A DNA stretch of 64,000 nt from Clostridia bacterium (GTDB taxonomy: Bacteria > Bacillota > Clostridia > Oscillospirales > Acutalibacteraceae): positions 52,414 to 116,413 of the forward strand of contig JAFXGK010000025.1 of assembly GCA_017513245.1 (NCBI GenBank), given 5' to 3'. A model generated the notes under the pieces. The model was given only the letters and a program-made list of their open reading frames with translations, was not told where the DNA came from and did not search any database. Positions 1 to 64,000 of the stretch are shown here, piece by piece; the first letter of the stretch is position 1; every line of letters starts with the position of its first letter. A program made the position numbers and the translations under genes.

Positions 1-153
1 ACCGCTAACCGGAGACAGCGTTACGGTATCGGTACCGTGATGCAACATCGGCAACATGCTGTTTCCCGTTACGGTAAAGGAAACCGAACTACCCGATGCG
101 AGCGATTCTTTAATTGTAGGTATCATCTCTTCAAGAGAAACCTTATTAGCCAT
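1..153 (-). CDS. S24/S26 (signal peptidase-like) peptidase, N-terminal fragment
   Basis: Partial gene running off the left edge; the first 51 codons are visible. The product begins MANKVSLEEM and continues into SVSFTVTGNSMLPMLHHG. The GNSMxPML segment matches the catalytic-serine box (SMxPxL) of S24/S26 peptidases such as signal peptidase I. No transmembrane segment precedes the box, so it resembles the soluble small peptidases found beside HprK-like kinases rather than classical LepB; this is inference. The ATG overlaps the stop of the preceding HPr kinase-like gene by 8 bases, so the two are translationally coupled. The catalytic lysine lies outside the window. Confidence 0.7.
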   Translation of the reverse strand, partial: MANKVSLEEMIPTIKESLASGSSVSFTVTGNSMLPMLHHGTDTVTLSPVSG

Positions 154-862
154 TAAACTTTTCTCCACTCATAGTTTCATAGGAAAGACGTGCTGCACTG
201 ATATCCATATTGCACTTCAGAGAATACACCTTAACAGAACTTAAAACCTCATCCAAAACGGTTAGCATTTTATCCATGTGTTCAAGCGACAGATTTCTAA
301 TCGTCTGCTCCATAACGGCAACGATAACGTCTTGGCTGTCCATGGGTGATATTTCGTTTTCGGGCGATTGGGTAATAAAGCATATACCGCCAAGTCTAAC
401 ACGGGTATTTTTGCTTATATCGTGCTTACCGCTAAAGGGAGTTCCATATACGTATGGCACGCCGTCAATAATACGGATTGCCGGCTTATCGTCGTTAATT
501 ATATACGCGCGGTCACCAAAAAGCTTAAGCCACAGCGAGGTATGGGTGGATTTTCCCGTGCCGCACGGAGCAGAAAACAGATATGCTCTATCGTCCACCA
601 CAACGGCTGACGCATGCAAAAGCATACCGTTATAACCGGTAAGCGCGTTATAGAAATCACTTCCGTAAAGCATATATTCCCATTCGTTATTATTCATTTG
701 CGGGTACTTATCGAGATAATACTTTACTCGCTTTTCATCAAGTGTGAAGACGAGGTCGGGTTTTAAAGCGTCGCTAACCTGATACGGCTTACCGCGTGAA
801 AGCAGCATATCGCTCTTGCAATCCATATTAACGATGAGATCGGCAATTTTATAATTAGGCAT
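146..862 (-). CDS. HPr kinase-like P-loop protein
   Basis: A 238-residue protein starting MPNYKIADL. I chose the ATG at 862 because it overlaps the nadE stop by 8 bases, whereas earlier in-frame starts lie deep inside nadE. A Walker A loop SAPCGTGKST lies at about residues 97-106, preceded by HAS (83-85), and an INDDKP segment at 122-127 resembles the acidic pair of HprK C-terminal kinase domains. It lacks the N-terminal HprK domain, so it is unlikely to be the HPr(Ser) kinase of carbon catabolite repression. HprK-like stand-alone domains often accompany PqqD and S24/S26 peptidase genes in Clostridia peptide-modification loci; the neighbour here fits that, but no precursor peptide is visible. 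Confidence 0.75.
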   Translation of the reverse strand: MPNYKIADLIVNMDCKSDMLLSRGKPYQVSDALKPDLVFTLDEKRVKYYLDKYPQMNNNEWEYMLYGSDFYNALTGYNGMLLHASAVVVDDRAYLFSAPCGTGKSTHTSLWLKLFGDRAYIINDDKPAIRIIDGVPYVYGTPFSGKHDISKNTRVRLGGICFITQSPENEISPMDSQDVIVAVMEQTIRNLSLEHMDKMLTVLDEVLSSVKVYSLKCNMDISAARLSYETMSGEKFNG

Positions 863-1613
863 CAGACACCTCAACATCAGGATGATATTGGAACACGGGC
901 ATAAGCTGAAGCTTAAAGAGATTACGCTCGTGCATACCATCAATTTTCTTTTTTGTTTCGGGATTATCAATAACACCCTCGCGAATATAACGGTCAAGAA
1001 CGGCATAGGTAAAGCCTAGATTATCCTCATCACTCTTACCGCAAAGACCGTCTATAGGTGTTTTTTCAATAAATCGCTCGGGCAGACCGATTTCACGACC
1101 AACAGCCTTTACCTCCTGCACTGTAAGCAATGATAACGGGCTGAAATCGCCAACACTGTCGCCGTAGCGAGTAGAATAACCAACCCAGTCCTCCGAGAGG
1201 TTGCAGGTGTTGGCAACACGGCCGTTAACCGACTGCGAAACGGCGTAAAGAACCGACATACGAATACGCGGCGGCAGGTTAAAACGCGTTTGATTCGTAA
1301 CATCGATTTTATCCTCAATTTCGGTCATAACCGCATCAATCGCATTCTTAACGTTAACGGTAATATATTCGATGCCCAAGGTTTCGCAAAGATCGACGGA
1401 GTAATCAATATCGGCCTGAACCCCCTGCGGCATTAAAACGCCGTAGACACGTTCCCTGCCAAGTGCCTTAACGCAAAGCGCGGCAACAACCGAACTATCC
1501 TTACCGCCCGATATACCGACAACAGCCTTGCAGTCGGGACCGTTTTTAGAAAACCAGTCGCGAATCCATTCTATGCAGTCCGAAGACACTTTTTTTGCAT
1601 CAAAAATATACAT
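855..1613 (-). CDS. nadE: NAD+ synthetase, NadE, ammonia-dependent type
   Basis: 252 residues, the size of the ammonia-using NadE without a nitrilase-type glutaminase domain. It converts nicotinic acid adenine dinucleotide to NAD+ with ATP and ammonia. The PP-loop SGGKDSS is at about residues 35-41. The later block NLSEDWVGYSTRYGDSVGDFSP is the substrate-binding region characteristic of NadE, followed by KTPIDGL and a basic KKKIDGMHERN segment. It is the first gene of a three-gene minus-strand operon with 8-base overlaps, driven by a promoter at 1646-1674. Coupling of nadE to an HPr-kinase-like and a peptidase-like gene is unusual. Confidence 0.93.
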   Translation of the reverse strand: MYIFDAKKVSSDCIEWIRDWFSKNGPDCKAVVGISGGKDSSVVAALCVKALGRERVYGVLMPQGVQADIDYSVDLCETLGIEYITVNVKNAIDAVMTEIEDKIDVTNQTRFNLPPRIRMSVLYAVSQSVNGRVANTCNLSEDWVGYSTRYGDSVGDFSPLSLLTVQEVKAVGREIGLPERFIEKTPIDGLCGKSDEDNLGFTYAVLDRYIREGVIDNPETKKKIDGMHERNLFKLQLMPVFQYHPDVEVSDA

Positions 1614-1645
1614 TTACAGTCCCGCTTTCAATGTTTATATAATTT

Positions 1646-1674
1646 ATAATAAAATAAACTTATCAATAAGTCAA
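1646..1674 (-). promoter_or_regulatory. sigma-A promoter for nadE operon
   Basis: Minus strand TTGACT (1674-1669), a 17-base spacer and TATTAT (1651-1646), about 33 bases upstream of the nadE start. Confidence 0.7.
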
Positions 1675-1682
1675 TCTTAACC

Positions 1683-1711
1683 TTGCGTTTTCTCCCCTTC
1701 TTTTATATAAT
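1683..1711 (+). promoter_or_regulatory. sigma-A promoter for dut
   Basis: TTGCGT (1683-1688), a 17-base spacer and TATAAT (1706-1711), 30 bases before the dut start; divergent from the nadE promoter. Confidence 0.65.
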
Positions 1712-1741
1712 AATTCTATAGAAAAGAAATGGGGAATCATT

Positions 1742-2176
1742 ATGGAAATTATGATAAAAAAGCTTAATCCCAATGCTGTTTTGCCTACGCGCGGCTCAAA
1801 GTACGCCGCAGGATATGATTTGTATGCCTGCTGTGACAGCGAAATAATAATTCCGCCTCACGAGAACGTAAAAATTGGAACCGGTCTTTCCATTGCAGTT
1901 CCCGACGGTTATTTTGGCGCTATTTTCGCGCGCAGCGGTCTTGCCGCAAAGCAGAGCCTTCGTCCCGCCAATTGCGTTGGTGTTGCCGATGCCGACTATC
2001 GTGGCGAGTACATTGTTGCTCTACACAACGATTCCGATAACGCAAAGGTCGTTAAAACCGGAGACAGAATTGCACAACTTGTAATTATGCCATTCCTTTC
2101 GGCCGAGTTTATTGAAACCGACACACTCGATGAAACCGAGCGAGGCGCAGGCGGTTTCGGAAGCACGGGTAAATAA
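1742..2176 (+). CDS. dut: dUTP diphosphatase (dUTPase)
   Basis: 144 residues, the normal length of trimeric dUTPase, which hydrolyses dUTP to dUMP and PPi to keep uracil out of DNA. All five family motifs are visible: AAGYDLYA (22-29), RSGLA (64-68), GVADADYRGE (80-89, with the catalytic Asp), GDRIAQLV (107-114) and the flexible C-terminal GAGGFGSTG (135-143). A second ATG three codons in is possible; the first follows AAATGGGG at normal spacing. The gene is monocistronic and ends in a bidirectional terminator shared with rny. Confidence 0.96.
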   Translation: MEIMIKKLNPNAVLPTRGSKYAAGYDLYACCDSEIIIPPHENVKIGTGLSIAVPDGYFGAIFARSGLAAKQSLRPANCVGVADADYRGEYIVALHNDSDNAKVVKTGDRIAQLVIMPFLSAEFIETDTLDETERGAGGFGSTGK

Positions 2177-2180
2177 AAAT

Positions 2181-2219
2181 AAAAACCGCAGGAGAAATTC
2201 CTGCGGTTTCTTTTTTATT
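2181..2219. terminator. bidirectional terminator between dut and rny
   Basis: Stem AAACCGCAGGA / TCCTGCGGTTT with a GAAAT-type loop, A-rich on the left and TTTTTTATTT on the right, so it serves both converging genes. Confidence 0.85.
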
Positions 2220-3768
2220 TTGCGTAGTCAACTGCTCGATTCTCGCGAATAAGGTTAACCTTAATCTGACCGGGATACTCAAGCTCTTTTTCAATGTTCT
2301 GAGCAATTTCATGAGCCAAAAGCACCATCTGATCATCGCTAACCACACTGGGTTTAACCACGATTCTAACTTCGCGGCCTGCCTGAATAGCAAACGAACG
2401 TTCAACGCCGTTGAAGGAATTGGCGATTTCCTCAAGCTTTTCAAGACGTTTTATGTAGCTTTCGATATTCTCTCTTCTGGCACCGGGACGGGCGGCAGAA
2501 ATAGCATCAGCAGCCTGAACAAGACAAGCGATAACGGTTTTAGCCTCAACCTCACCGTGGTGAGCGTGAATGGCGTGAATAACCATTTCACTTTCCTTGC
2601 ACTTCTTGGCAACCTCAACACCAAGCTGAATATGAGAACCTTCCTGCTCGTGGTCAAGTGCTTTACCGATATCGTGTAAAAGACCTGCACGTTTGGCAAG
2701 AGAAACGTCCTCACCGAGTTCAGCAGCCATAAGGCCTGCAAGATGGCAAACCTCAAGCGAGTGATTGAGCACGTTCTGACCGTAGCTGGTACGATAACGC
2801 AAACGACCGAGTAAGCGAACGAGCTCGGGATGCAGGTTGTGAACGCCTGCTTCGAGCATTGCGCGCTCACCTTCCTGACGGATGGTACGCTCAACCTCTG
2901 CGGTTGCTTTAGCAACGGTTTCTTCAATTCTTGCGGGGTGAATACGGCCGTCAAGAATTAACTTCTCAAGCGAAAGACGTGCAATCTCACGTCTTACGGG
3001 GTCAAAACTCGAGAGTGTAATGGTTTCGGGAGTATCGTCAATAATCAAATCAACACCCGTAGCAGTCTCAAGCGCGCGAATATTTCTACCCTCGCGGCCG
3101 ATGATTCTGCCCTTCATTTCGTCGTTGGGTAATGCAACAACCGAAACGGTAACCTCAGATGAATGGTCTGCAGCACAACGCTGTACAGCATGAGATATTA
3201 AATCGCGGGCACGCTGATCAACCTCATCCTTAAGGCGCTGTTCATAATCAAGGATTTTAACAGCTTTTTCGTGCGAAAGCTCACCATCCAGGATGGAAAG
3301 CAAATGTTCTTTGGCCTGTTCTGCGGAAAAGCCCGAAATGCGCTCTAAAAGCTCAAGCTGGCTCTTCTTGACCTTCTCAGTTTCTTGTAATTTTTCCTCA
3401 ACCTCTTTGGCACGCTTCTGGATGTTTTCCTCTTTTACCTCAAGGTTATCTATCTTGCGGTCGAGGGTTTCTTCCTTTTGCTGAAGCCTGTGCTCCTGAC
3501 GCTGAACTTCATTTCTGCGTTCGCGCAGGTCTCTGTCGGTTTCGGTACGAAGCTGATGTATTTCTTCCTTAGCCTCAATTATAAGTTCCTTCTTACGGGC
3601 CTCGGCGTTCTTCATAGCATCACTTAGGATTCTTCGTGCCTCATCCTCGGCTGAGCCGATCGTCGCCTCAGCGGTCTTTTTGCGGTGTGCAGAGCCTACA
3701 AAGAAAAATATCAAGGCTGCCACAACAACCAAAACGCCGCTAATGACGTAATACATTGTTTCCGGCAT
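2215..3768 (-). CDS. rny: ribonuclease Y
   Basis: 517 residues, the usual length of RNase Y, the membrane-anchored endoribonuclease that initiates mRNA decay in many Firmicutes. Order of parts: one N-terminal membrane helix (about 5-25), a long charged coiled coil (about 30-190), a KH domain around [15 protein letters not shown] (220-234), and an HD phosphohydrolase domain with the metal-binding HDIGK at 365-369 and HAHH at 401-404. GGAGG lies 8 bases before the ATG. Monocistronic, with its own promoter at 3882-3910 and a terminator shared with dut. Confidence 0.97.
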
Positions 3769-3881
3769 ATAAATGCACCTCCTATATCAAAAAACGCATG
3801 TTTAATAAGGGCCGCGTTATTCGCCCGATAAACGGTAAAGCAAATGATTCGCCAAATCAAAAACGATTACCATTCACATTT

Positions 3882-3910
3882 ATTTTATTACTATATTTAT
3901 TATATGTCAA
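3882..3910 (-). promoter_or_regulatory. sigma-A promoter for rny
   Basis: Minus strand TTGACA (3910-3905), a 17-base spacer and TAAAAT (3887-3882). A leader of about 110 bases follows. Confidence 0.7.
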
Positions 3911-3992
3911 GTTTTAAATCACAATCTGTTGAAAACATGGCGTGGCAAAATCAATATATTGAGTAATTTTTTGACTTTTTAGCACGCTTATA

Positions 3993-4021
3993 TTGACTTT
4001 GTTAAGTAAAAATTATATAAT
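3993..4021 (+). promoter_or_regulatory. sigma-A promoter for secDF
   Basis: TTGACT (3993-3998), a 17-base spacer and TATAAT (4016-4021), 35 bases upstream of the secD start. Confidence 0.75.
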
Positions 4022-4055
4022 AGAGTCTATAAGTTTAAAAAACGGAGGATTTCTT

Positions 4056-5426
4056 ATGAAAAAGTCACGTAAGTCTACGTTTTTCATAGTTTTCGCGCTG
4101 ATACTTATATTAACGTTCTGCGCATTCTTTGGAATTGAAGATTACTATGGCGACAAAAAGCTTACATATGTAAAGGGTGCCAACGATATTCGTTGGGGTA
4201 TTGATATTCGCGGCGGCGTTGAGGCTGTTTTCTCGCCCGACGTTGAGGTAAAGAATATCACTGACTCTGATATGCAGGCTGCCAAAACAATTATTGAAAA
4301 GAGACTTGTTAACAACAACATTACCGACTACGAGGTATACGTTGATAACGATAACAAGCAGGTTATCGTTCGTTTCCCCTGGCAGGCAGGCGAAAGCAAT
4401 TTCGACCCCACCAAGACCGTTAACTCGCTCGGCGCTACCGCTCTTCTCACCTTCTGTGAGGGCAGCACCAACGATAAGGTTATCTTAAAGGGCGCAGCTG
4501 ATATTAAACACGCTCAGGAAGGCTATCTCGATAATCAGTATATTGTTTCTCTTGAGCTTACCGATGCAGGTAAATCTAAGTTTGCCGAAGCCACCAAGCG
4601 TCTTAAGGGTCAGGTAATATCCATTTGGATGGATGACAACTTAGTTTCCAGCCCGACCGTAAACGAAGCTATCACCGACGGTAACGCAATGATTACCCTC
4701 GGCGGCGGTACCGCAGAGGATGCTGAAGCATTGGCTGACCAGATTAACGCCGGTACTCTTCCCTTCGCACTCACAGTAGACGATTCCAAGCTCCAGGTAA
4801 TTTCGCCGACACTTGGCTCCGAAGCTTTAGAGGTTATGGTTATTGCAGGCGCAATCGCTCTTCTGCTTGTTTGCATTCTTATGATCGCTAGATACCGCAT
4901 CCCCGGCGCTGTTGCTTCTATTGCGCTGCTCGGACAGGTTGCAGGTATGATTGCTGCAATTTCTGGATTCTTCCCCGGCACCTCGAGCTTTACACTTACA
5001 ATCCCCGGTATCGCAGGTATGATCCTTTCTATCGGTATCGGTGTCGACTGTAACGTTATTTCCTCTGAGCGTATTATTGATGAATTTAAGAACGGCAAGA
5101 CCATTGACGGTGCTATTGACGCAGGCTTCAAGAACAGCTTCAGTGCAGTTCTTGACGGTAACGTAACAGTTGTTATCGTATCCATTATTCTTATGGGCGC
5201 CTTCGGCTCGCCCGACAGCATTATGGCAAAGCTGCTCTCTCCCGTTATGTCGCTCTTTAGTTCCTCGATAACCGGTTCTATTTATTCCTTCGGTTACACA
5301 CTCCTCATGGGCGTTGTATTTAACTTCGTAATGGGTATCTTTGCAACAAGACTGATGCTCAAGAGTGTTTCCAGATTAAAGTTCCTGCGCAAGCCGCAGT
5401 ATTACGGAGGTGCTAAAAATGACTAA
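4056..5426 (+). CDS. secD: protein translocase subunit SecD
   Basis: 456 residues starting MKKSRKST; I chose this ATG because GGAGG lies 8 bases before it, while the earlier in-frame start lies on the promoter. SecD with SecF uses the proton gradient to pull exported proteins out of SecYEG. Visible parts are a first membrane helix (9-28), a periplasmic-type P1 region with the conserved DIRGGVEAVF (50-59), and a five-helix C-terminal block from about 259 with IPGIAGMILSIGIGVDCNV (316-334). It overlaps secF by 8 bases. Firmicutes such as Bacillus fuse SecD and SecF; here they are separate. Confidence 0.96.
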   Translation: MKKSRKSTFFIVFALILILTFCAFFGIEDYYGDKKLTYVKGANDIRWGIDIRGGVEAVFSPDVEVKNITDSDMQAAKTIIEKRLVNNNITDYEVYVDNDNKQVIVRFPWQAGESNFDPTKTVNSLGATALLTFCEGSTNDKVILKGAADIKHAQEGYLDNQYIVSLELTDAGKSKFAEATKRLKGQVISIWMDDNLVSSPTVNEAITDGNAMITLGGGTAEDAEALADQINAGTLPFALTVDDSKLQVISPTLGSEALEVMVIAGAIALLLVCILMIARYRIPGAVASIALLGQVAGMIAAISGFFPGTSSFTLTIPGIAGMILSIGIGVDCNVISSERIIDEFKNGKTIDGAIDAGFKNSFSAVLDGNVTVVIVSIILMGAFGSPDSIMAKLLSPVMSLFSSSITGSIYSFGYTLLMGVVFNFVMGIFATRLMLKSVSRLKFLRKPQYYGGAKND

Positions 5427-6348
5427 TAAACGTTTTCATTTTGTAAAAAGCCTTCGCATTCCGCTTATCGCTTATGCAGTGATTATCTGCGTTGCGCTGA
5501 TTGTTGGTATTGTTTTTGGCGTAAATCTTTCTATTGACTTTAAGGGTGGTACCCGTATTACCTACACCTATACCGGCGAGATCAATGCCTCGACAGCCGA
5601 AAAAGCTATCGAAAAGGCTCTTGACGGTAAGGACGTAACCGTTAGCCAGAGCGCTTCAATGACCGGCAACACCACAAAACTGGTTGTTTCCCTCGTTGGC
5701 GATCAGGCCCTCTCTACTGAATCTCAGCAGGCAATTATCACAGCTCTTCAGAAGGAGTTTAAAGACAACAACGTTACCCTTGGCGAATCTCAGGCAGTTA
5801 GCCCCTCGCTTGCAGGCAGTTTCTTCGCAAAGGCTTTATTTGCAGTAGTTCTTGCAGCTGCACTCGTTGTTGTATACGTTGGAATTCGCTTCAGAAGAAT
5901 CGGTGGCGTATCGGCCGCAATAACCGCTTTGGCAGCGCTTGTGCTCGATGTCTGTGCCGCCTTTGCAGCTTGCACGGTTTTCCGTCTGCAGATTGATAAC
6001 AACTTTATGGCTGTTGTTCTTCTGCTCCTCGGTTACTCTCTTAACGATACAATCGTTATCTACGACCGTATCAGAGAGAATCGCAAGACCTCGCCCGACG
6101 GTGAGCTTGAGGAAATTGTTGACGTAAGTATTACTCAGGTTATGCGCAGAACAATCTTCACAACCCTTACAACCTTTATCGCAGTTCTTACAATCCTCAT
6201 TGTATCGGAAATCTGCGGTCTTACAACACTTCGCACTTTCGCTATCCCGATGATATTCGGTATTCTTTCGGGCTGCGTATCTTCTATGTGTGTTTCCGGT
6301 CCGCTTTGGGTTAAGTGGTGCAACTTCGTTAAGGCAAAGAAAAAGTAA
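5419..6348 (+). CDS. secF: protein translocase subunit SecF
   Basis: 309 residues from MTNKRFHF. GGAGG (5406-5410) sits 8 bases before this ATG, so the GTG nine bases upstream is rejected. The first membrane helix (about 13-36) is followed by the hallmark DFKGGT (40-45), then a P1 domain and a five-helix RND block containing GYSLNDTIVIYDRIRE (205-220). It forms the SecDF complex with the product of the overlapping upstream gene. A strong terminator follows within 30 bases, defining a two-gene operon. Confidence 0.96.
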   Translation: MTNKRFHFVKSLRIPLIAYAVIICVALIVGIVFGVNLSIDFKGGTRITYTYTGEINASTAEKAIEKALDGKDVTVSQSASMTGNTTKLVVSLVGDQALSTESQQAIITALQKEFKDNNVTLGESQAVSPSLAGSFFAKALFAVVLAAALVVVYVGIRFRRIGGVSAAITALAALVLDVCAAFAACTVFRLQIDNNFMAVVLLLLGYSLNDTIVIYDRIRENRKTSPDGELEEIVDVSITQVMRRTIFTTLTTFIAVLTILIVSEICGLTTLRTFAIPMIFGILSGCVSSMCVSGPLWVKWCNFVKAKKK

Positions 6349-6376
6349 TTCACTTAATTTAATAGGTTATAAAAAC

Positions 6377-6411
6377 AAAACGCAGTATGCTGATGCATAC
6401 TGCGTTTTTTT
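6377..6411. terminator. bidirectional terminator after secF
   Basis: 14-base perfect stem AAAACGCAGTATGC / GCATACTGCGTTTT with a TGAT loop and a T-run on the right, A-rich on the left; serves secF and the converging stress-protein gene. Confidence 0.88.
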
Positions 6412-6805
6412 ACGCTCCTTTTGTTTCCTCTTGTGACGGAACGGTAAAAACTATATTCTTAGAAACAACGCTAATCGGCGCTTTGTTATATTCCAAAAAT
6501 AGTTTGTTTAAAAATCCGTTATCTTCACCGATGAATATATGCATCGGTTGACACAATTTTGCCTGCGCTGCTACGCTTGTTACAGGATTATCACTATATC
6601 TGATTATAATATCAACGTCCATATTTTCCGATATTTTTTTTAGACATTTCAATTTCATCGCACGTTCTTGTGCCGACTCCTTAATGGGCAAAACAGTAAC
6701 AACGTATAAATTTGTTGATAAGCTCAAAGCCAGTTTTTTTGCCGTGTTTACAATTCTCTCGCAGTGAGGTTGCGCTGTAATACAGGCTAATATAGGCCTT
6801 TTCAT
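6410..6805 (-). CDS. universal stress protein family (UspA/KdpD-like domain)
   Basis: 131 residues from MKRPILACITAQPHC; AAGGAG lies 8 bases before this ATG, so the upstream in-frame ATG is rejected. The alpha/beta pattern, the opening ILACITAQPHCERIV and the later DIIIRYSDNPVTSVAAQAK plus HIFIGEDNG resemble the single USP domains related to the KdpD middle region. The GX2GX9G(S/T) nucleotide loop of ATP-binding USPs is not obvious, so ligand binding is open. It is monocistronic. Family assignment is from the overall pattern, not from a catalytic motif. Confidence 0.7.
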   Translation of the reverse strand: MKRPILACITAQPHCERIVNTAKKLALSLSTNLYVVTVLPIKESAQERAMKLKCLKKISENMDVDIIIRYSDNPVTSVAAQAKLCQPMHIFIGEDNGFLNKLFLEYNKAPISVVSKNIVFTVPSQEETKGA

Positions 6806-6945
6806 AAATTTCAGCTCCTTTACTGTAGATATTATATCAGCCGTTTGTGTCGAATGTTGCATGAATAGATGTATAGTTTATTAAAATTTTTTAAAATAAT
6901 CCTATATTCACCCCCTACTATGCATATAATTTTAAGGGTGATATT

Positions 6946-7446
6946 ATGTGCAAAAGAAAAACACTTATCGAAATTTTGGCCGTTGCGGCTGTTGGAACGC
7001 TCCTCCACTTCGTATATGACTGGAGCGGCCAAAACAGCTTGGTAGGAATTTTTGGCGCAATTAACGAAAGTACGTGGGAACACTTAAAACTACTATACTG
7101 GCCGGTGACAATACTCACAATAATTGAATATGTAAAACTTTATAAAGGCAGCACCGGATTCTTGATGTCGAGATTTATTGCTCTGTTTTCAGGTATGTTT
7201 TTTATTGTGACGGCTTTTTATACATTTACGGGTATTGTCGGAAAGCCAATAGACGTATTTAATATTCTGCTTTATTACGTTGCCGTTATTCTTACCTTCT
7301 TTTTATCGAAACTGTTTGAGAAAAATAAATATTTTGAATACAAATATTCGAATTTAATTGCTTTGTGTGCATTTGGAGTGCTTGCAGTGCTATTTACTGT
7401 TTTTACATTTTGCACACCGAGTCTGGGTATATTTGTAAGCCCGTAA
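6946..7446 (+). CDS. DUF6512-like integral membrane protein
   Basis: 166 residues with about five hydrophobic helices. The conserved block GIFGAINESTWEHLKLLYWP (about 36-55) is the signature I associate with the DUF6512 family of small clostridial membrane proteins of unknown function. AGGGTGAT precedes the ATG. No catalytic motif is visible. Monocistronic, ending in a hairpin shared with the converging phosphohexomutase gene. The family recall is from memory; function is unknown. Confidence 0.7.
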   Translation: MCKRKTLIEILAVAAVGTLLHFVYDWSGQNSLVGIFGAINESTWEHLKLLYWPVTILTIIEYVKLYKGSTGFLMSRFIALFSGMFFIVTAFYTFTGIVGKPIDVFNILLYYVAVILTFFLSKLFEKNKYFEYKYSNLIALCAFGVLAVLFTVFTFCTPSLGIFVSP

Positions 7447-7479
7447 AAAAAGCCGTAAGTCAAACTTACGGCTTTTAAA
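7446..7479. terminator. bidirectional terminator
   Basis: Stem AAAAGCCGTAAGT / ACTTACGGCTTTT with a CAA loop between the converging DUF6512 and phosphohexomutase genes. Confidence 0.85.
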
Positions 7480-8976
7480 TTACATTTTAAGAAAATCAAA
7501 TTGTGAAAGGAATTCCCTAAAGCGATTGGCTATGCGGTCGCATCCGCCTTCAATATTGCTTTCAATATTAAGCGGCATAACGGGGTCGTGCACACTCATA
7601 CGAAGCAAAAGCCAACCGTCGCCGTTATCCTTATCGACGGCAATTCGGATTCCCTCGTAGTTATCCTTCACGATCGACCAGCCCTCAGTCTGCTCGGCAA
7701 ATTCGGTTAAGGCCTTCAACACACCTGCGCCGGTTATTCTAAATCCGTCAATCGGCAAGGAAATACGGTATTCAACCGATTCGGCAGGTTCAGGCAGCTC
7801 CTCAAGCAGCATATCAATGCTTTTACCAACCTTGCCGAGACGAGCTACGGCAATAATGATTTTGGTTACCAAGTAGGCACCGTCATCGAGGAAATAATTT
7901 TCTCTTAGTGCCGCGTGGCCCGAGGTTTCGATAGCCAGCGGGCAATTAATGCCCTGCTCGTTTAAGGATATAGCCTCGTCGATAACGTTTTTATATCCAC
8001 GCTTAAATCTATGATGATGGCCGCCTAAAATGTTATTAATGAAATGTGATAAACCATCAGAGGTAACCGAGTCGGTAACGATTGTTCCGCCATTCTCATT
8101 TTCAAGGGCTATACACGCCGCCAATGCAATGAGTCGGTTACGGTTGATTTCGCCGCCTCGCGAATCGACAACCGCGGCGCGGTCAACGTCGGTATCGAAT
8201 ACGATTCCCAAATCGGCACCGACCGATAAAACAGCTGCCCTGGCAGAGTTCATTGCCTGCTCGTTTTCAGGATTGGGAATATGGTTCGGGAACATACCAT
8301 CCGGCTCCAAAAACTGGCTGCCGGTAATATCGGCACCAAGCGGTTTTAAAACATCCTCTGCGTAGAAGCCTCCGGCACCGTTGCCTGCGTCAACAACTAT
8401 TTTATAACCCTTAAGCGGTTTCTCATAGTCATCGCCGTTAACGCCCTCTTTAATCATTTCGCGAAGGCGTGCGGCATAATCAGCCATATAGTTGACCTCT
8501 GTGAGGTTACCGTCCTTGAAGGGTAAAATCTTGTCGGTCTCGGCAAAAGCTAAAATCTCGGCAATTTCAGAGCCCTCAAGGCCACCCTGGCGTGTGAAAA
8601 ACTTAAGACCGTTGCGATTAAAGGGATGATGGCTTGCGGTTATCTGAATAGCGGCATCGCAATCCAGGTCAACGGTTGTCATAAACATGGCAGGCGTTGA
8701 AGAAAGTCCGCAGGATAATACGTTAAAGCCGCAGTCACAAAGCATTGTAGTTACTGCCTTTTTAATACGATCGGCCGATATACGCGAATCATGTCCTACC
8801 GAAATTTTAATCTCAGCGGGGTCTTTTTTTAGCCTTTTGCAAAGCCAAATAGCAAAACCCTCGGTTATGCGTTTTACTGCGTAATTGGTAAGATTAACGT
8901 CCTCGCCTTTTACGCCCTCTGCCGCAATACCGCGAACGTCGGTTCCGCTTTTGAACTGCATAAATGATCCCTGCAT
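7480..8976 (-). CDS. phosphomannomutase/phosphoglucomutase family enzyme
   Basis: 498 residues of the alpha-D-phosphohexomutase superfamily, which interconverts hexose 1- and 6-phosphates through a phosphoserine. Four signature regions are visible: the active-site serine loop TASHHP (113-118), the metal loop DTDVDR (261-266), the sugar-specificity loop IETSGHAA (349-356) and a C-terminal phosphate-binding region around RMSVHDPVMPLNIES (459-473). The loop TASHHP instead of TASHNP fits PMM/PGM rather than GlmM. The first ATG follows AAGGGCGTGAT; the ATG five codons later is an alternative start. Substrate cannot be decided from sequence. Confidence 0.88.
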   Translation of the reverse strand: MQGSFMQFKSGTDVRGIAAEGVKGEDVNLTNYAVKRITEGFAIWLCKRLKKDPAEIKISVGHDSRISADRIKKAVTTMLCDCGFNVLSCGLSSTPAMFMTTVDLDCDAAIQITASHHPFNRNGLKFFTRQGGLEGSEIAEILAFAETDKILPFKDGNLTEVNYMADYAARLREMIKEGVNGDDYEKPLKGYKIVVDAGNGAGGFYAEDVLKPLGADITGSQFLEPDGMFPNHIPNPENEQAMNSARAAVLSVGADLGIVFDTDVDRAAVVDSRGGEINRNRLIALAACIALENENGGTIVTDSVTSDGLSHFINNILGGHHHRFKRGYKNVIDEAISLNEQGINCPLAIETSGHAALRENYFLDDGAYLVTKIIIAVARLGKVGKSIDMLLEELPEPAESVEYRISLPIDGFRITGAGVLKALTEFAEQTEGWSIVKDNYEGIRIAVDKDNGDGWLLLRMSVHDPVMPLNIESNIEGGCDRIANRFREFLSQFDFLKM

Positions 8977-9007
8977 AATATCACGCCCTTAAGTTAAACT
9001 ACACAGT

Positions 9008-9036
9008 ATTATAACACATAAATCAGTGTATGTCAA
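9008..9036 (-). promoter_or_regulatory. sigma-A promoter for the phosphohexomutase gene
   Basis: Minus strand TTGACA (9036-9031), a 17-base spacer and TATAAT (9013-9008): a consensus promoter 32 bases from the start codon. Confidence 0.8.
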
Positions 9037-9062
9037 AAATCGCCGTTAAATGCACGGGCGTG

Positions 9063-9091
9063 TTGACTTTAATTTTAAATAGTGATAAAAT
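9063..9091 (+). promoter_or_regulatory. sigma-A promoter for the histidine phosphatase gene
   Basis: TTGACT (9063-9068), a 17-base spacer and TAAAAT (9086-9091), divergent from the mutase promoter. Confidence 0.75.
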
Positions 9092-9118
9092 CTAGTTATT
9101 AATTTTTCAGGTGATTTT

Positions 9119-9757
9119 ATGACTACTTTATATTTAATACGCCACGGCGAAAGCGAAGCAAACTTTGCACGCGTTTTTACGGGCAGCAGCAATTTTCCGC
9201 TAACCGATAAAGGTATGTGGCAGGCAAAGATGGCAGCAGAATATTTAAAGGACAAAAAAATTGATTTAGTTTACGCCAGTCCTCTTAACAGAGCATATAA
9301 TACGGGCAAAGCGGTTTCCGATTTACTAAATATACCTATTATACCCGTTGACGGTTTAAAGGAAATAAATGCAGGTGTATGGGAGGGCCGAAAGTTTGAC
9401 GACCTTGAAACCGAATACCCCGACACATATCATACCTGGCGAAACGATATCGGTAATGCAAGGCCGGATGGCGGCGAGTCGGTTGCCGAGCTTTATGACC
9501 GCGTAGTAAAAACCATTTCGGAAATCGCTAAACAAAACAACGGCAAAAACATTGCTATCGCTTCTCACGCAACGCCTATTAGAGCATTTGGCGGATACTG
9601 TTTTGGAATTAAAAAAGAAAATCTGCGCGAACTCCCCTGGCCTGCTAATGCGTCAATCACAAAAGTCGAGTTCGACGGAGAAAAGTTTATTAATATCGAA
9701 TACGGATTTGAAGGTCATCTTGGTGATGCAGTAACCAAACTTCCGAAAAACGTATAA
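9119..9757 (+). CDS. histidine phosphatase family protein (phosphoglycerate mutase-like)
   Basis: 212 residues. The catalytic motif RHGE is at 8-11, the second arginine is in YASPLNRAYNT (about 58-68), the acid/base region in EINAGVWEGRKFD, and the second catalytic histidine in ASHATPIRA (about 148). These are the hallmarks of branch 1 of the histidine phosphatase superfamily, which includes cofactor-dependent phosphoglycerate mutase, alpha-ribazole phosphatase and broad sugar phosphatases. It lacks the length and extra loops of glycolytic dPGM (about 230-250 residues), so a phosphatase role is more likely. Monocistronic between its own promoter and terminator. Confidence 0.85.
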   Translation: MTTLYLIRHGESEANFARVFTGSSNFPLTDKGMWQAKMAAEYLKDKKIDLVYASPLNRAYNTGKAVSDLLNIPIIPVDGLKEINAGVWEGRKFDDLETEYPDTYHTWRNDIGNARPDGGESVAELYDRVVKTISEIAKQNNGKNIAIASHATPIRAFGGYCFGIKKENLRELPWPANASITKVEFDGEKFINIEYGFEGHLGDAVTKLPKNV

Positions 9758-9759
9758 AT

Positions 9760-9791
9760 TAAACCCACCGCTTGTATGGCGGTGGGTTTTC
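9760..9791 (+). terminator. terminator of the histidine phosphatase gene
   Basis: 11-base stem AAACCCACCGC / GCGGTGGGTTT followed by TTCTG. Confidence 0.8.
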
Positions 9792-9795
9792 TGTA

Positions 9796-9830
9796 AAATA
9801 AAAAGATTCCCCAAAAAAGAGGAATCTTTG
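9796..9830 (-). terminator. terminator of the downstream minus-strand gene
   Basis: Read on the minus strand: stem AAAGATTCC / GGAATCTTT followed by TTATTTT. It lies 55 bases beyond the stop of the 127-residue gene. Confidence 0.65.
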
Positions 9831-9885
9831 GGTGTTTCTAACTTAATGACACGAATGAAATGGGGCTGAAAACCAGAGGATTTTC

Positions 9886-10269
9886 TTACATTTGTTTAAA
9901 TTTATTGTAAGTTATACAATTTACACAATTTTCATCATATTTTTTAAAACTTCTAAAAATACCATTATCCAAACCCTCATCACCAAGAGGATTTCCCTTG
10001 AGAATAAAAAGGGTATTCAAAACTTTTTCATCAAATTTATAAATCGGTATTCTATCACCATATTGCCTTCCTACACCTCGAGGAAAACGAGGAACTTGCT
10101 CCCAACAAATAGTATTGTCAACAAAGTGGATTACAGTTTTGTTGTTGGCTCTTTTCTTCGGAATAATAATTGTATATTCTTTTTCATCACATTTAACAGA
10201 ATAAACATTTACAAATTCTGTTTGGTTAACAAGCTGCTTGTTTTCCTTAAAAGAATTAAACAATTTCAT
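9886..10269 (-). CDS. hypothetical protein, 127 residues, unrecognised
   Basis: Starts MKLFNSFKENKQL; AGAGGTGAATTAC precedes this ATG, and a consensus promoter (10289-10317) lies just upstream, which excludes the longer in-frame start. The product has no membrane helix or signal peptide. It opens with a beta-rich stretch (NVYSVKCDEKEYTIIIPKK) and ends basic and polar with two cysteines (ENCVNCITYNKF), which could be a degenerate metal site. The coding sequence is clearly more AT-rich than its neighbours and lies beside an inverted repeat, so recent acquisition is possible. I do not recognise the family. Confidence 0.6.
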   Translation of the reverse strand: MKLFNSFKENKQLVNQTEFVNVYSVKCDEKEYTIIIPKKRANNKTVIHFVDNTICWEQVPRFPRGVGRQYGDRIPIYKFDEKVLNTLFILKGNPLGDEGLDNGIFRSFKKYDENCVNCITYNKFKQM

Positions 10270-10288
10270 GTAATTCACCTCTTTATAT

Positions 10289-10317
10289 ATTATAGCATAA
10301 AAATGGCAAAGCCGCAA
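10289..10317 (-). promoter_or_regulatory. promoter of the 127-residue orphan gene
   Basis: Minus strand TTGCGG (10317-10312), a 17-base spacer and TATAAT (10294-10289), 20 bases from the ATG. Confidence 0.6.
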
Positions 10318-10415
10318 TACTTCTTCACTATTCACTATTACCTCTTACTTCCCAAAAATCCCGTTCACAAATTTTTAGTGAAAAGTGAAGAGTGAAGAGG
10401 TAATAAGTAATAAGT
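10318..10415. repeat. imperfect inverted repeat rich in TTCACT/TTACCT units
   Basis: The left arm (about 10318-10360: cttcttcactattcac, then tattacctcttactt) is imperfectly complementary to the right arm (about 10379-10415: gtgaagagtgaagaggtaat, then aagtaataagt). Both arms adjoin copies of an AAAAATCCCG motif (10355-10364 and 10416-10425). The short degenerate units GTGAA/GTAAT resemble low-complexity intergenic repeats of clostridial genomes. No open reading frame is present. Confidence 0.6.
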
Positions 10416-10449
10416 AAAAATCCCGCCCACTTTCGTGAACGGGATTTTT
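10416..10449 (-). terminator. terminator of tRNA-Val
   Basis: Stem AAAAATCCCG / CGGGATTTTT with an inner CAC/GTG pair and GAAA loop, directly after the tRNA 3' CCA on the minus strand; the T-run is part of the stem. Confidence 0.75.
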
Positions 10450-10525
10450 GGTGGAGACAACTGGACTTGAACCGGTGACCCCTTGCATGTCAAGCAAGTA
10501 CTCTAACCAACTGAGCTATGCCTCC
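10449..10525 (-). tRNA. tRNA-Val (anticodon GAC)
   Basis: 77 bases including an encoded CCA. The acceptor stem GGAGGCA pairs with TGTCTCC (one G-T). The D arm contains AGCTCAGTTGGTTAGAG, the anticodon stem CTTGC / GCAAG encloses loop TTGACAT (anticodon GAC), and the T loop is TTCAAGT. The T stem has one C-A mismatch. The GAC anticodon reads GUC (and GUU) valine codons. It has its own promoter (10541-10569), so it does not depend on pyk read-through. Confidence 0.95.
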
Positions 10526-10540
10526 AAACGTGTCCATATC

Positions 10541-10569
10541 ATAATATACTAACACGAAATTTTTGTCAA
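10541..10569 (-). promoter_or_regulatory. sigma-A promoter for tRNA-Val
   Basis: Minus strand TTGACA (10569-10564), a 17-base spacer and TATTAT (10546-10541), 15 bases before the mature tRNA 5' end. Confidence 0.8.
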
Positions 10570-10575
10570 TAGGTT

Positions 10576-11988
10576 TTATACCGTTTCAATCTTGATGGTA
10601 TTGGTATTGCCCGAAATACCACTAGTAATACCACCCGTTAATACAATGTTATCGCCTTTTTGCAGTTTAAGTGTGGAAACGGCGATATTCTTAGCGCTGT
10701 AGAATAGTACGTCGGTTGACTCATAGCGGTCACATTTAACGGGAATAACGCCCCAAGACATAGCAAGTTTACGCCAAGTCTTTTCGTCGGTTGTAAGTCC
10801 TATAATATCGGCCTTAGGACGGAAACGCGAAACCATACGCGCCGTCATACCCGAAAGACTGCATACAACGATAGCCTTTGCGTCAATATCAATCGCCATA
10901 CCGCAGGTAGCGTGCGAGAGAGCGTCAACGGTGTTTTTAATCTTAAACTCAGAGCGATAAAAACGCTTTTCGTAATGAATGTTGTTTTCGGTGTTTTCGG
11001 CAATCGTGGACATAACCTCAACGGTGCGAACGGGGTATTTGCCTGCAGCGGTTTCGCCCGAAAGCATAATAACGCTGGTACCGTCATAAACCGCGTTTGC
11101 GACGTCGGATATTTCGGCACGGGTCGGACGCGGATTATGAATCATTGATTCAAGCATTTCGGTAGCCGTAATAACGCGTTTGCCGAGCAGACGACACTTG
11201 GTTATAATCTTTTTCTGGATAGCAGGCAGTTCCTCAAACGGAAGCTCAACACCCATATCACCGCGGCCGATCATAACGCCGGTACATTCGCTGCAAATTT
11301 CTTCGATATTCTCAACGCCGGTGCGGTTTTCAATCTTTGCGATAAGGTCTATTCCCTGCCCGCCGTTAGCTTCTAAAAACGCCTTGACGTCGAGCATATC
11401 CTGCTTGCAGGATACAAAAGAGCAGGCAATAAAATCAACGTCGTTTTGAATTCCGAAAAGGATATCACTTTTATCCTGCTCGCTCAAGTACTCCTGATGC
11501 AGGTGCTTGCCCGGAAAACTCATACTCTTTCGGTCGGAAAGCTTGCCGCCGATTATAACTCGGCAATTAATATCGGTTTCAGTAAGCGACTCAACCACAA
11601 GTTCTAAAAGACCATCGTTTAAAAGAATGCGGTCGCCAACATCCAAATCAGCAGGAAGGCCCTTATAATTTACCGATACGCGCTTTTCATTGCCGACAAC
11701 GTCCGTGGTCGTTAGAGTAAACAAATCGCCGTCAGATAAAACTACCGAGCCGTTTTCAAAAGCTTTTATACGATATTCAGGCCCTTTTGTATCAAGCATA
11801 ATCGCGATAGGCAGATTTAGCCTTTCACGAACGTTTTTAATTGCTTTGATTTTTTCAAGATAGTCCTCGTGCGTTCCGTGGGAGAAATTTAGCCTTGCGA
11901 TGTTCATGCCTGCGCGGCACATTTGCTCAAGAGTCTTTTCGTCGGAGCATGAGGGACCTATCGTGCATATGATTTTTGTTTTACGCAT
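10576..11988 (-). CDS. pyk: pyruvate kinase
   Basis: 470 residues from MRKTKIICTIGP; GAGGTGTCCT precedes this ATG, which I prefer to the GTG four codons upstream. It converts phosphoenolpyruvate and ADP to pyruvate and ATP. Motifs include the N-terminal TKIICTIGP, MLDTKGPE, the catalytic region around IAKIENRTGVENIEEI, IGRGDMGVELP, and TATEMLESM followed by the family signature up to SGETAAGKYP. It is the short form without the extra C-terminal PEP-utiliser-like domain found in Bacillus pyruvate kinase. Monocistronic with its own promoter. Confidence 0.97.
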   Translation of the reverse strand: MRKTKIICTIGPSCSDEKTLEQMCRAGMNIARLNFSHGTHEDYLEKIKAIKNVRERLNLPIAIMLDTKGPEYRIKAFENGSVVLSDGDLFTLTTTDVVGNEKRVSVNYKGLPADLDVGDRILLNDGLLELVVESLTETDINCRVIIGGKLSDRKSMSFPGKHLHQEYLSEQDKSDILFGIQNDVDFIACSFVSCKQDMLDVKAFLEANGGQGIDLIAKIENRTGVENIEEICSECTGVMIGRGDMGVELPFEELPAIQKKIITKCRLLGKRVITATEMLESMIHNPRPTRAEISDVANAVYDGTSVIMLSGETAAGKYPVRTVEVMSTIAENTENNIHYEKRFYRSEFKIKNTVDALSHATCGMAIDIDAKAIVVCSLSGMTARMVSRFRPKADIIGLTTDEKTWRKLAMSWGVIPVKCDRYESTDVLFYSAKNIAVSTLKLQKGDNIVLTGGITSGISGNTNTIKIETV

Positions 11989-12021
11989 AGGACACCTCAC
12001 ATTACTTTTTTATGCCTTAAT

Positions 12022-12050
12022 ATTATATATCAATTATTGATAGAAAACAA
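12022..12050 (-). promoter_or_regulatory. sigma-A promoter for pyk
   Basis: Minus strand TTGTTT (12050-12045), a 17-base spacer and TATAAT (12027-12022). Confidence 0.65.
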
Positions 12051-12096
12051 TAAGAATTAGTAATATTTTTGTTATATAATGTTAATATATGCAGTG

Positions 12097-12125
12097 TTGA
12101 TTTTTTCTCCGCGTTGTGGTATACT
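12097..12125 (+). promoter_or_regulatory. sigma-A promoter for the LTA synthase-like gene
   Basis: TTGATT (12097-12102), a 17-base spacer and TATACT (12120-12125), 33 bases before the start codon. Confidence 0.7.
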
Positions 12126-12158
12126 TTCGTGGTCGGAAAAATCATTTTGGAGGTTTAT

Positions 12159-13676
12159 ATGAAGAAAAAGATTTCTAAACAAACAGTTGCATATATCGGT
12201 CTTTTCCTACTCATTGCCCTCGGAATGATCGGTTTCTTTGCTGCGGTTTGGTATAAGAGTGTTTACGGCGATGTCGGTTTTGACGCCGTTATATATGCCC
12301 TTACATCTGATGCAGGCAGTGTTGAAAGCAAGCTGATGATTACCTATATAATGCGAGGCCTTTTACCGGCCGTTATATTAACGCCTACGGTTTTCTATTT
12401 TCTTTTCTTCTTTCCGCTTAAAAAGGACAAGCAAGAAACCAAAGGCAGAAGAACGCTGCTCCCTCACAAAATTGCCGTTTTTGTCTCGGCTTTGCTTGTA
12501 ATATCCTTAATTACCACCGGCGCTATTTATTCGGGACTTGTTAAATGGGCATATCTTTCCCTTAATGAGACCGATATTTACGCCAACGAATACGTCGACC
12601 CGGATACGGTTGATATTAAATTCCCCGAAAAGAAGAGAAATTTAATTTATATCTATCTCGAATCGATGGAAACCACCTTCTTGAGCCAAGATCTTGACGG
12701 TGCGATTGAAAACAACGTAATTCCTGAGCTGCACAGCCTTGCTGAAAACAATATCAACTTCTCTCACAACGATGCAGTCGGTGGTGGAAGAACCGTTTCG
12801 GGCACCACCTGGACGGTTGGCGCGCTGGTTGCTCATTCCTCGGGACTACCGCTTAAGTTTAAAATCGACCTTAACGGCAGTGTTGACGGAGGTCAGTATG
12901 ATAACTTCCTGCCCGGCGTTACTACTATAACAGACGTTCTTAAAAAGCAGGGCTACTACCAAACGTTTATGTTCGGCTCTGATGGTGAGTACGGTGGCCG
13001 CAAGCAGTTTTTTGAGCAGCACGGCATTGATAAAGTTTACGACTTATTTACTGCCTACGACGATGAAATCGTCCCCCGCGGCTACTGGGAATGGTGGGGC
13101 ATGGAGGATAAGTACCTCATTGAATATGCCAAGCAAGAATTGCTCGAAATTTCACAAAAAGATCAGCCCTTCTCTTTCGGGATGCTGACCGTTGACACCC
13201 ATCATATAAGCGGATATCTCTGCAGTGATTGTGAAAATAAATATGAGGCTCAATACGACAACGTATTATCCTGCTCAAGCAAACGTATTGCTGAGTTTAT
13301 CGACTGGATAAAACAGCAGGACTTTTACGAAAACACAACAATCGTAATTACCGGTGACCACTGCAGTATGGATGAAGGTTACGTTAATAAATACGTAGGC
13401 AAAGATTACGTTCGCCGCGTATATAACTGCATCATCAATCCTGCTCCCTCACTAAAGATTGCGAATACTAAGAACCGTGAATTTGCAACGATTGATATGT
13501 ATCCCACAACGCTGGCTGCTTTGGGCTGTCAGATTAAGGGCGACCGACTGGCTATGGGAACAAACCTATTTTCAGGCGAAAAAACAATCTGCGAAAAATA
13601 TGATTTTGAAGAGCTTTGTGATGAGCTTTCAAAGTATTCCGAATTCTATGAAAAGGAATTCATGGAAGTTGAATAA
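12159..13676 (+). CDS. LTA synthase / phosphoglycerol transferase family membrane sulfatase
   Basis: 505 residues from MKKKISKQ, with GGAGG 6 bases before the ATG. Three membrane helices (about 10-32, 64-86 and 105-128) precede an extracellular alkaline-phosphatase-fold domain. Metal and catalytic residues expected for LtaS/OpgB proteins are visible: the Glu of LESME (about 167-171), the candidate nucleophile threonine in GRTVSGTTW (210-218), DTHH (346-349) and the TGDH metal pair (398-401). It probably moves phosphoglycerol or phosphoethanolamine groups onto a cell-envelope acceptor. It has three helices rather than the five typical of LtaS, so an accessory transferase is likelier than the main LTA polymerase. 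Confidence 0.82.
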   Translation: MKKKISKQTVAYIGLFLLIALGMIGFFAAVWYKSVYGDVGFDAVIYALTSDAGSVESKLMITYIMRGLLPAVILTPTVFYFLFFFPLKKDKQETKGRRTLLPHKIAVFVSALLVISLITTGAIYSGLVKWAYLSLNETDIYANEYVDPDTVDIKFPEKKRNLIYIYLESMETTFLSQDLDGAIENNVIPELHSLAENNINFSHNDAVGGGRTVSGTTWTVGALVAHSSGLPLKFKIDLNGSVDGGQYDNFLPGVTTITDVLKKQGYYQTFMFGSDGEYGGRKQFFEQHGIDKVYDLFTAYDDEIVPRGYWEWWGMEDKYLIEYAKQELLEISQKDQPFSFGMLTVDTHHISGYLCSDCENKYEAQYDNVLSCSSKRIAEFIDWIKQQDFYENTTIVITGDHCSMDEGYVNKYVGKDYVRRVYNCIINPAPSLKIANTKNREFATIDMYPTTLAALGCQIKGDRLAMGTNLFSGEKTICEKYDFEELCDELSKYSEFYEKEFMEVE

Positions 13677-13677
13677 A

Positions 13678-13713
13678 GAAAAAGCCGAGTGCAATATGCA
13701 CTCGGCTTTATTT
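13678..13713. terminator. bidirectional terminator
   Basis: 13-base perfect stem AAAGCCGAGTGCA / TGCACTCGGCTTT with an ATA loop between converging genes; T-rich on the right, A-rich on the left. Confidence 0.88.
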
Positions 13714-13714
13714 A

Positions 13715-14464
13715 TTATTCGTAATCCACAACGTCTACCCACGAAAGCAAAAATTCGCGTTCTTCTTCATTACCCTTCACAGATTGGGAAGCGGCAACAA
13801 TGGGCATCCATTTTTGAACGTACTGCTTTGCAGTATTGCTCTTACGGCAGAACAAATTAAGATATTTGTTAGCGAGTTCGGTCTTGCCCTCGAGGCAGAA
13901 AAGAAGATAGGTTCTTGCAACGTCGGCCGAAGCATTACCCTGGGTTGCGTGCGACCAATCGATCACGTACATCGATCCGTCAGGCTTAACGATAACGTTC
14001 GAAGGGTTGAAGTCGCCGTGGCAGACTTTTTTATGCTTGGGCATACCTTCAAGACGAGTGTGCAACTCATAACGAGTTGTTGCATCGAGTGTGGTTTCGC
14101 TGATTTTGCGGTTCATCTTATCCTTAAGCTTAGATAAAAGCGGGCAGGTTTTCGAATGAATTTCAAGCTGAAGATCTACAAACTTTTCAAGATACTCGTC
14201 GATCTTATCGGGGTTGCTTGCCATAAGGCTTGCCATGGTTTCGCCCTCAATGAAGTCCGAAATTATTGCCCACTTACCCTCATGCATACCGACCTCGTGG
14301 ATTTTGGGGATGTTAAGTCCGGTTTCCTCTATTCTGGCCTGGTTAAGCGCCTCGTTAAGGATATCGGCTTTAGAAAATCCCTCGTCAAAAACCTTAATGC
14401 AAAGGTTGCCCTCACGGTAAATCTTTTTCTTAGCTCTAACTGCAATGATGTTTTCAGGTTTCAT
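13715..14464 (-). CDS. aminoglycoside phosphotransferase/choline kinase-like protein
   Basis: 249 residues with an APH-type kinase fold: an N-terminal lobe with LCIKVFDEG (lysine at 24) and the hinge IISDFIEGETM (67-77), the catalytic loop CHGDFNPSN (148-156) and the metal-binding IDW (168-170). The family includes small-molecule kinases for sugars, choline and aminoglycosides; the sequence does not identify the substrate, and a resistance function should not be assumed. AAGGAGG precedes the ATG. It follows adhE by 12 bases on the same strand without a terminator between, so it is probably cotranscribed with adhE. Confidence 0.8.
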   Translation of the reverse strand: MKPENIIAVRAKKKIYREGNLCIKVFDEGFSKADILNEALNQARIEETGLNIPKIHEVGMHEGKWAIISDFIEGETMASLMASNPDKIDEYLEKFVDLQLEIHSKTCPLLSKLKDKMNRKISETTLDATTRYELHTRLEGMPKHKKVCHGDFNPSNVIVKPDGSMYVIDWSHATQGNASADVARTYLLFCLEGKTELANKYLNLFCRKSNTAKQYVQKWMPIVAASQSVKGNEEEREFLLSWVDVVDYE

Positions 14465-14476
14465 AGTGTTCCCTCC

Positions 14477-17083
14477 TTAGTTTGCGCCATAATAGGCGTT
14501 AAGGTACATCTGCTTGATTTCGCTCATAAGCGGATAACGCGGGTTGGCGCCGGTGCACTGATCGTCAAATGCCTGCTCAACCATATCGTCAAGACGTGCA
14601 AGGAAATCTGCCTCGTCTGCAACGTAGTCCTTAATTGTTGCTTTAATTCCAACGCGTTCTTTGAGCTCGTCGATTGCCTTAATGAGGTTTTCGAGTTTCT
14701 CTTCATCGGTATTTCCGCCGAGGCCAAGGTAATCTGCAACCTCTGCATAGCGAGCAAGGGTGTGCGGATGATCATACTGCGAGAAGGTACCCATCTTGGT
14801 GGGTGCTTCACTTGCATTGAAACGAAGAACCTCGTCAATCATAAGAGCGTTTGCAACGCCGTGGGGTAAGTGATGGAAGGCGCCGAGCTTGTGCGCCATG
14901 GAATGGCATACGCCGAGGAAAGCATTTGCAAAAGCCATACCGGCGATGGTGGCGGCGTTAGCCATTTTCTCTCTTGCTTCAACGTCAACAAGGCCGTTAT
15001 CGTATGCGCGCGGCAGATACTCGAATATAATCTTGAGTGCCTTCAGTGCAAGTCCGTCGGTATAATCGGTAGCCATAACCGATGCATACGCCTCAAGCGC
15101 GTGGGTTACCGCGTCGATACCCGATGCAGCAGTAAGACCCTTGGGCGCAGACATATGCAGATCGGTATCGATAATTGCCATATTGGGGAGTAATTCATAA
15201 TCGGCAAGCGGATACTTAACGCCGGTCTTTTCGTCGGTTATAACGGCGAAGGGAGTTACCTCACTACCCGTACCTGCCGAGGTGGGAACAGCAATAAAAT
15301 ATGCCTTTTCGCCCATCTTCGGGAATGTGTAAATACGCTTGCGAATATCAACAAAGCGCATTGCCATATCCATAAAGTCAACCTCGGGATGCTCGTAAAG
15401 AACCCACATAATCTTTGCAGCATCCATCGCACTACCGCCGCCGAGAGCAATAATGCAGTCGGGACGGAACGCGGTCATCTGCTCGGCACCGCGCATTGCG
15501 CATTCGAGTGTCGGGTCGGGTGCTACATCGAAGAAAGTGGTGTGTACGATACCCATTTCATCGAGCTTATCGGTAATAGATTTGGTATATCCGTTATTAT
15601 AAAGGAAACTGTCGGTTACGATAAAGGCACGCTTCTTGCCCATAACGTTTTTAAGCTCATCGAGAGCTACGGGCAGGCAGCCCTTTTTGATATAAACTTT
15701 CTGGGGTGCTCTGAACCAAAGCATATTCTCTCTCCTTTCGGCAACTGTTTTAATATTAAGCAGGTGCTTTACACCAACGTTTTCGGAAACCGAGTTTCCG
15801 CCCCAAGAACCACAACCAAGTGTGAGCGAGGGAGCCAGCTTAAAGTTATATAAGTCGCCTATTCCTCCGTGAGAGGAAGGAGTATTTACAACGATTCTGC
15901 AGGTCTTCATACGGGCAGAGAATTCGTCGAGTTTTGCTTTTTCGGTTAAAGCGTTAAGATAAATCGAAGAAGTATGGCCATAGCCACCGTCAGCAACGAG
16001 CTGCTCAGCCTTTGAAACGGCATCTTCAAAATCCTTAGCCTTATACATAGCAAGGACGGGAGAAAGCTTTTCATGAGCGAACTCTTCCGACAACTCAACG
16101 CTTTCAACCTCACCTATGAGAATCTTGGTGCTTTCAGGAACGGTAACCCCTGCAAGTGCAGCGATTGTAACAGGCTTCTGGCCAACAATCTTTGCGTTGA
16201 GGGCGCCGTTTATGATTATAGTCTTGCGAACCTTTTCGGTCTCGTCATCGGTAAGGAAGTAACAACCGCGCTTTGCAAACTCAGCCTTTACTGCATCGTA
16301 GATGCTCTCCATAACGATAACGGACTGTTCAGAGGCACAGATCATACCGTTATCGAAGGTTTTTGAATGTATGATAGAGTTAACTGCAAGCAAAATATCG
16401 GCGGTATCGTCGATAATTGCAGGAGTATTACCTGCGCCAACGCCGAGTGCAGGCTTACCGCTGGAATAAGCGGCCTTAACCATTCCGGGTCCGCCGGTTG
16501 CAAGAATGATGTCCGACTCCTTCATAAGAAGGTTGGTCATATCCAGGCTGGGAACGTCAATCCAAGCAATAATACCCTCGGGGGCACCTGCGGCAACAGC
16601 CGCCTCAAGCACAAGGCGAGATGCTGCAATAGTCGAATTCTTTGCGCGCGGATGAGGGCTTATAATTATACCGTTACGTGTTTTAAGAGCGAGTAGCGTC
16701 TTAAAAATAGCGGTTGAGGTGGGGTTCGTGGTGGGAATAACAGCACCGATAACGCCAATAGGATCGGCTATCTTCTTGGTACCGTAGATTGCATCCTCCT
16801 CAATAACTCCGCAGGTTTTAGTGTCACGATATGCATTATAAATATATTCGGATGCAAAATGGTTTTTAATAACCTTATCCTCTACAATGCCCATACCTGT
16901 TTCCTCAACAGCAAGCTTTGCAAGCGGAATTCTGGCCTTATTAGCGGCCATTGCGGCAGCGCGGAAAATAGCATCAACCTGCTCCTGCGTATAGGTAGCG
17001 AATTTCTGCTGTGCAGCGCGAACGGAAGCGATCGCCTCCTCCAGCCTTTCAACGCTGTCTACAAGAATTTTTGTGTTGTCCAT
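14477..17083 (-). CDS. adhE: bifunctional acetaldehyde-CoA/alcohol dehydrogenase
   Basis: 868 residues from MDNTKILVD; GGAGG lies 7 bases before this ATG, and the longer in-frame start lacks one. The N-terminal half is a CoA-acylating aldehyde dehydrogenase with its catalytic cysteine in GMICASEQ (about residue 249). The C-terminal half, from about 455, is an iron-dependent alcohol dehydrogenase with GGGSAMDAAK, TSAGTGSEVTPF and the iron-binding histidine region HSMAHKLGAFHHLPHG. It reduces acetyl-CoA to ethanol and regenerates two NAD+. Length is normal for AdhE. A candidate Rex operator overlaps the promoter, consistent with redox control. Confidence 0.97.
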   Translation of the reverse strand: MDNTKILVDSVERLEEAIASVRAAQQKFATYTQEQVDAIFRAAAMAANKARIPLAKLAVEETGMGIVEDKVIKNHFASEYIYNAYRDTKTCGVIEEDAIYGTKKIADPIGVIGAVIPTTNPTSTAIFKTLLALKTRNGIIISPHPRAKNSTIAASRLVLEAAVAAGAPEGIIAWIDVPSLDMTNLLMKESDIILATGGPGMVKAAYSSGKPALGVGAGNTPAIIDDTADILLAVNSIIHSKTFDNGMICASEQSVIVMESIYDAVKAEFAKRGCYFLTDDETEKVRKTIIINGALNAKIVGQKPVTIAALAGVTVPESTKILIGEVESVELSEEFAHEKLSPVLAMYKAKDFEDAVSKAEQLVADGGYGHTSSIYLNALTEKAKLDEFSARMKTCRIVVNTPSSHGGIGDLYNFKLAPSLTLGCGSWGGNSVSENVGVKHLLNIKTVAERRENMLWFRAPQKVYIKKGCLPVALDELKNVMGKKRAFIVTDSFLYNNGYTKSITDKLDEMGIVHTTFFDVAPDPTLECAMRGAEQMTAFRPDCIIALGGGSAMDAAKIMWVLYEHPEVDFMDMAMRFVDIRKRIYTFPKMGEKAYFIAVPTSAGTGSEVTPFAVITDEKTGVKYPLADYELLPNMAIIDTDLHMSAPKGLTAASGIDAVTHALEAYASVMATDYTDGLALKALKIIFEYLPRAYDNGLVDVEAREKMANAATIAGMAFANAFLGVCHSMAHKLGAFHHLPHGVANALMIDEVLRFNASEAPTKMGTFSQYDHPHTLARYAEVADYLGLGGNTDEEKLENLIKAIDELKERVGIKATIKDYVADEADFLARLDDMVEQAFDDQCTGANPRYPLMSEIKQMYLNAYYGAN

Positions 17084-17143
17084 GACAGACCTCCGTGAAA
17101 AATAATGGATTTTATCAGGATAATCAAATTCTCCCACCTGAGA

Positions 17144-17161
17144 TTGTTAATATTATAACAT
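17144..17161. promoter_or_regulatory. candidate Rex operator at the adhE promoter
   Basis: TTGTTAA-TATT-ATAACAT matches the clostridial Rex consensus TTGTTAAnnnnTTAACAA perfectly in the left half and partly in the right. It overlaps the -10 box (17152-17157). Rex is the NADH-sensing repressor known to control adhE in Clostridia. Confidence 0.5.
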
Positions 17162-17179
17162 ACTTCTCTATATTTTCAA
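17152..17179 (-). promoter_or_regulatory. sigma-A promoter for adhE
   Basis: Minus strand TTGAAA (17179-17174), a 16-base spacer and TATAAT (17157-17152), with a leader of about 60 bases before the ATG. Confidence 0.65.
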
Positions 17180-17229
17180 ATACAAAATTTATATAAAAAT
17201 AGTATATTATTACAACACGTCATAGTGGA

Positions 17230-17260
17230 TATAAACAAACAAGGGCAGTTTCCTGCCCCT
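17230..17260 (-). terminator. terminator of the purine/one-carbon operon (after fhs)
   Basis: Minus strand GGGCAG-GAAA-CTGCCC followed by TTGTTTGTTTAT. Confidence 0.75.
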
Positions 17261-17265
17261 GTATT

Positions 17266-18942
17266 TTAGAATAATCCTGTTATCTTACCGTCGGCATCGA
17301 CGTCAATACGCTCTGCAGCGGGAACCTTGGGAAGTCCAGGCATTGTTAAAATGTCGCCCGTGAGTACAACTATAAAGCCTGCACCTGCAGAAATTTTAAC
17401 GTTTTTAACGGTAACTGTGAAGTCTTCGGGTGCGCCGAGTTTAGTTGGATCATCCGAGAAACTATACTGTGTCTTAGCAATACAAACGGGACACTTATCA
17501 AAGCCAAGAGCCGTAAGCTGCTCGATCTGCTTTTTAGCGGCAGGAAGAACGTTTATGCCGTTACCACCGTAAACCTTTTTGACAACAGCCTCAATCTTAT
17601 CCTCGATCGTACCGTCAAGTTCATAAGAGAAGGTAAAGTCGCCCTGTTCCTCTTCGCAAAGACGTACAACCTCGCGAGCAAGGTCTTCTCCGCCCTTACC
17701 GCCTTCTGCCCAAACGGTAGAAAGCACGGTATTAACACCGATTTCCTTGCACTTAGCGATGATGAAATCGATTTCCTTATCGGTATCGGTCGGGAATCGG
17801 TTAACTGCAACAACACAAGGAAGCTTATAAACGTTGCTGATGTTTGAAACATGACGAAGAAGGTTGGGTATACCCTTTTCGAGGGCAACGAGATCTTCCT
17901 CACCGAGTTGAGTCTTAGCAAGGCCGCCGTGCATCTTAAGGGCTCGAACGGTTGCAACAACGACAACTGCATCAGGAGTAAGTCCGGCCATACGGCACTT
18001 AATATCAAGGAACTTCTCAGCACCGAGATCGGCACCAAAGCCGGCCTCTGTAACGGTGTAATCACCCATCTTAAGTGCAAGTTTAGTAGCCATAACAGAG
18101 TTACAGCCGTGAGCAATGTTAGCAAAAGGACCACCGTGAACAAATGCGGGCGTACCCTCAAGCGTCTGAACAAGATTAGGCTTTAAAGCGTCCTTTAAGA
18201 GAACGGTCATTGCGCCTGCAGCCTTAAGCTGACCACAGGTAACGGGCTTATCATCATAGGTGTAGCCAACGATGATGCGGGAAAGGCGCTCCTTAAGGTC
18301 AGCAAGCGAATTTGCAAGGCAAAGCACAGCCATAATTTCGCTGGCAACCGTAATATCGAAGCCATCCTCACGCGGAACACCGTTTGCCTTTCCGCCCATA
18401 CCGTCAACAACGAAACGGAGCTGGCGGTCATTCATATCAACGCAACGCTTCCAGGTGATTTTGCGAACGTCAATACCAAGAGCGTTACCCTGCTGAATGT
18501 GGTTATCGAGCATTGCAGCAAGAAGGTTGTTTGCTGCACCGATAGCGTGGAAGTCGCCGGTAAAGTGAAGGTTAATATCCTCCATAGGAACAACCTGAGC
18601 GTAGCCACCGCCTGCAGCGCCGCCCTTAACGCCGAATACCGGTCCTAAGGAAGGCTCGCGAAGAGCTACCGTTACGTCCTTACCGATTCTGCGAAGACCG
18701 TCGGCAAGACCGATTGTGGTAGTTGTTTTACCCTCACCTGCCGGTGTGGGGGTAATAGCGGTAACTAATATAAGTTTACCATCTTTACGGTCGGTTTCAT
18801 TAAGAAGAGAAAGATCAATCTTTGCCTTATATTTGCCGTACTGCTCGATATATTTTTCGTCAACGTGTGCAGTTGCGGCAATTTCGCCTATTGGCTTCAT
18901 TTTGCAAGACTGAGCAATTTCAATATCAGATAAATATGCCAT
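17266..18942 (-). CDS. fhs: formate-tetrahydrofolate ligase
   Basis: 558 residues, full length. It makes 10-formyltetrahydrofolate from formate, THF and ATP, which is the formyl donor for the two transformylases encoded upstream (purN and the AICAR transformylase). The P-loop [13 protein letters not shown] lies at about 64-76, followed by the family-typical [22 protein letters not shown] region (given here in parts: [22 protein letters not shown]) and [17 protein letters not shown]. It is the last gene of the operon, 12 bases after glyA, and ends at a terminator. It is therefore under the ZTP riboswitch. Confidence 0.97.
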
Positions 18943-18954
18943 AATTGTTCTCCT

Positions 18955-20190
18955 TTAATAAATCGGGAATTTAGCACAAAGTTCCTGTACTTCACGGGAA
19001 ACGCGTTCTTTATTACCCTCAAAATCTTCTATAATATCTGCAATCCAATTGGCAATAAGCTTCATCTCGGGTTCCTTAAAGCCGCGGGTGGTAACAGCGG
19101 GTGTACCAATACGTACGCCACTGGTAACAAACGGACTCTGGGGGTCGTTGGGAATGGTGTTCTTGTTGGCAGTAATATGTACCTCGTCAAGTCTGTGCTC
19201 GAGTTCTTTACCGGTAATGCCGGTATCAACGAGGTTCAAAAGCATAAGATGGTTATCAGTACCATCAGATACAATCTTAATACCGCGAGCCTTAAGACCA
19301 TCGCAAAGTACGGCGGCGTTTTTAACAATCTGCTCGCCATAAGCCTTAAAGTCATCGCTAAGGGCCTCACCGAGAGCAACTGCCTTTGCAGCAATGATAT
19401 GCATTAAAGGACCGCCCTGAGTTCCGGGGAATACTGCCTTATCAATCTGCTTTGCAAGCTCCTCACGGCAAAGAATCATACCGCCACGAGGACCGCGAAG
19501 AGTTTTGTGGGTTGTGGTAGTTACAACGTCTGCATAAGGTACGGGAGACGGATGAACACCTGCGGCGATAAGACCTGCAATATGAGCCATATCGACCATA
19601 AGATAAGCGCCTACGCTATCGGCAATCTCGCGACAACGAGCAAAATCGATAACACGCGAATAAGCACTTGCGCCTACAACGATTAATTTCGGATTGCATT
19701 CCTTTGCAATGCGCTCCATCTCGTCATAATCGATCATTTCGGTTTCATCATTAACACCGTAAGGAACAATATTAAAATATTTGCCCGAAATATTTACGGG
19801 CGAACCGTGAGAGAGGTGTCCTCCCTGCTGGAGGTTCATGCCCATTACGGTATCGCCGGGCTGCAAAAGAGCAAAGAATACGGCAAGATTTGCGTTTGCG
19901 CCGCTGTGGGGCTGAACGTTAGCATGGTCGGCACCGAAGAGCTCGCAAGCACGCTTACGAGCAATTTCTTCAACAATGTCAACGCACTGGCATCCGCCGT
20001 AGTAACGCTTGCCGGGATAACCCTCGGCATATTTATTGGTGAGAACACCGCCCGCCGCAAGTAAAACAGCCTTGGAAACGATGTTTTCGGAGGCTATAAG
20101 TTCAATATTGTGTTGCTGACGCTCAAGTTCAAGTGCGCAACCCTCTGCAACAGCACTATCATAATTCTTAAGTTCTTCAAAAAAGTTCAT
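18955..20190 (-). CDS. glyA: serine hydroxymethyltransferase
   Basis: 411 residues, full length. A PLP enzyme that converts serine and THF to glycine and 5,10-methylene-THF. The PLP lysine is K229 in [19 protein letters not shown] (35-39), [13 protein letters not shown] (54-66) and HSGANAN (95-101) are the expected substrate and cofactor segments. It supplies glycine for purD and one-carbon units for purine formylation. AAGGAGAATTACTGCA precedes the ATG. It lies 14 bases after purL and 12 bases before fhs. Confidence 0.97.
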
Positions 20191-20204
20191 TGCAGTAATT
20201 CTCC

Positions 20205-23200
20205 TTATTTAAAGTAGCGAACCGCTGATTCGAACATACGGATATCGTAGTTTCCGGGAACGTTCTTATAAAGGCCGGTGCCGATACGCTCACTGTGACC
20301 CATCTTACCGAATACACGACCGTCGGGCGAAGTAATGCCCTCGATGGCATACATAGAATCATTGGGATTAAAGTGAACGTCGCTGGTGGCGTTGCCGTCA
20401 AGATCAACGTACTGTGTAGCAATCTGACCGTTAGCGGCAAGTTTCTTAATAAGTTCCTCGCTTGCAAGGAAACGACCTTCACCGTGAGAAATCGGAACAT
20501 TATAAACGTCGCCAACCTCGGTGAGTGCAAGCCACGGAGATTTATTGGAAGCGATACGTGTGCGAACGATACGCGACTGGTGACGTGCGATGGTGTTAAA
20601 GGTAAGGGTCGGGCAGTTTTCATCAGTGTCGATAATCTCACCGTACGGTACGAGACCGAGTTTAATGAGTGCCTGGAAACCGTTACAAATACCGCACATA
20701 AGACCGTCACGGTTCTTGAGCAGGTCGTGAACGCCATCCTTAACGGCGGCGTTACGGAAGAACGCGGTAATAAACTTACCGCTGCCATCGGGTTCGTCAC
20801 CGCCCGAGAAACCACCCGGAATGAATACCATCTGAGCAGTCTTGAGTTCATTTGCAAAGCGTTCAACGCTCGCCTGAATACCCGAAGCAGAAAGGTTATT
20901 GATTACAATGATTTCAGGCTCTGCGCCTGCATCGCGCATAACCTTTGCAGAGTCAAACTCACAGTTAGTGCCCGGGAAGGCAGGAATAAGAACCTTCGGC
21001 TTTGCAACCTTGATAGCAGGGGCGTGGCGCTCGGTTGCCTTAAATTCGAAGTTCTCCATAGGAGTCTTACGGTCAGCAATATTGCAGCTGTAAACGCTCT
21101 CAAGTTTATCCTCGTAAATACCGAGAATGGAGTCAAGCGATACGCTTTCATCACCCAAGGTGAGCTTGCCGTCGTCGGTTACGGTACCGATGCACTGACC
21201 ATCGATTTCCTCTGTAGCCTCGATAACAAAGCTGCCGTAACAATAATCGAAGATATCGGCAACTCCAACGTGTGAGAGCTCAAAGCCAAGTCCGTTACCG
21301 AAAGCCATCTTCATAACAGCCTCGCCAATACCGCCGATGCCGGGAGTATAGCAAGAAACGGCCTTGCCCGAACGCATAAGTTCGGTTACCTTATTGAAGG
21401 TTGCAATAAGCGAATTGGTCTTGGGTAGGTTGTTTTCGTCATATTCGGGGCAGATAACGTATACCTTGTTGCCTGCCTTCTTGAATTCGGGAGATACGAT
21501 GTCCCCAACTTTTTCGGTAGTAACAGCGAAAGAAACGAGGGTCGGAGGAACGTCTAAGTCCTCGAAGGAGCCACTCATAGAGTCCTTGCCGCCGATAGAG
21601 CCGATACCAAGTTCTTTTTGTGCCTTAAATGCACCGAGAAGTGCTGCCAGCGGCAGACCCCAACGCTTGCCATCCTTTCCGGGATGCGGGAAGTATTCCT
21701 GGAAAGTAAGATATACGTCCTCAAACTTTGCGCCGGTGGCAATAAGCTTACAAACCGATTCCACAACCGCCCAATAAGCACCGTGATAGGGGCTCTGCTC
21801 GGTTAAGAAAGGATTATAACCCCAGGACATAAGCGAACAATCGTCGGTATGCTTCTTTTCAACAGAAATTTTCTGAACCATACTCTGAATAGGTGTGAGC
21901 TGATTCTTACCGCCGAACGGCATAAGAACGGTACCGGCACCGATTGTAGAGTCAAAACGCTCGGAAAGACCGCGCTTAGAGCAGATATTAAGGTCAGAAG
22001 CCATCTTTTCGATATTTTCCTTAAAGGTACCCTCAATCTTTTTGCTCTCCAATGCGGGAGCCTTGGGGGTGATAACGATATGCTTTTCAGCACCGTTGGA
22101 ATTTAAGAATTCACGGCTGATATCAACAATTTTCTTGCCGTTCCAGTTCATAACGAGTCTGGGCTCGGCCTTTACAACAGCAACGGGACAAGCATTTAAG
22201 TTTTCGCTTGCGGCAAGTTTTAAGAAGGCGTCAACGTTTTCTTTCTCAACAACGACGGCCATACGCTCCTGCGATTCACTGATTGCAAGCTCGGTACCGT
22301 CAAGTCCCTCATACTTTTTGGGAACGGCATTAAGGTCGATTTCGAGGCCGTCTGCCAGCTCACCGATTGCAACCGAAACACCACCTGCGCCGAAGTCGTT
22401 GCAGCGCTTAATCATACGGGTTGCAGTCTTGTTGCGGAAAAGTCGCTGTAGCTTACGCTCTTCGGGCGCATTACCCTTCTGAACCTCAGCACCGCAGGTT
22501 TCTACCGACTGAGCGTTATGCGCCTTAGAAGAACCGGTAGCACCGCCGATACCGTCGCGGCCGGTAGCGCCGCCGAGAAGAATAACTATATCACCCGGTG
22601 CAGGAACCTCACGGCGAACGTTCTCGGCAGGAGCAGCAGCAATAACTGCGCCGATTTCCATACGCTTTGCAGCATAGCCGGGATGATAAATTTCATCAAC
22701 AATACCGGTAGCCAGACCAATCTGGTTGCCGTAAGAGGAATAACCCGCAGCAGCGGTAGTAACAATCTTTCTCTGCGGAAGCTTACCGCTGATGGTTTCG
22801 CTAACCGGCTTTAAGGGATCTGCTGCACCGGTTACGCGCATTGCGCCGTAAACGTAGGAACGGCCCGAAAGCGGATCGCGGATAGCACCGCCGATACAGG
22901 TTGCAGCACCGCCAAAGGGTTCAATCTCGGTGGGGTGGTTATGCGTTTCATTCTTAAAGAGCAAGAGCCAAGGCTCGGTTACGCCGTCAACGTCAACGTT
23001 AATCTTAACGGTGCAAGCGTTGATTTCCTCAGACTCATCGAGTTTATCAAGCATACCCTTAGTCTTTAAGTACTTAACGGCAACGGTAGCAAGATCCATA
23101 AGGCAAATCGGCTTTGTGCGGCCAAGTTCCTTGCGGACTGCAATATATTCATCGTATGCCGACTGTAAAAGCTCGTCCTCAAATTTAACGTCATCAATAG

Positions 23201-23888
23201 TCGTTAAGAAGGTAGTGTGACGGCAGTGGTCAGACCAATAGGTATCTATCATACGGATTTCGGTGATGGTGGGGTCGCGATGCTCGGACTTAAAGTAATC
23301 CTGACAGAAAGCAATATCGTCGGCGTCCATTGCAAGACCGTAATCACGAACGAAATCCTCAAGTCCTTTGCGGTCGAGTTCGATAAAGCCGTCAAGGGTC
23401 CTAACGGTTGTGGGAACCTCATACTCGGTTTTAAGGGTTTGGGGTTTCTCAAGCGAAGCTTCACGGGCTTCAACCGGGTTAATTACATATTTCTTTATTT
23501 CAGCAATCTGCTCGTCGCTAAGATTGCCGTAAAGAGCATAAACCTTTGCAGTGCGGATAAGCGGACGCTCACCCTGCGAGATAATCTGAATGCACTGTGC
23601 GGCAGAATCTGCGCGCTGGTCAAACTGACCGGGCAGGAATTCTACTGCAAAAACAGTGGCATCACCAAGCTCAGCTTCGGCAGTTGCTTTGTCGAGCTGA
23701 GGTTCGGAAAATACTGTTTTGATAGCATAATCAAACAGTTCTTCTGTTATATTTTCCGCATCATAGCGGTTAAGAATGCGAATGTCCTCGAGCGCTTCAA
23801 TGCCGAGCAAGGTCTTTGCATCGGAAAGCAGAGCTTTGGCTTCATTTGCAAGTTCTTTTTTCTTTTCAACAAATACTCTGTAAACCAC
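20205..23888 (-). CDS. purL: phosphoribosylformylglycinamidine synthase, single-chain PurL
   Basis: 1227 residues. It combines the FGAM synthase core and a C-terminal glutaminase (from about 960), so no purS or purQ is needed. The glutaminase shows FPGTNCEFD, the nucleophile cysteine in CGICNGFQ, and the histidine/glutamate of SHGEGRF. The synthase half shows [30 protein letters not shown] (19 residues), GGKDSMSG and [14 protein letters not shown]. Length and architecture match the clostridial long form rather than the proteobacterial 1300-residue form. The start is GTG with GGAGG 7 bases upstream, two bases after the purD stop. Confidence 0.96.
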
Positions 23889-23890
23889 TT

Positions 23891-25162
23891 TTATCCCTCC
23901 ATACTTGCCATAAGTGCCTTTTTGCCGATATCGTTACGATAATAGGCATTACCGAAATCAATTTGCTTTACGAGCTTATAAGCCTCGTCTACAGCCTCGC
24001 TTAAGGATGCAGCGGTTGCGGTTGCACCAAGAACACGGCCGCCGTTTGTAAGCAGTTTTCCGTCCTTTAGATTTGCACCTGCAACGTAAACATTATTCCA
24101 AATTGCATCGGGAATGGTAATTTCATATCCCTTTTCGTACGCCTGAGGATAGCCTTTTGAAGCCATAATTACACAGCAGGCGTTTTCTTTTTTCCACTCA
24201 ACGTTTATCTCGGCCAAACGCTCTTCGGTAACCGCCTGCATAACGGTAAGCAGATCACTGGAAAGCAAGGGCAGAACAACCTGAGTTTCGGGATCACCGA
24301 AGCGGCAGTTATATTCAATAACCTTGGGTCCGTTAGGAGTAAGCATAAGGCCAAAATAGAGACAGCCCTTAAAGGGACGGCCCTCAGCGTTCATTGCGGC
24401 AACGGTGGGTAAGAAAATCTTTTCCATACACTCGGCAGCAACAGATTCGGTGTAATAAGGGTTGGGAGCAACGGTGCCCATACCACCGGTATTTAGGCCG
24501 GTATCGTTATCCCCTGCTCTTTTATGGTCCATTGAGGATACCATGGGAGCCACGGTCTTGCTATCGGTAAAGCAAAGCACCGAAACTTCGGGTCCTGTTA
24601 AAAATTCTTCGATAACTATACGGTCGCCACTCTTGCCAAACTGCTTATCCTCCATAATTGAGCGAACGGCATCCATAGCCTCATCACGCGTCATAGCGAT
24701 TATAACGCCCTTGCCGAGTGCCAAGCCATCAGCCTTTACAACCGTAGGAATGGGAGCAGTTTCAAGGTATTCGAGCGCTTTTTGGCAATCATCAAACACC
24801 TCATATTCAGCTGTGGGAATACCGTATTTTTTCATAAGGTTTTTAGAGAATACCTTACTACCCTCGATAATTGCGGCATTTGCGCGAGGGCCAAAGCACG
24901 GAATACCCTTTGCCTCGAGTGCATCAACACAGCCGAGCACCAACGGATCATCAGGTGCAACAACGGCATAATCGATATTATTTTCGGCAGCAAAATTTAC
25001 GATAGCATCAATATCCTTTGCGCCGATATCAACGCAAACGGCATCACCTGCTATGCCGCCGTTTCCGGGCAGGGCATAAATTTCGGTAACCGATTTGTTT
25101 TCTTTTATTTTTTTAACGATGGCGTGTTCTCTTCCGCCGCCGCCAACAACCAAAACCTTCAT
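23891..25162 (-). CDS. purD: phosphoribosylamine-glycine ligase (GAR synthetase)
   Basis: 423 residues of normal length. ATP-grasp enzyme of the second purine step. It starts MKVLVVGGGGREHAI, the family's N-terminal signature, and shows KADGLALGKGV, the ATP-grasp GPEVSVLCFTD, NTGGMGTVAPNPYY and the terminal metal/ATP-binding EYNCRFGDPETQ. It lies between the AICAR transformylase gene (23 bases upstream) and purL (2 bases downstream). Confidence 0.97.
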   Translation of the reverse strand: MKVLVVGGGGREHAIVKKIKENKSVTEIYALPGNGGIAGDAVCVDIGAKDIDAIVNFAAENNIDYAVVAPDDPLVLGCVDALEAKGIPCFGPRANAAIIEGSKVFSKNLMKKYGIPTAEYEVFDDCQKALEYLETAPIPTVVKADGLALGKGVIIAMTRDEAMDAVRSIMEDKQFGKSGDRIVIEEFLTGPEVSVLCFTDSKTVAPMVSSMDHKRAGDNDTGLNTGGMGTVAPNPYYTESVAAECMEKIFLPTVAAMNAEGRPFKGCLYFGLMLTPNGPKVIEYNCRFGDPETQVVLPLLSSDLLTVMQAVTEERLAEINVEWKKENACCVIMASKGYPQAYEKGYEITIPDAIWNNVYVAGANLKDGKLLTNGGRVLGATATAASLSEAVDEAYKLVKQIDFGNAYYRNDIGKKALMASMEG

Positions 25163-25185
25163 GGCTTTCTCCTTAGGATTTTCTA

Positions 25186-26370
25186 TTAATGATGGAAAAG
25201 ACGCATTCCGGTGAATGCCATTGCCATACCGTACTTATTGCAGCAATCAATAACTGCATCATCACGGATAGATCCACCCGGCTCGGCAATATACTTAACG
25301 CCGCTCTTCTTTGCGCGCTCAATATTATCGCTGAACGGGAAGAATGCATCAGAACCTAATGCAACACCGTCGATGGATGCGAGGTATGCCTTTGCCTCCT
25401 CGTCGGTGAGGGGTTCGGGTCTTTCGGTGAAGTAACGCTGCCATACGCCGTCAGCGCATACGTCCTCTTCGTTTTTATTGATATAGCCGTCGATTACGTT
25501 ATCACGGTCGGGACGGCCGATATCAGCCTTAAAGGGCAGAGAGAGCACCTTATCGTGCTGACGTAAGAACCAGGTATCAGCCTTAGTGCCTGCAAGACGT
25601 GTGCAGTGAATACGCGACTGCTGACCTGCGCCAACACCGATTGCCTGACCGTCTACAGCGTAGCAAACCGAGTTAGACTGGGTGTATTTAAGGGTGATAA
25701 GAGCAACGATTAAGTCGCGAACAGCGCTCTCGGGAAGTTCTTTATTATTGGTAACAACGTTGGAAAGAAGCTCACGATTAATTTCGAAGTTATTTCTTCC
25801 CTGCTCAAAGGTAATTCCGTAAACCTGCTTATGCTCGATAGCATCGGGAACGTAGTTCGGGTCAATTTCAACGATATTGTAGTTGCCGTTGCGCTTGGTT
25901 TTAAGAATTTCAAGTGCTTCGGGCTCGTAGCCGGGAGCAATAATACCGTCGGAAACTTCGCGCTTAATAAGCAAAGCAGTGGTCTTGTCGCAAACGTCGG
26001 ACAATGCTACCCAGTCACCGAAAGAACACATTCTGTCGGTGCCGCGAGCACGTGCATATGCGCAGGCAAGCGGGGATTCATCAAGGCCTTCAATATCGTC
26101 AACAAAGCAGGCCTTCTTAAGCTTATCGGAAAGCGGAATACCAACCGCTGCCGAGGTGGGGCTAACGTGCTTAAAAGAGGTAACGGCAGGAAGACCTAAC
26201 GCTTCTTTAAGTTCCTTTACAAGCTGCCAGGAATTGAAGGCATCAAGGAAGTTTATGTATCCGGGCTTACCGCTTAAAATCTTTATCGGAAGGTCACTTC
26301 CGTCATGCATAAATATTTTAGAGGGCTTCTGATTGGGGTTACAACCGTATTTAAGTTCGATTTCTTTCAT
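25186..26370 (-). CDS. stand-alone AICAR transformylase (PurH C-terminal domain only)
   Basis: 394 residues. It matches only the formyltransferase half of bifunctional PurH: the catalytic Lys-His pair is in SFKHVSPTSAAVG (K67, H68), followed by ARGTDRMCSFGDWVALSD, IGVGAGQQSRIHCTRLAG, SDAFFPFSDNIE and YIAEPGGSIRDD near the end. The N-terminal MGS-like IMP cyclohydrolase domain of PurH is absent. It transfers the formyl group of 10-formyl-THF to AICAR to give FAICAR. The ring closure must come from another protein, and the next gene upstream encodes a PurO-type cyclohydrolase. Often annotated purH in databases; I leave the symbol empty because it is not bifunctional. Confidence 0.93.
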   Translation of the reverse strand: MKEIELKYGCNPNQKPSKIFMHDGSDLPIKILSGKPGYINFLDAFNSWQLVKELKEALGLPAVTSFKHVSPTSAAVGIPLSDKLKKACFVDDIEGLDESPLACAYARARGTDRMCSFGDWVALSDVCDKTTALLIKREVSDGIIAPGYEPEALEILKTKRNGNYNIVEIDPNYVPDAIEHKQVYGITFEQGRNNFEINRELLSNVVTNNKELPESAVRDLIVALITLKYTQSNSVCYAVDGQAIGVGAGQQSRIHCTRLAGTKADTWFLRQHDKVLSLPFKADIGRPDRDNVIDGYINKNEEDVCADGVWQRYFTERPEPLTDEEAKAYLASIDGVALGSDAFFPFSDNIERAKKSGVKYIAEPGGSIRDDAVIDCCNKYGMAMAFTGMRLFHH

Positions 26371-26381
26371 GATGCTTCTCC

Positions 26382-27098
26382 TTATTTATTTTTATTAACA
26401 ATTCTGGAATCGTGCTCGCCTGTTGCAAGGTCGATATATCTTACAAAAAGGGATACCTTGTTATCCTCGTTAAGATTCTTCCAAATGATATCGGTTAAGG
26501 TATCGATATCAACATCGGGAAGAGTAAGTGTTTTGGGCTCGCCTTCGAAGCTCGGAAGCGGATTTCCGTCGCACTTATATGTATGGATAAACTTGGCTTT
26601 TCCGGCTAACGGATTGGAATATGCAAATGTGTATCTCTGGCAGGACGAACCGTCGCCCTCGGCAGACTTTAAAATAGACATAGCAAAATTCATATCGCCG
26701 TTTTCAAGGCGGATAATACCCGAAATACGGGGTGTGTAATTGGGCATATCATCCTCAAACTCACGGGTACGAAGTGCCTGCTCAAAGGTCATCTGGCGGT
26801 CCATAAGCTCATAGATGGTGTCGGTCTGGTCGCCGTTGGTAACAATGGTCTTGTTTCCAAGCACTCTGACGGGAGCATAGATAATAAGGTGCGGATCGGT
26901 CATCTTGGACTCGTCAAAAGCCTGAGTTCTAATACCCTCACCATCCTCAATAAATACGCGGTTGCGGCTGTTTTCACTACGACCCATAATGAAGTATGCT
27001 GTTACAGCCTTTTTACCGTCGGCGCTTTTACCGATGATTATACCTCTGCCGTGGTAGGCTAAAGAATTAAGTTCGTTTTCAAGAGTTTTGATTTCCAT
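26382..27098 (-). CDS. purO: IMP cyclohydrolase, PurO type
   Basis: 238 residues from MEIKTLENELNSLAYHGRGI; GGAGG lies 8 bases before this ATG, so the TTG five codons upstream is rejected. The N-terminal YHGRGIIIG (15-23) and AYFIMGRSENSRNRVF (34-49) are characteristic of the PurO family first described in methanogenic archaea, an Ntn-hydrolase-like fold unrelated to the PurH N-terminal domain. The expected reaction is closure of FAICAR to IMP. Its position directly before the transformylase supports this. PurO-like proteins also occur in some Clostridia. Confidence 0.88.
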   Translation of the reverse strand: MEIKTLENELNSLAYHGRGIIIGKSADGKKAVTAYFIMGRSENSRNRVFIEDGEGIRTQAFDESKMTDPHLIIYAPVRVLGNKTIVTNGDQTDTIYELMDRQMTFEQALRTREFEDDMPNYTPRISGIIRLENGDMNFAMSILKSAEGDGSSCQRYTFAYSNPLAGKAKFIHTYKCDGNPLPSFEGEPKTLTLPDVDIDTLTDIIWKNLNEDNKVSLFVRYIDLATGEHDSRIVNKNK

Positions 27099-27118
27099 CA
27101 CGTAGGCCTCCAAATTAA

Positions 27119-27751
27119 TTATTTAATGTATGTTTTGCCGTTTTCTACAACAATTTTTTCATCACACAAAAGTGCAACTGCTTTGGGAAGCAGTTTCCAT
27201 TCCGCCTGCTCCATAATTCTGCGCTGCAGGGTTTCGGGAGTATCGTCATCCAAAACCTCAACAGCCTTTTGCAGAATAATCGGGCCTGCATCGCATTCTG
27301 CAGTAACAAAATGCACGGTAGCGCCCGAAACCTTAACGCCCTTCTTAAGCGCCTCTTCATGCACGCGAAGGCCATAATAACCCTTGCCGCAGAAGGAAGG
27401 AATAAGAGCGGGATGAACGTTTACCATCTTGTTGGGGAAAGCATCACAAACACTTTCGCCTAAAATGGTCATAAAGCCTGCGTAAACGATTACGTCAGCC
27501 TTTTCTTCGAGCAATAAGGCAAGCATATCCTCGCTGTATTTATCAACGTCGGTATAGTCCTTGCGTATAAGAGTACGGGTTTTAATTCCGTTTTCACGGG
27601 CACGGGTTAACGCATAGGCGTCAGCCTTCGAAGCAATAACGCAGGTTATGCGTCCGCAACCAAGTTCTCCCCTATTTTGGGCATCAATAAGCGCCTGCAA
27701 ATTAGTGCCGCCGCCCGAAGCTAAAACAACTACGTTTTTAGTATTATTCAA
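27119..27751 (-). CDS. purN: phosphoribosylglycinamide formyltransferase (GAR transformylase)
   Basis: 210 residues. I chose TTG at 27751 because it gives MNNTKNVVVLASGGGTNLQAL, the normal PurN N-terminus, and GAGGGTG lies 7 bases upstream; GTG codons at 27760 and 27769 are alternatives. It overlaps purM by 8 bases. The catalytic motif is NVHPALIPSF, followed by SGATVHFVTAECDAGPIILQ (Asp near the end of the block). It uses 10-formyl-THF to formylate GAR, so its flux depends on fhs and glyA at the end of the same operon. Confidence 0.93.
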   Translation of the reverse strand: MNNTKNVVVLASGGGTNLQALIDAQNRGELGCGRITCVIASKADAYALTRARENGIKTRTLIRKDYTDVDKYSEDMLALLLEEKADVIVYAGFMTILGESVCDAFPNKMVNVHPALIPSFCGKGYYGLRVHEEALKKGVKVSGATVHFVTAECDAGPIILQKAVEVLDDDTPETLQRRIMEQAEWKLLPKAVALLCDEKIVVENGKTYIK

Positions 27752-28787
27752 TGATAACACCCTCGTCACTTTCTATAACAGAGCCGATAACATATGCATC
27801 CTCGCCGTTAGCCTTTAAGACTTCAATAGCCTTATCGGCATCTTCTGCAGCAACAACGATGCTCATACCGACGCCCATATTATATGTGTTGAACATGTCA
27901 CGCTCGGTGATATTACCAACCTTCTGAATAAGGTTGAAGATAGGCAGAACCTTAAGAGAAGACTTATCAACCTTAACCGAATATCCTTCGGGTAAGCTTC
28001 TCGGAATATTCTCGTAAAAGCCGCCGCCGGTAATATGAGAAATAGCGTGTACCGAAACTGCGTCAAGCAAAGCCAGTACGGGCTTTACGTAAATGCGAGT
28101 AGGAGTAAGAAGAGCCTCACCGAGGGTCTTACCCTCGAGTTCATCCTTGTATGCGGTGAGGTCACAGTTCTCAATATCGAAAACCTTGCGAACAAGCGAA
28201 AATCCGTTGGAATGAACACCGGTAGAAGGCAGAGCAATAACAACGTCGCCGGCCTTTACGGTTTTATTATCAAGAATCTTTTTCTTATCAACAATACCTA
28301 CAGCAAAACCTGCAAGATCGTAATCGTCAACGGGCATCATACCCGGATGCTCTGCAGTCTCGCCGCCGATAAGAGCAGCGCCCGACTGAACACATCCCTC
28401 ACAAACGCCGCTGACTATAGAAGCGATTTTTTCAGGAACGTTCTTTCCGCAAGCGATATAATCGAGGAAGAATAAAGGTCTTGCACCGCAGCAGATAATA
28501 TCGTTTACGCACATAGCAACGGCATCAATACCAATGGTATCGTGCTTATCCATAAGGATTGCAAGTTTTACCTTGGTTCCGCAGCCGTCGGTTCCGCTAA
28601 CGAGTACGGGTTCTTCTATGCCTGCCATCGGCAGACCAAAACAACCGCCGAAACCGCCAACGTCATCAAGGCATCCTTCGTTACGAGTGCGCGCGATGTG
28701 CTTTTTCATAAGTTCTACAGCCTTGTAGCCCGCAGTAATATCAACGCCTGCGGCAGCATAAGCGTCAGATTTAGATTTAATGCTCAT
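27744..28787 (-). CDS. purM: phosphoribosylformylglycinamidine cyclo-ligase (AIR synthetase)
   Basis: 347 residues from MSIKSKSDAYAAAGVDI; AAGGAATAAAATT precedes this ATG. A longer in-frame start would overlap purF. Family signatures include YAAAGVDI, SGTDGCGTKVKLA, DAVAMCVNDI, ALIGGETAEHPGM, PSTGVHSNGFSLVRK and ISHITGGGFYENIPR. It closes FGAM to AIR with ATP. The stop lies inside the purN start region (8-base overlap). Confidence 0.97.
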   Translation of the reverse strand: MSIKSKSDAYAAAGVDITAGYKAVELMKKHIARTRNEGCLDDVGGFGGCFGLPMAGIEEPVLVSGTDGCGTKVKLAILMDKHDTIGIDAVAMCVNDIICCGARPLFFLDYIACGKNVPEKIASIVSGVCEGCVQSGAALIGGETAEHPGMMPVDDYDLAGFAVGIVDKKKILDNKTVKAGDVVIALPSTGVHSNGFSLVRKVFDIENCDLTAYKDELEGKTLGEALLTPTRIYVKPVLALLDAVSVHAISHITGGGFYENIPRSLPEGYSVKVDKSSLKVLPIFNLIQKVGNITERDMFNTYNMGVGMSIVVAAEDADKAIEVLKANGEDAYVIGSVIESDEGVIIE

Positions 28788-28791
28788 AATT

Positions 28792-30216
28792 TTATTCCTT
28801 TCCGTCCCAACAATAGGTGCACAACTTTGATTTATCAATACCTATTGCCTCTATAATACCCTCAAGAGACTGAAATTCGAGGGAGGCAAAATGAAGCTTT
28901 TCACAAATAGCCTTGCGAAGATTTTTACCGCGCTCCGTATTGCAGTCGCTGTATTCTTCGATGTAGTTAAAGCCTTCTTCGCCTTCAAGTTCTAAAATAG
29001 TACGACGTGCCATAAGTTCAAGGTCACTTGTTGCACGAGAGAAATTAAGATACTTACAGCCGTACATAATCGGCGGACAGGCCGAGCGCATATGTACCGA
29101 CTTGGCGCCGTTATCATAAAGGAAGTCAACGGTTTCTTTAAGTTGCGTTCCTCTAACGATTGAATCGTCAACGAAAAGAAGATTTTTATCCTTAATTAAA
29201 TCGTAAACGGGAATCTGCTTCATTTTAGCGATTCTTTGACGTTCACTTTGCTTAGTCGGCATAAAGCTGCGCGACCATGTGGGAGTGTATTTTATAAAAG
29301 CACGCGAGAACGGCAGATGACTTGTATTCGCATAACCGATAGCGTGCGGAGTTCCCGAATCCGGCACTCCTCCAACATAATCAATATCTGCAGTCTTTCC
29401 TAAACGTTCGTCATTCCTTGCCATAATGGCGCCGTTACGATAGCGCATCATCTCAACGTTTACGCCTTCATAAGTGGAGGTCGGGAAACCATAATAACTC
29501 CAAAGAAATGCACATATACGCATTTCCTTTCCGGGAGGATTAAGTTGAGTCATACTATCAGCGGTTAATTCGACAATCTCGCCCGGGCCCAACTCCTTGA
29601 CACCTTCATAACCAAGTTTGGTGTAAGCATAGTCCTCAAATGCGACGGCATAACCATTTTCACTTTTACCTATGCATACAGGAATTCTGCCTAAACGGTC
29701 GCGAGCCGCAATAAGCTTGCCTTCATTTGTAAGGATAAGGATATTTGCGGTTCCCTCGATTTGGTCTTGGGCAAACTTAATACCCTCTGCAAAGGTGCTT
29801 TTTTGGCTTATAAGTGCGGCTATAAGTTCAGTATAATTAACAGCTCCGCCGGTCATCCCGTTAAAATGGGCGTTATTTTCGGAAAAATAGCGTTCAATTA
29901 GTTCATCAGCATTGTTGATAACGCCAATGGTACAAATAGCAAATGCACCCAGTGTTGAGCGAATAATAAGCGGTTGGGGATAATAGTCGCTTATGCAGCC
30001 GATTGCGGCATTTCCCTTCATTTCGTCAAAAATATCGTCGAATTTAGTGCGAAAAAGAGAATTTTGAATATTATGTATTTCTCTTTGAAGACCAATCTCG
30101 GGATCGTAGGCTGCAACACCTGCGCGTCGAGTGCCGAGATGGGAATGATAATCTGTTCCGAAAAATACGTCGGAAATCGCGTCGTGATTACAGACGGCTC
30201 CGAAAAAACCTCCCAT
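28792..30216 (-). CDS. purF: amidophosphoribosyltransferase-like PurF lacking the catalytic Cys1
   Basis: 474 residues with normal PurF layout: an N-terminal Ntn glutaminase-like domain (1-230) and a PRPP-binding transferase domain with LLFVDDSIVRGTQ (346-358). The N-terminus MGGFFGAVCN aligns with the usual CGVFGI, placing Gly where the nucleophile Cys1 should be. The HRGQE region is replaced by GTRRAG, and NG of the oxyanion site by INN. Cysteines at 235, 387, 466 and 469 match the four ligands of the 4Fe-4S cluster of Bacillus PurF. Gene position (after purE, before purM) fits PRPP amidotransferase. The altered glutaminase pocket suggests use of free ammonia or another nitrogen donor; that is inference. 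Confidence 0.85.
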   Translation of the reverse strand: MGGFFGAVCNHDAISDVFFGTDYHSHLGTRRAGVAAYDPEIGLQREIHNIQNSLFRTKFDDIFDEMKGNAAIGCISDYYPQPLIIRSTLGAFAICTIGVINNADELIERYFSENNAHFNGMTGGAVNYTELIAALISQKSTFAEGIKFAQDQIEGTANILILTNEGKLIAARDRLGRIPVCIGKSENGYAVAFEDYAYTKLGYEGVKELGPGEIVELTADSMTQLNPPGKEMRICAFLWSYYGFPTSTYEGVNVEMMRYRNGAIMARNDERLGKTADIDYVGGVPDSGTPHAIGYANTSHLPFSRAFIKYTPTWSRSFMPTKQSERQRIAKMKQIPVYDLIKDKNLLFVDDSIVRGTQLKETVDFLYDNGAKSVHMRSACPPIMYGCKYLNFSRATSDLELMARRTILELEGEEGFNYIEEYSDCNTERGKNLRKAICEKLHFASLEFQSLEGIIEAIGIDKSKLCTYCWDGKE

Positions 30217-30240
30217 TAAGATAACCTCCGTAGTGAAAAC

Positions 30241-30735
30241 TTAAATAGAAAACTCAGCAGAAATCTTTGCGTCCTTTTCGAGAACAACCTTCGCGTCTGC
30301 TGCACGCTTATCATCTAATTTTTTTGCAAGCTCCGGCTCACCCAGAGCAATAATCTGTGCGGCAAGCAGCGCCGCATTACCACCACCGTTAATAGCCACA
30401 GTGGCAACCGGTATGCCTGTGGGCATCTGAACGGTCGAAAGCAGAGCATCCATACCGTCAAGATTGGAAGATTTGCAAGGAATTCCGATAACGGGCAGGG
30501 TTGTGTTTGCGGCGATAGCACCTGCAAGGTGCGCTGCCATGCCGGCAGCTGCAATTATAACGCCAAAGCCGTTATCGCGAGCATTTAATGCAAAATCGCG
30601 GGCTTCAACCGGCGTTCTGTGAGCCGAATAAACGTGTACCTCAAACGGAATACCGAGACTATCGAGCATATCGGTAGCTTTTTTTATGATCGGCAGGTCA
30701 CTATCGCTGCCCATTACAATTCCGACTTTTTTCAT
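30241..30735 (-). CDS. purE: 5-(carboxyamino)imidazole ribonucleotide mutase PurE
   Basis: 164 residues from the second of two adjacent ATGs, which gives 6-base spacing from GGAGG (the first would leave 3). It shows MGSDSDLPI, the histidine-containing YSAHRTP, AAAGMAAHLAG and VQMPTGIPVATVAINGGGNAALLA. The length and SAHRTP loop indicate the class I mutase, although the usual GKAGAANAALLA segment is two residues shorter. Class I normally works with PurK, which is not in the window. It is the first gene behind the ZTP riboswitch. Confidence 0.95.
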   Translation of the reverse strand: MKKVGIVMGSDSDLPIIKKATDMLDSLGIPFEVHVYSAHRTPVEARDFALNARDNGFGVIIAAAGMAAHLAGAIAANTTLPVIGIPCKSSNLDGMDALLSTVQMPTGIPVATVAINGGGNAALLAAQIIALGEPELAKKLDDKRAADAKVVLEKDAKISAEFSI

Positions 30736-30754
30736 CATATACCTCCAAACTTAA

Positions 30755-30797
30755 AAACAAAAAAGGCACACTTTACCCAAAATAGGTAAGGTGTGCC
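30755..30797 (-). terminator. riboswitch-controlled terminator before purE
   Basis: Minus strand GGCACACCTTACC / GGTAAAGTGTGCC with a TATTTTG-type loop, followed by TTTTTTGTTTTT. The first strand of the stem overlaps the GGGCA end of the ZTP aptamer, so ligand binding should prevent the hairpin. Confidence 0.88.
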
Positions 30798-30870
30798 CAG
30801 ACGGTCGGCTTAAATATCTACTTCTGTTCCCTTGTGGTTGACCCACGTGATCCGTCAGTCACAGAAGCGA
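30794..30870 (-). ncRNA. ZTP (pfl) riboswitch controlling the purine operon
   Basis: The minus-strand leader contains CTTCTGTGACTGACGG, then GTGGGTCAACCAC, AAGGGAACAGAAG and GCCGACCGTCTGGGCA. The P1 pairing CTTCTGT / ACAGAAG, the hairpin GTGG..CCAC and the distal CCG..CGTCTGGGCA pseudoknot element are the conserved parts of the ZTP/pfl motif. ZTP/ZMP accumulate when 10-formyl-THF is short. Ligand binding should stabilise the aptamer and block the overlapping terminator, turning on purE to fhs. Recognition is by motif memory; covariance search not run. Confidence 0.92.
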
Positions 30871-30882
30871 AATTACCAATCA

Positions 30883-30911
30883 ATTTTATCATCAAACAAA
30901 ATTGATGTCAA
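30883..30911 (-). promoter_or_regulatory. consensus promoter upstream of the ZTP riboswitch
   Basis: Minus strand TTGACA (30911-30906), a 17-base spacer and TAAAAT (30888-30883), just after the guaB stop. It provides independent transcription of the purine operon. Confidence 0.8.
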
Positions 30912-30929
30912 GGCACATTACCGCAATAT

Positions 30930-32435
30930 TTATTTTAAAGTTGTGCTGCTGTCTTTTTGAATAACGTCGTGTGCGCCACCCTCAACAATACTGGTAGCAG
31001 AAACGAGAGTAAGTTTTGCCTTCTGCTGAAGTTCGGGAATGCTGAGCGCACCGCAGTTGCACATGGTTGAACGAACCTTACTGAGCGAAATAGCTACGTT
31101 ATCCTTTAAGGTTCCGGCATACGGAACGTAGGAATCAACGCCCTCTTCAAAGGAAAGCTTTTTATCGCCGCCGAGGTCATAACGCTGCCAGTTACGTGCA
31201 CGGGCAGAGCCTTCACCCCAGTACTCCTTGTAGTAGGTTCCGCCGATGCTAACCTTGCTTGTGGGGCTTTCGTCAAAGCGGGCAAAATAGCGGCCGAGCA
31301 TTACGAAATCGGCACCCATAGCGAGAGCTAAGGTGATGTGATGGTCGTAAACGATACCACCGTCGGAGCAAACGGGAACATAAATACCGGTTTCCTCAAA
31401 GTAACGGTCACGCTCTGCGCAAACCTCGATAAGAGCGGTAGCCTGTCCGCGGCCGATACCCTTGGTCTCACGTGTGATGCAAATGGAACCGCCGCCGATA
31501 CCAACCTTAATAAAGTCGGCACCGCAATCAGCCAAGAAGCGGAAGCCTTCTGCGTCAACAACGTTACCTGCGCCAACCTTTACGCTGTCACCGTAGCGCT
31601 CGCGAATCCACTCGATGGTAAGCTTCTGCCACTCGGAGAAGCCTTCGGAAGAGTCAATACAAAGTACGTCTGCGCCTGCCTCAACCAGTGCGGGTACTCG
31701 CTCTGCGTAGTCGCGGGTGTTAATACCTGCGCCTACAACGTAACGCTTAGAAGAATCAAGCAGCTCATTGGGATTCTGCTTGTGCATATCATAGTCCTTG
31801 CGGAAAACAAAGTAGCAAAGCTTCTGGTCTGCGCTTATGATGGGAAGAGAGTTAAGTTTGTTATCCCAAATAATATCATTAGCTTCCTTAAGGGTTGTTC
31901 CCTCTTTTGCCCAAATGAGTTTCTCAAAGGGAGTCATAAACTCACTAACCTTAAGGTCGGGCGACATACGGCTTACACGGTAATCTCTGCCGGTTACAAT
32001 ACCGAGAAGCTTACCGTCAGCGGTGCCGTCCTCGGTAATAGCGATGGTAGAATGGCCCTTTTCCTTGCTTAAAGCAATAACGTCGGATAAGGTTGCATCG
32101 GGACGAAGGTTGGAATCGCTCTTTACAAAGCCTGCCTTATAGCTCTTTGCGCGGCGAACCATTGCGGCCTCGTCTTCAACGGTCTGAGAACCATAGATGA
32201 AGGAAACGCCACCCTCGGTTGCGAGAGCAACAGCCAGGCGGTCACCCGATACCGACTGCATTATTGCAGAAACCATGGGTATGTTCATTGTGATAGCCGA
32301 TTCCTCGCCCTTCTTGTATTTAACAAGAGGAGTCTTGAGCGATACGTTTGCAGGAATGCACTCGCTCGAGGAATAACCGGGAATTAAAAGATATTCATTA
32401 AAAGTATGTGAGGGTTCGTTGATAAATGTTGCCAT
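30930..32435 (-). CDS. guaB: IMP dehydrogenase
   Basis: 501 residues: a TIM-barrel dehydrogenase with two CBS domains inserted at about 110-215. It oxidises IMP to XMP with NAD+, the entry to guanine nucleotides. The catalytic cysteine is in [18 protein letters not shown], phosphate-binding residues are in SDGGI, and the flap region is [16 protein letters not shown]. The Cys loop ([14 protein letters not shown]) differs from the commoner CTTRxVxGVG/VP form and marks a divergent IMPDH clade. AAGGAGATTCATC precedes the ATG. It follows pyrI by 21 bases without a terminator and so appears to belong to the pyrimidine operon. Confidence 0.93.
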
Positions 32436-32456
32436 GATGAATCTCCTTTTTTCTAA

Positions 32457-32873
32457 TTAATTTGCTTTGGTTTCGCAGTAAATACAGCGATAAACTTTAT
32501 TTTCACGGTCGGTAAGCTTGAAGATATGGTCTATCTCCTGCTCGACCGAGGTAATACAACGCGGATTTTTGCAGTAAACAACGTTTTTAAGTTGTTCAGG
32601 CAAACAGCAGTTGCGTTTTTCAATCAGCACGCCGCCCTTAATAATATTAATGGTTGCGGCGGGATCGACATAGCCGATAACGTCAAAATCGATCGGCACG
32701 TCGCCATCTATTTTGATGATATCCTTTTTGCCCATTTTCTTACTGGGAACGTTTTTGATTATGGCGACCGGACACTCAAGTTTGCCAAGTTCAAGCAGTT
32801 TAAAAAGTGTCATTCCCTTTCCTGCTTCTATATGGTCGATTACGGTGCCGTTAAGAATAGAATCTACCTTCAT
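32457..32873 (-). CDS. pyrI: aspartate carbamoyltransferase regulatory subunit
   Basis: 138 residues. An N-terminal nucleotide-binding domain ([20 protein letters not shown]) is followed by a zinc domain with two cysteine pairs, CKNPRC and YRCIYC, which hold the catalytic trimer interface. It gives allosteric control of PyrB by CTP/ATP. Its ATG overlaps the pyrB stop (ATGA), coupling synthesis of the two subunits. PyrI is typical of enterobacteria, archaea and some Clostridia; most Bacillus relatives lack it. Confidence 0.95.
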
Positions 32874-33796
32874 TTCTTCGCCTCCTCAAGTAATTTGAGT
32901 ATAAGCGCCATTCGCATATACTTACCGTTAAGCACCTGCTTGAAGTAGCAAGCACGCGGATCATCGTCAACCGCTACGCTGATTTCGTTCACTCGCGGCA
33001 GCGGATGCATAATCGAAAGGTCACCGCGGGCATTCGTCAGCTTATCCATATCTAATATGTAGCTGTCCTTAAGTCTTAAGTAATCCTCTTCGTTAAAGAA
33101 ACGCTCACGCTGAACACGGGTCATATATAGAATGTCGAGCTCGGGCATGGCTTCTTCCAGGCTCTCTGTTTCGGTATAGGGAATATTGTTACGGTCCAGC
33201 ACGTCCTTTTTTACGTAACTCGGAAGTTTGAGCTCGTTGGGCGAAATGAGCACCACCTTGATTCCGCTGTATCGCGACATGGCGTTTATAAGCGAATGGA
33301 CCGTTCTGCCGAACTTAAGGTCACCGCAGAAGCCGATGGTGAGATTATTAAATCTTCCCTTCTCACGATGAATTGTAAGAAGGTCCGCCAAGGTCTGAGT
33401 GGGATGATTATGACCGCCGTCACCCGCGTTAATTACGGGGATACTGGCACTCTTCGAAGCTACGTAAGGAGCGCCCTCCTTTGGATGACGCATAGCGATA
33501 ATGTCGGCATAGCAACTGATAGTCTTTGCTGTATCCGAAACACTTTCGCCCTTCGCGGCAGAGGAACTGTTCGATTCGGAGAATCCTATTACATTGCCGC
33601 CCAACTCGTACATAGCAGCCTCAAAACTTAAGCGTGTTCTGGTTGAGGGCTCGAAAAACAGTGTTGCAAGTTTCTTTCCTTTGCACTTTTCACTGTACTT
33701 TTGCGGATTATCTATAATGTCACAGGCCGTTGCAATAAGTTCTTCAATTTCCGATACCGATAAATCTAATATATCGATAAGGCTTCTCATACACAT
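32870..33796 (-). CDS. pyrB: aspartate carbamoyltransferase catalytic subunit
   Basis: 308 residues. It condenses carbamoyl phosphate and aspartate in pyrimidine synthesis. Carbamoyl phosphate-binding [46 protein letters not shown] and [10 protein letters not shown] are all present. Two ATGs occur at the start (MCMRSL); AAAGGAAAAG fits either, so the first is given with the second at 33790 as an alternative. The 4-base overlap with pyrI indicates the class B ATCase holoenzyme. Confidence 0.96.
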
Positions 33797-33826
33797 CTTT
33801 TCCTTTCGTTTGTTTTTAGGAAAGGT

Positions 33827-34483
33827 TTATGCTTTTGCACCGTTAACCTCAAGATACTTCTTGATGCGGTCAACGTTTTCGCGATTCTTTTCGTCTTCCT
33901 CGAGGTACTCGATAATATCGTATACGTCAACAACCGAGTAAACCGGGAAGCCAAACTCCTCGCCTACCTCAGCCATTGCAGACTTTTCGGTGCGGCCTTT
34001 TTCCTTGCGGTCAACCATTACGAAGGTTGCAGCAACCTTGGTACCCTCAAGTCCGCCTAAGATTTCCATACTCTCGCGAATGGCAGTACCGGCGGTGATA
34101 ACGTCCTCAACTATAACGATCTCATCGCCTGCCTGCGGCTTAAAGCCGACAAACACACCGCCTTCGCCGTGGTCCTTCTCTTCCTTACGGTTGAAGAAGA
34201 AAGGAACGTCAAGACCCTCTTTAGAAAGAGCAACAGCAACCGATACGGCAATCGGAATTCCCTTATAAGCAGGTCCGTAAAGCACGGTCTTCTTGTTTCC
34301 AACCTTTTCAAAATATGCCTTGGCATAAAATTCGCCAAGCTTTGAAATCTGGTCACCGGTCTTAATATCACCGGCATTTATGAAATAAGGAATTTTTCTT
34401 CCGCTTTTAGCAGTAAAGTCGCCGAACTTTAAAACTCCGGCACCCTCTAAAAACTTTATAAATTCTCTTTTATAACCTTCCAT
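33827..34483 (-). CDS. pyrE: orotate phosphoribosyltransferase
   Basis: 218 residues. Type I PRTase fold with the PRPP motif IVIVEDVITAGTA and the mobile catalytic loop RKEEKDHGEGG, plus the substrate-side FTAKSGRKIPYF. It transfers ribose phosphate from PRPP to orotate. AGGAGGATATACAA precedes the ATG. It lies between pyrF (18 bases upstream) and pyrB (30 bases downstream). Confidence 0.96.
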   Translation of the reverse strand: MEGYKREFIKFLEGAGVLKFGDFTAKSGRKIPYFINAGDIKTGDQISKLGEFYAKAYFEKVGNKKTVLYGPAYKGIPIAVSVAVALSKEGLDVPFFFNRKEEKDHGEGGVFVGFKPQAGDEIVIVEDVITAGTAIRESMEILGGLEGTKVAATFVMVDRKEKGRTEKSAMAEVGEEFGFPVYSVVDVYDIIEYLEEDEKNRENVDRIKKYLEVNGAKA

Positions 34484-34501
34484 TTGTATATCCTCCTCAA
34501 A

Positions 34502-35200
34502 TTAATCCACAAATTCTGCTATGCAACGCTCGTAGGCGGCTACGGGGTCCTCGGCCGCGGTAATCGGACGACCAACCACAATATAGTCAGAACCGATTTT
34601 CTTAGCCTCGGCAGGTGTCATAACACGCTTCTGGTCACCAATATCACCATCAGCAAAACGAACACCGGGCGTTACGGTAAGGAAATCGCTGCCGCAGGTG
34701 TCGTGAACCTTGCCTGCCTCAAGCGGTGAGCAAACTACACCGTCAAGACCGGCCTTTTTTGCGCAGGCTGCATAGTGCATAACTACCTTGTCGATAGGTT
34801 CTTTTATAAGCAGGTCATTTTCCATACTTTCCTGGTCGGTAGAGGTAAGCTGAGTTACAGCGATAAGAAGCGGACGGGTTCCATCCTCACGGGTAAGACC
34901 TTCAATTGCAGCCTCCATCATACGGACAGTGCCGCCTGCGTGCAGGTTGCAGAGATCAACATCGAGATTTGAGAGAACGCTCATTGCCTTTTTTACGGTA
35001 TTGGGAATGTCGTGAAGTTTAAGGTCAAGGAATATCTTATGTCCTCTCTTCTTAATCTCGCGAACAATCTGCGGACCCTCCGCATAGAAAAGCTCCATAC
35101 CGATCTTTACGAACGGCTTTTTGCCCGTAAACTTATCGAGAAACTCAAATGTTTTTTCTGCGCTTGAAAAATCGCATGCAATAATAACGTCCTTACCCAT
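34502..35200 (-). CDS. pyrF: orotidine 5'-phosphate decarboxylase
   Basis: 232 residues. TIM barrel with the catalytic Asp-Lys-Asp motif DLKLHDIPNTV, the N-terminal IIACDFSSAE and the phosphate-binding TPGVRFADGD and IVVGRPIT near the end. It belongs to the group related to B. subtilis PyrF (about 230-240 residues). AAGGAGCGTAATCAAAA precedes the ATG, 6 bases after the pyrD stop. Confidence 0.96.
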   Translation of the reverse strand: MGKDVIIACDFSSAEKTFEFLDKFTGKKPFVKIGMELFYAEGPQIVREIKKRGHKIFLDLKLHDIPNTVKKAMSVLSNLDVDLCNLHAGGTVRMMEAAIEGLTREDGTRPLLIAVTQLTSTDQESMENDLLIKEPIDKVVMHYAACAKKAGLDGVVCSPLEAGKVHDTCGSDFLTVTPGVRFADGDIGDQKRVMTPAEAKKIGSDYIVVGRPITAAEDPVAAYERCIAEFVD

Positions 35201-35206
35201 TTTTGA

Positions 35207-36115
35207 TTACGCTCCTTTAATTATATCTTTTAAATTACTGATTCCGTATTTTTCCATAGCCTTCGGCAAATCATTTATAATATTGCGGCAGGCATAGGGT
35301 TCAATAAGGTTGGCAGCTCCAACCTCAACAGCGGTGGCACCCGCTAACATCATTTCGATTACATCCTCTGCGGTGCTGACGCCGCCCATGCCGACAACGG
35401 GAATATTAACGGCATGTGCAACTTGATATACCATTCTCACGGCCACGGGGAAAATCGCAGGTCCGGAGAAGCCACCCATTGTGTTTGCAATTACGGGTTT
35501 CTTGGTTTTAAGATCAATACGCATACCTAGGAGTGTATTTATGAGGCTGATACCGTCAGCCCCTGCCTCCTCGCAAGCCTTGGCAATTGCTACTATATCT
35601 GTAACGTTGGGCGAAAGCTTAACTATAACGGGCTTGGTCGTAACCGCTTTTACTGCTCGGGTTACCTCAGCTGCAGCCTTAGGGTCAGTACCAAAGCTCA
35701 TTCCGCCTCCATGTACGTTGGGGCAACTTACGTTAACCTCAAGCCAACCAACCTCGGGACAAGCATCAAGTTTTTGACAGGTGTAAGCATAATCTTCGAT
35801 AGCGAAGCCGCTTACGTTAGCCATTACCTTTTTATTAAACACCTTTGCCATCTTGGGCAATTCTTCATTAATAACCTTTTCAACACCGGGATTTTGAAGA
35901 CCCACGGCGTTTATCATTCCTGCGGTGCATTCAGCGATTCTGCAGGTGGGGTTACCGAAACGGGGATCCTTGGTCGTTCCCTTGAAGGAGAAGGTTCCGA
36001 GCATATTAATATCGTAAAGATCAGCAAACTCATAGCCGTAGCCAAAAGTACCACTGGCCGGAATTATGGGGTTATCGATTTCGATACCGCAAAGATTAAC
36101 ACTTAGTTTTCCCAC
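35207..36115 (-). CDS. pyrD: dihydroorotate dehydrogenase B, catalytic subunit
   Basis: 302 residues. Class 1B FMN enzyme: GTFGYGYEF near the start, the active-site loop VNVSCPNVHGGGMSFGTD with the catalytic cysteine, IVKLSPNVTDI, NTMGGFSGPAIFPVAVRMV and VGMGGVSTAEDVIEMMLAGA. It pairs with PyrK, whose gene overlaps its start by 13 bases, passing electrons to NAD+ rather than to quinone or fumarate. Confidence 0.96.
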   Translation of the reverse strand: MGKLSVNLCGIEIDNPIIPASGTFGYGYEFADLYDINMLGTFSFKGTTKDPRFGNPTCRIAECTAGMINAVGLQNPGVEKVINEELPKMAKVFNKKVMANVSGFAIEDYAYTCQKLDACPEVGWLEVNVSCPNVHGGGMSFGTDPKAAAEVTRAVKAVTTKPVIVKLSPNVTDIVAIAKACEEAGADGISLINTLLGMRIDLKTKKPVIANTMGGFSGPAIFPVAVRMVYQVAHAVNIPVVGMGGVSTAEDVIEMMLAGATAVEVGAANLIEPYACRNIINDLPKAMEKYGISNLKDIIKGA

Positions 36116-36840
36116 AGTATTTCCTCCTTCTCAAGTACAGGGCCGTCCTTGCAGATACGTTTATAGCCGGTAATAGTCTTACAAGAGCATCCCATACAAG
36201 CACCAAAACCGCATCCCATACGCTCCTCAAAGCTGAACTGACCCGAAGTATTTATCGAACGGTAAAGCGCCTTAAGCATCGGCTCGGGTCCGCAGGTGTA
36301 TACGTATGTGTAATCAATATCGGCAAGTGCATCGGTGACAAAGCCTTTAATGCCTAAAGAACCATCAACGGTTGTAACATACACCTTTGCACCAATCGCC
36401 TCAAACTCATCCTTATAGAACACTTCGGATGCTGTATTAAAGCCTAAGATAACAGAAACCTCTTTGCCCTCTGCAATTAACTGCTTTGCAAGCATATAAA
36501 GCGGAGGTACGCCAACGCCGCCGCCAACGAGAAGCGGACGATCACCCGATTTGGTTGTATCGTAGCCGTTTCCGAGTCCCGTAAGCACATCAAGCACACC
36601 TGACTGCATCGTGCTCATCTGCTCGGTTCCCTTACCTACCACCTTGTAAATGATGGTAACGCTGTCATCGTCACGGTCGCATACCGAGATGGGGCGACGA
36701 AGATATAAGCCGTCGAGTTTAATGTTGATAAACTGACCCGATGCGGTAATATCCGAAACATCGCCGCGAAGCTTCATAAGATATACATTGTCGGTAAGCG
36801 GTTTATTGGTTTCGATGGTAAATAGGCCCTGTTTCATCAT
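36103..36840 (-). CDS. pyrK: dihydroorotate dehydrogenase electron transfer subunit PyrK
   Basis: 245 residues. FAD/NAD-binding ferredoxin-reductase fold with the FAD motif YLRRPISV (46-53), the NAD loop LLVGGGVGVPPLYMLAKQL and a C-terminal 2Fe-2S site in MGCGFGACMGCSCK plus RICKDGPV (four cysteines, about residues 210-232). It transfers electrons from PyrD to NAD+. GGAGCTT precedes two adjacent ATGs; the first is given. It overlaps pyrD by 13 bases. Confidence 0.95.
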   Translation of the reverse strand: MMKQGLFTIETNKPLTDNVYLMKLRGDVSDITASGQFINIKLDGLYLRRPISVCDRDDDSVTIIYKVVGKGTEQMSTMQSGVLDVLTGLGNGYDTTKSGDRPLLVGGGVGVPPLYMLAKQLIAEGKEVSVILGFNTASEVFYKDEFEAIGAKVYVTTVDGSLGIKGFVTDALADIDYTYVYTCGPEPMLKALYRSINTSGQFSFEERMGCGFGACMGCSCKTITGYKRICKDGPVLEKEEILWEN

Positions 36841-36857
36841 AAGCTCCTTTTGAAAAT

Positions 36858-39800
36858 TTAAGCGTCAATTGTAGAGATTGTAAGAGTTGTTTCCTCGAGT
36901 ACGTCGAGTAATACTCTTACTGTGTCAAGCGCGGTAAAGATATTTACGTTGTTTTCGGTTGCGCACTGACGAATGGTCTGTCCGTCGTTAATCTGACCGA
37001 CGGAACCGATATCGCGGGTGTTGATAATGTAGGCAATGTGTCCCTGACGGATAGCCTCGGGAACCTCGTCGCTGCCCTCGCTGATCTTTTTGAGCGCGTG
37101 GGTGCGGATTCCGTTTTCTTTTAAGAACTTGGCGGTTCCTGCAGTTGCCTGAATATTGAAGCCGAGATTATAGAAACGGCGGATGAGCGGTAAAGCCTCC
37201 TCCTTATCCTTGTCGGCGATGGTGGCAAATACGGTACCGTAGTTCTGCAGGTGCATACCCGAAGCCTGCAGTGCCTTATAAAGGGCGCGGTTAAGCTTGT
37301 TATCGTAGCCGATTGCTTCACCGGTAGACTTCATTTCGGGAGAGAGATATGCGTCAAGTCCGCGAATCTTATTGAAGGAGAATACGGGCACCTTAACGTA
37401 CCAACGCTTCTTCTCCTCAGGATAGATGTTGAATATTCCCTGCTCCTTAAGGCTCTTGCCCATGATAACCTCGGTTGCGATATCGGCAAGCGAATAACCC
37501 GTCGCCTTAGAAAGGAACGGAACGGTTCTCGAAGAACGGGGGTTAACCTCGATGATGAATACGTTGTCGTTTTCATCAACGATGAACTGAATATTGTAAA
37601 GACCGATAATACCTATTCCGAGGCCGAGTTTCTTAGCGTACTGTAAAATTACGCCCTTAACCTTGTCGGAGATACTAAAGGTGGGATAAACGCTTATCGA
37701 GTCACCACTATGGATGCCTGTGCGTTCAACGAGTTCCATAATACCGGGAACGAATACGTCCTTACCGTCGCAGATGGCGTCAACCTCTACCTCTTTACCC
37801 TGAATGTACTTATCAACAAGAACGGGCTTGTCCTCATCAATTTCAACGGCTGTCTTAAGGTATTGACGAAGTTGCTCTTCATTTGCAACTATCTGCATTG
37901 CGCGTCCGCCAAGAACGAAACTCGGGCGAACGAGAACGGGATAACCGATAGCGGCAGCGGCAGCAACACCGTCTTCGATATTGGTTACAGCCTTACCCTG
38001 CGGCTGAGGAATATTAAGTTCCTCAAGCACCTTTTCAAAGCTGTCACGGTTTTCGGCGCGCTCGATAGCGGCACAATCGGTACCGATAATCTCAACGCCG
38101 CGCTCCATAAGCGGGTCGGCGAGGTTGATTGCAGTCTGACCGCCGAGAGAAGCGATAACTCCGTTGGGCTTTTCAAACTCGATGATGTTCATAACATCTT
38201 CGGGAGTTAAAGGCTCGAAGTAAAGCTTATCGGCTGTGGTATAGTCGGTAGAAACGGTTTCGGGGTTATTGTTTATGATAATAGCCTCGTAGCCGGACTG
38301 TTTGATTGTGGTTACGGCATGTACCGTTGAATAGTCGAACTCAACGCCCTGACCGATACGGATGGGACCTGCACCGAGAACTACGGTCTTTTTCTTATCG
38401 CCGAGCACTGATGCGTTTTCACCGGTATAAGACGAGTAGAAATAAGGAATATAGGCGCCGGTATGGCAGGTGTCAACCATACGGTATACGGGGAACATAT
38501 TGTTCTTCTTGCGGAGAGCGAAAATATCAATTTCACGCATTTTCCATAGCTGGGCAATAAACTTATCGCCAAAGCCCATCTTCTTGGCCTCAAGAAGAGT
38601 AGCAACGTCGCCAACGTTCTGAACGAGTTTGGTTTCCATATCAACTATTCTCTTGAAAGATTCAAGGAAATAGGGGGTAATCTTGGTAACCTCGTAAATC
38701 TTTTCAATGCTGATGCCGCGACGGAGCAACTCGGTTACGCCGAAGATATTATCAGAACGGAACTCGGAGATATACTCAAATATCTCATCGGTGTTCATAT
38801 CGTCAAACATAGGCAGATGGAAGTGGCAAACACCGGTTTCGAGAGAGCGAACAGACTTCAAAAGGCACTCCTCGAGGTTGGAGCCGATACCCATAACCTC
38901 ACCGGTGGCCTTCATCTGAGTACCAAGGAGGTTGGGAACGGTTGTGAATTTATCAAACGGGAAACGAGGCAGCTTTGCAACAACGTAGTCAAGCTGAGGC
39001 TCGAATGCCGCGTTTGTATTAGCTATAGCGATTTCCTCAAGCGACATACCAACGGCAATCTTGGCTGTTACACGGGCAATCGGGTATCCGCTGGCCTTGG
39101 AGGCAAGAGCCGAAGAACGGGATACACGGGGATTAACCTCGATAAGGAAGTATTCGCTTGTGTTGGGGTTAAGAGCAAACTGAACGTTACAGCCGCCTTC
39201 AATCTTAAGTTCCTTAATAAGTTTGATAGCACTGTCATTAAGCATCTTAAGATCGTGGTCGTTTAGGGTAAGTATGGGAGCGACAACCATCGAGTCACCG
39301 GTGTGGATACCAACGGGGTCGATGTTTTCCATACCGCAGATGGTGATTGCGTGGTCGTTAGAGTCACGCATAACCTCGAACTCGATTTCCTTATAGCCCT
39401 TTACCGACTTTTCAATAAGAACCTGATGAACGGGAGAAAGCTTAAATGCATTGATACCGATTTCTACAAGTTCTTGCTCGTTATTGGCAAAACCGCCGCC
39501 GGTACCGCCCAGAGTAAATGCGGGACGAAGAACAACGGGATAACCGATACGCTTGGCCGCAGCCTTGGCCTGCTCGAGGTCGTAGGTGATTTCAGAGGGA
39601 ATAACCGGCTCACCTATCGATTCGCAAAGTTCTTTAAACAGCTCACGGTCTTCAGCGCGCTCGATACTCTCGCTGCTGGTGCCGAGAAGTTCAACACCGC
39701 ACTCTTTAAGAACGCCCTTCTTTTCAAGCTGCATAGCAAGGTTAAGACCGGTCTGACCGCCGATGCCGGGAACTATTGCATCGGGACGCTCATAGCGGAG

Positions 39801-40031
39801 AATCTTTGCGATATATTCAAGGGTGAGCGGTTCCATATAAACCTTATCGGCTATGGTGGTATCGGTCATGATGGTTGCAGGATTGGAGTTTACGAGTACT
39901 ACCTCGTAGCCTTCCTCCTTTAATGCCAGGCAGGCCTGGGTTCCTGCATAGTCGAACTCGGCGGCCTGTCCGATAACGATAGGACCGGAGCCGATGATTA
40001 AAACCTTTTTAATGTCTGTTCTTTTTGCCAT
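36858..40031 (-). CDS. carB: carbamoyl-phosphate synthase large subunit
   Basis: 1057 residues, full length. Two ATP-grasp halves: the first begins IKKVLIIGSGPIVIGQAAEF, the second near residue 550 with VVLGAGPIRIGQGVEFDY; a C-terminal MGS-like allosteric domain ends the protein (TAGTAKFLKENGI). Ammonia for the reaction normally comes from the glutaminase CarA, yet no carA is next to it or elsewhere in the window. It lies 12 bases after pyrC, in the pyrimidine operon. Confidence 0.97.
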   Translation of the reverse strand: MAKRTDIKKVLIIGSGPIVIGQAAEFDYAGTQACLALKEEGYEVVLVNSNPATIMTDTTIADKVYMEPLTLEYIAKILRYERPDAIVPGIGGQTGLNLAMQLEKKGVLKECGVELLGTSSESIERAEDRELFKELCESIGEPVIPSEITYDLEQAKAAAKRIGYPVVLRPAFTLGGTGGGFANNEQELVEIGINAFKLSPVHQVLIEKSVKGYKEIEFEVMRDSNDHAITICGMENIDPVGIHTGDSMVVAPILTLNDHDLKMLNDSAIKLIKELKIEGGCNVQFALNPNTSEYFLIEVNPRVSRSSALASKASGYPIARVTAKIAVGMSLEEIAIANTNAAFEPQLDYVVAKLPRFPFDKFTTVPNLLGTQMKATGEVMGIGSNLEECLLKSVRSLETGVCHFHLPMFDDMNTDEIFEYISEFRSDNIFGVTELLRRGISIEKIYEVTKITPYFLESFKRIVDMETKLVQNVGDVATLLEAKKMGFGDKFIAQLWKMREIDIFALRKKNNMFPVYRMVDTCHTGAYIPYFYSSYTGENASVLGDKKKTVVLGAGPIRIGQGVEFDYSTVHAVTTIKQSGYEAIIINNNPETVSTDYTTADKLYFEPLTPEDVMNIIEFEKPNGVIASLGGQTAINLADPLMERGVEIIGTDCAAIERAENRDSFEKVLEELNIPQPQGKAVTNIEDGVAAAAAIGYPVLVRPSFVLGGRAMQIVANEEQLRQYLKTAVEIDEDKPVLVDKYIQGKEVEVDAICDGKDVFVPGIMELVERTGIHSGDSISVYPTFSISDKVKGVILQYAKKLGLGIGIIGLYNIQFIVDENDNVFIIEVNPRSSRTVPFLSKATGYSLADIATEVIMGKSLKEQGIFNIYPEEKKRWYVKVPVFSFNKIRGLDAYLSPEMKSTGEAIGYDNKLNRALYKALQASGMHLQNYGTVFATIADKDKEEALPLIRRFYNLGFNIQATAGTAKFLKENGIRTHALKKISEGSDEVPEAIRQGHIAYIINTRDIGSVGQINDGQTIRQCATENNVNIFTALDTVRVLLDVLEETTLTISTIDA

Positions 40032-40043
40032 ATATAAAGCCTC

Positions 40044-41264
40044 CTAAATCTGTTGGTCCGAATAAACTGTTTTTCCGTTACATACCGTGAGCATACATCT
40101 GCCGTTTAGGCGTTCTCCCTCGAAGGGCGTTGCCCTGCCGAGTGACAAAAACTCGTTAGAGTCAACGGTGTATTCTGCTTGGGTATCCCACACCGTAAAA
40201 TCGCAACCGAGAGGTATGCCAAATCTTTGACGTGGGTTTATAGACATAAGCTCGATTAATCTTTCGAGCGAAATGACGTTTTCTTTTACAAGTTTTGTGT
40301 AGAGCACCGAGAAGGCGGTTTCGAGACCCACTATTCCAAAAGCACTCTTTTCAAGCCCTCTACCCTTTTCCTCGGCAGAGTGAGGAGCGTGGTCGGTTGC
40401 TATCATATCTATGGTGCCGTCCTTTATGCCCTCAATTAGAGCTTCACGGTCGGCAGCCGAACGTAGAGGAGGATTCATCTTAAAACGGCCGTCTTCCTGT
40501 AAATCACCGTCGTCCATCACCAGATAGTGCGGCGCAGTCTCGCAAGTGATATCAACACCGTCAGCCTTCGCCTTTCTGATTAACTCAACGCTTTCCTTGG
40601 TCGAGATATGGCATACGTGGTAAGCGCACCCGGTTTCCTTTGCGAGGGCAATATCGCGTTTGATCGGTCCCCATTCGCTTTCACTGCAAATTCCTCTGTG
40701 ACCGTGCGCGGCCGCATATTCGCCATCGTGTATATATCCGCCGTGAAGTAACGAGTTATCCTCGCAGTGGGCTACTATTACCTTACCGAGCGATTTAGCC
40801 TTTAGCATTGCCTCACGCATCAGCTCTTCCGACTGAACGCCCCTGCCGTCATCCGAGAAGGCGAAGGCATCGGGCATATTTTCCATATCTGACAGCTGCT
40901 CCCCAAGCTGGCGAACCGTTATCGCAGCATAGGGGTAAACGTTTATCACAGCATCACGCTTTATTATCTCGGTTTGGGCCGCGAGAGTTTCAGCACTGTC
41001 GGGCACGGGGTTTAGATTAGGCATTGTGCAAACAGCCGTATAGCCACCCCTGGCCGCGGCCTTACTGCCGGTCAATATTGTCTCTTTATAAGAAAAACCC
41101 GGCTCACGAAAATGCACATGCACATCGCAAAAACCGGGAAATATAAAATATTGGGGGCAATTATAGCGTGAAATGGCAGCAGAAGACGAAAAGCACATCG
41201 AAACACCGTCAGAAAACTGCGGTGTGAGGTTCGAGGATACGATTTGTGCTTTAACTATCGACAT
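40044..41264 (-). CDS. pyrC: dihydroorotase, class I
   Basis: 406 residues. Amidohydrolase with the metal-binding HVHFREPG, HCEDN, HVCHIST and TDHAPHSAEEK segments; no KxxE-lacking truncation is seen. The N-terminal strand-rich region is short compared with B. subtilis PyrC. It closes carbamoyl aspartate to dihydroorotate. It is the first gene of the pyrimidine operon, with GGGAGGAATTTTGA before the ATG and a consensus promoter at 41328-41356. The leader is too short (about 55 bases) for a PyrR-type attenuator. Confidence 0.94.
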   Translation of the reverse strand: MSIVKAQIVSSNLTPQFSDGVSMCFSSSAAISRYNCPQYFIFPGFCDVHVHFREPGFSYKETILTGSKAAARGGYTAVCTMPNLNPVPDSAETLAAQTEIIKRDAVINVYPYAAITVRQLGEQLSDMENMPDAFAFSDDGRGVQSEELMREAMLKAKSLGKVIVAHCEDNSLLHGGYIHDGEYAAAHGHRGICSESEWGPIKRDIALAKETGCAYHVCHISTKESVELIRKAKADGVDITCETAPHYLVMDDGDLQEDGRFKMNPPLRSAADREALIEGIKDGTIDMIATDHAPHSAEEKGRGLEKSAFGIVGLETAFSVLYTKLVKENVISLERLIELMSINPRQRFGIPLGCDFTVWDTQAEYTVDSNEFLSLGRATPFEGERLNGRCMLTVCNGKTVYSDQQI

Positions 41265-41327
41265 TCAAAATTCCTCCCAAATCACTTCAAATACAATCGC
41301 AAATTGACCGATTATATTATTTAATAT

Positions 41328-41356
41328 ATATTATCATACCTATATATTTTTGTCAA
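41328..41356 (-). promoter_or_regulatory. consensus promoter for the pyrimidine operon
   Basis: Minus strand TTGACA (41356-41351), a 17-base spacer and TAATAT (41333-41328). A leader of roughly 55 bases follows with no visible attenuator hairpin. Confidence 0.78.
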
Positions 41357-41445
41357 ACATAAAAAACGACTAATTACCGCTTTTCTCACAAGTTTTTTAT
41401 ATGCAAAATTATCAAAGTTTGCAAAAGCGTTTACGAGAAGCATTA

Positions 41446-41478
41446 GAAAAGAGCCGAAACAGCGTTTCGGCTCTTAAA
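41446..41478 (-). terminator. terminator of the LicC-like gene
   Basis: Stem AGAGCCGAAAC / GTTTCGGCTCT (loop of 3) followed on the minus strand by TTTTCTAAT. Confidence 0.82.
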
Positions 41479-41479
41479 A

Positions 41480-42199
41480 TTACTCACTAAGATTTGCAAC
41501 CATTGCGGAAACAACACCTAAATCCTCAGGTGTGTCGATCTCATTGCAAAGGGCATTTTTAACGTCTAAAGTATAGATGGCGCACTCAGAGGACACCTGA
41601 TTGAAGGCGTTTTCGGCATAGCACTTACGGTTATCGTTTTCACAGAAGGCAATAATCTCGTCCATCCAAACCTTCCAATCCTTGGCGCAAAGCTTGTAAA
41701 GGGGCTGCGCAGCAACGGCACTGTCAAAAAACTCAATGCCGACCTTTTCAATACGGTTGCCGCTGACCACTGCCTTGAAATCCTTTTCGGGAAGCGGAAG
41801 TGTGCTGCTTACGGTCATACAGTTGGTTTCACTTTCAACAACGCGTTTGAAAACTTCACGCTCAAAAACAAGGTCACCATGCATCATAATGATATCATCG
41901 TCGGCCAATGCTTCCTTGGCGCAGTAAAGCGAATATATGTAGTTGGTTTTATCGTAAATGGGGTTTAAAGCAAAGGTATATTCCAGAGGAAGATTAAGAG
42001 AATGACAATAATCAACCAGGATTTTATCAAAATATCCGGTCGTCATTACTACTTCCTTTATGCCTGCTTCGGCAATTATTTTAAGCTGTCTGGACAGAAT
42101 GGTATCGCTATCAGAAATCTCGGTCATACACTTGGGGTGGGTCTGGGTTATATCGCCCATGCGGCAACCCATACCGGAATTAAGAATAACAACTTTCAT
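41480..42199 (-). CDS. LicC-like sugar/choline-phosphate nucleotidyltransferase
   Basis: 239 residues. The N-terminal VVILNSGMGCRMGDITQTHPKCM is a nucleotidyltransferase signature (GxGxRM...PK) resembling phosphocholine cytidylyltransferase LicC and other small NTP transferases; the DDIIMMHGDLVFE segment (about 99-111) holds the metal-binding Asp. The sequence NYIYSLYCAKEAL after the substrate region is common in the LicC group. It could activate choline phosphate, ethanolamine phosphate or a sugar phosphate for a surface polymer. It stands alone, with its own promoter and terminator, so context does not name the substrate. Confidence 0.78.
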   Translation of the reverse strand: MKVVILNSGMGCRMGDITQTHPKCMTEISDSDTILSRQLKIIAEAGIKEVVMTTGYFDKILVDYCHSLNLPLEYTFALNPIYDKTNYIYSLYCAKEALADDDIIMMHGDLVFEREVFKRVVESETNCMTVSSTLPLPEKDFKAVVSGNRIEKVGIEFFDSAVAAQPLYKLCAKDWKVWMDEIIAFCENDNRKCYAENAFNQVSSECAIYTLDVKNALCNEIDTPEDLGVVSAMVANLSE

Positions 42200-42239
42200 C
42201 TTCTTCCTTCTCCTTATAGAAAATCAGCGAACTTTAGGT

Positions 42240-42268
42240 ATTATACCACAAGTTTTCACAAAACACAA
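42240..42268 (-). promoter_or_regulatory. sigma-A promoter for the LicC-like gene
   Basis: Minus strand TTGTGT (42268-42263), a 17-base spacer and TATAAT (42245-42240), 40 bases from the ATG. Confidence 0.65.
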
Positions 42269-42280
42269 CAGTATATAATT

Positions 42281-42306
42281 AAAGAGCCGAATAAATCGGC
42301 TCTTTT
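42281..42306 (-). terminator. terminator of the CofE-like gene
   Basis: Stem AAAGAGCCGA / TCGGCTCTTT just after the stop; the minus-strand tail is AATTATAT. It uses the same GAGCCGA stem core as the next terminator. Confidence 0.7.
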
Positions 42307-42312
42307 TTTAAA

Positions 42313-43503
42313 TTAATCGGTTAAATTATCGAAATAACCCTGAACGAGAACAATGGGAGTTCCCTTATCGCCCGAGCCGCTGGTAAGGTCGCAAAGCGAG
42401 CCGATAAGGTCGGTAAGGCGACGAGGAGTAGTGCCCTGCGAAGCCATATTGCCTACAAGGTTTCCGTCCTTCTCGCGGATGGCAGATTCAATTGCCTTTT
42501 TGAGTTCTTCGCCCTTAAGATCTGCGTAATCGTTATCGGCAAGATACTTAAGCTTAAGCTCGTTAGGAGTGCCTTCAAGGCCCTTGGTGTAGGCGGGAGA
42601 AACGATGGGGTCAGCGAGTTCCCAAATCTTGCCTACGGGATCCTTAAATGCGCCGTCACCGTATACCATAACTTCGATATTTTTGCCGGTGCGCTCCATA
42701 AACTGCTTCTGCATATCCTCAACGAGAGAGAAGCAATCCTGCGGGAAAAGTTTAACCTTGTCTTCGGTGGATTTATTGGAGCCGAGAAGGCCGTATTTTT
42801 CGTTATATCCGCTACCGTTTACAGGTGCGTTTAAGATTTCATCAAGGCCAAATACACGCTTTGCGCCTGCATCGCGAAGGATACGCTTGGTGCGTGCGCG
42901 GCTGTGAATATCACAGTTGAGAACATTCTCGGTGTAACGAAGGATAACACGGGGATCGTTTGCTAAAACGATTTCGGCCTCAGCGCCGCAAGAACGGATA
43001 AGGTCACCATAATATTTAACGTAATCAACACCGGTGAAGGGGTGCGGATTTTCGCCGAAAAGCTCACGGTATTTTGTTTCGGAAAGCACGTCGGAATAGG
43101 GATTGATGCCTGCCTCGTCAAGCTGATCGAGAGAAACGAGAGCGTTACCAACCTCATCGCTGGGATAGTTGAGCATAAGAACTACCTTTTTTGCGCCCAT
43201 AGCAATACCGCGCAGACAGATAGCAAAACGGTTACGGCTGAGAATCGGGAAAATAACGCCAACGGTTTCACCGCCGAGTTTAGTCTTTACGTCCTCTGCG
43301 ATTGCCTCAACCGAAGCATAGTTACCCTGAGCACGAGCAACAACCGACTCGGTTACTGCTACAACGTCACGGTCGCGAAGAGCAAAACCTTCGATTTCTG
43401 CGGCCTCGATTACGCTGTCAACAACGATTTTACCGATATTGTCACCCTCGCGGATGATGGGGCAACGAACGCCTCTGGAAATCGTACCAATTCTTCTTTC
43501 CAT
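42313..43503 (-). CDS. coenzyme F420-0:L-glutamate ligase (CofE)-like protein
   Basis: 396 residues from MERRIGTISRGVRCPII; GGAGGAGATTTT precedes this ATG, which excludes the longer in-frame start lying on the promoter. The first part has a CofE-like pattern (GKIVVDSVIEAAE, DRDVVAVTESVVARAQGNY), and the later block MVYGDGAFKDPVGKIWELAD resembles the metal/nucleotide region of that family. It is about 150 residues longer than archaeal CofE. No other F420 biosynthesis gene lies nearby and Clostridia generally do not make F420, so it may add glutamate to another acceptor. Divergent from a LysR regulator. Confidence 0.75.
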   Translation of the reverse strand: MERRIGTISRGVRCPIIREGDNIGKIVVDSVIEAAEIEGFALRDRDVVAVTESVVARAQGNYASVEAIAEDVKTKLGGETVGVIFPILSRNRFAICLRGIAMGAKKVVLMLNYPSDEVGNALVSLDQLDEAGINPYSDVLSETKYRELFGENPHPFTGVDYVKYYGDLIRSCGAEAEIVLANDPRVILRYTENVLNCDIHSRARTKRILRDAGAKRVFGLDEILNAPVNGSGYNEKYGLLGSNKSTEDKVKLFPQDCFSLVEDMQKQFMERTGKNIEVMVYGDGAFKDPVGKIWELADPIVSPAYTKGLEGTPNELKLKYLADNDYADLKGEELKKAIESAIREKDGNLVGNMASQGTTPRRLTDLIGSLCDLTSGSGDKGTPIVLVQGYFDNLTD

Positions 43504-43522
43504 AAAATCTCCTCCAAAGATA

Positions 43523-43571
43523 TTGACTTTTTTGCCAAGGATATTATAATACAAATGTGGTCATTAGTAAA
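43523..43571. promoter_or_regulatory. overlapping divergent promoters (CofE-like gene and lysR)
   Basis: Plus: TTGACT (43523-43528), 16-base spacer, TATAAT (43545-43550). Minus: TTTACT (43571-43566), 17-base spacer, TATAAT (43548-43543). The two -10 boxes overlap in ATTATAAT, so the promoters compete. The AT-rich AGTA..TACT dyad at about 43566-43583 is a candidate LysR-type site. Confidence 0.6.
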
Positions 43572-43608
43572 ATAGATAATACTTACAACAGTAATAAGTG
43601 GTGCTTAT

Positions 43609-44490
43609 ATGAAAACAAAACTCGATTACTATAAGATTTTTTACGAAACTGCCAAAAATGAATCTTTTTCGACGGCTGCCAGAAACCTATATATATCGCA
43701 GTCGGCTATTTCACAGTGCATACGCCAGCTTGAAGCTGATTTGAACACCAAGCTGTTCGTCCGCTCGCGCCGCGGAGTTTCCCTTACCAACGAAGGCCGG
43801 CTGCTTTTTCAAAAGGTTGAAAGTGCTATGCAATCGATTGAACAGGGCGAAACACTACTCGCGCAGTTGCAGCATTTAGACGGCGGCTCGCTTATTATTG
43901 CGGCCGGCGACGCTATTACAACACACTATCTTCTTCCGTATCTTGAGCTTTTTCACGCGAAATATCCAAACATTCGAATCGAAATGGCAAGCTCGTATTC
44001 GTCACGAATGCTCGAGCACGTAAAGGAAGGTAAAGCCGAACTCGCATTCGTTAATCTGCCGGTTGAGGACAGCGAGCTAACGGTTACACCCTGCCTCGAA
44101 ATTCACGATATTTTCGTGTGTGGACCCGAATATAAAGCCAAAGCCTCGTACACCTGGTCGGAAATTGCGAAAGAGCCGTTAATTCTGCTCGAAACCAACG
44201 CCGTTTCGCGTCGATATATCGACGGCAAATTCGCATCAAAGCGCATAAAACTTGAGCCGCAAATAGAAATTGCGGTACACGATATGTTAATTCGTTTTGC
44301 ATCTATTAACCTCGGCGTTTCCTGCGTTGTTGAGGAGTTTTCAGCCGACGCAATAAAAAGCGGCAGTGTAAAACCGCTCGTTCTTAATCCTCCCCTGCCG
44401 CCGAGGCATATCGGATGCGCATATCTTAAGCACAACCCGCTATCCCCTGCCGCCAAGGCGTTTTTAGAGCTTATGGGTATTAATTCGTAA
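43609..44490 (+). CDS. LysR family transcriptional regulator
   Basis: 293 residues, the normal LTTR length. The N-terminal winged HTH contains TAARNLYISQSAISQCIRQLE followed by LFVRSRRGVSLTNEG (helix-turn-helix at about 18-37), and a linker helix leads into the periplasmic-binding-like effector domain (from about 90, LIIAAGDAITTHYLLPYL). LTTRs usually act on a divergent target with autoregulation; here the divergent neighbour is the CofE-like ligase gene 105 bases away, with overlapping promoters. The effector is unknown. Confidence 0.9.
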   Translation: MKTKLDYYKIFYETAKNESFSTAARNLYISQSAISQCIRQLEADLNTKLFVRSRRGVSLTNEGRLLFQKVESAMQSIEQGETLLAQLQHLDGGSLIIAAGDAITTHYLLPYLELFHAKYPNIRIEMASSYSSRMLEHVKEGKAELAFVNLPVEDSELTVTPCLEIHDIFVCGPEYKAKASYTWSEIAKEPLILLETNAVSRRYIDGKFASKRIKLEPQIEIAVHDMLIRFASINLGVSCVVEEFSADAIKSGSVKPLVLNPPLPPRHIGCAYLKHNPLSPAAKAFLELMGINS

Positions 44491-44495
44491 AAATT

Positions 44496-44531
44496 TTAAA
44501 AGCCACACTCGTGATTGAGTGTGGCTTTTAA
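44496..44531. terminator. bidirectional terminator after lysR
   Basis: Stem AAAAGCCACACTC / GAGTGTGGCTTTT with loop GTGATT between converging genes. Confidence 0.85.
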
Positions 44532-44536
44532 TCGTC

Positions 44537-45922
44537 TTAATTGAAGAAAACGCCTACTTCATAGGGCAAGGTTGGGCTTTCTATCCACTTATACGTAAAA
44601 CCGACGCCGTTCGCCAGTTCGCCGCTATAGGCGTTACCGCCGTCCATCTCGTTATAGTAATAATCGCCTTGAAGTTTTTTGGAAACCTGCTCATAGGAAG
44701 CAACAATGCTAACGTCGCCGGTAACGCAATAGACCTTATCGGACTCTCTGGGATATACAAGCACACCGGCTAACTTTTCTTTACCGGTACAGCTGGTAGG
44801 AATATCACTCGCCGAGAAGCAGAAAACAAGCGGACATTTATCATCGCTATAGTATATTGCTCCCCAGCCGCCAAAGTATAAACCGTTGGCAATCTTATAG
44901 TCATTACCCCACATTTTAGCGACGTCGGCAATGGTCATACCATTATACTCTGCCATTTTATAAAGCTTAGTGATCGGCGTAGCAGTAGTCGAGGATGTAT
45001 TGGCAGTCTCAACTTTAACGTCGTAGGTCTTGATCTTGTCAAAAGAAAATCCGCTATAAGAAAAAGCTTTATACGTGGCTAAAAGTTGCTGCTTTTTTGT
45101 AGCATCATTCGCTTTGTGGAATTCATCACCCGAAATGCTTTTCCAGTTAAGCTGTAAATCAGCGTTGTCTTCACCAAATTTTTTAAACTTTTCATCGTAC
45201 TGATTTTTAGAAAGCTTTACGCCCTCGCCGTCTTCGTAGTAACCATATTCTTTAACGTCTTTTCCATCTTTGGCCATCGTGCCGTCACAGAAGTAATCAT
45301 AGAATAGATATTCGGCCTGCACCTTTTTATCCTTTAAATACATTTTGCCGTAGGTGGTACCATATTCACCGCTGGAAACACGAGAGAAATCGGCGCAGTA
45401 GTAAAACTTTTGGCCATCCCTACCGCTAAAGAGCTTCGTTTCCTTACTTTGAAGATAATAAACGTCGAAATCACCCTCAGTTCCAAAAGTTGCGTCAAGC
45501 TTTTCGACCTTTTTGGTGCTTATGTTTATCTTGTAATAAGAGTTATAACTAAAGCGTCCGCTGCCGTCGTTCAGACTGCAGATAAGTTCTAAAACGCCGT
45601 CAAAATCCAAATCAAGCAGGCAGTATCCGTAGCCGTTCATAGGGGTGGCTTCGAGGTCGTGCATCCAAACGTCCTTATTTGCCATATAAATTTCAACCGC
45701 CGATTTTGGCGACAGAACAGGCTCCTTGACGGTTGACGCAGGTAAAGAAGGAACATTGTCCGATACGGTGGAATCAGTATCGGAAACGGTCGATTCGGTA
45801 TCAGACACGATGGCGTCTTTGCTCGACGAATCGGCACTATCCTTTTTGCCGGAGCAACCGATTAAAGAAGACAAAATCAAGAATGTAAGACAGATAGAAA
45901 GCGTTTTTAAAAATGTTTTCAT
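44537..45922 (-). CDS. lipoprotein of unknown function, 461 residues
   Basis: Signal peptide with lipobox SLIGC (Cys about 23), followed by a Ser/Thr/Asp-rich linker containing imperfect repeats of SDTxSTV (about 40-55). After that is LLDLDFDGVLELI, a calcium-loop-like DxDxDG stretch as in VCBS/FG-GAP proteins, followed by beta-rich sequence with many Tyr. The C-terminal part (MTIADVAKMWGNDY, then GLYFGGWGAIYY) looks like a separate domain. I do not recognise the family. It is the last gene of a minus-strand group with three other small envelope genes (45952-47861). Confidence 0.75.
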   Translation of the reverse strand: MKTFLKTLSICLTFLILSSLIGCSGKKDSADSSSKDAIVSDTESTVSDTDSTVSDNVPSLPASTVKEPVLSPKSAVEIYMANKDVWMHDLEATPMNGYGYCLLDLDFDGVLELICSLNDGSGRFSYNSYYKINISTKKVEKLDATFGTEGDFDVYYLQSKETKLFSGRDGQKFYYCADFSRVSSGEYGTTYGKMYLKDKKVQAEYLFYDYFCDGTMAKDGKDVKEYGYYEDGEGVKLSKNQYDEKFKKFGEDNADLQLNWKSISGDEFHKANDATKKQQLLATYKAFSYSGFSFDKIKTYDVKVETANTSSTTATPITKLYKMAEYNGMTIADVAKMWGNDYKIANGLYFGGWGAIYYSDDKCPLVFCFSASDIPTSCTGKEKLAGVLVYPRESDKVYCVTGDVSIVASYEQVSKKLQGDYYYNEMDGGNAYSGELANGVGFTYKWIESPTLPYEVGVFFN

Positions 45923-45951
45923 ATTTTCATCCCCTGTTAAAAATACATAAG

Positions 45952-46320
45952 CTATTCGTAATTCAAAACGTATTCAAAAGTATTGGTTGTATCAAATTCG
46001 ATAAAGCTTACCTTTACGTAGCTATATGACCAAGAGATGGCCGAAACGTTTGATATATCGGCGTTTCCGCCGTCGTTTTGGAGTGAAAATTCCTCTTCAT
46101 CAACAGTTTTTCCGTCGGAATTCTTAAGCAAAAGCTTTGCGCCGACCGAGCCGAAGGACCACTGGGGATCCCCTACCTGATAAAAGTAAAGGGTGTATTC
46201 GCCGTCGGGGCTTTGGTATTTGCTTATTAGTTTATCTTCTTCGCCGCCACCGCAGCTGCAGAGGCAGAAAGCCAATAAAAAGATAGCTAATAAGGCGGAT
46301 AATAATTTAGTTTTATTCAA
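45952..46320 (-). CDS. small lipoprotein, 122 residues
   Basis: Lipobox LCSC near residue 22 followed by GGGEEDK, then an all-beta domain beginning YQSPDGEYTLYFYQVGDPQWS. The PDGxYTLYFY/VGxPxWSFG pattern is common in small clostridial lipoproteins of unknown role. Secreted and membrane-anchored by prediction. It lies 35 bases after the 180-residue membrane protein and 29 bases before the larger lipoprotein gene. Confidence 0.72.
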   Translation of the reverse strand: MNKTKLLSALLAIFLLAFCLCSCGGGEEDKLISKYQSPDGEYTLYFYQVGDPQWSFGSVGAKLLLKNSDGKTVDEEEFSLQNDGGNADISNVSAISWSYSYVKVSFIEFDTTNTFEYVLNYE

Positions 46321-46355
46321 TTATTTCACCTCAAAACATTAATCGTGCCAATTAA

Positions 46356-46898
46356 TCATTTTTCCAGCTCGAAGTGCTTTTTGTTATAGGCCATGGCTGT
46401 TCTCTTGCGTCCGATTTTTATAATATAAAAATCGTCGTTTATGTCTGTGCTGTGGTAAATGCTGTTATCGTCCATAGCATAGAGCTTTGACCACGCGTTA
46501 TTCTCCCCTTCGGGAATAAAGAATTTGCCGTTTCGCGCAAAAATAAGCGTATTAGGCCTATAATTATTGAGTTTACCGTTGCCGCTACGTTTAGGCTTTT
46601 TTCCGGTTACCCAGTCGATTTCAACCAGGAAATTGCCGTTTTTTGATTTTATAATACCCGCTATGGAACCAATCATTTCATCGATATACACTGCGGAAAA
46701 CACAAAAATACACGCAACCGAAAAAACAATCTTTGCGGCCGTCTTGGGGTCGAATAACATAATAAAAATGTTAAACAAGAGGATGTAAGAAATCACTATA
46801 ATCGGAATTTGTAACAAAAGCAAACGCAGCTTTTTAACCGAGCGGCGCTTTAGCTCGCTTTTGATAATATCTTGGGTTAAAAGTTCTTTTCGCTGCAT
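46356..46898 (-). CDS. two-helix membrane protein, 180 residues
   Basis: A cytoplasmic basic N-terminus (MQRKELLTQDIIKSELKRRS) precedes two hydrophobic helices (about 25-50 and 58-82) and a C-terminal soluble domain of about 95 residues with FLVEIDWVTGKKPKRSG and DFYIIKIGRKRTAMAYNKKHF. No known motif. It starts 3 bases after the stop of the RsgI-like lipoprotein gene, so it is cotranscribed with it. Confidence 0.68.
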   Translation of the reverse strand: MQRKELLTQDIIKSELKRRSVKKLRLLLLQIPIIVISYILLFNIFIMLFDPKTAAKIVFSVACIFVFSAVYIDEMIGSIAGIIKSKNGNFLVEIDWVTGKKPKRSGNGKLNNYRPNTLIFARNGKFFIPEGENNAWSKLYAMDDNSIYHSTDINDDFYIIKIGRKRTAMAYNKKHFELEK

Positions 46899-46901
46899 AA
46901 A

Positions 46902-47861
46902 TTACTGAATGGTGAGGATGTCTCCAACCTTGAAGAAATCGTCTGCTGCGGCAAGGCTGTCAACAACCAGTTTACCGTCGGCGGTCATTTTAAGGGTCAT
47001 TTCAAAAGCCTCGGTAAGGATGATTTTTTCATCCGTTAAGGTGTAGTGTCCTGCACCGCCGCCACCGCCGGCAACAAAGTATTTCTTGCCGTTATACATA
47101 ATAAAGTCACCCTCGCCGTACGGGTCGTTAAGGTACGGTACCATGGCATAGGAATACATACCGTCATCCTTAAACTTCATGTGGATTCCGGTGAGGACTT
47201 CTTCGGTTTCGCCCTGCCTTAAAATTGTGTATTCGACGTTCTTTTTAAGATTCTTCTGAGGATTCTTCTTTTCCTTTTCGGCAGCGGCTTTTTCGGCTGC
47301 TTCCTTCTCGGCCTTTTCTTTTTCAGCCTTTTCTTTTTCGGCTTTTTCCTTTTCAGCCTGGGCCTTTTCTTCGGCCTCTTTTTCTTCTACTTCCTTTTTG
47401 GTTTCCTCGGTAAGTTTTACCTCGGCTTCAATCTTATTTTCGGCAATGTAAGTATCGGCAGCCGTCGTTGCAACCGAGAGAATATCGAGCTTTTCATCAG
47501 CAACCTTGGACTCGACAACGTCGATGGTTACGGCCTTATTTTCATCTAAATAACCGTCTGCCTCGGCGGTTTTTATAACGTTTTCGACACCGTCGGCAAG
47601 CTTACTGCCTACGAGGTCCTTTTCAATTTTTTCATAGCATTCTTTGGCATCGTCATTTACGTATTCAACGGCCAAAATAACCTCATCTGCATCGAGATAA
47701 AGGTTGACGGTGGGGTTAATGGTTACCTGCACCACCGATACGTAGCCCTCGGGTGCTGTGAAGACTTCAGGCTCTTTGGTTTCGGACTTCTTGCCGCAGG
47801 CGCAGAAAAGCAAGCATACAGTAAGACAAAGCGCTAAAACTAAACATAAATTCTTTTTCAT
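46902..47861 (-). CDS. lipoprotein with RsgI-like domain and Lys/Glu/Ala coiled coil
   Basis: 319 residues. Signal peptide with lipobox LFCAC (Cys about 22). Residues about 40-150 (VVQVTINPTVNLYLDADEV, then VEYVNDDAKE and GYLDENKAVTIDVVESK) resemble the extracellular middle domain of RsgI-type anti-sigma factors, which shows VxLDINPSxEL. A region of about 60 residues (about 150-205) is almost pure K/E/A with repeated EKEKAEK units, a charged single helix. The C-terminal 115 residues are beta-rich with a GGGGGAG loop. No cytoplasmic anti-sigma part is present, so it is RsgI-like only outside the cell. First gene of its operon. Confidence 0.75.
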   Translation of the reverse strand: MKKNLCLVLALCLTVCLLFCACGKKSETKEPEVFTAPEGYVSVVQVTINPTVNLYLDADEVILAVEYVNDDAKECYEKIEKDLVGSKLADGVENVIKTAEADGYLDENKAVTIDVVESKVADEKLDILSVATTAADTYIAENKIEAEVKLTEETKKEVEEKEAEEKAQAEKEKAEKEKAEKEKAEKEAAEKAAAEKEKKNPQKNLKKNVEYTILRQGETEEVLTGIHMKFKDDGMYSYAMVPYLNDPYGEGDFIMYNGKKYFVAGGGGGAGHYTLTDEKIILTEAFEMTLKMTADGKLVVDSLAAADDFFKVGDILTIQ

Positions 47862-47929
47862 AAAAACCCCTCATTTCATATTAGTTATTTATAACTCGTT
47901 CATAGTCGGTGACCGAAAAAACGCCTACA

Positions 47930-47960
47930 AACGGATATTCGGTCGAAGTATATCCGTTTA
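47930..47960 (-). ncRNA. 5' leader hairpin with possible pseudoknot, lipoprotein operon
   Basis: At the predicted transcript 5' end, AAACGGATAT / ATATCCGTTT forms a 10-bp perfect stem. The loop contains GACCGA, complementary to TCGGTC about 15 bases downstream (near 47907-47914), which would make an H-type pseudoknot. Not matched by me to a known RNA family. Confidence 0.5.
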
Positions 47961-47964
47961 TTTT

Positions 47965-47993
47965 ATTATAGCACACGTATTTTTAGGTATCAA
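47965..47993 (-). promoter_or_regulatory. sigma-A promoter of the RsgI-like lipoprotein operon
   Basis: Minus strand TTGATA (47993-47988), a 17-base spacer and TATAAT (47970-47965). Confidence 0.7.
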
Positions 47994-48087
47994 GGTATAA
48001 TAAAAAAGAAAATCCGTCCTCGCGAAGGCGGGTTGTCATAAGGATGTTTTGAATATCCTATGAAATAAGCCGATTGACGAGTGCGAA

Positions 48088-48130
48088 AAAGCAACGACAC
48101 AGAATCATGTAGATTCTGTGTCGTTGCTTT
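48088..48130. terminator. 19-bp perfect stem-loop, terminator-like
   Basis: AAAGCAACGACACAGAATC / its exact complement with a 5-base loop; T-runs on both sides (TTTTTCG on the minus strand). It follows the TnpV remnant on the minus strand and precedes it on the plus strand; probably a relic of mobile element regulation. Confidence 0.7.
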
Positions 48131-48147
48131 ATATGAGAAACCTTTAA

Positions 48148-48246
48148 CAACTCAAAGCTGACAATCAAATAGAATGGGTTGGTCGGATGAATAACATCCA
48201 GCAAAGAACTACCGAAATTATAAACGAAAAAATCATATATGTATAA
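48148..48246 (+). pseudogene. TnpV-family protein, C-terminal remnant
   Basis: After an in-frame TAA (48145-48147) the plus strand encodes QLKADNQIEWVGRMNNIQQR followed by TTEIINEKIIYV and a stop. The pattern LKA.(D)Q..WVG.MNNI......I...E.(I/V)Y is the C-terminal signature of TnpV proteins carried by clostridial mobilisable transposons. No start codon or N-terminal part (about 90 residues) survives upstream. It marks an old insertion at the left side of the accessory region. Confidence 0.72.
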
Positions 48247-48286
48247 AATGAGCCTTGCGGCACAAACACCGCAAGGCTCATGATTT
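48247..48286 (-). terminator. terminator of the eight-gene accessory operon
   Basis: 13-bp perfect stem ATGAGCCTTGCGG / CCGCAAGGCTCAT with an 8-base loop and TTTTATAC on the minus strand, immediately after the last gene. Confidence 0.85.
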
Positions 48287-49075
48287 TTACGGGAAACAAT
48301 GGCAGTCTAAAATCACAAAGCAGTCATCGTCCTTAAGTTCTTCATCCATAAACTTTTCATAGTTTTCAAGATAGGCTTGTTGTGCTGCTTCTTCTTGATT
48401 TTCAGGTAAATCTTCAAATCTTCCACTCATAACAATCTTTTCAAATTCCGCCCAAGCATCATTATCATCATGCCATACACCTTTTGTGTCAATATAGGCA
48501 TCTGGCGGCATCATTGCACGCCCAAACTGTATGCCCAAACGCTCAACCCACTCACTAAAGGTTTCGTTATTTTTTAAAAACAACGATTTATCTTCTCCTG
48601 CATAAAGATCACCATTTTTGATTTCATAACCATCTGGTAAACTATCTCCAAGACGAGGGTCTCTATTAAGAACAAGTTCCAAGAATTTGAAAGTTTTATA
48701 TTGATCTAATCTTGAAATCGCATCCCACGCAATAGCCTTCTTCAATCCGGCATTGATGGGAATATACTCAACATCATCAACAAAATAAGGTCCACGCTGA
48801 CCATTGTTGATTATTGCATCGTATTGGTCAAAAAGTTGGTATGCAAACAATCCGTTTTCAGTAAGTAATACATTTTCTGTACCCTTAACCGCTCCAACTG
48901 CACCTTCCCAACGTCCACCAATCACATACCAATCACACTTAATATTTTCTTCTTTAGCTGTTTCCTCAACATATTTTTTCATAGTTTTCTCAACATATGC
49001 TGAAATGTTTTCGAGGCAAACATCTCCCTTTAATTTATTGGCAGATATGCCCATATACACTGTTTTGTGGCTCAT
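48287..49075 (-). CDS. unknown protein with WYVIGGRWEG motif (last gene of accessory operon)
   Basis: 262 residues from MSHKTVYMGISAN; AGAAGGTATCAAA precedes this ATG, so the longer in-frame start is rejected. The DWYVIGGRWEG segment (about 45-55) is a motif I have seen in several uncharacterised bacterial proteins. The rest is soluble, rich in Asp/Glu, with a helical acidic C-terminus (ENQEEAAQQAYLENYEKFMD). No membrane helix and no recognisable catalytic site. It is 34 bases after the HIRAN-like gene and directly before the operon terminator. Function unknown. Confidence 0.7.
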   Translation of the reverse strand: MSHKTVYMGISANKLKGDVCLENISAYVEKTMKKYVEETAKEENIKCDWYVIGGRWEGAVGAVKGTENVLLTENGLFAYQLFDQYDAIINNGQRGPYFVDDVEYIPINAGLKKAIAWDAISRLDQYKTFKFLELVLNRDPRLGDSLPDGYEIKNGDLYAGEDKSLFLKNNETFSEWVERLGIQFGRAMMPPDAYIDTKGVWHDDNDAWAEFEKIVMSGRFEDLPENQEEAAQQAYLENYEKFMDEELKDDDCFVILDCHCFP

Positions 49076-49109
49076 TTTGATACCTTCTCTTTCTTTAAGT
49101 AAATCATAA

Positions 49110-50585
49110 TTATCTGAATAAATTGTACTCTGTGATGACATCGGATTCTGCTTTTTCCAAATCGGATGTCACGATGGTGCGGATTTCCATTACAAGGGTG
49201 GAATCATCCTTTGCAACAGCGCATAGAACATACATAGATGCGTCTTTTTCCATACAGAAAAGAGAGGCTACTTGCGTAACACGCTTTGCATATAGTGTTC
49301 CGTTTTTCTTTTTGGGAGCGGCATCAATAATTTTGGCTAAAACCGCTTCCTCACTCAAAAGAGAAACAACTTTTGCAAACAACTTCACTCTATGTCCAAT
49401 TTGTTCTATATTCAGTTGCTCTGCATCATCAGACACTTCGTAAAGGTATTGCTGATATTCTCCGATACCATTCATTTCTAAATTGCCGTTAACCGCACTT
49501 GCTGGGTCATAAAAAGTTTCTGCTGCTTCGTTCCCGCATAACGGAGTTTCAAACTTTTGGGCAATTTCCTTCATTTTCTTCTTGGCTTGAACCTTAACAT
49601 TTACCGTTTTGCCGTTAGCAGAAACCGCAATGGTAGCATCCTTAGGAATCACAAACTCTTTGCCGTTCCAGATGCCTTCATAAAAACCGGTTCCGATGTC
49701 ATCAATTTGTCCATAACTGAAAGCAACATCATCAGACCCACCAACAGTCTTCGTGGAAGTATTGTTCTTAGGTTTGTCTTCTTCCTCGTCCTCTAAGGGT
49801 TCAACCTTAAACTGGATATGGACAGAAACAACTGCTGTTTGACATCTGGGTGCACGTATAGATTGAGGAATTACATTTTGAATAACTACCGTATATTCCT
49901 TTTCACCGGCGTCGATAATCGGAGCCATAATTTCTGCCGACTTATCGTCGAGCAAACCAAGAGAACCTGCTTCAGATAAGACTTCCACCTTGTTCTTATA
50001 GGTTTTATCGCTCGTATCGTGAGCAAGTTTAACGGAATCGCCCTTCTTCACAGTTTCAATCCGCTGGGTTCTACCTTCAAATCGCGTTTCAGTCAGGAAG
50101 ATTTCCTCTTCCAAGCCTTCATTCTCCAAAAGTTTCTTAAACACGAACTTTCGGCCTTCCTTAACTCGCTCGATACCATTGCGCTTGAGTATGTTTAATT
50201 CTTTTGCATTAAATGCAAAATGATTTCTGTAACTGAGACATTCAATCAAATCAGAAATATTCGTTTCAAAACAGTATTCAGAATTATTATGATACTTGTC
50301 ATGTACACCATAACCTGCGGAATATACGATATATGCGTACGGATCCACATTAATATTGGTTGTGTCTGCGATAATAATGCCGTCCTTGCCTAAGGTTTCA
50401 GCCAGCGCAGAAACAATTCCATGGAGTTCGTCTTCTACGCAGAACCAGTCGTCTAAAACAAACGATGTGCAACCTTCCTCTGTTAGACCGGCTAATCCAA
50501 ATTCTGCATCATCTACATCTTTGAACTTTTCCCAGACCGAAGGTTCTGTGACTTTAATATGAATTCTGGAGCTATATTGTGACAT
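49110..50585 (-). CDS. HIRAN-like domain protein, 491 residues
   Basis: Soluble protein. Residues about 165-258 (FLTETRFEGRTQRIETVKKG, then DSVKLAHD, KVEVLSEAGSLGLL and AEIMAPIIDAGEKEYTVVI) resemble a HIRAN domain: the FEGRxxxI..(L/V)..GD.v.L opening, a V-x-V strand, a G.LG turn and a final a.ll..G. HIRAN domains bind DNA ends in HLTF/Rad5 and occur alone in bacteria. A short acidic linker (EDEEEDKPKN) separates a second half with IGTGFYEGIWNGKEFVIP, and a C-terminal helical region. The N-terminal 150 residues are unrecognised. Gene starts 2 bases after the LRR gene stop. Confidence 0.62.
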   Translation of the reverse strand: MSQYSSRIHIKVTEPSVWEKFKDVDDAEFGLAGLTEEGCTSFVLDDWFCVEDELHGIVSALAETLGKDGIIIADTTNINVDPYAYIVYSAGYGVHDKYHNNSEYCFETNISDLIECLSYRNHFAFNAKELNILKRNGIERVKEGRKFVFKKLLENEGLEEEIFLTETRFEGRTQRIETVKKGDSVKLAHDTSDKTYKNKVEVLSEAGSLGLLDDKSAEIMAPIIDAGEKEYTVVIQNVIPQSIRAPRCQTAVVSVHIQFKVEPLEDEEEDKPKNNTSTKTVGGSDDVAFSYGQIDDIGTGFYEGIWNGKEFVIPKDATIAVSANGKTVNVKVQAKKKMKEIAQKFETPLCGNEAAETFYDPASAVNGNLEMNGIGEYQQYLYEVSDDAEQLNIEQIGHRVKLFAKVVSLLSEEAVLAKIIDAAPKKKNGTLYAKRVTQVASLFCMEKDASMYVLCAVAKDDSTLVMEIRTIVTSDLEKAESDVITEYNLFR

Positions 50586-50587
50586 GG

Positions 50588-53500
50588 TTATTCTCCTTTC
50601 TTGGCATTCTTCTTCACATATGCTTCGTACTTAGCTTTCGCTGCATCCGACAAATCGTAGGGATACTCCAAGCGATATTGTGCAACTTGCAGTTTGTGCT
50701 CAGCACCTCTAATTTTAGAGAAGAATTCATCCAATTGAGCAAATGCAAAGGTTGCGTTATGTCCCCATGCAGAAGACAGGAAGCAATAATACTGTCTCTG
50801 GGAACCATCTGCACCCATCCAGACTTTGTACTTCACTTCATCGGTATCTGCAGATTTTACTACGATTGTGTAATTGACCCACTTATGATTTGCCGCGCAC
50901 TCCCACATTGCATTAGCTGGTCCCATACCAATGTATCCAACCAAGGAATTGGGACGACCATTCATGGTATCGATTGCTTTGTCGGCAGCCTTTGCTTCAG
51001 GGTCGATAGTATCGTAAACTTCAATCTCAGGCACGCAAGAGAATGCACCCCATCCCAATGTGCGGACGGATTTGGGAAGCGAAATCTTTTTAATCCCCGT
51101 TCCGGCAAATGCTTCCTCACCTATGTGGATAACAGTTTCAGGAAGCACCAACTCTTTTATACCGGTTTTATTAAAGGCTCTTGCACCAATCTCACGCAGG
51201 TCAGTTGCGAAAGTAACCTTTTTCAGTTTTTTGCATTCGCTAAATGCATAATCCGCAATTTTACTGCACTCGCCTTCAAAGACCACTTCGATCAAAGACG
51301 TGCAATTTGCAAAAGCACTATTCCAAGCATCAACAGAACCCTTGAACACAATTCTCTTGATGTTACTGCAACTGTTTGCACCACTGATTTTTGTTACTGT
51401 GGCGGGAACTACCAGTTCCTCAATGTTTGCATTGGCGGGAATCAGAAGGATCTCTGTCATTGCCTTATTGTAGAGTACATTGTTAACAGCACAATAGTTC
51501 CGGTTGTTGTCAGCGACAGTAATTGCGGTCATTTTGGACTTTTGGCGGTCCCAATCTCTAATGGAGAATGCACTCGGCGAAAGCTCTGTGACAGTGGACG
51601 GAATATGTACACTGTCCAAAGCATCACAGCCCGTAAATACATCATAGTCAATCGTGGTCAAACCCTCAGGCAGGTTGATTATTTTCAAAGCATTTCTTCC
51701 ACTGAAGGCAGCAGAAGCCAGCTTCTTGATGGAAGACGGCAACACGATTTCTTCAAGTTTGTCCACGGCCTTTCCATAGGAATAGGTACGGAATGCGCCT
51801 TCGCCAATTACTTCAACACCTTCAGGAACCTTAAACACGGATTGCTCGCCACTATACTTTGTCAGGGTATTGCCAATAATGATATATTCTTGATTCTGTT
51901 CATAGGCGGTGCCGTAGATTGCATTGCGTCCAACCTCTTGTACACGCTCCATGCCAACAATTTCAGCAAGAGCCCTACAACAAGAAAATGCCTGTTCTCC
52001 CAAAATACGAATATTTTGAGATAGAATGATCTTTTTAATGGCAGCGCAATTTTCAAATGCCTTGTCAGAGATCACTTCGGTTGCAGCGGGGACGGCATAC
52101 TCTTCAACAGAATAATCAATCAACTGCAGCAAAGTTTTTTGGTCCTTCGAATACAACGCAATACCATCAGACCAAAAATGATTGTTGCCTTCAGCAACAC
52201 TGATGTTCGGAAGATTATCATGTGTCTTTCCAACGGGTCTAAACTTTTTGAGTTGTACAATCTCTTTGACGTTCTCAGGAATACTCAGCGCCATAATCTC
52301 ACTGGGAATCTCGCCATAATCGAAACCATAACTCTCGTCCAATTCAAAAAGTACAACCTTTGTGACCGGCTTATTGCGGTAAGTGTTGGGGACGATCACT
52401 CGGTCGGTGGGCTCCAAGCCCTCTTGCAGAACGGCTTTATAACCTTTACCTTCGGCGACCATTTTCAGATAGTCAGCACCTTCGCCGTTAATTACGATTC
52501 TGGGACGAGTGCCGTCTTCGTACTTATAGGTTGTTATGAACTGTTCGGCATAACTGTCCGGTTCCACAACTACTACGAGATCATCCCCATGCAGGTAGAG
52601 ATCTTTGTATTCTTTTTCTTCATCAGAGAAAACCCAGGGACTAATTTCTTCCACAGAGGCAGGGAAAACAATTTTAGCAAGATTGGAATGACCAAACAAA
52701 ACGGACTGGCCAATTCTCTTAATGCCGTCGGAAATAATAATAGTTTCAATGCCGTAGCTCAACTGGCCAAACATGTTGGCACCCATTTCAACAACAGGCT
52801 GATCTCCCAACATCGCAGGGATCACAACAGTCGGACTACTTTTCTGCCCGTGAGAAGGCTCCAAGAATTGTGTAATACACAAGCCATCTGCTACTTTTTT
52901 GAAGGCGAACTGCTTCTTAATTTTCTTGATTTCGGGGGTGTCATTTTCGTTGGTAACAGAAATATCACCCTGAGGGCTCTTCATAACTCCCTGTACATAA
53001 TCAGTGAAGTAATAATTTGAAGCCACATATACTTCAATAGGTTCATCCCTTGTCACAGACTCATAAGCTTCTTCGCCGAATGCACAAGGATCAACGTCCT
53101 TTATATCGTTTTTAATGTACAGTTTTTTTATCTTACAGCTTTCAGGAAATGCATTTCTGACCAATTTGGTGATATTGGACGACAAGTGAAGCTCCTTAAT
53201 GCCTTGGACATTTGCAAATGCTGTACCAAAGTTTTCAATGGTTGCAGGCAGCTCGTATTTGTCTGCTTTTTTGCTTTCGGGAAAAGCTATCAGGGTCTTG
53301 ATGCTCTTATCAAACAGTACGCCATCTACATCGGTGTAATAAGCATTGTTCGGAGATACCGTGATTTTCTTAAGTTTCTTACAGCCAGTGAAAGCAGTTG
53401 CGTCAATAAAACTTACGGCAGGACCGATAACAATCTCCGTCAAAGCTTCGCATTTTGAAAATGCATTAACACCAATCTTTTCCAAGGTGTCCGGCAACTC

Positions 53501-54094
53501 GATTTTCTGCAGGCGCGCAAAAACACCAACAGTGTCATCATCATAGTCGAAATCAAAATCAAAGTTGAAATCAAAATCCTCATCGTCAAAATTCTCGTCA
53601 TCAAAATCGAATTCTTCTTCGGGACTATCATCAAAATTCTTTTGAGGTGTTGCAAATGCACAATCCGAAATTGCAATTGTGCCGTCGTTAATTATGACAT
53701 GACCGAGCATCTTGTTTTGACAGAAAAGCACAATGTATTTGCCTTGTTCGTTCACTTCATAGCAAATGTCATCATCCATAAAATACTTCGGATTTTCTTC
53801 GTGGATAGAATAACTAACCTTACCACCTAACACACCTGATTTGCCGGCAAGTATAATTTCTTTTACAGTGGAAGGAATGAGTATGCGAGCAAGCTTCTCC
53901 TCTCCGTTTATAAAAGATGAAAGACATTCTTCGTTAAAGCATTCGAGACCTTCGTTGAGAATCAGTTTCTTAATATTTTTGCAATCAGCGAATGCCTTGG
54001 GATCTATTGATTTAACTCCTTCCGGGATAGCAAGAACTCTAGCCTTGCCAGTGTATTGGGTCAATACACCATTTTCAACAATAAAATCATTCAT
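50588..54094 (-). CDS. large BspA-type leucine-rich repeat protein, cytosolic
   Basis: 1168 residues with many LRR_5 (BspA/TpLRR) repeats of the form IxxxAFxxCxxLxxIxLPxxLxxIG, for example KAFADCKNIKKLIL, NAFSKCEALTEIVIG, EAFAGTGIKKISLPKSV. Unlike secreted BspA proteins it has no signal peptide, membrane helix or anchor, so it should stay inside the cell. An Asp/Phe/Glu low-complexity tract (about 154-187) interrupts the early repeats. The last 120 residues (KVWMGADGSQRQYYCF, then a helical end KYEAYVKKNAKKGE) are not LRR. In the operon it lies 27 bases after the zinc-finger gene and 2 bases before the HIRAN-like gene. It may be a recognition or scaffold subunit; that is inference. Confidence 0.8.
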   Translation of the reverse strand: MNDFIVENGVLTQYTGKARVLAIPEGVKSIDPKAFADCKNIKKLILNEGLECFNEECLSSFINGEEKLARILIPSTVKEIILAGKSGVLGGKVSYSIHEENPKYFMDDDICYEVNEQGKYIVLFCQNKMLGHVIINDGTIAISDCAFATPQKNFDDSPEEEFDFDDENFDDEDFDFNFDFDFDYDDDTVGVFARLQKIELPDTLEKIGVNAFSKCEALTEIVIGPAVSFIDATAFTGCKKLKKITVSPNNAYYTDVDGVLFDKSIKTLIAFPESKKADKYELPATIENFGTAFANVQGIKELHLSSNITKLVRNAFPESCKIKKLYIKNDIKDVDPCAFGEEAYESVTRDEPIEVYVASNYYFTDYVQGVMKSPQGDISVTNENDTPEIKKIKKQFAFKKVADGLCITQFLEPSHGQKSSPTVVIPAMLGDQPVVEMGANMFGQLSYGIETIIISDGIKRIGQSVLFGHSNLAKIVFPASVEEISPWVFSDEEKEYKDLYLHGDDLVVVVEPDSYAEQFITTYKYEDGTRPRIVINGEGADYLKMVAEGKGYKAVLQEGLEPTDRVIVPNTYRNKPVTKVVLFELDESYGFDYGEIPSEIMALSIPENVKEIVQLKKFRPVGKTHDNLPNISVAEGNNHFWSDGIALYSKDQKTLLQLIDYSVEEYAVPAATEVISDKAFENCAAIKKIILSQNIRILGEQAFSCCRALAEIVGMERVQEVGRNAIYGTAYEQNQEYIIIGNTLTKYSGEQSVFKVPEGVEVIGEGAFRTYSYGKAVDKLEEIVLPSSIKKLASAAFSGRNALKIINLPEGLTTIDYDVFTGCDALDSVHIPSTVTELSPSAFSIRDWDRQKSKMTAITVADNNRNYCAVNNVLYNKAMTEILLIPANANIEELVVPATVTKISGANSCSNIKRIVFKGSVDAWNSAFANCTSLIEVVFEGECSKIADYAFSECKKLKKVTFATDLREIGARAFNKTGIKELVLPETVIHIGEEAFAGTGIKKISLPKSVRTLGWGAFSCVPEIEVYDTIDPEAKAADKAIDTMNGRPNSLVGYIGMGPANAMWECAANHKWVNYTIVVKSADTDEVKYKVWMGADGSQRQYYCFLSSAWGHNATFAFAQLDEFFSKIRGAEHKLQVAQYRLEYPYDLSDAAKAKYEAYVKKNAKKGE

Positions 54095-54121
54095 TGTGGT
54101 TACCTCCTTTGTTTTTCTTTG

Positions 54122-54352
54122 TTACTTCATTTTTCTTGTTCCTTTGCAATTAGGATAATCGCTACAGCCAAGGAATTTACCGTATTTTCCTTCACGGATA
54201 TACATAGTACTTCCGCATAAGGGACAGTTTTCGGAAGACATATGTTCCATCTTCCACGCTTCTCGTTCGGCATGTTTTCTTTCATATTCTTTTTGTCGTT
54301 CCTCACGTTCGAGTTGCGACTGCATATATGCACACCATCCTGCGCTTCTCAT
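54122..54352 (-). CDS. small protein with topoisomerase-type C4 zinc finger
   Basis: 76 residues. A charged helical N-terminal half (REERQKEYERKHAEREAW) is followed by a Cys4 finger: C43, C46, C63 and C69 in CPLCGSTM...GKFLGCSDYPNC. This is the zf-C4_Topoisom pattern of topoisomerase I C-terminal fingers, which bind single-stranded DNA. As a free-standing finger it is probably a DNA-binding accessory. GGAGATAAGA precedes the ATG; 9 bases after the 71-residue gene. Confidence 0.8.
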   Translation of the reverse strand: MRSAGWCAYMQSQLEREERQKEYERKHAEREAWKMEHMSSENCPLCGSTMYIREGKYGKFLGCSDYPNCKGTRKMK

Positions 54353-54361
54353 TCTTATCTC

Positions 54362-54577
54362 CTATTCATTTAATTTCTCTTGCAAACGTTCTAAATCTGC
54401 TTGCGTAAAATTGTTAGGATCAATACCGCATTTGTGACAATGATAATCAAATGTACTACGGTCAATTTCGGTGAGACCGGTTGAAAGCAAAGATTCCGCA
54501 ACACGGTCAATATGTTCATCACGAATGCCGTTATAACCGGCATCATCCATTGCGGCTAATTGCCAAGGTTCAAACAT
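54362..54577 (-). CDS. 71-residue conserved-looking protein of unknown function
   Basis: A short soluble helical protein (MFEPWQLAAMDDAGYNGIRD..., then DRSTFDYHCHKCGIDPNNFT and a helical end). The HCHKCG stretch could be a metal ligand cluster, but only two cysteines and two histidines are close. The ATG is preceded by GGGAGGACAAAA. It lies 17 bases after the GIY-YIG gene. No family recognised. Confidence 0.65.
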   Translation of the reverse strand: MFEPWQLAAMDDAGYNGIRDEHIDRVAESLLSTGLTEIDRSTFDYHCHKCGIDPNNFTQADLERLQEKLNE

Positions 54578-54594
54578 TTTTGTCCTCCCTGTAC

Positions 54595-55122
54595 CTAAAC
54601 CCTGCTACTTCCCGCAACAGGATTTAAGGTATTATGTAATCGTTTTTCTATTTCTCGCATAATTATAGATGAATATGGTCTATATTCGCTTTGCAAAGGA
54701 AAAGCGTATACTTTAATGCAATTTAAGACTTTTTTACGATTAGGAGACCCCAACTTTAAGCCAGTGCTTTCACCGGTTGTGTTAAAATGATCGGTCATTC
54801 TTCTATAAATTGAATCTCCAGACCCAACATATAAGCAATCGCCAATTTTGAGGTTCTTCTTTTTATAATCTTTAAATTTAGCCCCTCTAACATTATTCCA
54901 TTTGCGAACTTCATCAGTTGTAAGGATTACAGGAGTTTTAATTACAAAAATATACACTCCACATTTTCCCCATAATGCTCTTGGACGTTGTTGAATAGAC
55001 TCAAAAGTGTAAACTGTATCAAAAAAATCAGATGTAAACGCAAGACCTTCGCTAATGTGTTTTACAATATTATTTGATTCATCGTTCAAGGCTGTAGATA
55101 ATGTTTTGAGCAATTCAATCAC
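54595..55122 (-). CDS. GIY-YIG nuclease-like protein
   Basis: 175 residues from a GTG at 55122, chosen because AAGGCGG lies 8 bases upstream and any earlier start is inside the SbcC-like gene; GTG 55131 is an alternative. The catalytic elements expected for the GIY-YIG fold are in order: GVYIF (55-59), CLYVGSG (96-102), R107, H112 and a late glutamate E157 in MREIEKRLHNTLNP. The spacing is longer than in UvrC because of an insert (about 65-92). The fold implies metal-dependent DNA strand cleavage. Its start lies 13 bases after the SbcC-like stop. Confidence 0.75.
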   Translation of the reverse strand: MIELLKTLSTALNDESNNIVKHISEGLAFTSDFFDTVYTFESIQQRPRALWGKCGVYIFVIKTPVILTTDEVRKWNNVRGAKFKDYKKKNLKIGDCLYVGSGDSIYRRMTDHFNTTGESTGLKLGSPNRKKVLNCIKVYAFPLQSEYRPYSSIIMREIEKRLHNTLNPVAGSSRV

Positions 55123-55135
55123 ACAACACACCGCC

Positions 55136-57508
55136 TTAGAATATGATTTTATTTCCGCCCAGCATATCGAGATAACCTTCTCTGCAGGTAAGGAAAATAA
55201 CCTGATGCTGTTTGGCACATTCCTTAATGAGCTCGCAAGACTGTGCAGTACGATCAGCATCCATATCGGTGAACGGATCGTCAAAGACTATCACACCGCC
55301 GCCATCGGGGAACAGATGGTCAAGCACAGCAAGACGGAAAGCAAGAGAAACGGTTTCCTTGGTGCCTTCGGACAATTTGCCGTAATCAAGCAACTTATTA
55401 TCGCTGTAAATGTTCATATTCAACTTATCAGCTTCTGGGAACTCTGAAGAAACCTTGCCGCTGGAGATAATGCTGAGATAATGAGTAAAGCGGTCGGCAA
55501 TATCCTGCATCGGATTGTCGTGTATATTTTCTTTTTGAGCCTTGAAAACTTCTGCAATATGGAGCCAATGGTTAAGTAACGTTTTTTGTTCCTCAAAGAC
55601 ACGCTCTGCTTTTTCTACATCGGCTATAGGGTCGCCGTTGATGTTTTCTTTATAGCTTTCCAGTTTGCTTGCGGCAGCAGTCTTAGAAGTAAGTGCTGTT
55701 TCACGAAGACTTTGCTTGAATTTTAAGTCATTCTGTAAACTTTCAAGATGAGCATCGGGATCGGTAATGCTGAGATATTCAATAGGAATATCCTCCGCAC
55801 CCGAAACGGAGTCTTTTGCCTTTTTGAGTTCGACTTCTAAATCAAAGGCTTTAGCTTTGAGATCGTTTACACTGCTATATTCGGTCACATAACCGTCCAC
55901 AATAGTTTCTTTTGCGGTAATAAATCTTGCAATATCATTACTGCCACAAACAGAGAGTATATCGCTGTCAATTTCCTCTTTTGTGCGAACAGCTACAGTA
56001 ATTCCGGTTGCTGCGGCTTCAAGCTCCTCGTAGGAAATAGAACCCAAGAGTATGACCAAGCGGCTATTGGCAGTATCTATTTTAGACTTGGTATCATTAA
56101 TAGTTTTAGCCAACTGCTCAAGTTCTGCTAAGTTTTCCACCTTGTATCTGCCGAGAATTTTGTCAACAATCTCTTGCTGTTCGGCAAGCTGTTCTTCAAT
56201 GGCGTTAACATCTACGTCTGCAGGAGACAATTGCATTTCCATAACACCGGGAACAGTAATTTTTACTGCTTCGGTAATAGGAGCGAATCCGTTTGATGCG
56301 TCTACTGTTTCACCTGTACGAACAGAGGTGATTTCAACATTATTTCCGCCGAGCATATTGATAGCGGCAGTAATGTTCATACCGCAAAGCTTGTTTTCAA
56401 GTGAATTGATACCACGCTGTGCAGTTTTGACCTGCATAATTTCAGCATCGGTTGGCTGATAAGGCGGAATATATTTTTTGAGTTCGGTAAGTTCTGCGTG
56501 AATTGTCTTGGCGGCTTCATATTTATCAAGCAAATCACGGCTTGCTTTTTCAGTTTGTAAAGCCTTTGCTTTTTCGAGATCTTCGGCAAGTTTTGGCCAG
56601 TTTGCTAAAACCTCTGCAATTTTCAAAAGCTCTTTATCAATGCGGTCGATAGTCTTTTTGCGCTCGCTTTGAACGGCAAGACGGCTTGCAAAGGTGTTGA
56701 ACTTGTTATATGCTTCCTCGGCAATGCGAGCGACATTATCCTTATCGGCATAATCATTTGCGGCACGGTCTGCCTCACGCTCCAAACGAGAAATTTCTTC
56801 AAGAACGGCTTTGGCATCTTCCAAGGCGTAATATGCTTTTAAGATTTCACCAAGTCCGTTAGACCAACGACCGGCCTTGCGAACGGGTGCTTCTCGGTCG
56901 AAATCCCAATGCTTACCGGCGATCTCATCAATTTTTGCCATAATTGCCTGCTCGATAGCATCCACCGAGATACCATCGCTTTCGGCAAAAGCTTGTGATA
57001 CGGCATCGGCAATTTCTTGTTTTGCATCGGTTTTCTTGGAAGCGTCCAAAATTGTCTGCAAAGAAACGTCGGTATTTCGTTGGGAAGAAAAGAGCATATC
57101 GGAGTAGACGCCCTCACCGTAAAGGAGAGCTTCTTTTAATATCTCATCAATTTTGCTTTGGTCACGGATAACACCGTCGGGTGTGGAAAGGGTGCAGCGG
57201 GAATCGGAGCCCCATTCTTTAGAGAGAGTGTAAGTACCATTCTCGGTTTCAAAAGTGATTTTGCCATCGGCAAAGTCGCCGGTGATATTACTACCTTTTT
57301 TAGCACCTGGAAAATATAAATCATAGAAATCCTTATCGCTTCTGCGATCAAGTCTTGCGTTTTGGAACAAGGTACGGGAAAGCAGATTTACGAGGGTACT
57401 TTTACCACTTTCGTTTTTGCCATAGATTACGTTGATTCCATCTGTGAAGGAAACGTTGCGGTCGCGAACGCCGGCAAATTGTGTGCAGGATATATTAGTG
57501 ATTTTCAT
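55136..57508 (-). CDS. SbcC/Rad50-like AAA ATPase
   Basis: 790 residues, shorter than canonical SbcC (about 1000-1050). Walker A is GKNESGKST (30-38); the ABC signature LSEGTKETVSLAFRLAVL begins at about 712; Walker B VIVFDD is at 739-744 with a D-loop FTDMDADR. Two long helical arms lie between, with a globular, Gly/Val-rich middle insert at about 370-450 (CGMNITAAINMLGGNNVEIT) in place of an obvious CxxC zinc hook. It should partner with the SbcD-like nuclease encoded just upstream (stop and start one base apart). Confidence 0.85.
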   Translation of the reverse strand: MKITNISCTQFAGVRDRNVSFTDGINVIYGKNESGKSTLVNLLSRTLFQNARLDRRSDKDFYDLYFPGAKKGSNITGDFADGKITFETENGTYTLSKEWGSDSRCTLSTPDGVIRDQSKIDEILKEALLYGEGVYSDMLFSSQRNTDVSLQTILDASKKTDAKQEIADAVSQAFAESDGISVDAIEQAIMAKIDEIAGKHWDFDREAPVRKAGRWSNGLGEILKAYYALEDAKAVLEEISRLEREADRAANDYADKDNVARIAEEAYNKFNTFASRLAVQSERKKTIDRIDKELLKIAEVLANWPKLAEDLEKAKALQTEKASRDLLDKYEAAKTIHAELTELKKYIPPYQPTDAEIMQVKTAQRGINSLENKLCGMNITAAINMLGGNNVEITSVRTGETVDASNGFAPITEAVKITVPGVMEMQLSPADVDVNAIEEQLAEQQEIVDKILGRYKVENLAELEQLAKTINDTKSKIDTANSRLVILLGSISYEELEAAATGITVAVRTKEEIDSDILSVCGSNDIARFITAKETIVDGYVTEYSSVNDLKAKAFDLEVELKKAKDSVSGAEDIPIEYLSITDPDAHLESLQNDLKFKQSLRETALTSKTAAASKLESYKENINGDPIADVEKAERVFEEQKTLLNHWLHIAEVFKAQKENIHDNPMQDIADRFTHYLSIISSGKVSSEFPEADKLNMNIYSDNKLLDYGKLSEGTKETVSLAFRLAVLDHLFPDGGGVIVFDDPFTDMDADRTAQSCELIKECAKQHQVIFLTCREGYLDMLGGNKIIF

Positions 57509-57509
57509 T

Positions 57510-58637
57510 TTATTTGCCCTCCTTCAAAGATTTCAAAAGCTCATAGGCAAGCTGTGCTTCCTTCGGCTCATCCAAAAGCGCATTCAGTAAACTTGCGGAA
57601 AAAGAGGTTTCGGGAAATTCGGACTCAATCAATTCTTTTGAAATGAGTTTGCTGAGAGCATAGTCATTGCAGGTGCCTTCCACGAAGCGAGAAAGCGCAT
57701 TATCGATGATTTCGTTTTTATCTTCGTATTCATCGGCGGATACAGCACCGGTTAGGATAATATCTACGACACTGTTTTCGGAAAGATCAGCAAGTTCACG
57801 ATTTAAGATATTTTCCATTTCTCCTGCAGTAACAGCGATATTCTTGCGATAGAAACGCAGATTACCCGATATCGTTTTCTTGGCACGAACATTTTTGTTC
57901 TCATCAATTTCAACGATGAAGCACTGACCTTCGGTGTTGCAGGAAACGTCGGTCTGAACGTGGGTACCCGCATTAAAGATTTTATTACCGCTTGTGAATT
58001 CTTCAGTTAAATTGCGAGGGAACGGAACGTGAGTATGGCCGATAAGCCAAGTATCAACGGGGATGCGCTCAAGTTCGGAACGCTTCATAAGGAAATATTG
58101 ACCTTCATTGTCAATGGTCTCGCCTTCAACAGCACCGTGGGCAATACCAATATGATAAACACCGTCATTTTCAATCTCGGTTTCTTTGATCCAACCAAGA
58201 TTGTTCTGACCTGGAGCAGAATGCAGTGATGTGCAAAGTGCAGGATAAAGAACAACATCTGCACCGTTTGCAGAAAGCTTATACGGACGGTACTCGGTAA
58301 GCAACATAATGTTATCGTGGGATGCCATAACATCCTTGAAATACTGCCATACCTTTACGTCTTTGTCATAATAATCATGGTTACCGGGAAGAACAACTAC
58401 AGTTCCATTAAAGCAAGACAGCGCATCCAAAAGAGTTTTTATCTCCCTCTTGGATACGCTGTATGTATTCTCAAACAAATCGCCCGTGATTACGAAAAGG
58501 GCGCAGTTTTCCTGATTAGCGATTTTAACCATACCTTCAAAAGCCGTAATTCTGCTGGAAGCAAGAACTGCCGCTTGTTCGTGGCTTGCATATTTCAAGC
58601 CGATATGGTTATCTCCGGTTACAAAGATTTTTAACAT
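57510..58637 (-). CDS. SbcD/Mre11-like metallophosphoesterase nuclease
   Basis: 375 residues from MLKIFVTGDNHIG; the longer in-frame start would lie in the recombination repeat. Calcineurin-like metal ligands appear in order: GDNH (8-11), GDLFE (52-56), GNHD (85-88), AHGAVEG (about 173) and GHTHVPF (about 208). The C-terminal 130 residues are helical and divergent from E. coli SbcD. With the SbcC-like ATPase it would form a DNA-end-processing nuclease. It is the first gene of the eight-gene operon and begins only 32 bases from the left inverted repeat of the invertible promoter. Confidence 0.87.
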   Translation of the reverse strand: MLKIFVTGDNHIGLKYASHEQAAVLASSRITAFEGMVKIANQENCALFVITGDLFENTYSVSKREIKTLLDALSCFNGTVVVLPGNHDYYDKDVKVWQYFKDVMASHDNIMLLTEYRPYKLSANGADVVLYPALCTSLHSAPGQNNLGWIKETEIENDGVYHIGIAHGAVEGETIDNEGQYFLMKRSELERIPVDTWLIGHTHVPFPRNLTEEFTSGNKIFNAGTHVQTDVSCNTEGQCFIVEIDENKNVRAKKTISGNLRFYRKNIAVTAGEMENILNRELADLSENSVVDIILTGAVSADEYEDKNEIIDNALSRFVEGTCNDYALSKLISKELIESEFPETSFSASLLNALLDEPKEAQLAYELLKSLKEGK

Positions 58638-58669
58638 CACAATACCCCATTTATATAAAACTGATTGCA

Positions 58670-58690
58670 ACATAATCCGCATTATGTAAT
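58670..58690 (+). repeat. left 21-bp inverted repeat (recombination site)
   Basis: Reads ACATAATCCGCATTATGTAAT less the final base in a 20-base view; exactly complementary to 58930-58950. Each copy contains an internal dyad CATAAT-CCGC-ATTATG, as expected for a tyrosine recombinase site with two arm sites around a short spacer. Confidence 0.85.
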
Positions 58691-58929
58691 AGACTCACAT
58701 ACAAAAATAACCCTTTTTGATTGTGGCAATGATATACCACATCAAAAAAGGCATAACAAAGCAAGCCTTTGCTGTATCGGTAAAGTAAAGGCTTTATTTG
58801 GTGCGCTATTTTTACGACAATTTCAAGCATAATCATACTTTTTCATTAAAGGGATTGTTTTTGTTGGAGAAATATGGTATAATACACTCGTTGATTTTTA
58901 ATCAATCAACAGAATTTAACTAACTATTG
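58691..58929. promoter_or_regulatory. invertible promoter segment (239 bp), OFF orientation in this assembly
   Basis: Segment between the inverted repeats. It holds the promoter TTGTTT (58855-58860), a 17-base spacer and TATAAT (58878-58883) pointing right, away from the sbcD-like operon, and a minus-strand terminator hairpin (58704-58750). No gene of any length is encoded. Inverting the segment would place the -10 box at about 58737-58742 on the minus strand, roughly 95 bases before the SbcD-like start. No other promoter is possible in the 32 bases between left repeat and operon. The switch is inferred from structure. Confidence 0.82.
58704..58750 (-). terminator. terminator inside the invertible segment
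   Basis: On the minus strand, CCTTTTTTGAT-GTGG / CCAC-A-ATCAAAAAGG followed by GTTATTTTTG. In this orientation it would stop leftward transcription, for example from the recombinase gene, before it reaches the operon. Confidence 0.65.
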
Positions 58930-58950
58930 ATTACATAATGCGGATTATGT
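58930..58950 (-). repeat. right 21-bp inverted repeat (recombination site)
   Basis: Exact reverse complement of 58670-58690. The dyad CATAAT-GCGG-ATTATG is present here too. The flanking bases differ from those of the left copy, so identity ends at 21 bp. Confidence 0.85.
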
Positions 58951-58954
58951 ACTT

Positions 58955-58980
58955 GCCGCCGTTTTCGGTGGCTATTTTTA
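58955..58980 (+). terminator. terminator just outside the right repeat
   Basis: GCCGCCG-TTTT-CGGTGGC (one G-T pair) followed by TATTTTTAT. It would stop rightward transcripts from the invertible promoter before they run antisense through the recombinase gene. Confidence 0.75.
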
Positions 58981-59823
58981 TATTATCAACCGCATATTTT
59001 CCATACGCTGACGGTGTTCGTTGCCGGTAGTGATAATATAAATTCGTGTAGTGTTGATACTGCTGTGACCGAGAATATCGGCGAGCTTGGCAATGTCCTT
59101 TTCGATGCCGTAGAAGGTTCGTGCAAATAGGTGTCGCAGATTATGGGGAAACACCTTTTGCGGATTTACCCCTGCTTGCACACAAAGATTTTTCATTTCA
59201 CGCCAAATGTTGGTTCGGCTCATCGACTTGCCACTTCGGGTTATGAAGATCGCACCGGTCGTAATCTTTTGCTCTGCTGCATAGCGGAGCAATTTCTTTT
59301 GCAGTTCACGAACAATAAATACCGAGCGTGTTTTTCCTTTAAGCGAAACAACTGCTTCACCGCACTTTACCGCTTCGACTGTGATATATTGCAGTTCACT
59401 GACACGAATACCGGTTCCGCATATCGTTTGGATCAGCAAATTCAAACGTTCGTTGCCTTTTTGCTTGGCGGTGTGAACCAACCGCATATATTCTGCTTTG
59501 GTCAGCTCTTTTTCTTCAGGACAGTAGATTTGACGTTGTAGCTTGATAGACTTCACCTTCAAATCCGACCATCCAAGAAATGAAAGTAGACTATTGATTG
59601 ATGCCAACATTGAATTAATGCTCCGTGCGGCATAGTTTTCGGAAAACAGATTGTTTTTATAGGCGATAACTGTTTCCTTTGTTATCTCCGCTTCGCCAAC
59701 ATAGGCGACAAACGCCCTTACATCACGGATATATTTTTCTACGGTATTTTCGCTTTTTTCCTCGCTTTTGAGATATACGGCAAACGCCGCTATTTGGGTT
59801 TCTGTTAAAATTCTTCCTTTCAT
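58978..59823 (-). CDS. tyrosine recombinase, candidate DNA invertase
   Basis: 281 residues, the compact XerC/D-like size. An N-terminal SAM-like core-binding domain (about 8-90) is followed by the catalytic domain with all expected residues: R140 (GTGIRVSEL), K162 (LKGKTR), H227 and R230 (PHNLRH), H253 (LGHSS) and the nucleophile Y262 (TTRIYI). GGAGGTAAATACG precedes the ATG. The stop lies 28 bases from the right inverted repeat, so it most likely inverts the adjacent promoter segment, as neighbouring tyrosine recombinases do at other phase-variable loci. It could alternatively be the integrase of the accessory region. Confidence 0.88.
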   Translation of the reverse strand: MKGRILTETQIAAFAVYLKSEEKSENTVEKYIRDVRAFVAYVGEAEITKETVIAYKNNLFSENYAARSINSMLASINSLLSFLGWSDLKVKSIKLQRQIYCPEEKELTKAEYMRLVHTAKQKGNERLNLLIQTICGTGIRVSELQYITVEAVKCGEAVVSLKGKTRSVFIVRELQKKLLRYAAEQKITTGAIFITRSGKSMSRTNIWREMKNLCVQAGVNPQKVFPHNLRHLFARTFYGIEKDIAKLADILGHSSINTTRIYIITTGNEHRQRMENMRLII

Positions 59824-59989
59824 CGTATTTACCTCCGGATAGATTTACTTATATTTTACCCGAAAAGTATGATTTGCCGAAATTACCTTGATATGCCCGA
59901 AAGCATAGTTTCTACAAGGTGTTCGGTATGTTAACTTGGAAAGCGAGGTATTGCAAGTCATATTTCGAGGTTTAAAAATATTCTCCATT

Positions 59990-60017
59990 TTGCTGGACTT
60001 GTGAGAGGTTTTATAGT
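59990..60017 (+). promoter_or_regulatory. candidate promoter of the CAP-domain lipoprotein gene
   Basis: TTGCTG (59990-59995), a 16-base spacer and TATAGT (60012-60017), 35 bases before the ATG. Confidence 0.5.
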
Positions 60018-60051
60018 ATATGTTTGTGTTGCCAAAGGAGGTCAAACAAAC

Positions 60052-60912
60052 ATGAAAAGAATAATTATATTGCTTCTCTGCTGTGGGGTGCTCGTGGGTA
60101 TGGTGGGATGCGGTGGCAACTCCGCACCGCCGCATATCGAAAGTTCGCCGACAACGGTATCAGAAACGATAATAACAGAAACACCAACCGAAACAACACC
60201 GCATACGACAGCGGTAGATCCGACAGAGAAAGAAAAAGAGCCTGTCTCGACCGAGAGCAAGGATCAGGCAACCGAGCCGACTGTGACCGCCACAGAGCCG
60301 ACAACAACGGCAAAGGCAACGGAAGAACCTAAATCTACGGTAACAACAAAACCGACCGAGTCATCGGCGGTGGAAAATCCAAAGGATAACGGATGCATCA
60401 CCATAGTGGAAATAGACGATCCGCCTACAGAAGAAATCATAATTCCACCGAAGCCGAGTGCGGATTTAGTGGCACAGAAGGTTGCAGAATACATAAATAA
60501 GTTCCGCACCGAGCAGGGCGATGTCACCGCAACTGTCATCCCCGGACTGATTGAATACTGTAAATACCGATGCACGCAGCTTAAAACAAATTTTGCTCAC
60601 GATACCGCAGACCAACGAGCAGCCGCCGAAGCCCTACAGTACGGCGAATATGTTGACTGGTCGCTATACGGTATAGAGGGCGAGGAAAATTATTATACCG
60701 CCAATGTGCGCGAAGCCATCGGCAAAGGCAATTGGGGCGGCACCGCTGACGAGATAGCCTACTCCATAGCCAACGGTTTCAGAAACAGCAAAGGACACTG
60801 GTCGTATGTCGGCAGCTCCAAGTACACCTACATGGCAGTCGGGGTGATGTATGACGGATATTATTGGTATGTCTGCATATGCATGGACTCTAAAAATACA
60901 GACTTAAAATAA
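60052..60912 (+). CDS. CAP/SCP-domain lipoprotein
   Basis: 286 residues from MKRIIILLLCCG; AAAGGAGGTCAAACAAAC precedes the ATG. Signal peptide with lipobox VGMVGC, then a Thr/Glu/Ser/Pro-rich linker of about 115 residues (repeated TEPT, TETP, TTKPTE) that should span the cell wall. The C-terminal CAP domain (about 140-286) starts VAEYINKFRTEQG and shows the histidine of NFAHDT, GFRNSKGHWSYV and YMAVGV, the CAP3/CAP1-like motifs. Role unknown; CAP domains bind lipids or cleave peptides in some families. Independent of the adjacent operon, with its own promoter and terminator. Confidence 0.85.
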   Translation: MKRIIILLLCCGVLVGMVGCGGNSAPPHIESSPTTVSETIITETPTETTPHTTAVDPTEKEKEPVSTESKDQATEPTVTATEPTTTAKATEEPKSTVTTKPTESSAVENPKDNGCITIVEIDDPPTEEIIIPPKPSADLVAQKVAEYINKFRTEQGDVTATVIPGLIEYCKYRCTQLKTNFAHDTADQRAAAEALQYGEYVDWSLYGIEGEENYYTANVREAIGKGNWGGTADEIAYSIANGFRNSKGHWSYVGSSKYTYMAVGVMYDGYYWYVCICMDSKNTDLK

Positions 60913-60915
60913 GCA

Positions 60916-60984
60916 TAAAAATACCCACTGGATGAGGCGGTTCTTCACGGAACTTTGCCACAACATCCGGTGGGTATTTTTTTA
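60916..60984 (+). terminator. terminator of the CAP lipoprotein gene
   Basis: Long stem AAAAATACCCACtGGATg / cATCCgGTGGGTATTTTT with an inner GGCGGTTC-type hairpin and a TTTATTTT tail. Confidence 0.75.
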
Positions 60985-61065
60985 TTTTGCCTTTGTAGAC
61001 GTTTGTTTTAACTGAAACAGCCTACGGGTCGATAAAACTATTTCTGTTCGATTGTACGGCGTTTT

Positions 61066-61206
61066 TTATTCGTGATACCGTTTCGCTTCGCGCATTACTG
61101 TGCGGTAAACCGATTTCCATAATCGCAAACTGCTTTCGGGATATTTTTCACGCATCTTACGGATTGCAGCTTTCCGAGCCTTCATTATTCCGTCCGGCTT
61201 CATCAT
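61066..61206 (-). CDS. sigma-like C-terminal fragment, separate 46-residue reading frame
   Basis: Directly after the amber stop of the sigma-like gene, in the same frame, an open stretch reads MMKPDGIMKARKAAIRKM then REKYPESSLRLWKSVYRTV and MREAKRYHE before a TAA. AGGAG overlaps the upstream stop (TAGGAG) with the ATG 3-6 bases further, so reinitiation is possible. It could be an independent small protein, common next to sigma-like genes in clostridial elements, or the natural C-terminus of the interrupted gene. Confidence 0.5.
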   Translation of the reverse strand: MMKPDGIMKARKAAIRKMREKYPESSLRLWKSVYRTVMREAKRYHE

Positions 61207-61212
61207 ATGCTC

Positions 61213-61920
61213 CTAGCAAAGCTCGTCAAGGTCGACGTGCTTATAACCGAACAGAGCATAAGAACCACCGAGGATTTCCCTATCTTTTTTCGGCAGTGCA
61301 TCAAATAATTCCTTTAAAAATACAAGGCAGAGCTTATGATATACTATTCTATCCGTAGATACGGTTAACTTGTTCGACATCAGTCGTTCATACGGATCAT
61401 ACGGCTCTCCGTTTTCATAAGGTATAAGGTCATAAACCGAAAGAAAATGAGTGTTATATCCTATATGCCGAGCAACATCCTCAAGGGGAATGCCAAGTTC
61501 CTTTGCAATTTCCTCCGGCTCCTTGCCCGTGTCGTAATATAATTGCTGTGCTCTCCGCAGCTCCGCCATATCCTCAGAATCAAAGAAAAGAACACCGAGA
61601 TTGCATTCCATCCACCGATACATTGCACCCTTCAGGCGAGGATAAAGATAGGTAGTGAGCTTTGCCCGTTCCGGTTCGTATTTCTTTTTCCGAAGAAGAG
61701 CGAAAAACTCAAGCATACCTTCGTGAAAAAGTTCATTCACAACATATTTGGAATGTGCCGTCAATTTGTTCGGATGCTCCGCACTTTTATTATAACAGTT
61801 AAAATTCACGGCAACTTCCTTTGCGATACTGCGGATAAAACCGATATTTTTATTATAAAGTTTTTCTAAAATAGTTTCATCACCGTCATAAAACTTTAAA
61901 ATCAATTCTTCGTTGGTCAT
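61213..61920 (-). CDS. sigma-70-like protein of a mobile element, ending at an in-frame amber
   Basis: 235 residues. The middle KYEPERAKLTTYLYPRLKGA and MYRWMECNLG resemble sigma region 2 (core-binding/-10 helix), the IAKELGIPLEDVARHI helix-turn-helix resembles region 3, and LFDALPKKDREILGGSYALF resembles region 4 without a full HTH. Such short sigma-like proteins are common in clostridial conjugative elements. The frame continues after a TAG for 48 codons (to 61066) without other stops, which suggests interruption or programmed reinitiation. GAGGTGAGCTT precedes the ATG. Confidence 0.72.
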   Translation of the reverse strand: MTNEELILKFYDGDETILEKLYNKNIGFIRSIAKEVAVNFNCYNKSAEHPNKLTAHSKYVVNELFHEGMLEFFALLRKKKYEPERAKLTTYLYPRLKGAMYRWMECNLGVLFFDSEDMAELRRAQQLYYDTGKEPEEIAKELGIPLEDVARHIGYNTHFLSVYDLIPYENGEPYDPYERLMSNKLTVSTDRIVYHKLCLVFLKELFDALPKKDREILGGSYALFGYKHVDLDELC

Positions 61921-61975
61921 AAGCTCACCTCCTCCACTATAATTCTAACAAACGATGTGTACCATAAACCGTACT

Positions 61976-63289
61976 TTACTCTGATTTCGGTCTGCCTCGC
62001 GGTTTTGTTTTACGAACTACATCACACAACGGATATAGATTTTTAGATGCAAGTTGGTCTTCGAATTCTTCGTTTGACGTTCCTGATCTCACGGTTGCAT
62101 CGTAATATAAATCCTGCGCCGTGCGGTATAATTTATATTTTTCTTCTTGTGTTATCACTCCCCGTGAGAAATCTTTGTCGATACGAAGGTAACAACGGCG
62201 CAAGGATTGAGCCTTGGGATTGTCAGCCTGTAATTCTTTTATTCCCTTGCGGTGATAACCAAGCTGAGCGCAGGTGTACCTTGGATTATCGGGTGCAGGG
62301 TTATCGCAATACTTAGTGTGGTATCCCTTTTTCAGCAGAAAATATCTGCCGCAGTATTCACATTTGCGGATAATATATCCCACTTCCAATGCCTTGTAAA
62401 AATCCATTTTGAGCAGTGCCTGTAACGACTCCACCTCATAATACTGATAGATTTTATATTCTCCCGACCCCTCGAAAGTTTCTCTCGGCATATGGCGAAG
62501 GATCACTGGATCGTTAGCGGTAAAGTATCCCGAACCCTCAACCGGATTGGCGATAAACTTTTCAGCGCGGGGATGGTTGAATAAGTCATCAAGAGCCATT
62601 GCGTAGTTGTTGGCATCAAGCTTATTCAGAGAGGATAAAAAGAATTTTATGAAATTAAATATCGTTGTGTTGAACGAGTTTATATCGTAAAGTGCTCTCG
62701 CATATGCATCGCAGTAGTCCTTATAATACTTCCATTTTACCGCAATATTTCCCGGATAAATCAGCAACGCTCTTGTTTTTTCGGGTGGCAGTTCAGGAAT
62801 TGGCGGCTGTGGTGTAGTAACGCAAAACTCCTTATCGGTCGTTGTGTTTCTGAAATATTCTTTATTTACACCGCCATAATTATTTGGATTCTCAAGGTAA
62901 TCTTCGTAGGCGGTAATTTTATTTAGTACCTCAATGTCGTGTTCGGAAAGCTCACAATCATCAGTTTCAAACATCGATTGCTGTGCCGTAAACTGTTCCG
63001 CCTCTGCAAAAATATCTGTCTCCTCTCGCACAAGTTCAAGGCAGGGGAATTCGCAGATCATAGCATCGAGCTTTATATATTCCTTGTTGGCTTCATACCA
63101 ATCAGAAAGTTTTTTGCTACGCATATATTCGTTCAACTTGCTTTGTGCAAGTTCCAACTGTTCGTGCATAGCGGCGTATTTATCTTTCGGCAGATTTAAA
63201 AACTCGGTTGTTAGATCGCCGAGCGAAAACTTTTTACCGTTAATCTCGATGTGTTTATCACCGATGCAAAAAGATATACATCCGAACAA
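61976..63289 (-). CDS. DUF6076-like protein with zinc-ribbon motif
   Basis: 437 residues from a TTG at 63289; AGGAGGTG lies 7 bases before it, whereas the longer ATG frame has no ribosome binding site and sits in the promoter region. The N-terminal 300 residues are helical and polar with no known motif. A four-cysteine zinc site, CEYCGRYFLLKK then YCDN and YTC, lies at about 330-360, followed by a basic helical region (QSLRRCYLRIDKDFSRG) and a C-terminal KTKPRGRPKSE tail typical of DNA-binding proteins (AT-hook-like GRP). I associate this with the DUF6076 family of clostridial elements; function unknown. Confidence 0.65.
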   Translation of the reverse strand: MFGCISFCIGDKHIEINGKKFSLGDLTTEFLNLPKDKYAAMHEQLELAQSKLNEYMRSKKLSDWYEANKEYIKLDAMICEFPCLELVREETDIFAEAEQFTAQQSMFETDDCELSEHDIEVLNKITAYEDYLENPNNYGGVNKEYFRNTTTDKEFCVTTPQPPIPELPPEKTRALLIYPGNIAVKWKYYKDYCDAYARALYDINSFNTTIFNFIKFFLSSLNKLDANNYAMALDDLFNHPRAEKFIANPVEGSGYFTANDPVILRHMPRETFEGSGEYKIYQYYEVESLQALLKMDFYKALEVGYIIRKCEYCGRYFLLKKGYHTKYCDNPAPDNPRYTCAQLGYHRKGIKELQADNPKAQSLRRCYLRIDKDFSRGVITQEEKYKLYRTAQDLYYDATVRSGTSNEEFEDQLASKNLYPLCDVVRKTKPRGRPKSE

Positions 63290-63449
63290 GAGAACACCTC
63301 CTAACTTTAATTTGTCAGCAAATAGTTTTATATTGTATATGACAATTATTATTTTATCATTTTTTCTTACACAATACAAGTAGAAGGGCGAAAGTCAAGG
63401 CAAAAAACTTTGACTCTCGCCCTTACTTTATTTCAGGAGGTGTTTTCAG
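63290..63449. promoter_or_regulatory. divergent regulatory region with leader hairpin
   Basis: 160 bases between the DUF6076-like gene and the RepA-like gene. The hairpin AAGGGCGA..AGTCAA / TTGACT..TCGCCCTT (63384-63424) is followed by ACTTTATTT and then the RepA-like ribosome binding site AGGAGG, so it may be an attenuator or a terminator. Also present are AT-rich tracts and the dyad ATGACAAT/ATTGTCAT near 63350. Individual promoters are not assigned with confidence. Confidence 0.45.
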
Positions 63450-64000
63450 ATGACTGAAAACAAACCGAAACTCACCGTTATAGACGGTGAAACCTTAATG
63501 GATACAAGACTGGAACCGACCAAGTTTTGTATCGACACTCTGCTGCCGCAAGGAATAACAATCCTCGGCGGCGCACCTAAAATCGGTAAATCGTGGTGGG
63601 TGCTGGATATTTGTATCCGCATCGCCAAAGGAGAAAGCGTGTGGAATATGCCAACTACCAAAGGCACAACGTTGTATCTTTGCTTGGAAGATACGCTCAG
63701 GCGTGTGCAAGAGCGACTGTGTTTAATCACAGATGATGTTCCTTCTAACGCTTTCTTTGCAACGGCGGCGCATACGCTTTCCGAAGGTCTCTGCGATGAA
63801 ATACGTGCGTTTGTAAAAGAGCATCCCGACACCGTTCTCGTTGCAATCGACACTTTTCAGATCGTGCGTAACGGCGGTGTGGATACCTCTTATGGTAACG
63901 ACTACGATGAAATCCGTCAGATGAAGCAGTTGGCAGACGAGCTTAATATCTCTCTTCTGCTGGTGCATCACCTTCGTAAGCAGGGCGACAGCGATCCGCT
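63450..64000 (+). CDS. RepA-like AAA ATPase (replicative helicase type), N-terminal part
   Basis: Runs off the right edge; 183 codons visible. AGGAGG lies 10 bases before the ATG. The product begins MTENKPKLTVIDGE, Walker A is GGAPKIGKS (40-48), Walker B is VLVAIDTFQIVR (about 127-138), and LLLVHHLRKQGDSDP ends the visible part. This is the AAA_25/RepA-like hexameric helicase family carried by clostridial conjugative and mobilisable elements and prophages. It supports a mobile-element origin for this end of the window. The gene is not interrupted within the window. Confidence 0.8.
   Translation, partial: MTENKPKLTVIDGETLMDTRLEPTKFCIDTLLPQGITILGGAPKIGKSWWVLDICIRIAKGESVWNMPTTKGTTLYLCLEDTLRRVQERLCLITDDVPSNAFFATAAHTLSEGLCDEIRAFVKEHPDTVLVAIDTFQIVRNGGVDTSYGNDYDEIRQMKQLADELNISLLLVHHLRKQGDSDP

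What the first reader, a model, noticed from the sequence alone, without database searches (positions are those of the whole stretch)
58670..58950. Invertible promoter next to a tyrosine recombinase, in OFF orientation
Seen directly: two perfect 21-bp inverted repeats 239 bp apart flank a consensus promoter (TTGTTT-17-TATAAT) that points away from an eight-gene operon whose first gene begins 32 bases from the left repeat. A tyrosine recombinase gene with all catalytic residues ends 28 bases from the right repeat. Established: tyrosine recombinases next to inverted repeats flip promoters in many gut Firmicutes and Bacteroidetes (invertons). Inference: this is a phase-variable switch for the SbcD/SbcC-like operon, and the assembly captured the OFF state.
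Basis: partly seen in the sequence, partly recalled or inferred. Interest (0 to 1): 0.95.

Follow-up and report, generated by a model that had tools for sequence, protein, structure and literature searches.

The report
Portable on/off promoter switch, OFF
A gut bacterium carries a short flippable stretch of DNA with a promoter inside, next to the enzyme that most likely flips it; relatives carry the same switch in either orientation and in front of very different gene sets, so it looks like a portable on/off cassette caught here in the off position.

Summary
In detail: 21-bp perfect inverted repeats at 58670-58690 and 58930-58950 enclose a promoter pointing away from an eight-gene operon; a tyrosine recombinase ends 27 bases beyond the right repeat. 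Relatives make this a well-supported inverton. Of 79 loci with enough downstream DNA, 72 show a site pair. The site is ACATAA-N6-TTATGT; the N6 differs between genomes but matches, inverted, in 66 of 68 pairs. Segments occur in both orientations (59 OFF, 11 ON, 1 unclear of 71). In one pair with the same cargo (L036/L048) only the segment is flipped. Terminator-like hairpins beside the recombinase and inside the segment would insulate the switch in about half the loci. Genes behind the switch are mostly unrelated between close relatives; homology stops at or before the outer edge of the distal repeat in 50 of 51 pairs without shared cargo. In 18 of 99 loci a relaxase lies upstream, none downstream within 10 kb. 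So this is a modular switch, partly on mobilizable elements; the SbcCD-like operon is one of many cargos. Flipping in this strain was not observable. A published Clostridia inverton group is probably the same family.

The parts
58670..58690 (+). left (distal, cargo-side) inverted repeat / recombination site; core ACATAATCCGCATTATGT
58930..58950 (-). right (proximal, recombinase-side) inverted repeat / recombination site
58691..58929 (.). invertible segment, 239 bp, captured in OFF orientation
58855..58883 (+). promoter TTGTTT-17-TATAAT with TGG before the -10; points to the recombinase (OFF)
   Evidence: not listed by the consensus scan
58763..58795 (.). internal hairpin AAGCCTTT/AAAGGCTT, about 72 bp from the non-promoter end, where relatives have a bidirectional terminator-like hairpin
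   Evidence: read in the sequence; family statistics
58712..58751 (.). second hairpin at the cargo-side end of the segment, followed on the minus strand by TTATTTTT
   Evidence: fold of the whole segment, z = -3.56
58955..58980 (+). fixed terminator-like hairpin facing the recombinase; would stop the OFF-state transcript
58978..59823 (-). tyrosine recombinase, 281 aa, probable invertase
57510..58637 (-). cargo gene 1: metallophosphoesterase (SbcD/Mre11-like)
55136..57508 (-). cargo gene 2: SMC/Rad50-like ATPase, 790 aa
   Evidence: paired with gene 1 in G056 and G183
54595..55284 (-). cargo gene 3: GIY-YIG domain protein (start uncertain, overlaps gene 2 as listed)
54362..54577 (-). cargo gene 4: 71 aa, no Pfam family
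54122..54352 (-). cargo gene 5: topoisomerase-type zinc ribbon, 76 aa
50588..54094 (-). cargo gene 6: BspA-type LRR protein, 1168 aa
49110..50585 (-). cargo gene 7: HIRAN-domain protein, 491 aa
48287..49141 (-). cargo gene 8: 284 aa, no Pfam family

Best explanation
A self-contained, insulated promoter inverton. The recombinase at 58978-59823 binds the dyad sites at 58670 and 58930 and exchanges strands across the 6-bp centre, flipping the 239-bp segment. OFF (captured here): the promoter fires toward the recombinase's 3' end and its transcript stops at the fixed terminator at 58955-58980, sparing the recombinase from antisense RNA; hairpins inside the segment stop read-through from the recombinase into the operon. 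ON: the same promoter lies just upstream of the metallophosphoesterase and drives the operon. The cassette (recombinase, terminator, switch) is modular: relatives carry it in front of unrelated cargos, and part of the family sits on relaxase-bearing mobilizable elements. Shown by comparison: architecture, matched crossover centres, both orientations in nature, an orthologous flip, excess of terminator-like hairpins, cargo independence, relaxase linkage for 18 of 99 loci. Inferred: catalysis by this recombinase, transcription from this promoter, termination at these hairpins, flipping in this strain, mobility of the window's own copy.
For: Same layout in relatives: sites about 30 bp after the recombinase and about 240 bp apart (191-353 bp in all 71 segments). 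Found by arms alone, the 6-bp centres match inverted in 66 of 68 pairs, against 56 of 2278 (2.5%) between loci, and never match directly; of the two exceptions L082 has a matching site pair and L095 has none. Segments that align with one another do so in the orientation their promoters predict in 373 pairs with 3 exceptions, once L036 is re-called OFF from its own alignments; as first called it is 353 and 23, 20 of them L036; 34 further pairs with an unclear call were set aside. L036 and L048: same cargo (91% DNA identity over 2743 bp), same recombinase direction, segment inverted from repeat to repeat, 78.8% over 278 bp. Promoters: 57 of 71 segments score >= 12.5 against 7.3% of shuffles; 63 of 71 place the -10 23-50 bp from the segment edge against 15%. 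Proximal terminator facing the recombinase in 33 of the 65 spacers of at least 15 nt against 2.05 in shuffles, 0 on the other strand; its stem covaries in 47 of the 68 spacers, 23 double-changed cells against 8.2. Internal terminators: 32 and 33 of 70 segments on the two strands against 5.6 and 5.3.
Against: No reads, so no flip seen within one strain. The window promoter alone is mediocre. Seven of 79 loci with enough downstream DNA show no repeat pair (L074, L106, L108, L114, L126, L041, L044) and L095 has unmatched centres, so the pairing is not universal. About half the loci lack the simple terminator patterns; in the stem count 73.8% of cells pair, and a slide of -3 still pairs 60.7%. The own assembly has no relaxase match. 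Apart from the window only two loci carry its AAA_25 gene nearby.
Confidence: 0.87

Rival explanations
1. A relic: the switch flipped in the past but this copy is locked OFF, or the operon is driven by a fixed promoter and the inverton no longer matters.
For: 84% of the called segments are OFF (59 of 70); seven loci have no recognisable site pair.
Against: In the window both sites, the recombinase reading frame and the promoter -10 are intact. The OFF excess is equally expected if OFF is the commoner state.
Confidence: 0.08
2. The recombinase is the integrase of a mobile element and the repeats are attachment-site remnants or a terminator pair, not a switch.
For: Mobilization genes lie upstream in 18 of 99 loci, and homology between loci with different cargos often ends at the distal site.
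Against: Sites lie in inverted orientation with matched centres, segments occur flipped, and a large serine recombinase is found upstream in 10 of 99 loci.
Confidence: 0.03
3. Inversion is catalysed in trans by another recombinase and the adjacent one is incidental.
For: In C. difficile RecV is required for some but not all switches, and the enzyme for one is unknown (PMC5903667 and PMC9286219, passages only). A second, 67% identical recombinase lies in the own genome.
Against: Recombinase and sites stay together at near-constant spacing across the family.
Confidence: 0.06

Closest known systems
Inverton group 139 with invertase group 35 (PMC11892184; passages and sections 7 and 8 read)
   Same: 33 invertons, 32 from Clostridia, nearly all with a nearby tyrosine recombinase; changing read orientation reported for members in Intestinimonas butyriciproducens and Clostridium sp. 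D5; the spacings implied by the two quoted coordinates (227 and 205 bp between repeats) fall within the range seen here (191-353 bp).
   Different: Its repeat motif is in a supplement I could not read, so identity is not proven. The parts I read do not mention cargo swapping or mobilizable elements for this group, and the one mention of terminators in the main text is a proposal for future work.
Promoter invertons of gut Bacteroidota (Jiang et al. 2019: not held; known here from PMC7241687 and PMC11892184 passages and recall)
   Same: Promoter between inverted repeats flipped by a site-specific recombinase.
   Different: Other phylum and, as far as I recall, other repeat motifs; some depend on master invertases (recalled).
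C. difficile switches, some dependent on RecV (PMC9286219, PMC5903667; passages)
   Same: Invertible promoters in a Clostridia species.
   Different: RecV serves several switches; here a recombinase of the family adjoins each site pair examined, by the way the loci were found.
Inverton group 145 (PMC11892184, section 7)
   Same: Tyrosine recombinase, relaxase and MobC genes nearby; spread by horizontal transfer suggested by the authors.
   Different: There the invertons overlap restriction subunit S coding sequence; here it is a promoter switch.
PsrA-type DNA invertases
   Same: 31.7% identical recombinase, named PsrA in a Streptococcus dysgalactiae plasmid record.
   Different: PsrA acts within type I restriction specificity genes (recalled).

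Membership tests
promoter inverton | inverted repeats flanking an intergenic segment | tested here: met
   for the window; 72 of 79 family loci with more than 320 bp downstream, one of them (L095) with unmatched centres
promoter inverton | promoter inside the segment | tested here: met
   at family level; the window's own score is reached by 7 of 500 shuffles and one search does not list it
promoter inverton | both orientations occur at homologous loci | tested here: met
promoter inverton | both orientations within one population | not testable with these tools
   no reads available
tyrosine recombinase | catalytic domain and R-K-HxxR-H-Y residues | tested here: met
   Pfam; aligned with 4a8e; roles of residues recalled
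inverton group 139 / invertase group 35 | shared repeat motif | not testable with these tools
   motif only in a supplement of PMC11892184
inverton group 139 / invertase group 35 | Clostridia host and adjacent tyrosine recombinase that the inverton promoter cannot drive | tested here: met
   record titles; geometry; definition
integrative mobilizable element | relaxase linked to the locus | tested here: inconclusive
   18 of 99 loci, all upstream, label of one checked; no PF03432 match in the own assembly, where the contig ends 4.2 kb from the recombinase
SbcCD nuclease | SbcD model at curated cut-off | tested here: not met
   27.5 bits against 77.65

The most novel reading that the evidence does not exclude
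The distal site is a docking point: the recombinase not only flips the promoter but, at low frequency, joins new operons to the outer edge of the site, so that mobilizable elements collect interchangeable, phase-variable cargos much as integrons collect cassettes.
Probability: 0.12. Interest if true: 0.88.

Novelty: new variant of a known kind. Interest (0 to 1): 0.6.

Why it matters
Invertons in print are mostly linked to surface genes. This family looks like a standard, insulated cassette found in front of DNA-processing, restriction, TIR, SPFH, pilus, dockerin, collagen-like, kinase and NRPS genes. It offers a general way for gut Clostridia, and some of their mobilizable elements, to keep costly cargo silent in most cells and expressed in a few, and it makes the question of how cargos are swapped directly testable.

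Tried and rejected
A third recombination site at the far end of the cargo, which a cassette-exchange model predicts, was sought within 10 kb on both sides of the 68 paired loci and not found: 8 extra sites with at most one arm mismatch (6 down, 2 up), of which two (L082, L111) share the centre but lie 35-37 bp beyond the distal site. This weakens the docking model. Homologous recombination in the conserved recombinase and repeats explains the cargo boundary more cheaply.

A defence-only role for the cargos was considered. PADLOC hits among the 65 first genes are scattered (25 of 80 matched families shown) and no control set was run, so I make no enrichment claim. I first took the ~230-aa partner of the SPFH gene for PspA; the one member tested (L060) had no Pfam match at 1e-5, so I dropped the name.

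Contig ends within 330 bp downstream of the recombinase (11 of 78) against upstream (3 of 78) hint at assembly breaks from mixed orientation, but repeats can do the same; not used as proof.

Rows dropped before counts: L079 and L109 (same contigs as L036 and L037); L106, L041 and L044 from the segment counts (their best inverted repeat was unrelated); shorter copies of loci fetched again (L001-L005, L007-L011, L023, L047); matches weaker than 1e-30 or ending before residue 230 of the query (for example L030). Of 70 loci with a segment, 65 gave at least one cargo gene by my rule. Only 29 cargo proteins beside the first genes' tallies were scanned one by one, of 247. Many loci are MAGs from the same cohorts, so counts are not independent.

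Full report
What was claimed and what is there. Two perfect 21-bp inverted repeats, 58670-58690 and 58930-58950, enclose 239 bp. Their 18-bp core occurs exactly only at these two places in the own assembly. Inside lies TTGTTT-17-TATAAT with TGG before the -10, pointing right, away from eight co-directional genes to the left. The recombinase at 58978-59823 ends 27 bases beyond the right repeat. On its own the promoter is only fair: 7 of 500 shuffles match its score, and the consensus scan does not list it.

Relatives. The recombinase was searched in 60 related genomes (56 have some match, 12 of them at E < 1e-80) and in the genome collection (the best 80 of 227 loci kept). After removing duplicates I worked on 99 loci including the window.

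Architecture. In 68 of the 95 loci with a readable stop codon a pair of sites was found by the arms alone. Of the other 27, 16 have no more than 320 bp of downstream DNA, four (L026, L040, L076, L081) have a repeat pair by the other method, and seven have none. The site is a dyad, ACATAA-N6-TTATGT. The centre varies between loci but is the same, inverted, in 66 of 68 pairs; between loci 56 of 2278 comparisons match. This is what a tyrosine recombinase with a 6-bp crossover would demand (that rule is recalled). The exceptions are L082, which has a matching pair, and L095, which has none.

Both states exist. As first called from promoter scores alone, 56 segments are OFF, 12 ON and 3 unclear of 71. 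After re-calling L036 from its alignments and adding L073 and L098 by alignment, 59 are OFF, 11 ON and one unclear. Segments that align with one another do so in the expected relative orientation in 373 pairs and not in 3; before the L036 correction the figures are 353 and 23, and 34 pairs with an unclear call are set aside. The five segments that align with the window's do so in the OFF direction. The clearest case is L036 against L048: recombinase and cargo run the same way in both, while the segment, from repeat to repeat, is inverted.

Insulation. Between the recombinase stop and the near repeat lies a hairpin with a T-run on the strand coming out of the switch: 33 of the 65 spacers of at least 15 nt against 2.05 in shuffles, and 0 on the other strand. 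In the 47 of 68 spacers that are 25-30 nt long its stem shows 23 double-changed cells against 8.2 in shuffles; 73.8% of cells pair, and slid versions score lower, though a slide of -3 still pairs 60.7%. Inside the segment, mostly 68-86 bp from the end away from the promoter, a hairpin with T-rich tails is found in 32 of 70 segments on one strand and 33 on the other, against 5.6 and 5.3. I infer that the first stops the useless OFF transcript and that the second keeps OFF tight.

Cargo. The first gene usually begins a few tens of bases after the far repeat. It belongs to no common family: SPFH proteins recur (12 of 65 first genes; a cluster from 14 loci), others include collagen-like, LRR, dockerin/cohesin, pilus (SpaA, LPXTG), TIR-TPR, helicase, Eco57I-type methylase, protein kinase, histidine kinase and NRPS proteins (on part of the 247 cargo proteins). 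The window and L048 have 94.7% identical recombinases and no cargo cluster in common; LRR-type matches to the window's gene 6 do occur in other loci (and L097). For 51 same-orientation pairs with recombinases at least 84% identical and no shared cargo, colinear homology ends within 40 bp of the outer edge of the far repeat in 21, ends earlier in 29 and goes on beyond in one (L116/L127; my rule found no cargo for L116). Of 8 pairs that share cargo, 6 continue more than 800 bp beyond. The metallophosphoesterase-SMC pair occurs in 3 of 245 sampled genomes of the order, the own one included; the other two have no recombinase of this family and no exact core site on the stretch fetched.

Mobile context. 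Upstream of the recombinase and divergent from it, 18 of 99 loci have a relaxase, 15 a NikA/MobC-like protein and 15 a ParB, none downstream within 10 kb; a serine recombinase is upstream in 10 and downstream in 2 (labels from one protein each). Of 55 loci with at least 5 kb upstream, 13 have the relaxase. For the window this is not shown: the contig ends 4.2 kb upstream of the recombinase and no relaxase is found in the assembly. Pieces of its upstream flank are 78-93% identical to that of L048, while the two long backbone stretches compared are 70 and 75%, which suggests transfer.

Known or new. Promoter invertons and their recombinases are known. PMC11892184 (passages, and sections 7 and 8 read) describes a Clostridia inverton group with a linked tyrosine recombinase and measured flipping; it is probably this family, but I could not read its motif. 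In the listings and passages from the searches I ran I saw no description of cargo swapping, flanking terminators or relaxase linkage for promoter invertons of Clostridia; most subscription papers are not in that library, and most listed papers were seen as listing only.

Verdict. The larger finding is that it is one copy of a modular cassette.

Noticed in passing
G000:C2:107042-107824: A second recombinase of the same family (67% identical) in the own genome runs off the contig end at residue 262, so a second switch may be hidden in the assembly gap.
   Followed up: partly
window 63450-64000: The contig ends inside an AAA_25 gene; the contig of L048 begins inside the same gene, as if it were a multi-copy mobile-element gene. 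Only one copy is in the own assembly.
   Followed up: partly
G042 (L012, L024-L029, L032): One genome of the order carries seven recombinases of this family plus a 3' fragment; six of the seven lie within about 130 bp of a contig end.
   Followed up: partly
L160 (Monoglobus pectinilyticus record NZ_OY725740.1): A 52% identical recombinase with two matched sites; the record is called a plasmid but its listed genes include nusG, secE and rpmG.
   Followed up: partly
L156 sites 5835 and 6105: An IMG/VR contig carries the recombinase with a matched inverted site pair, so the cassette also occurs on a contig classed as viral.
   Followed up: no
window 50588-54094: A BspA-type LRR protein sits among DNA-processing genes in the same apparent operon.
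   Followed up: no
L037 (same locus as L003, sites listed): Three sites instead of two next to the recombinase, which could give alternative segments.
   Followed up: no
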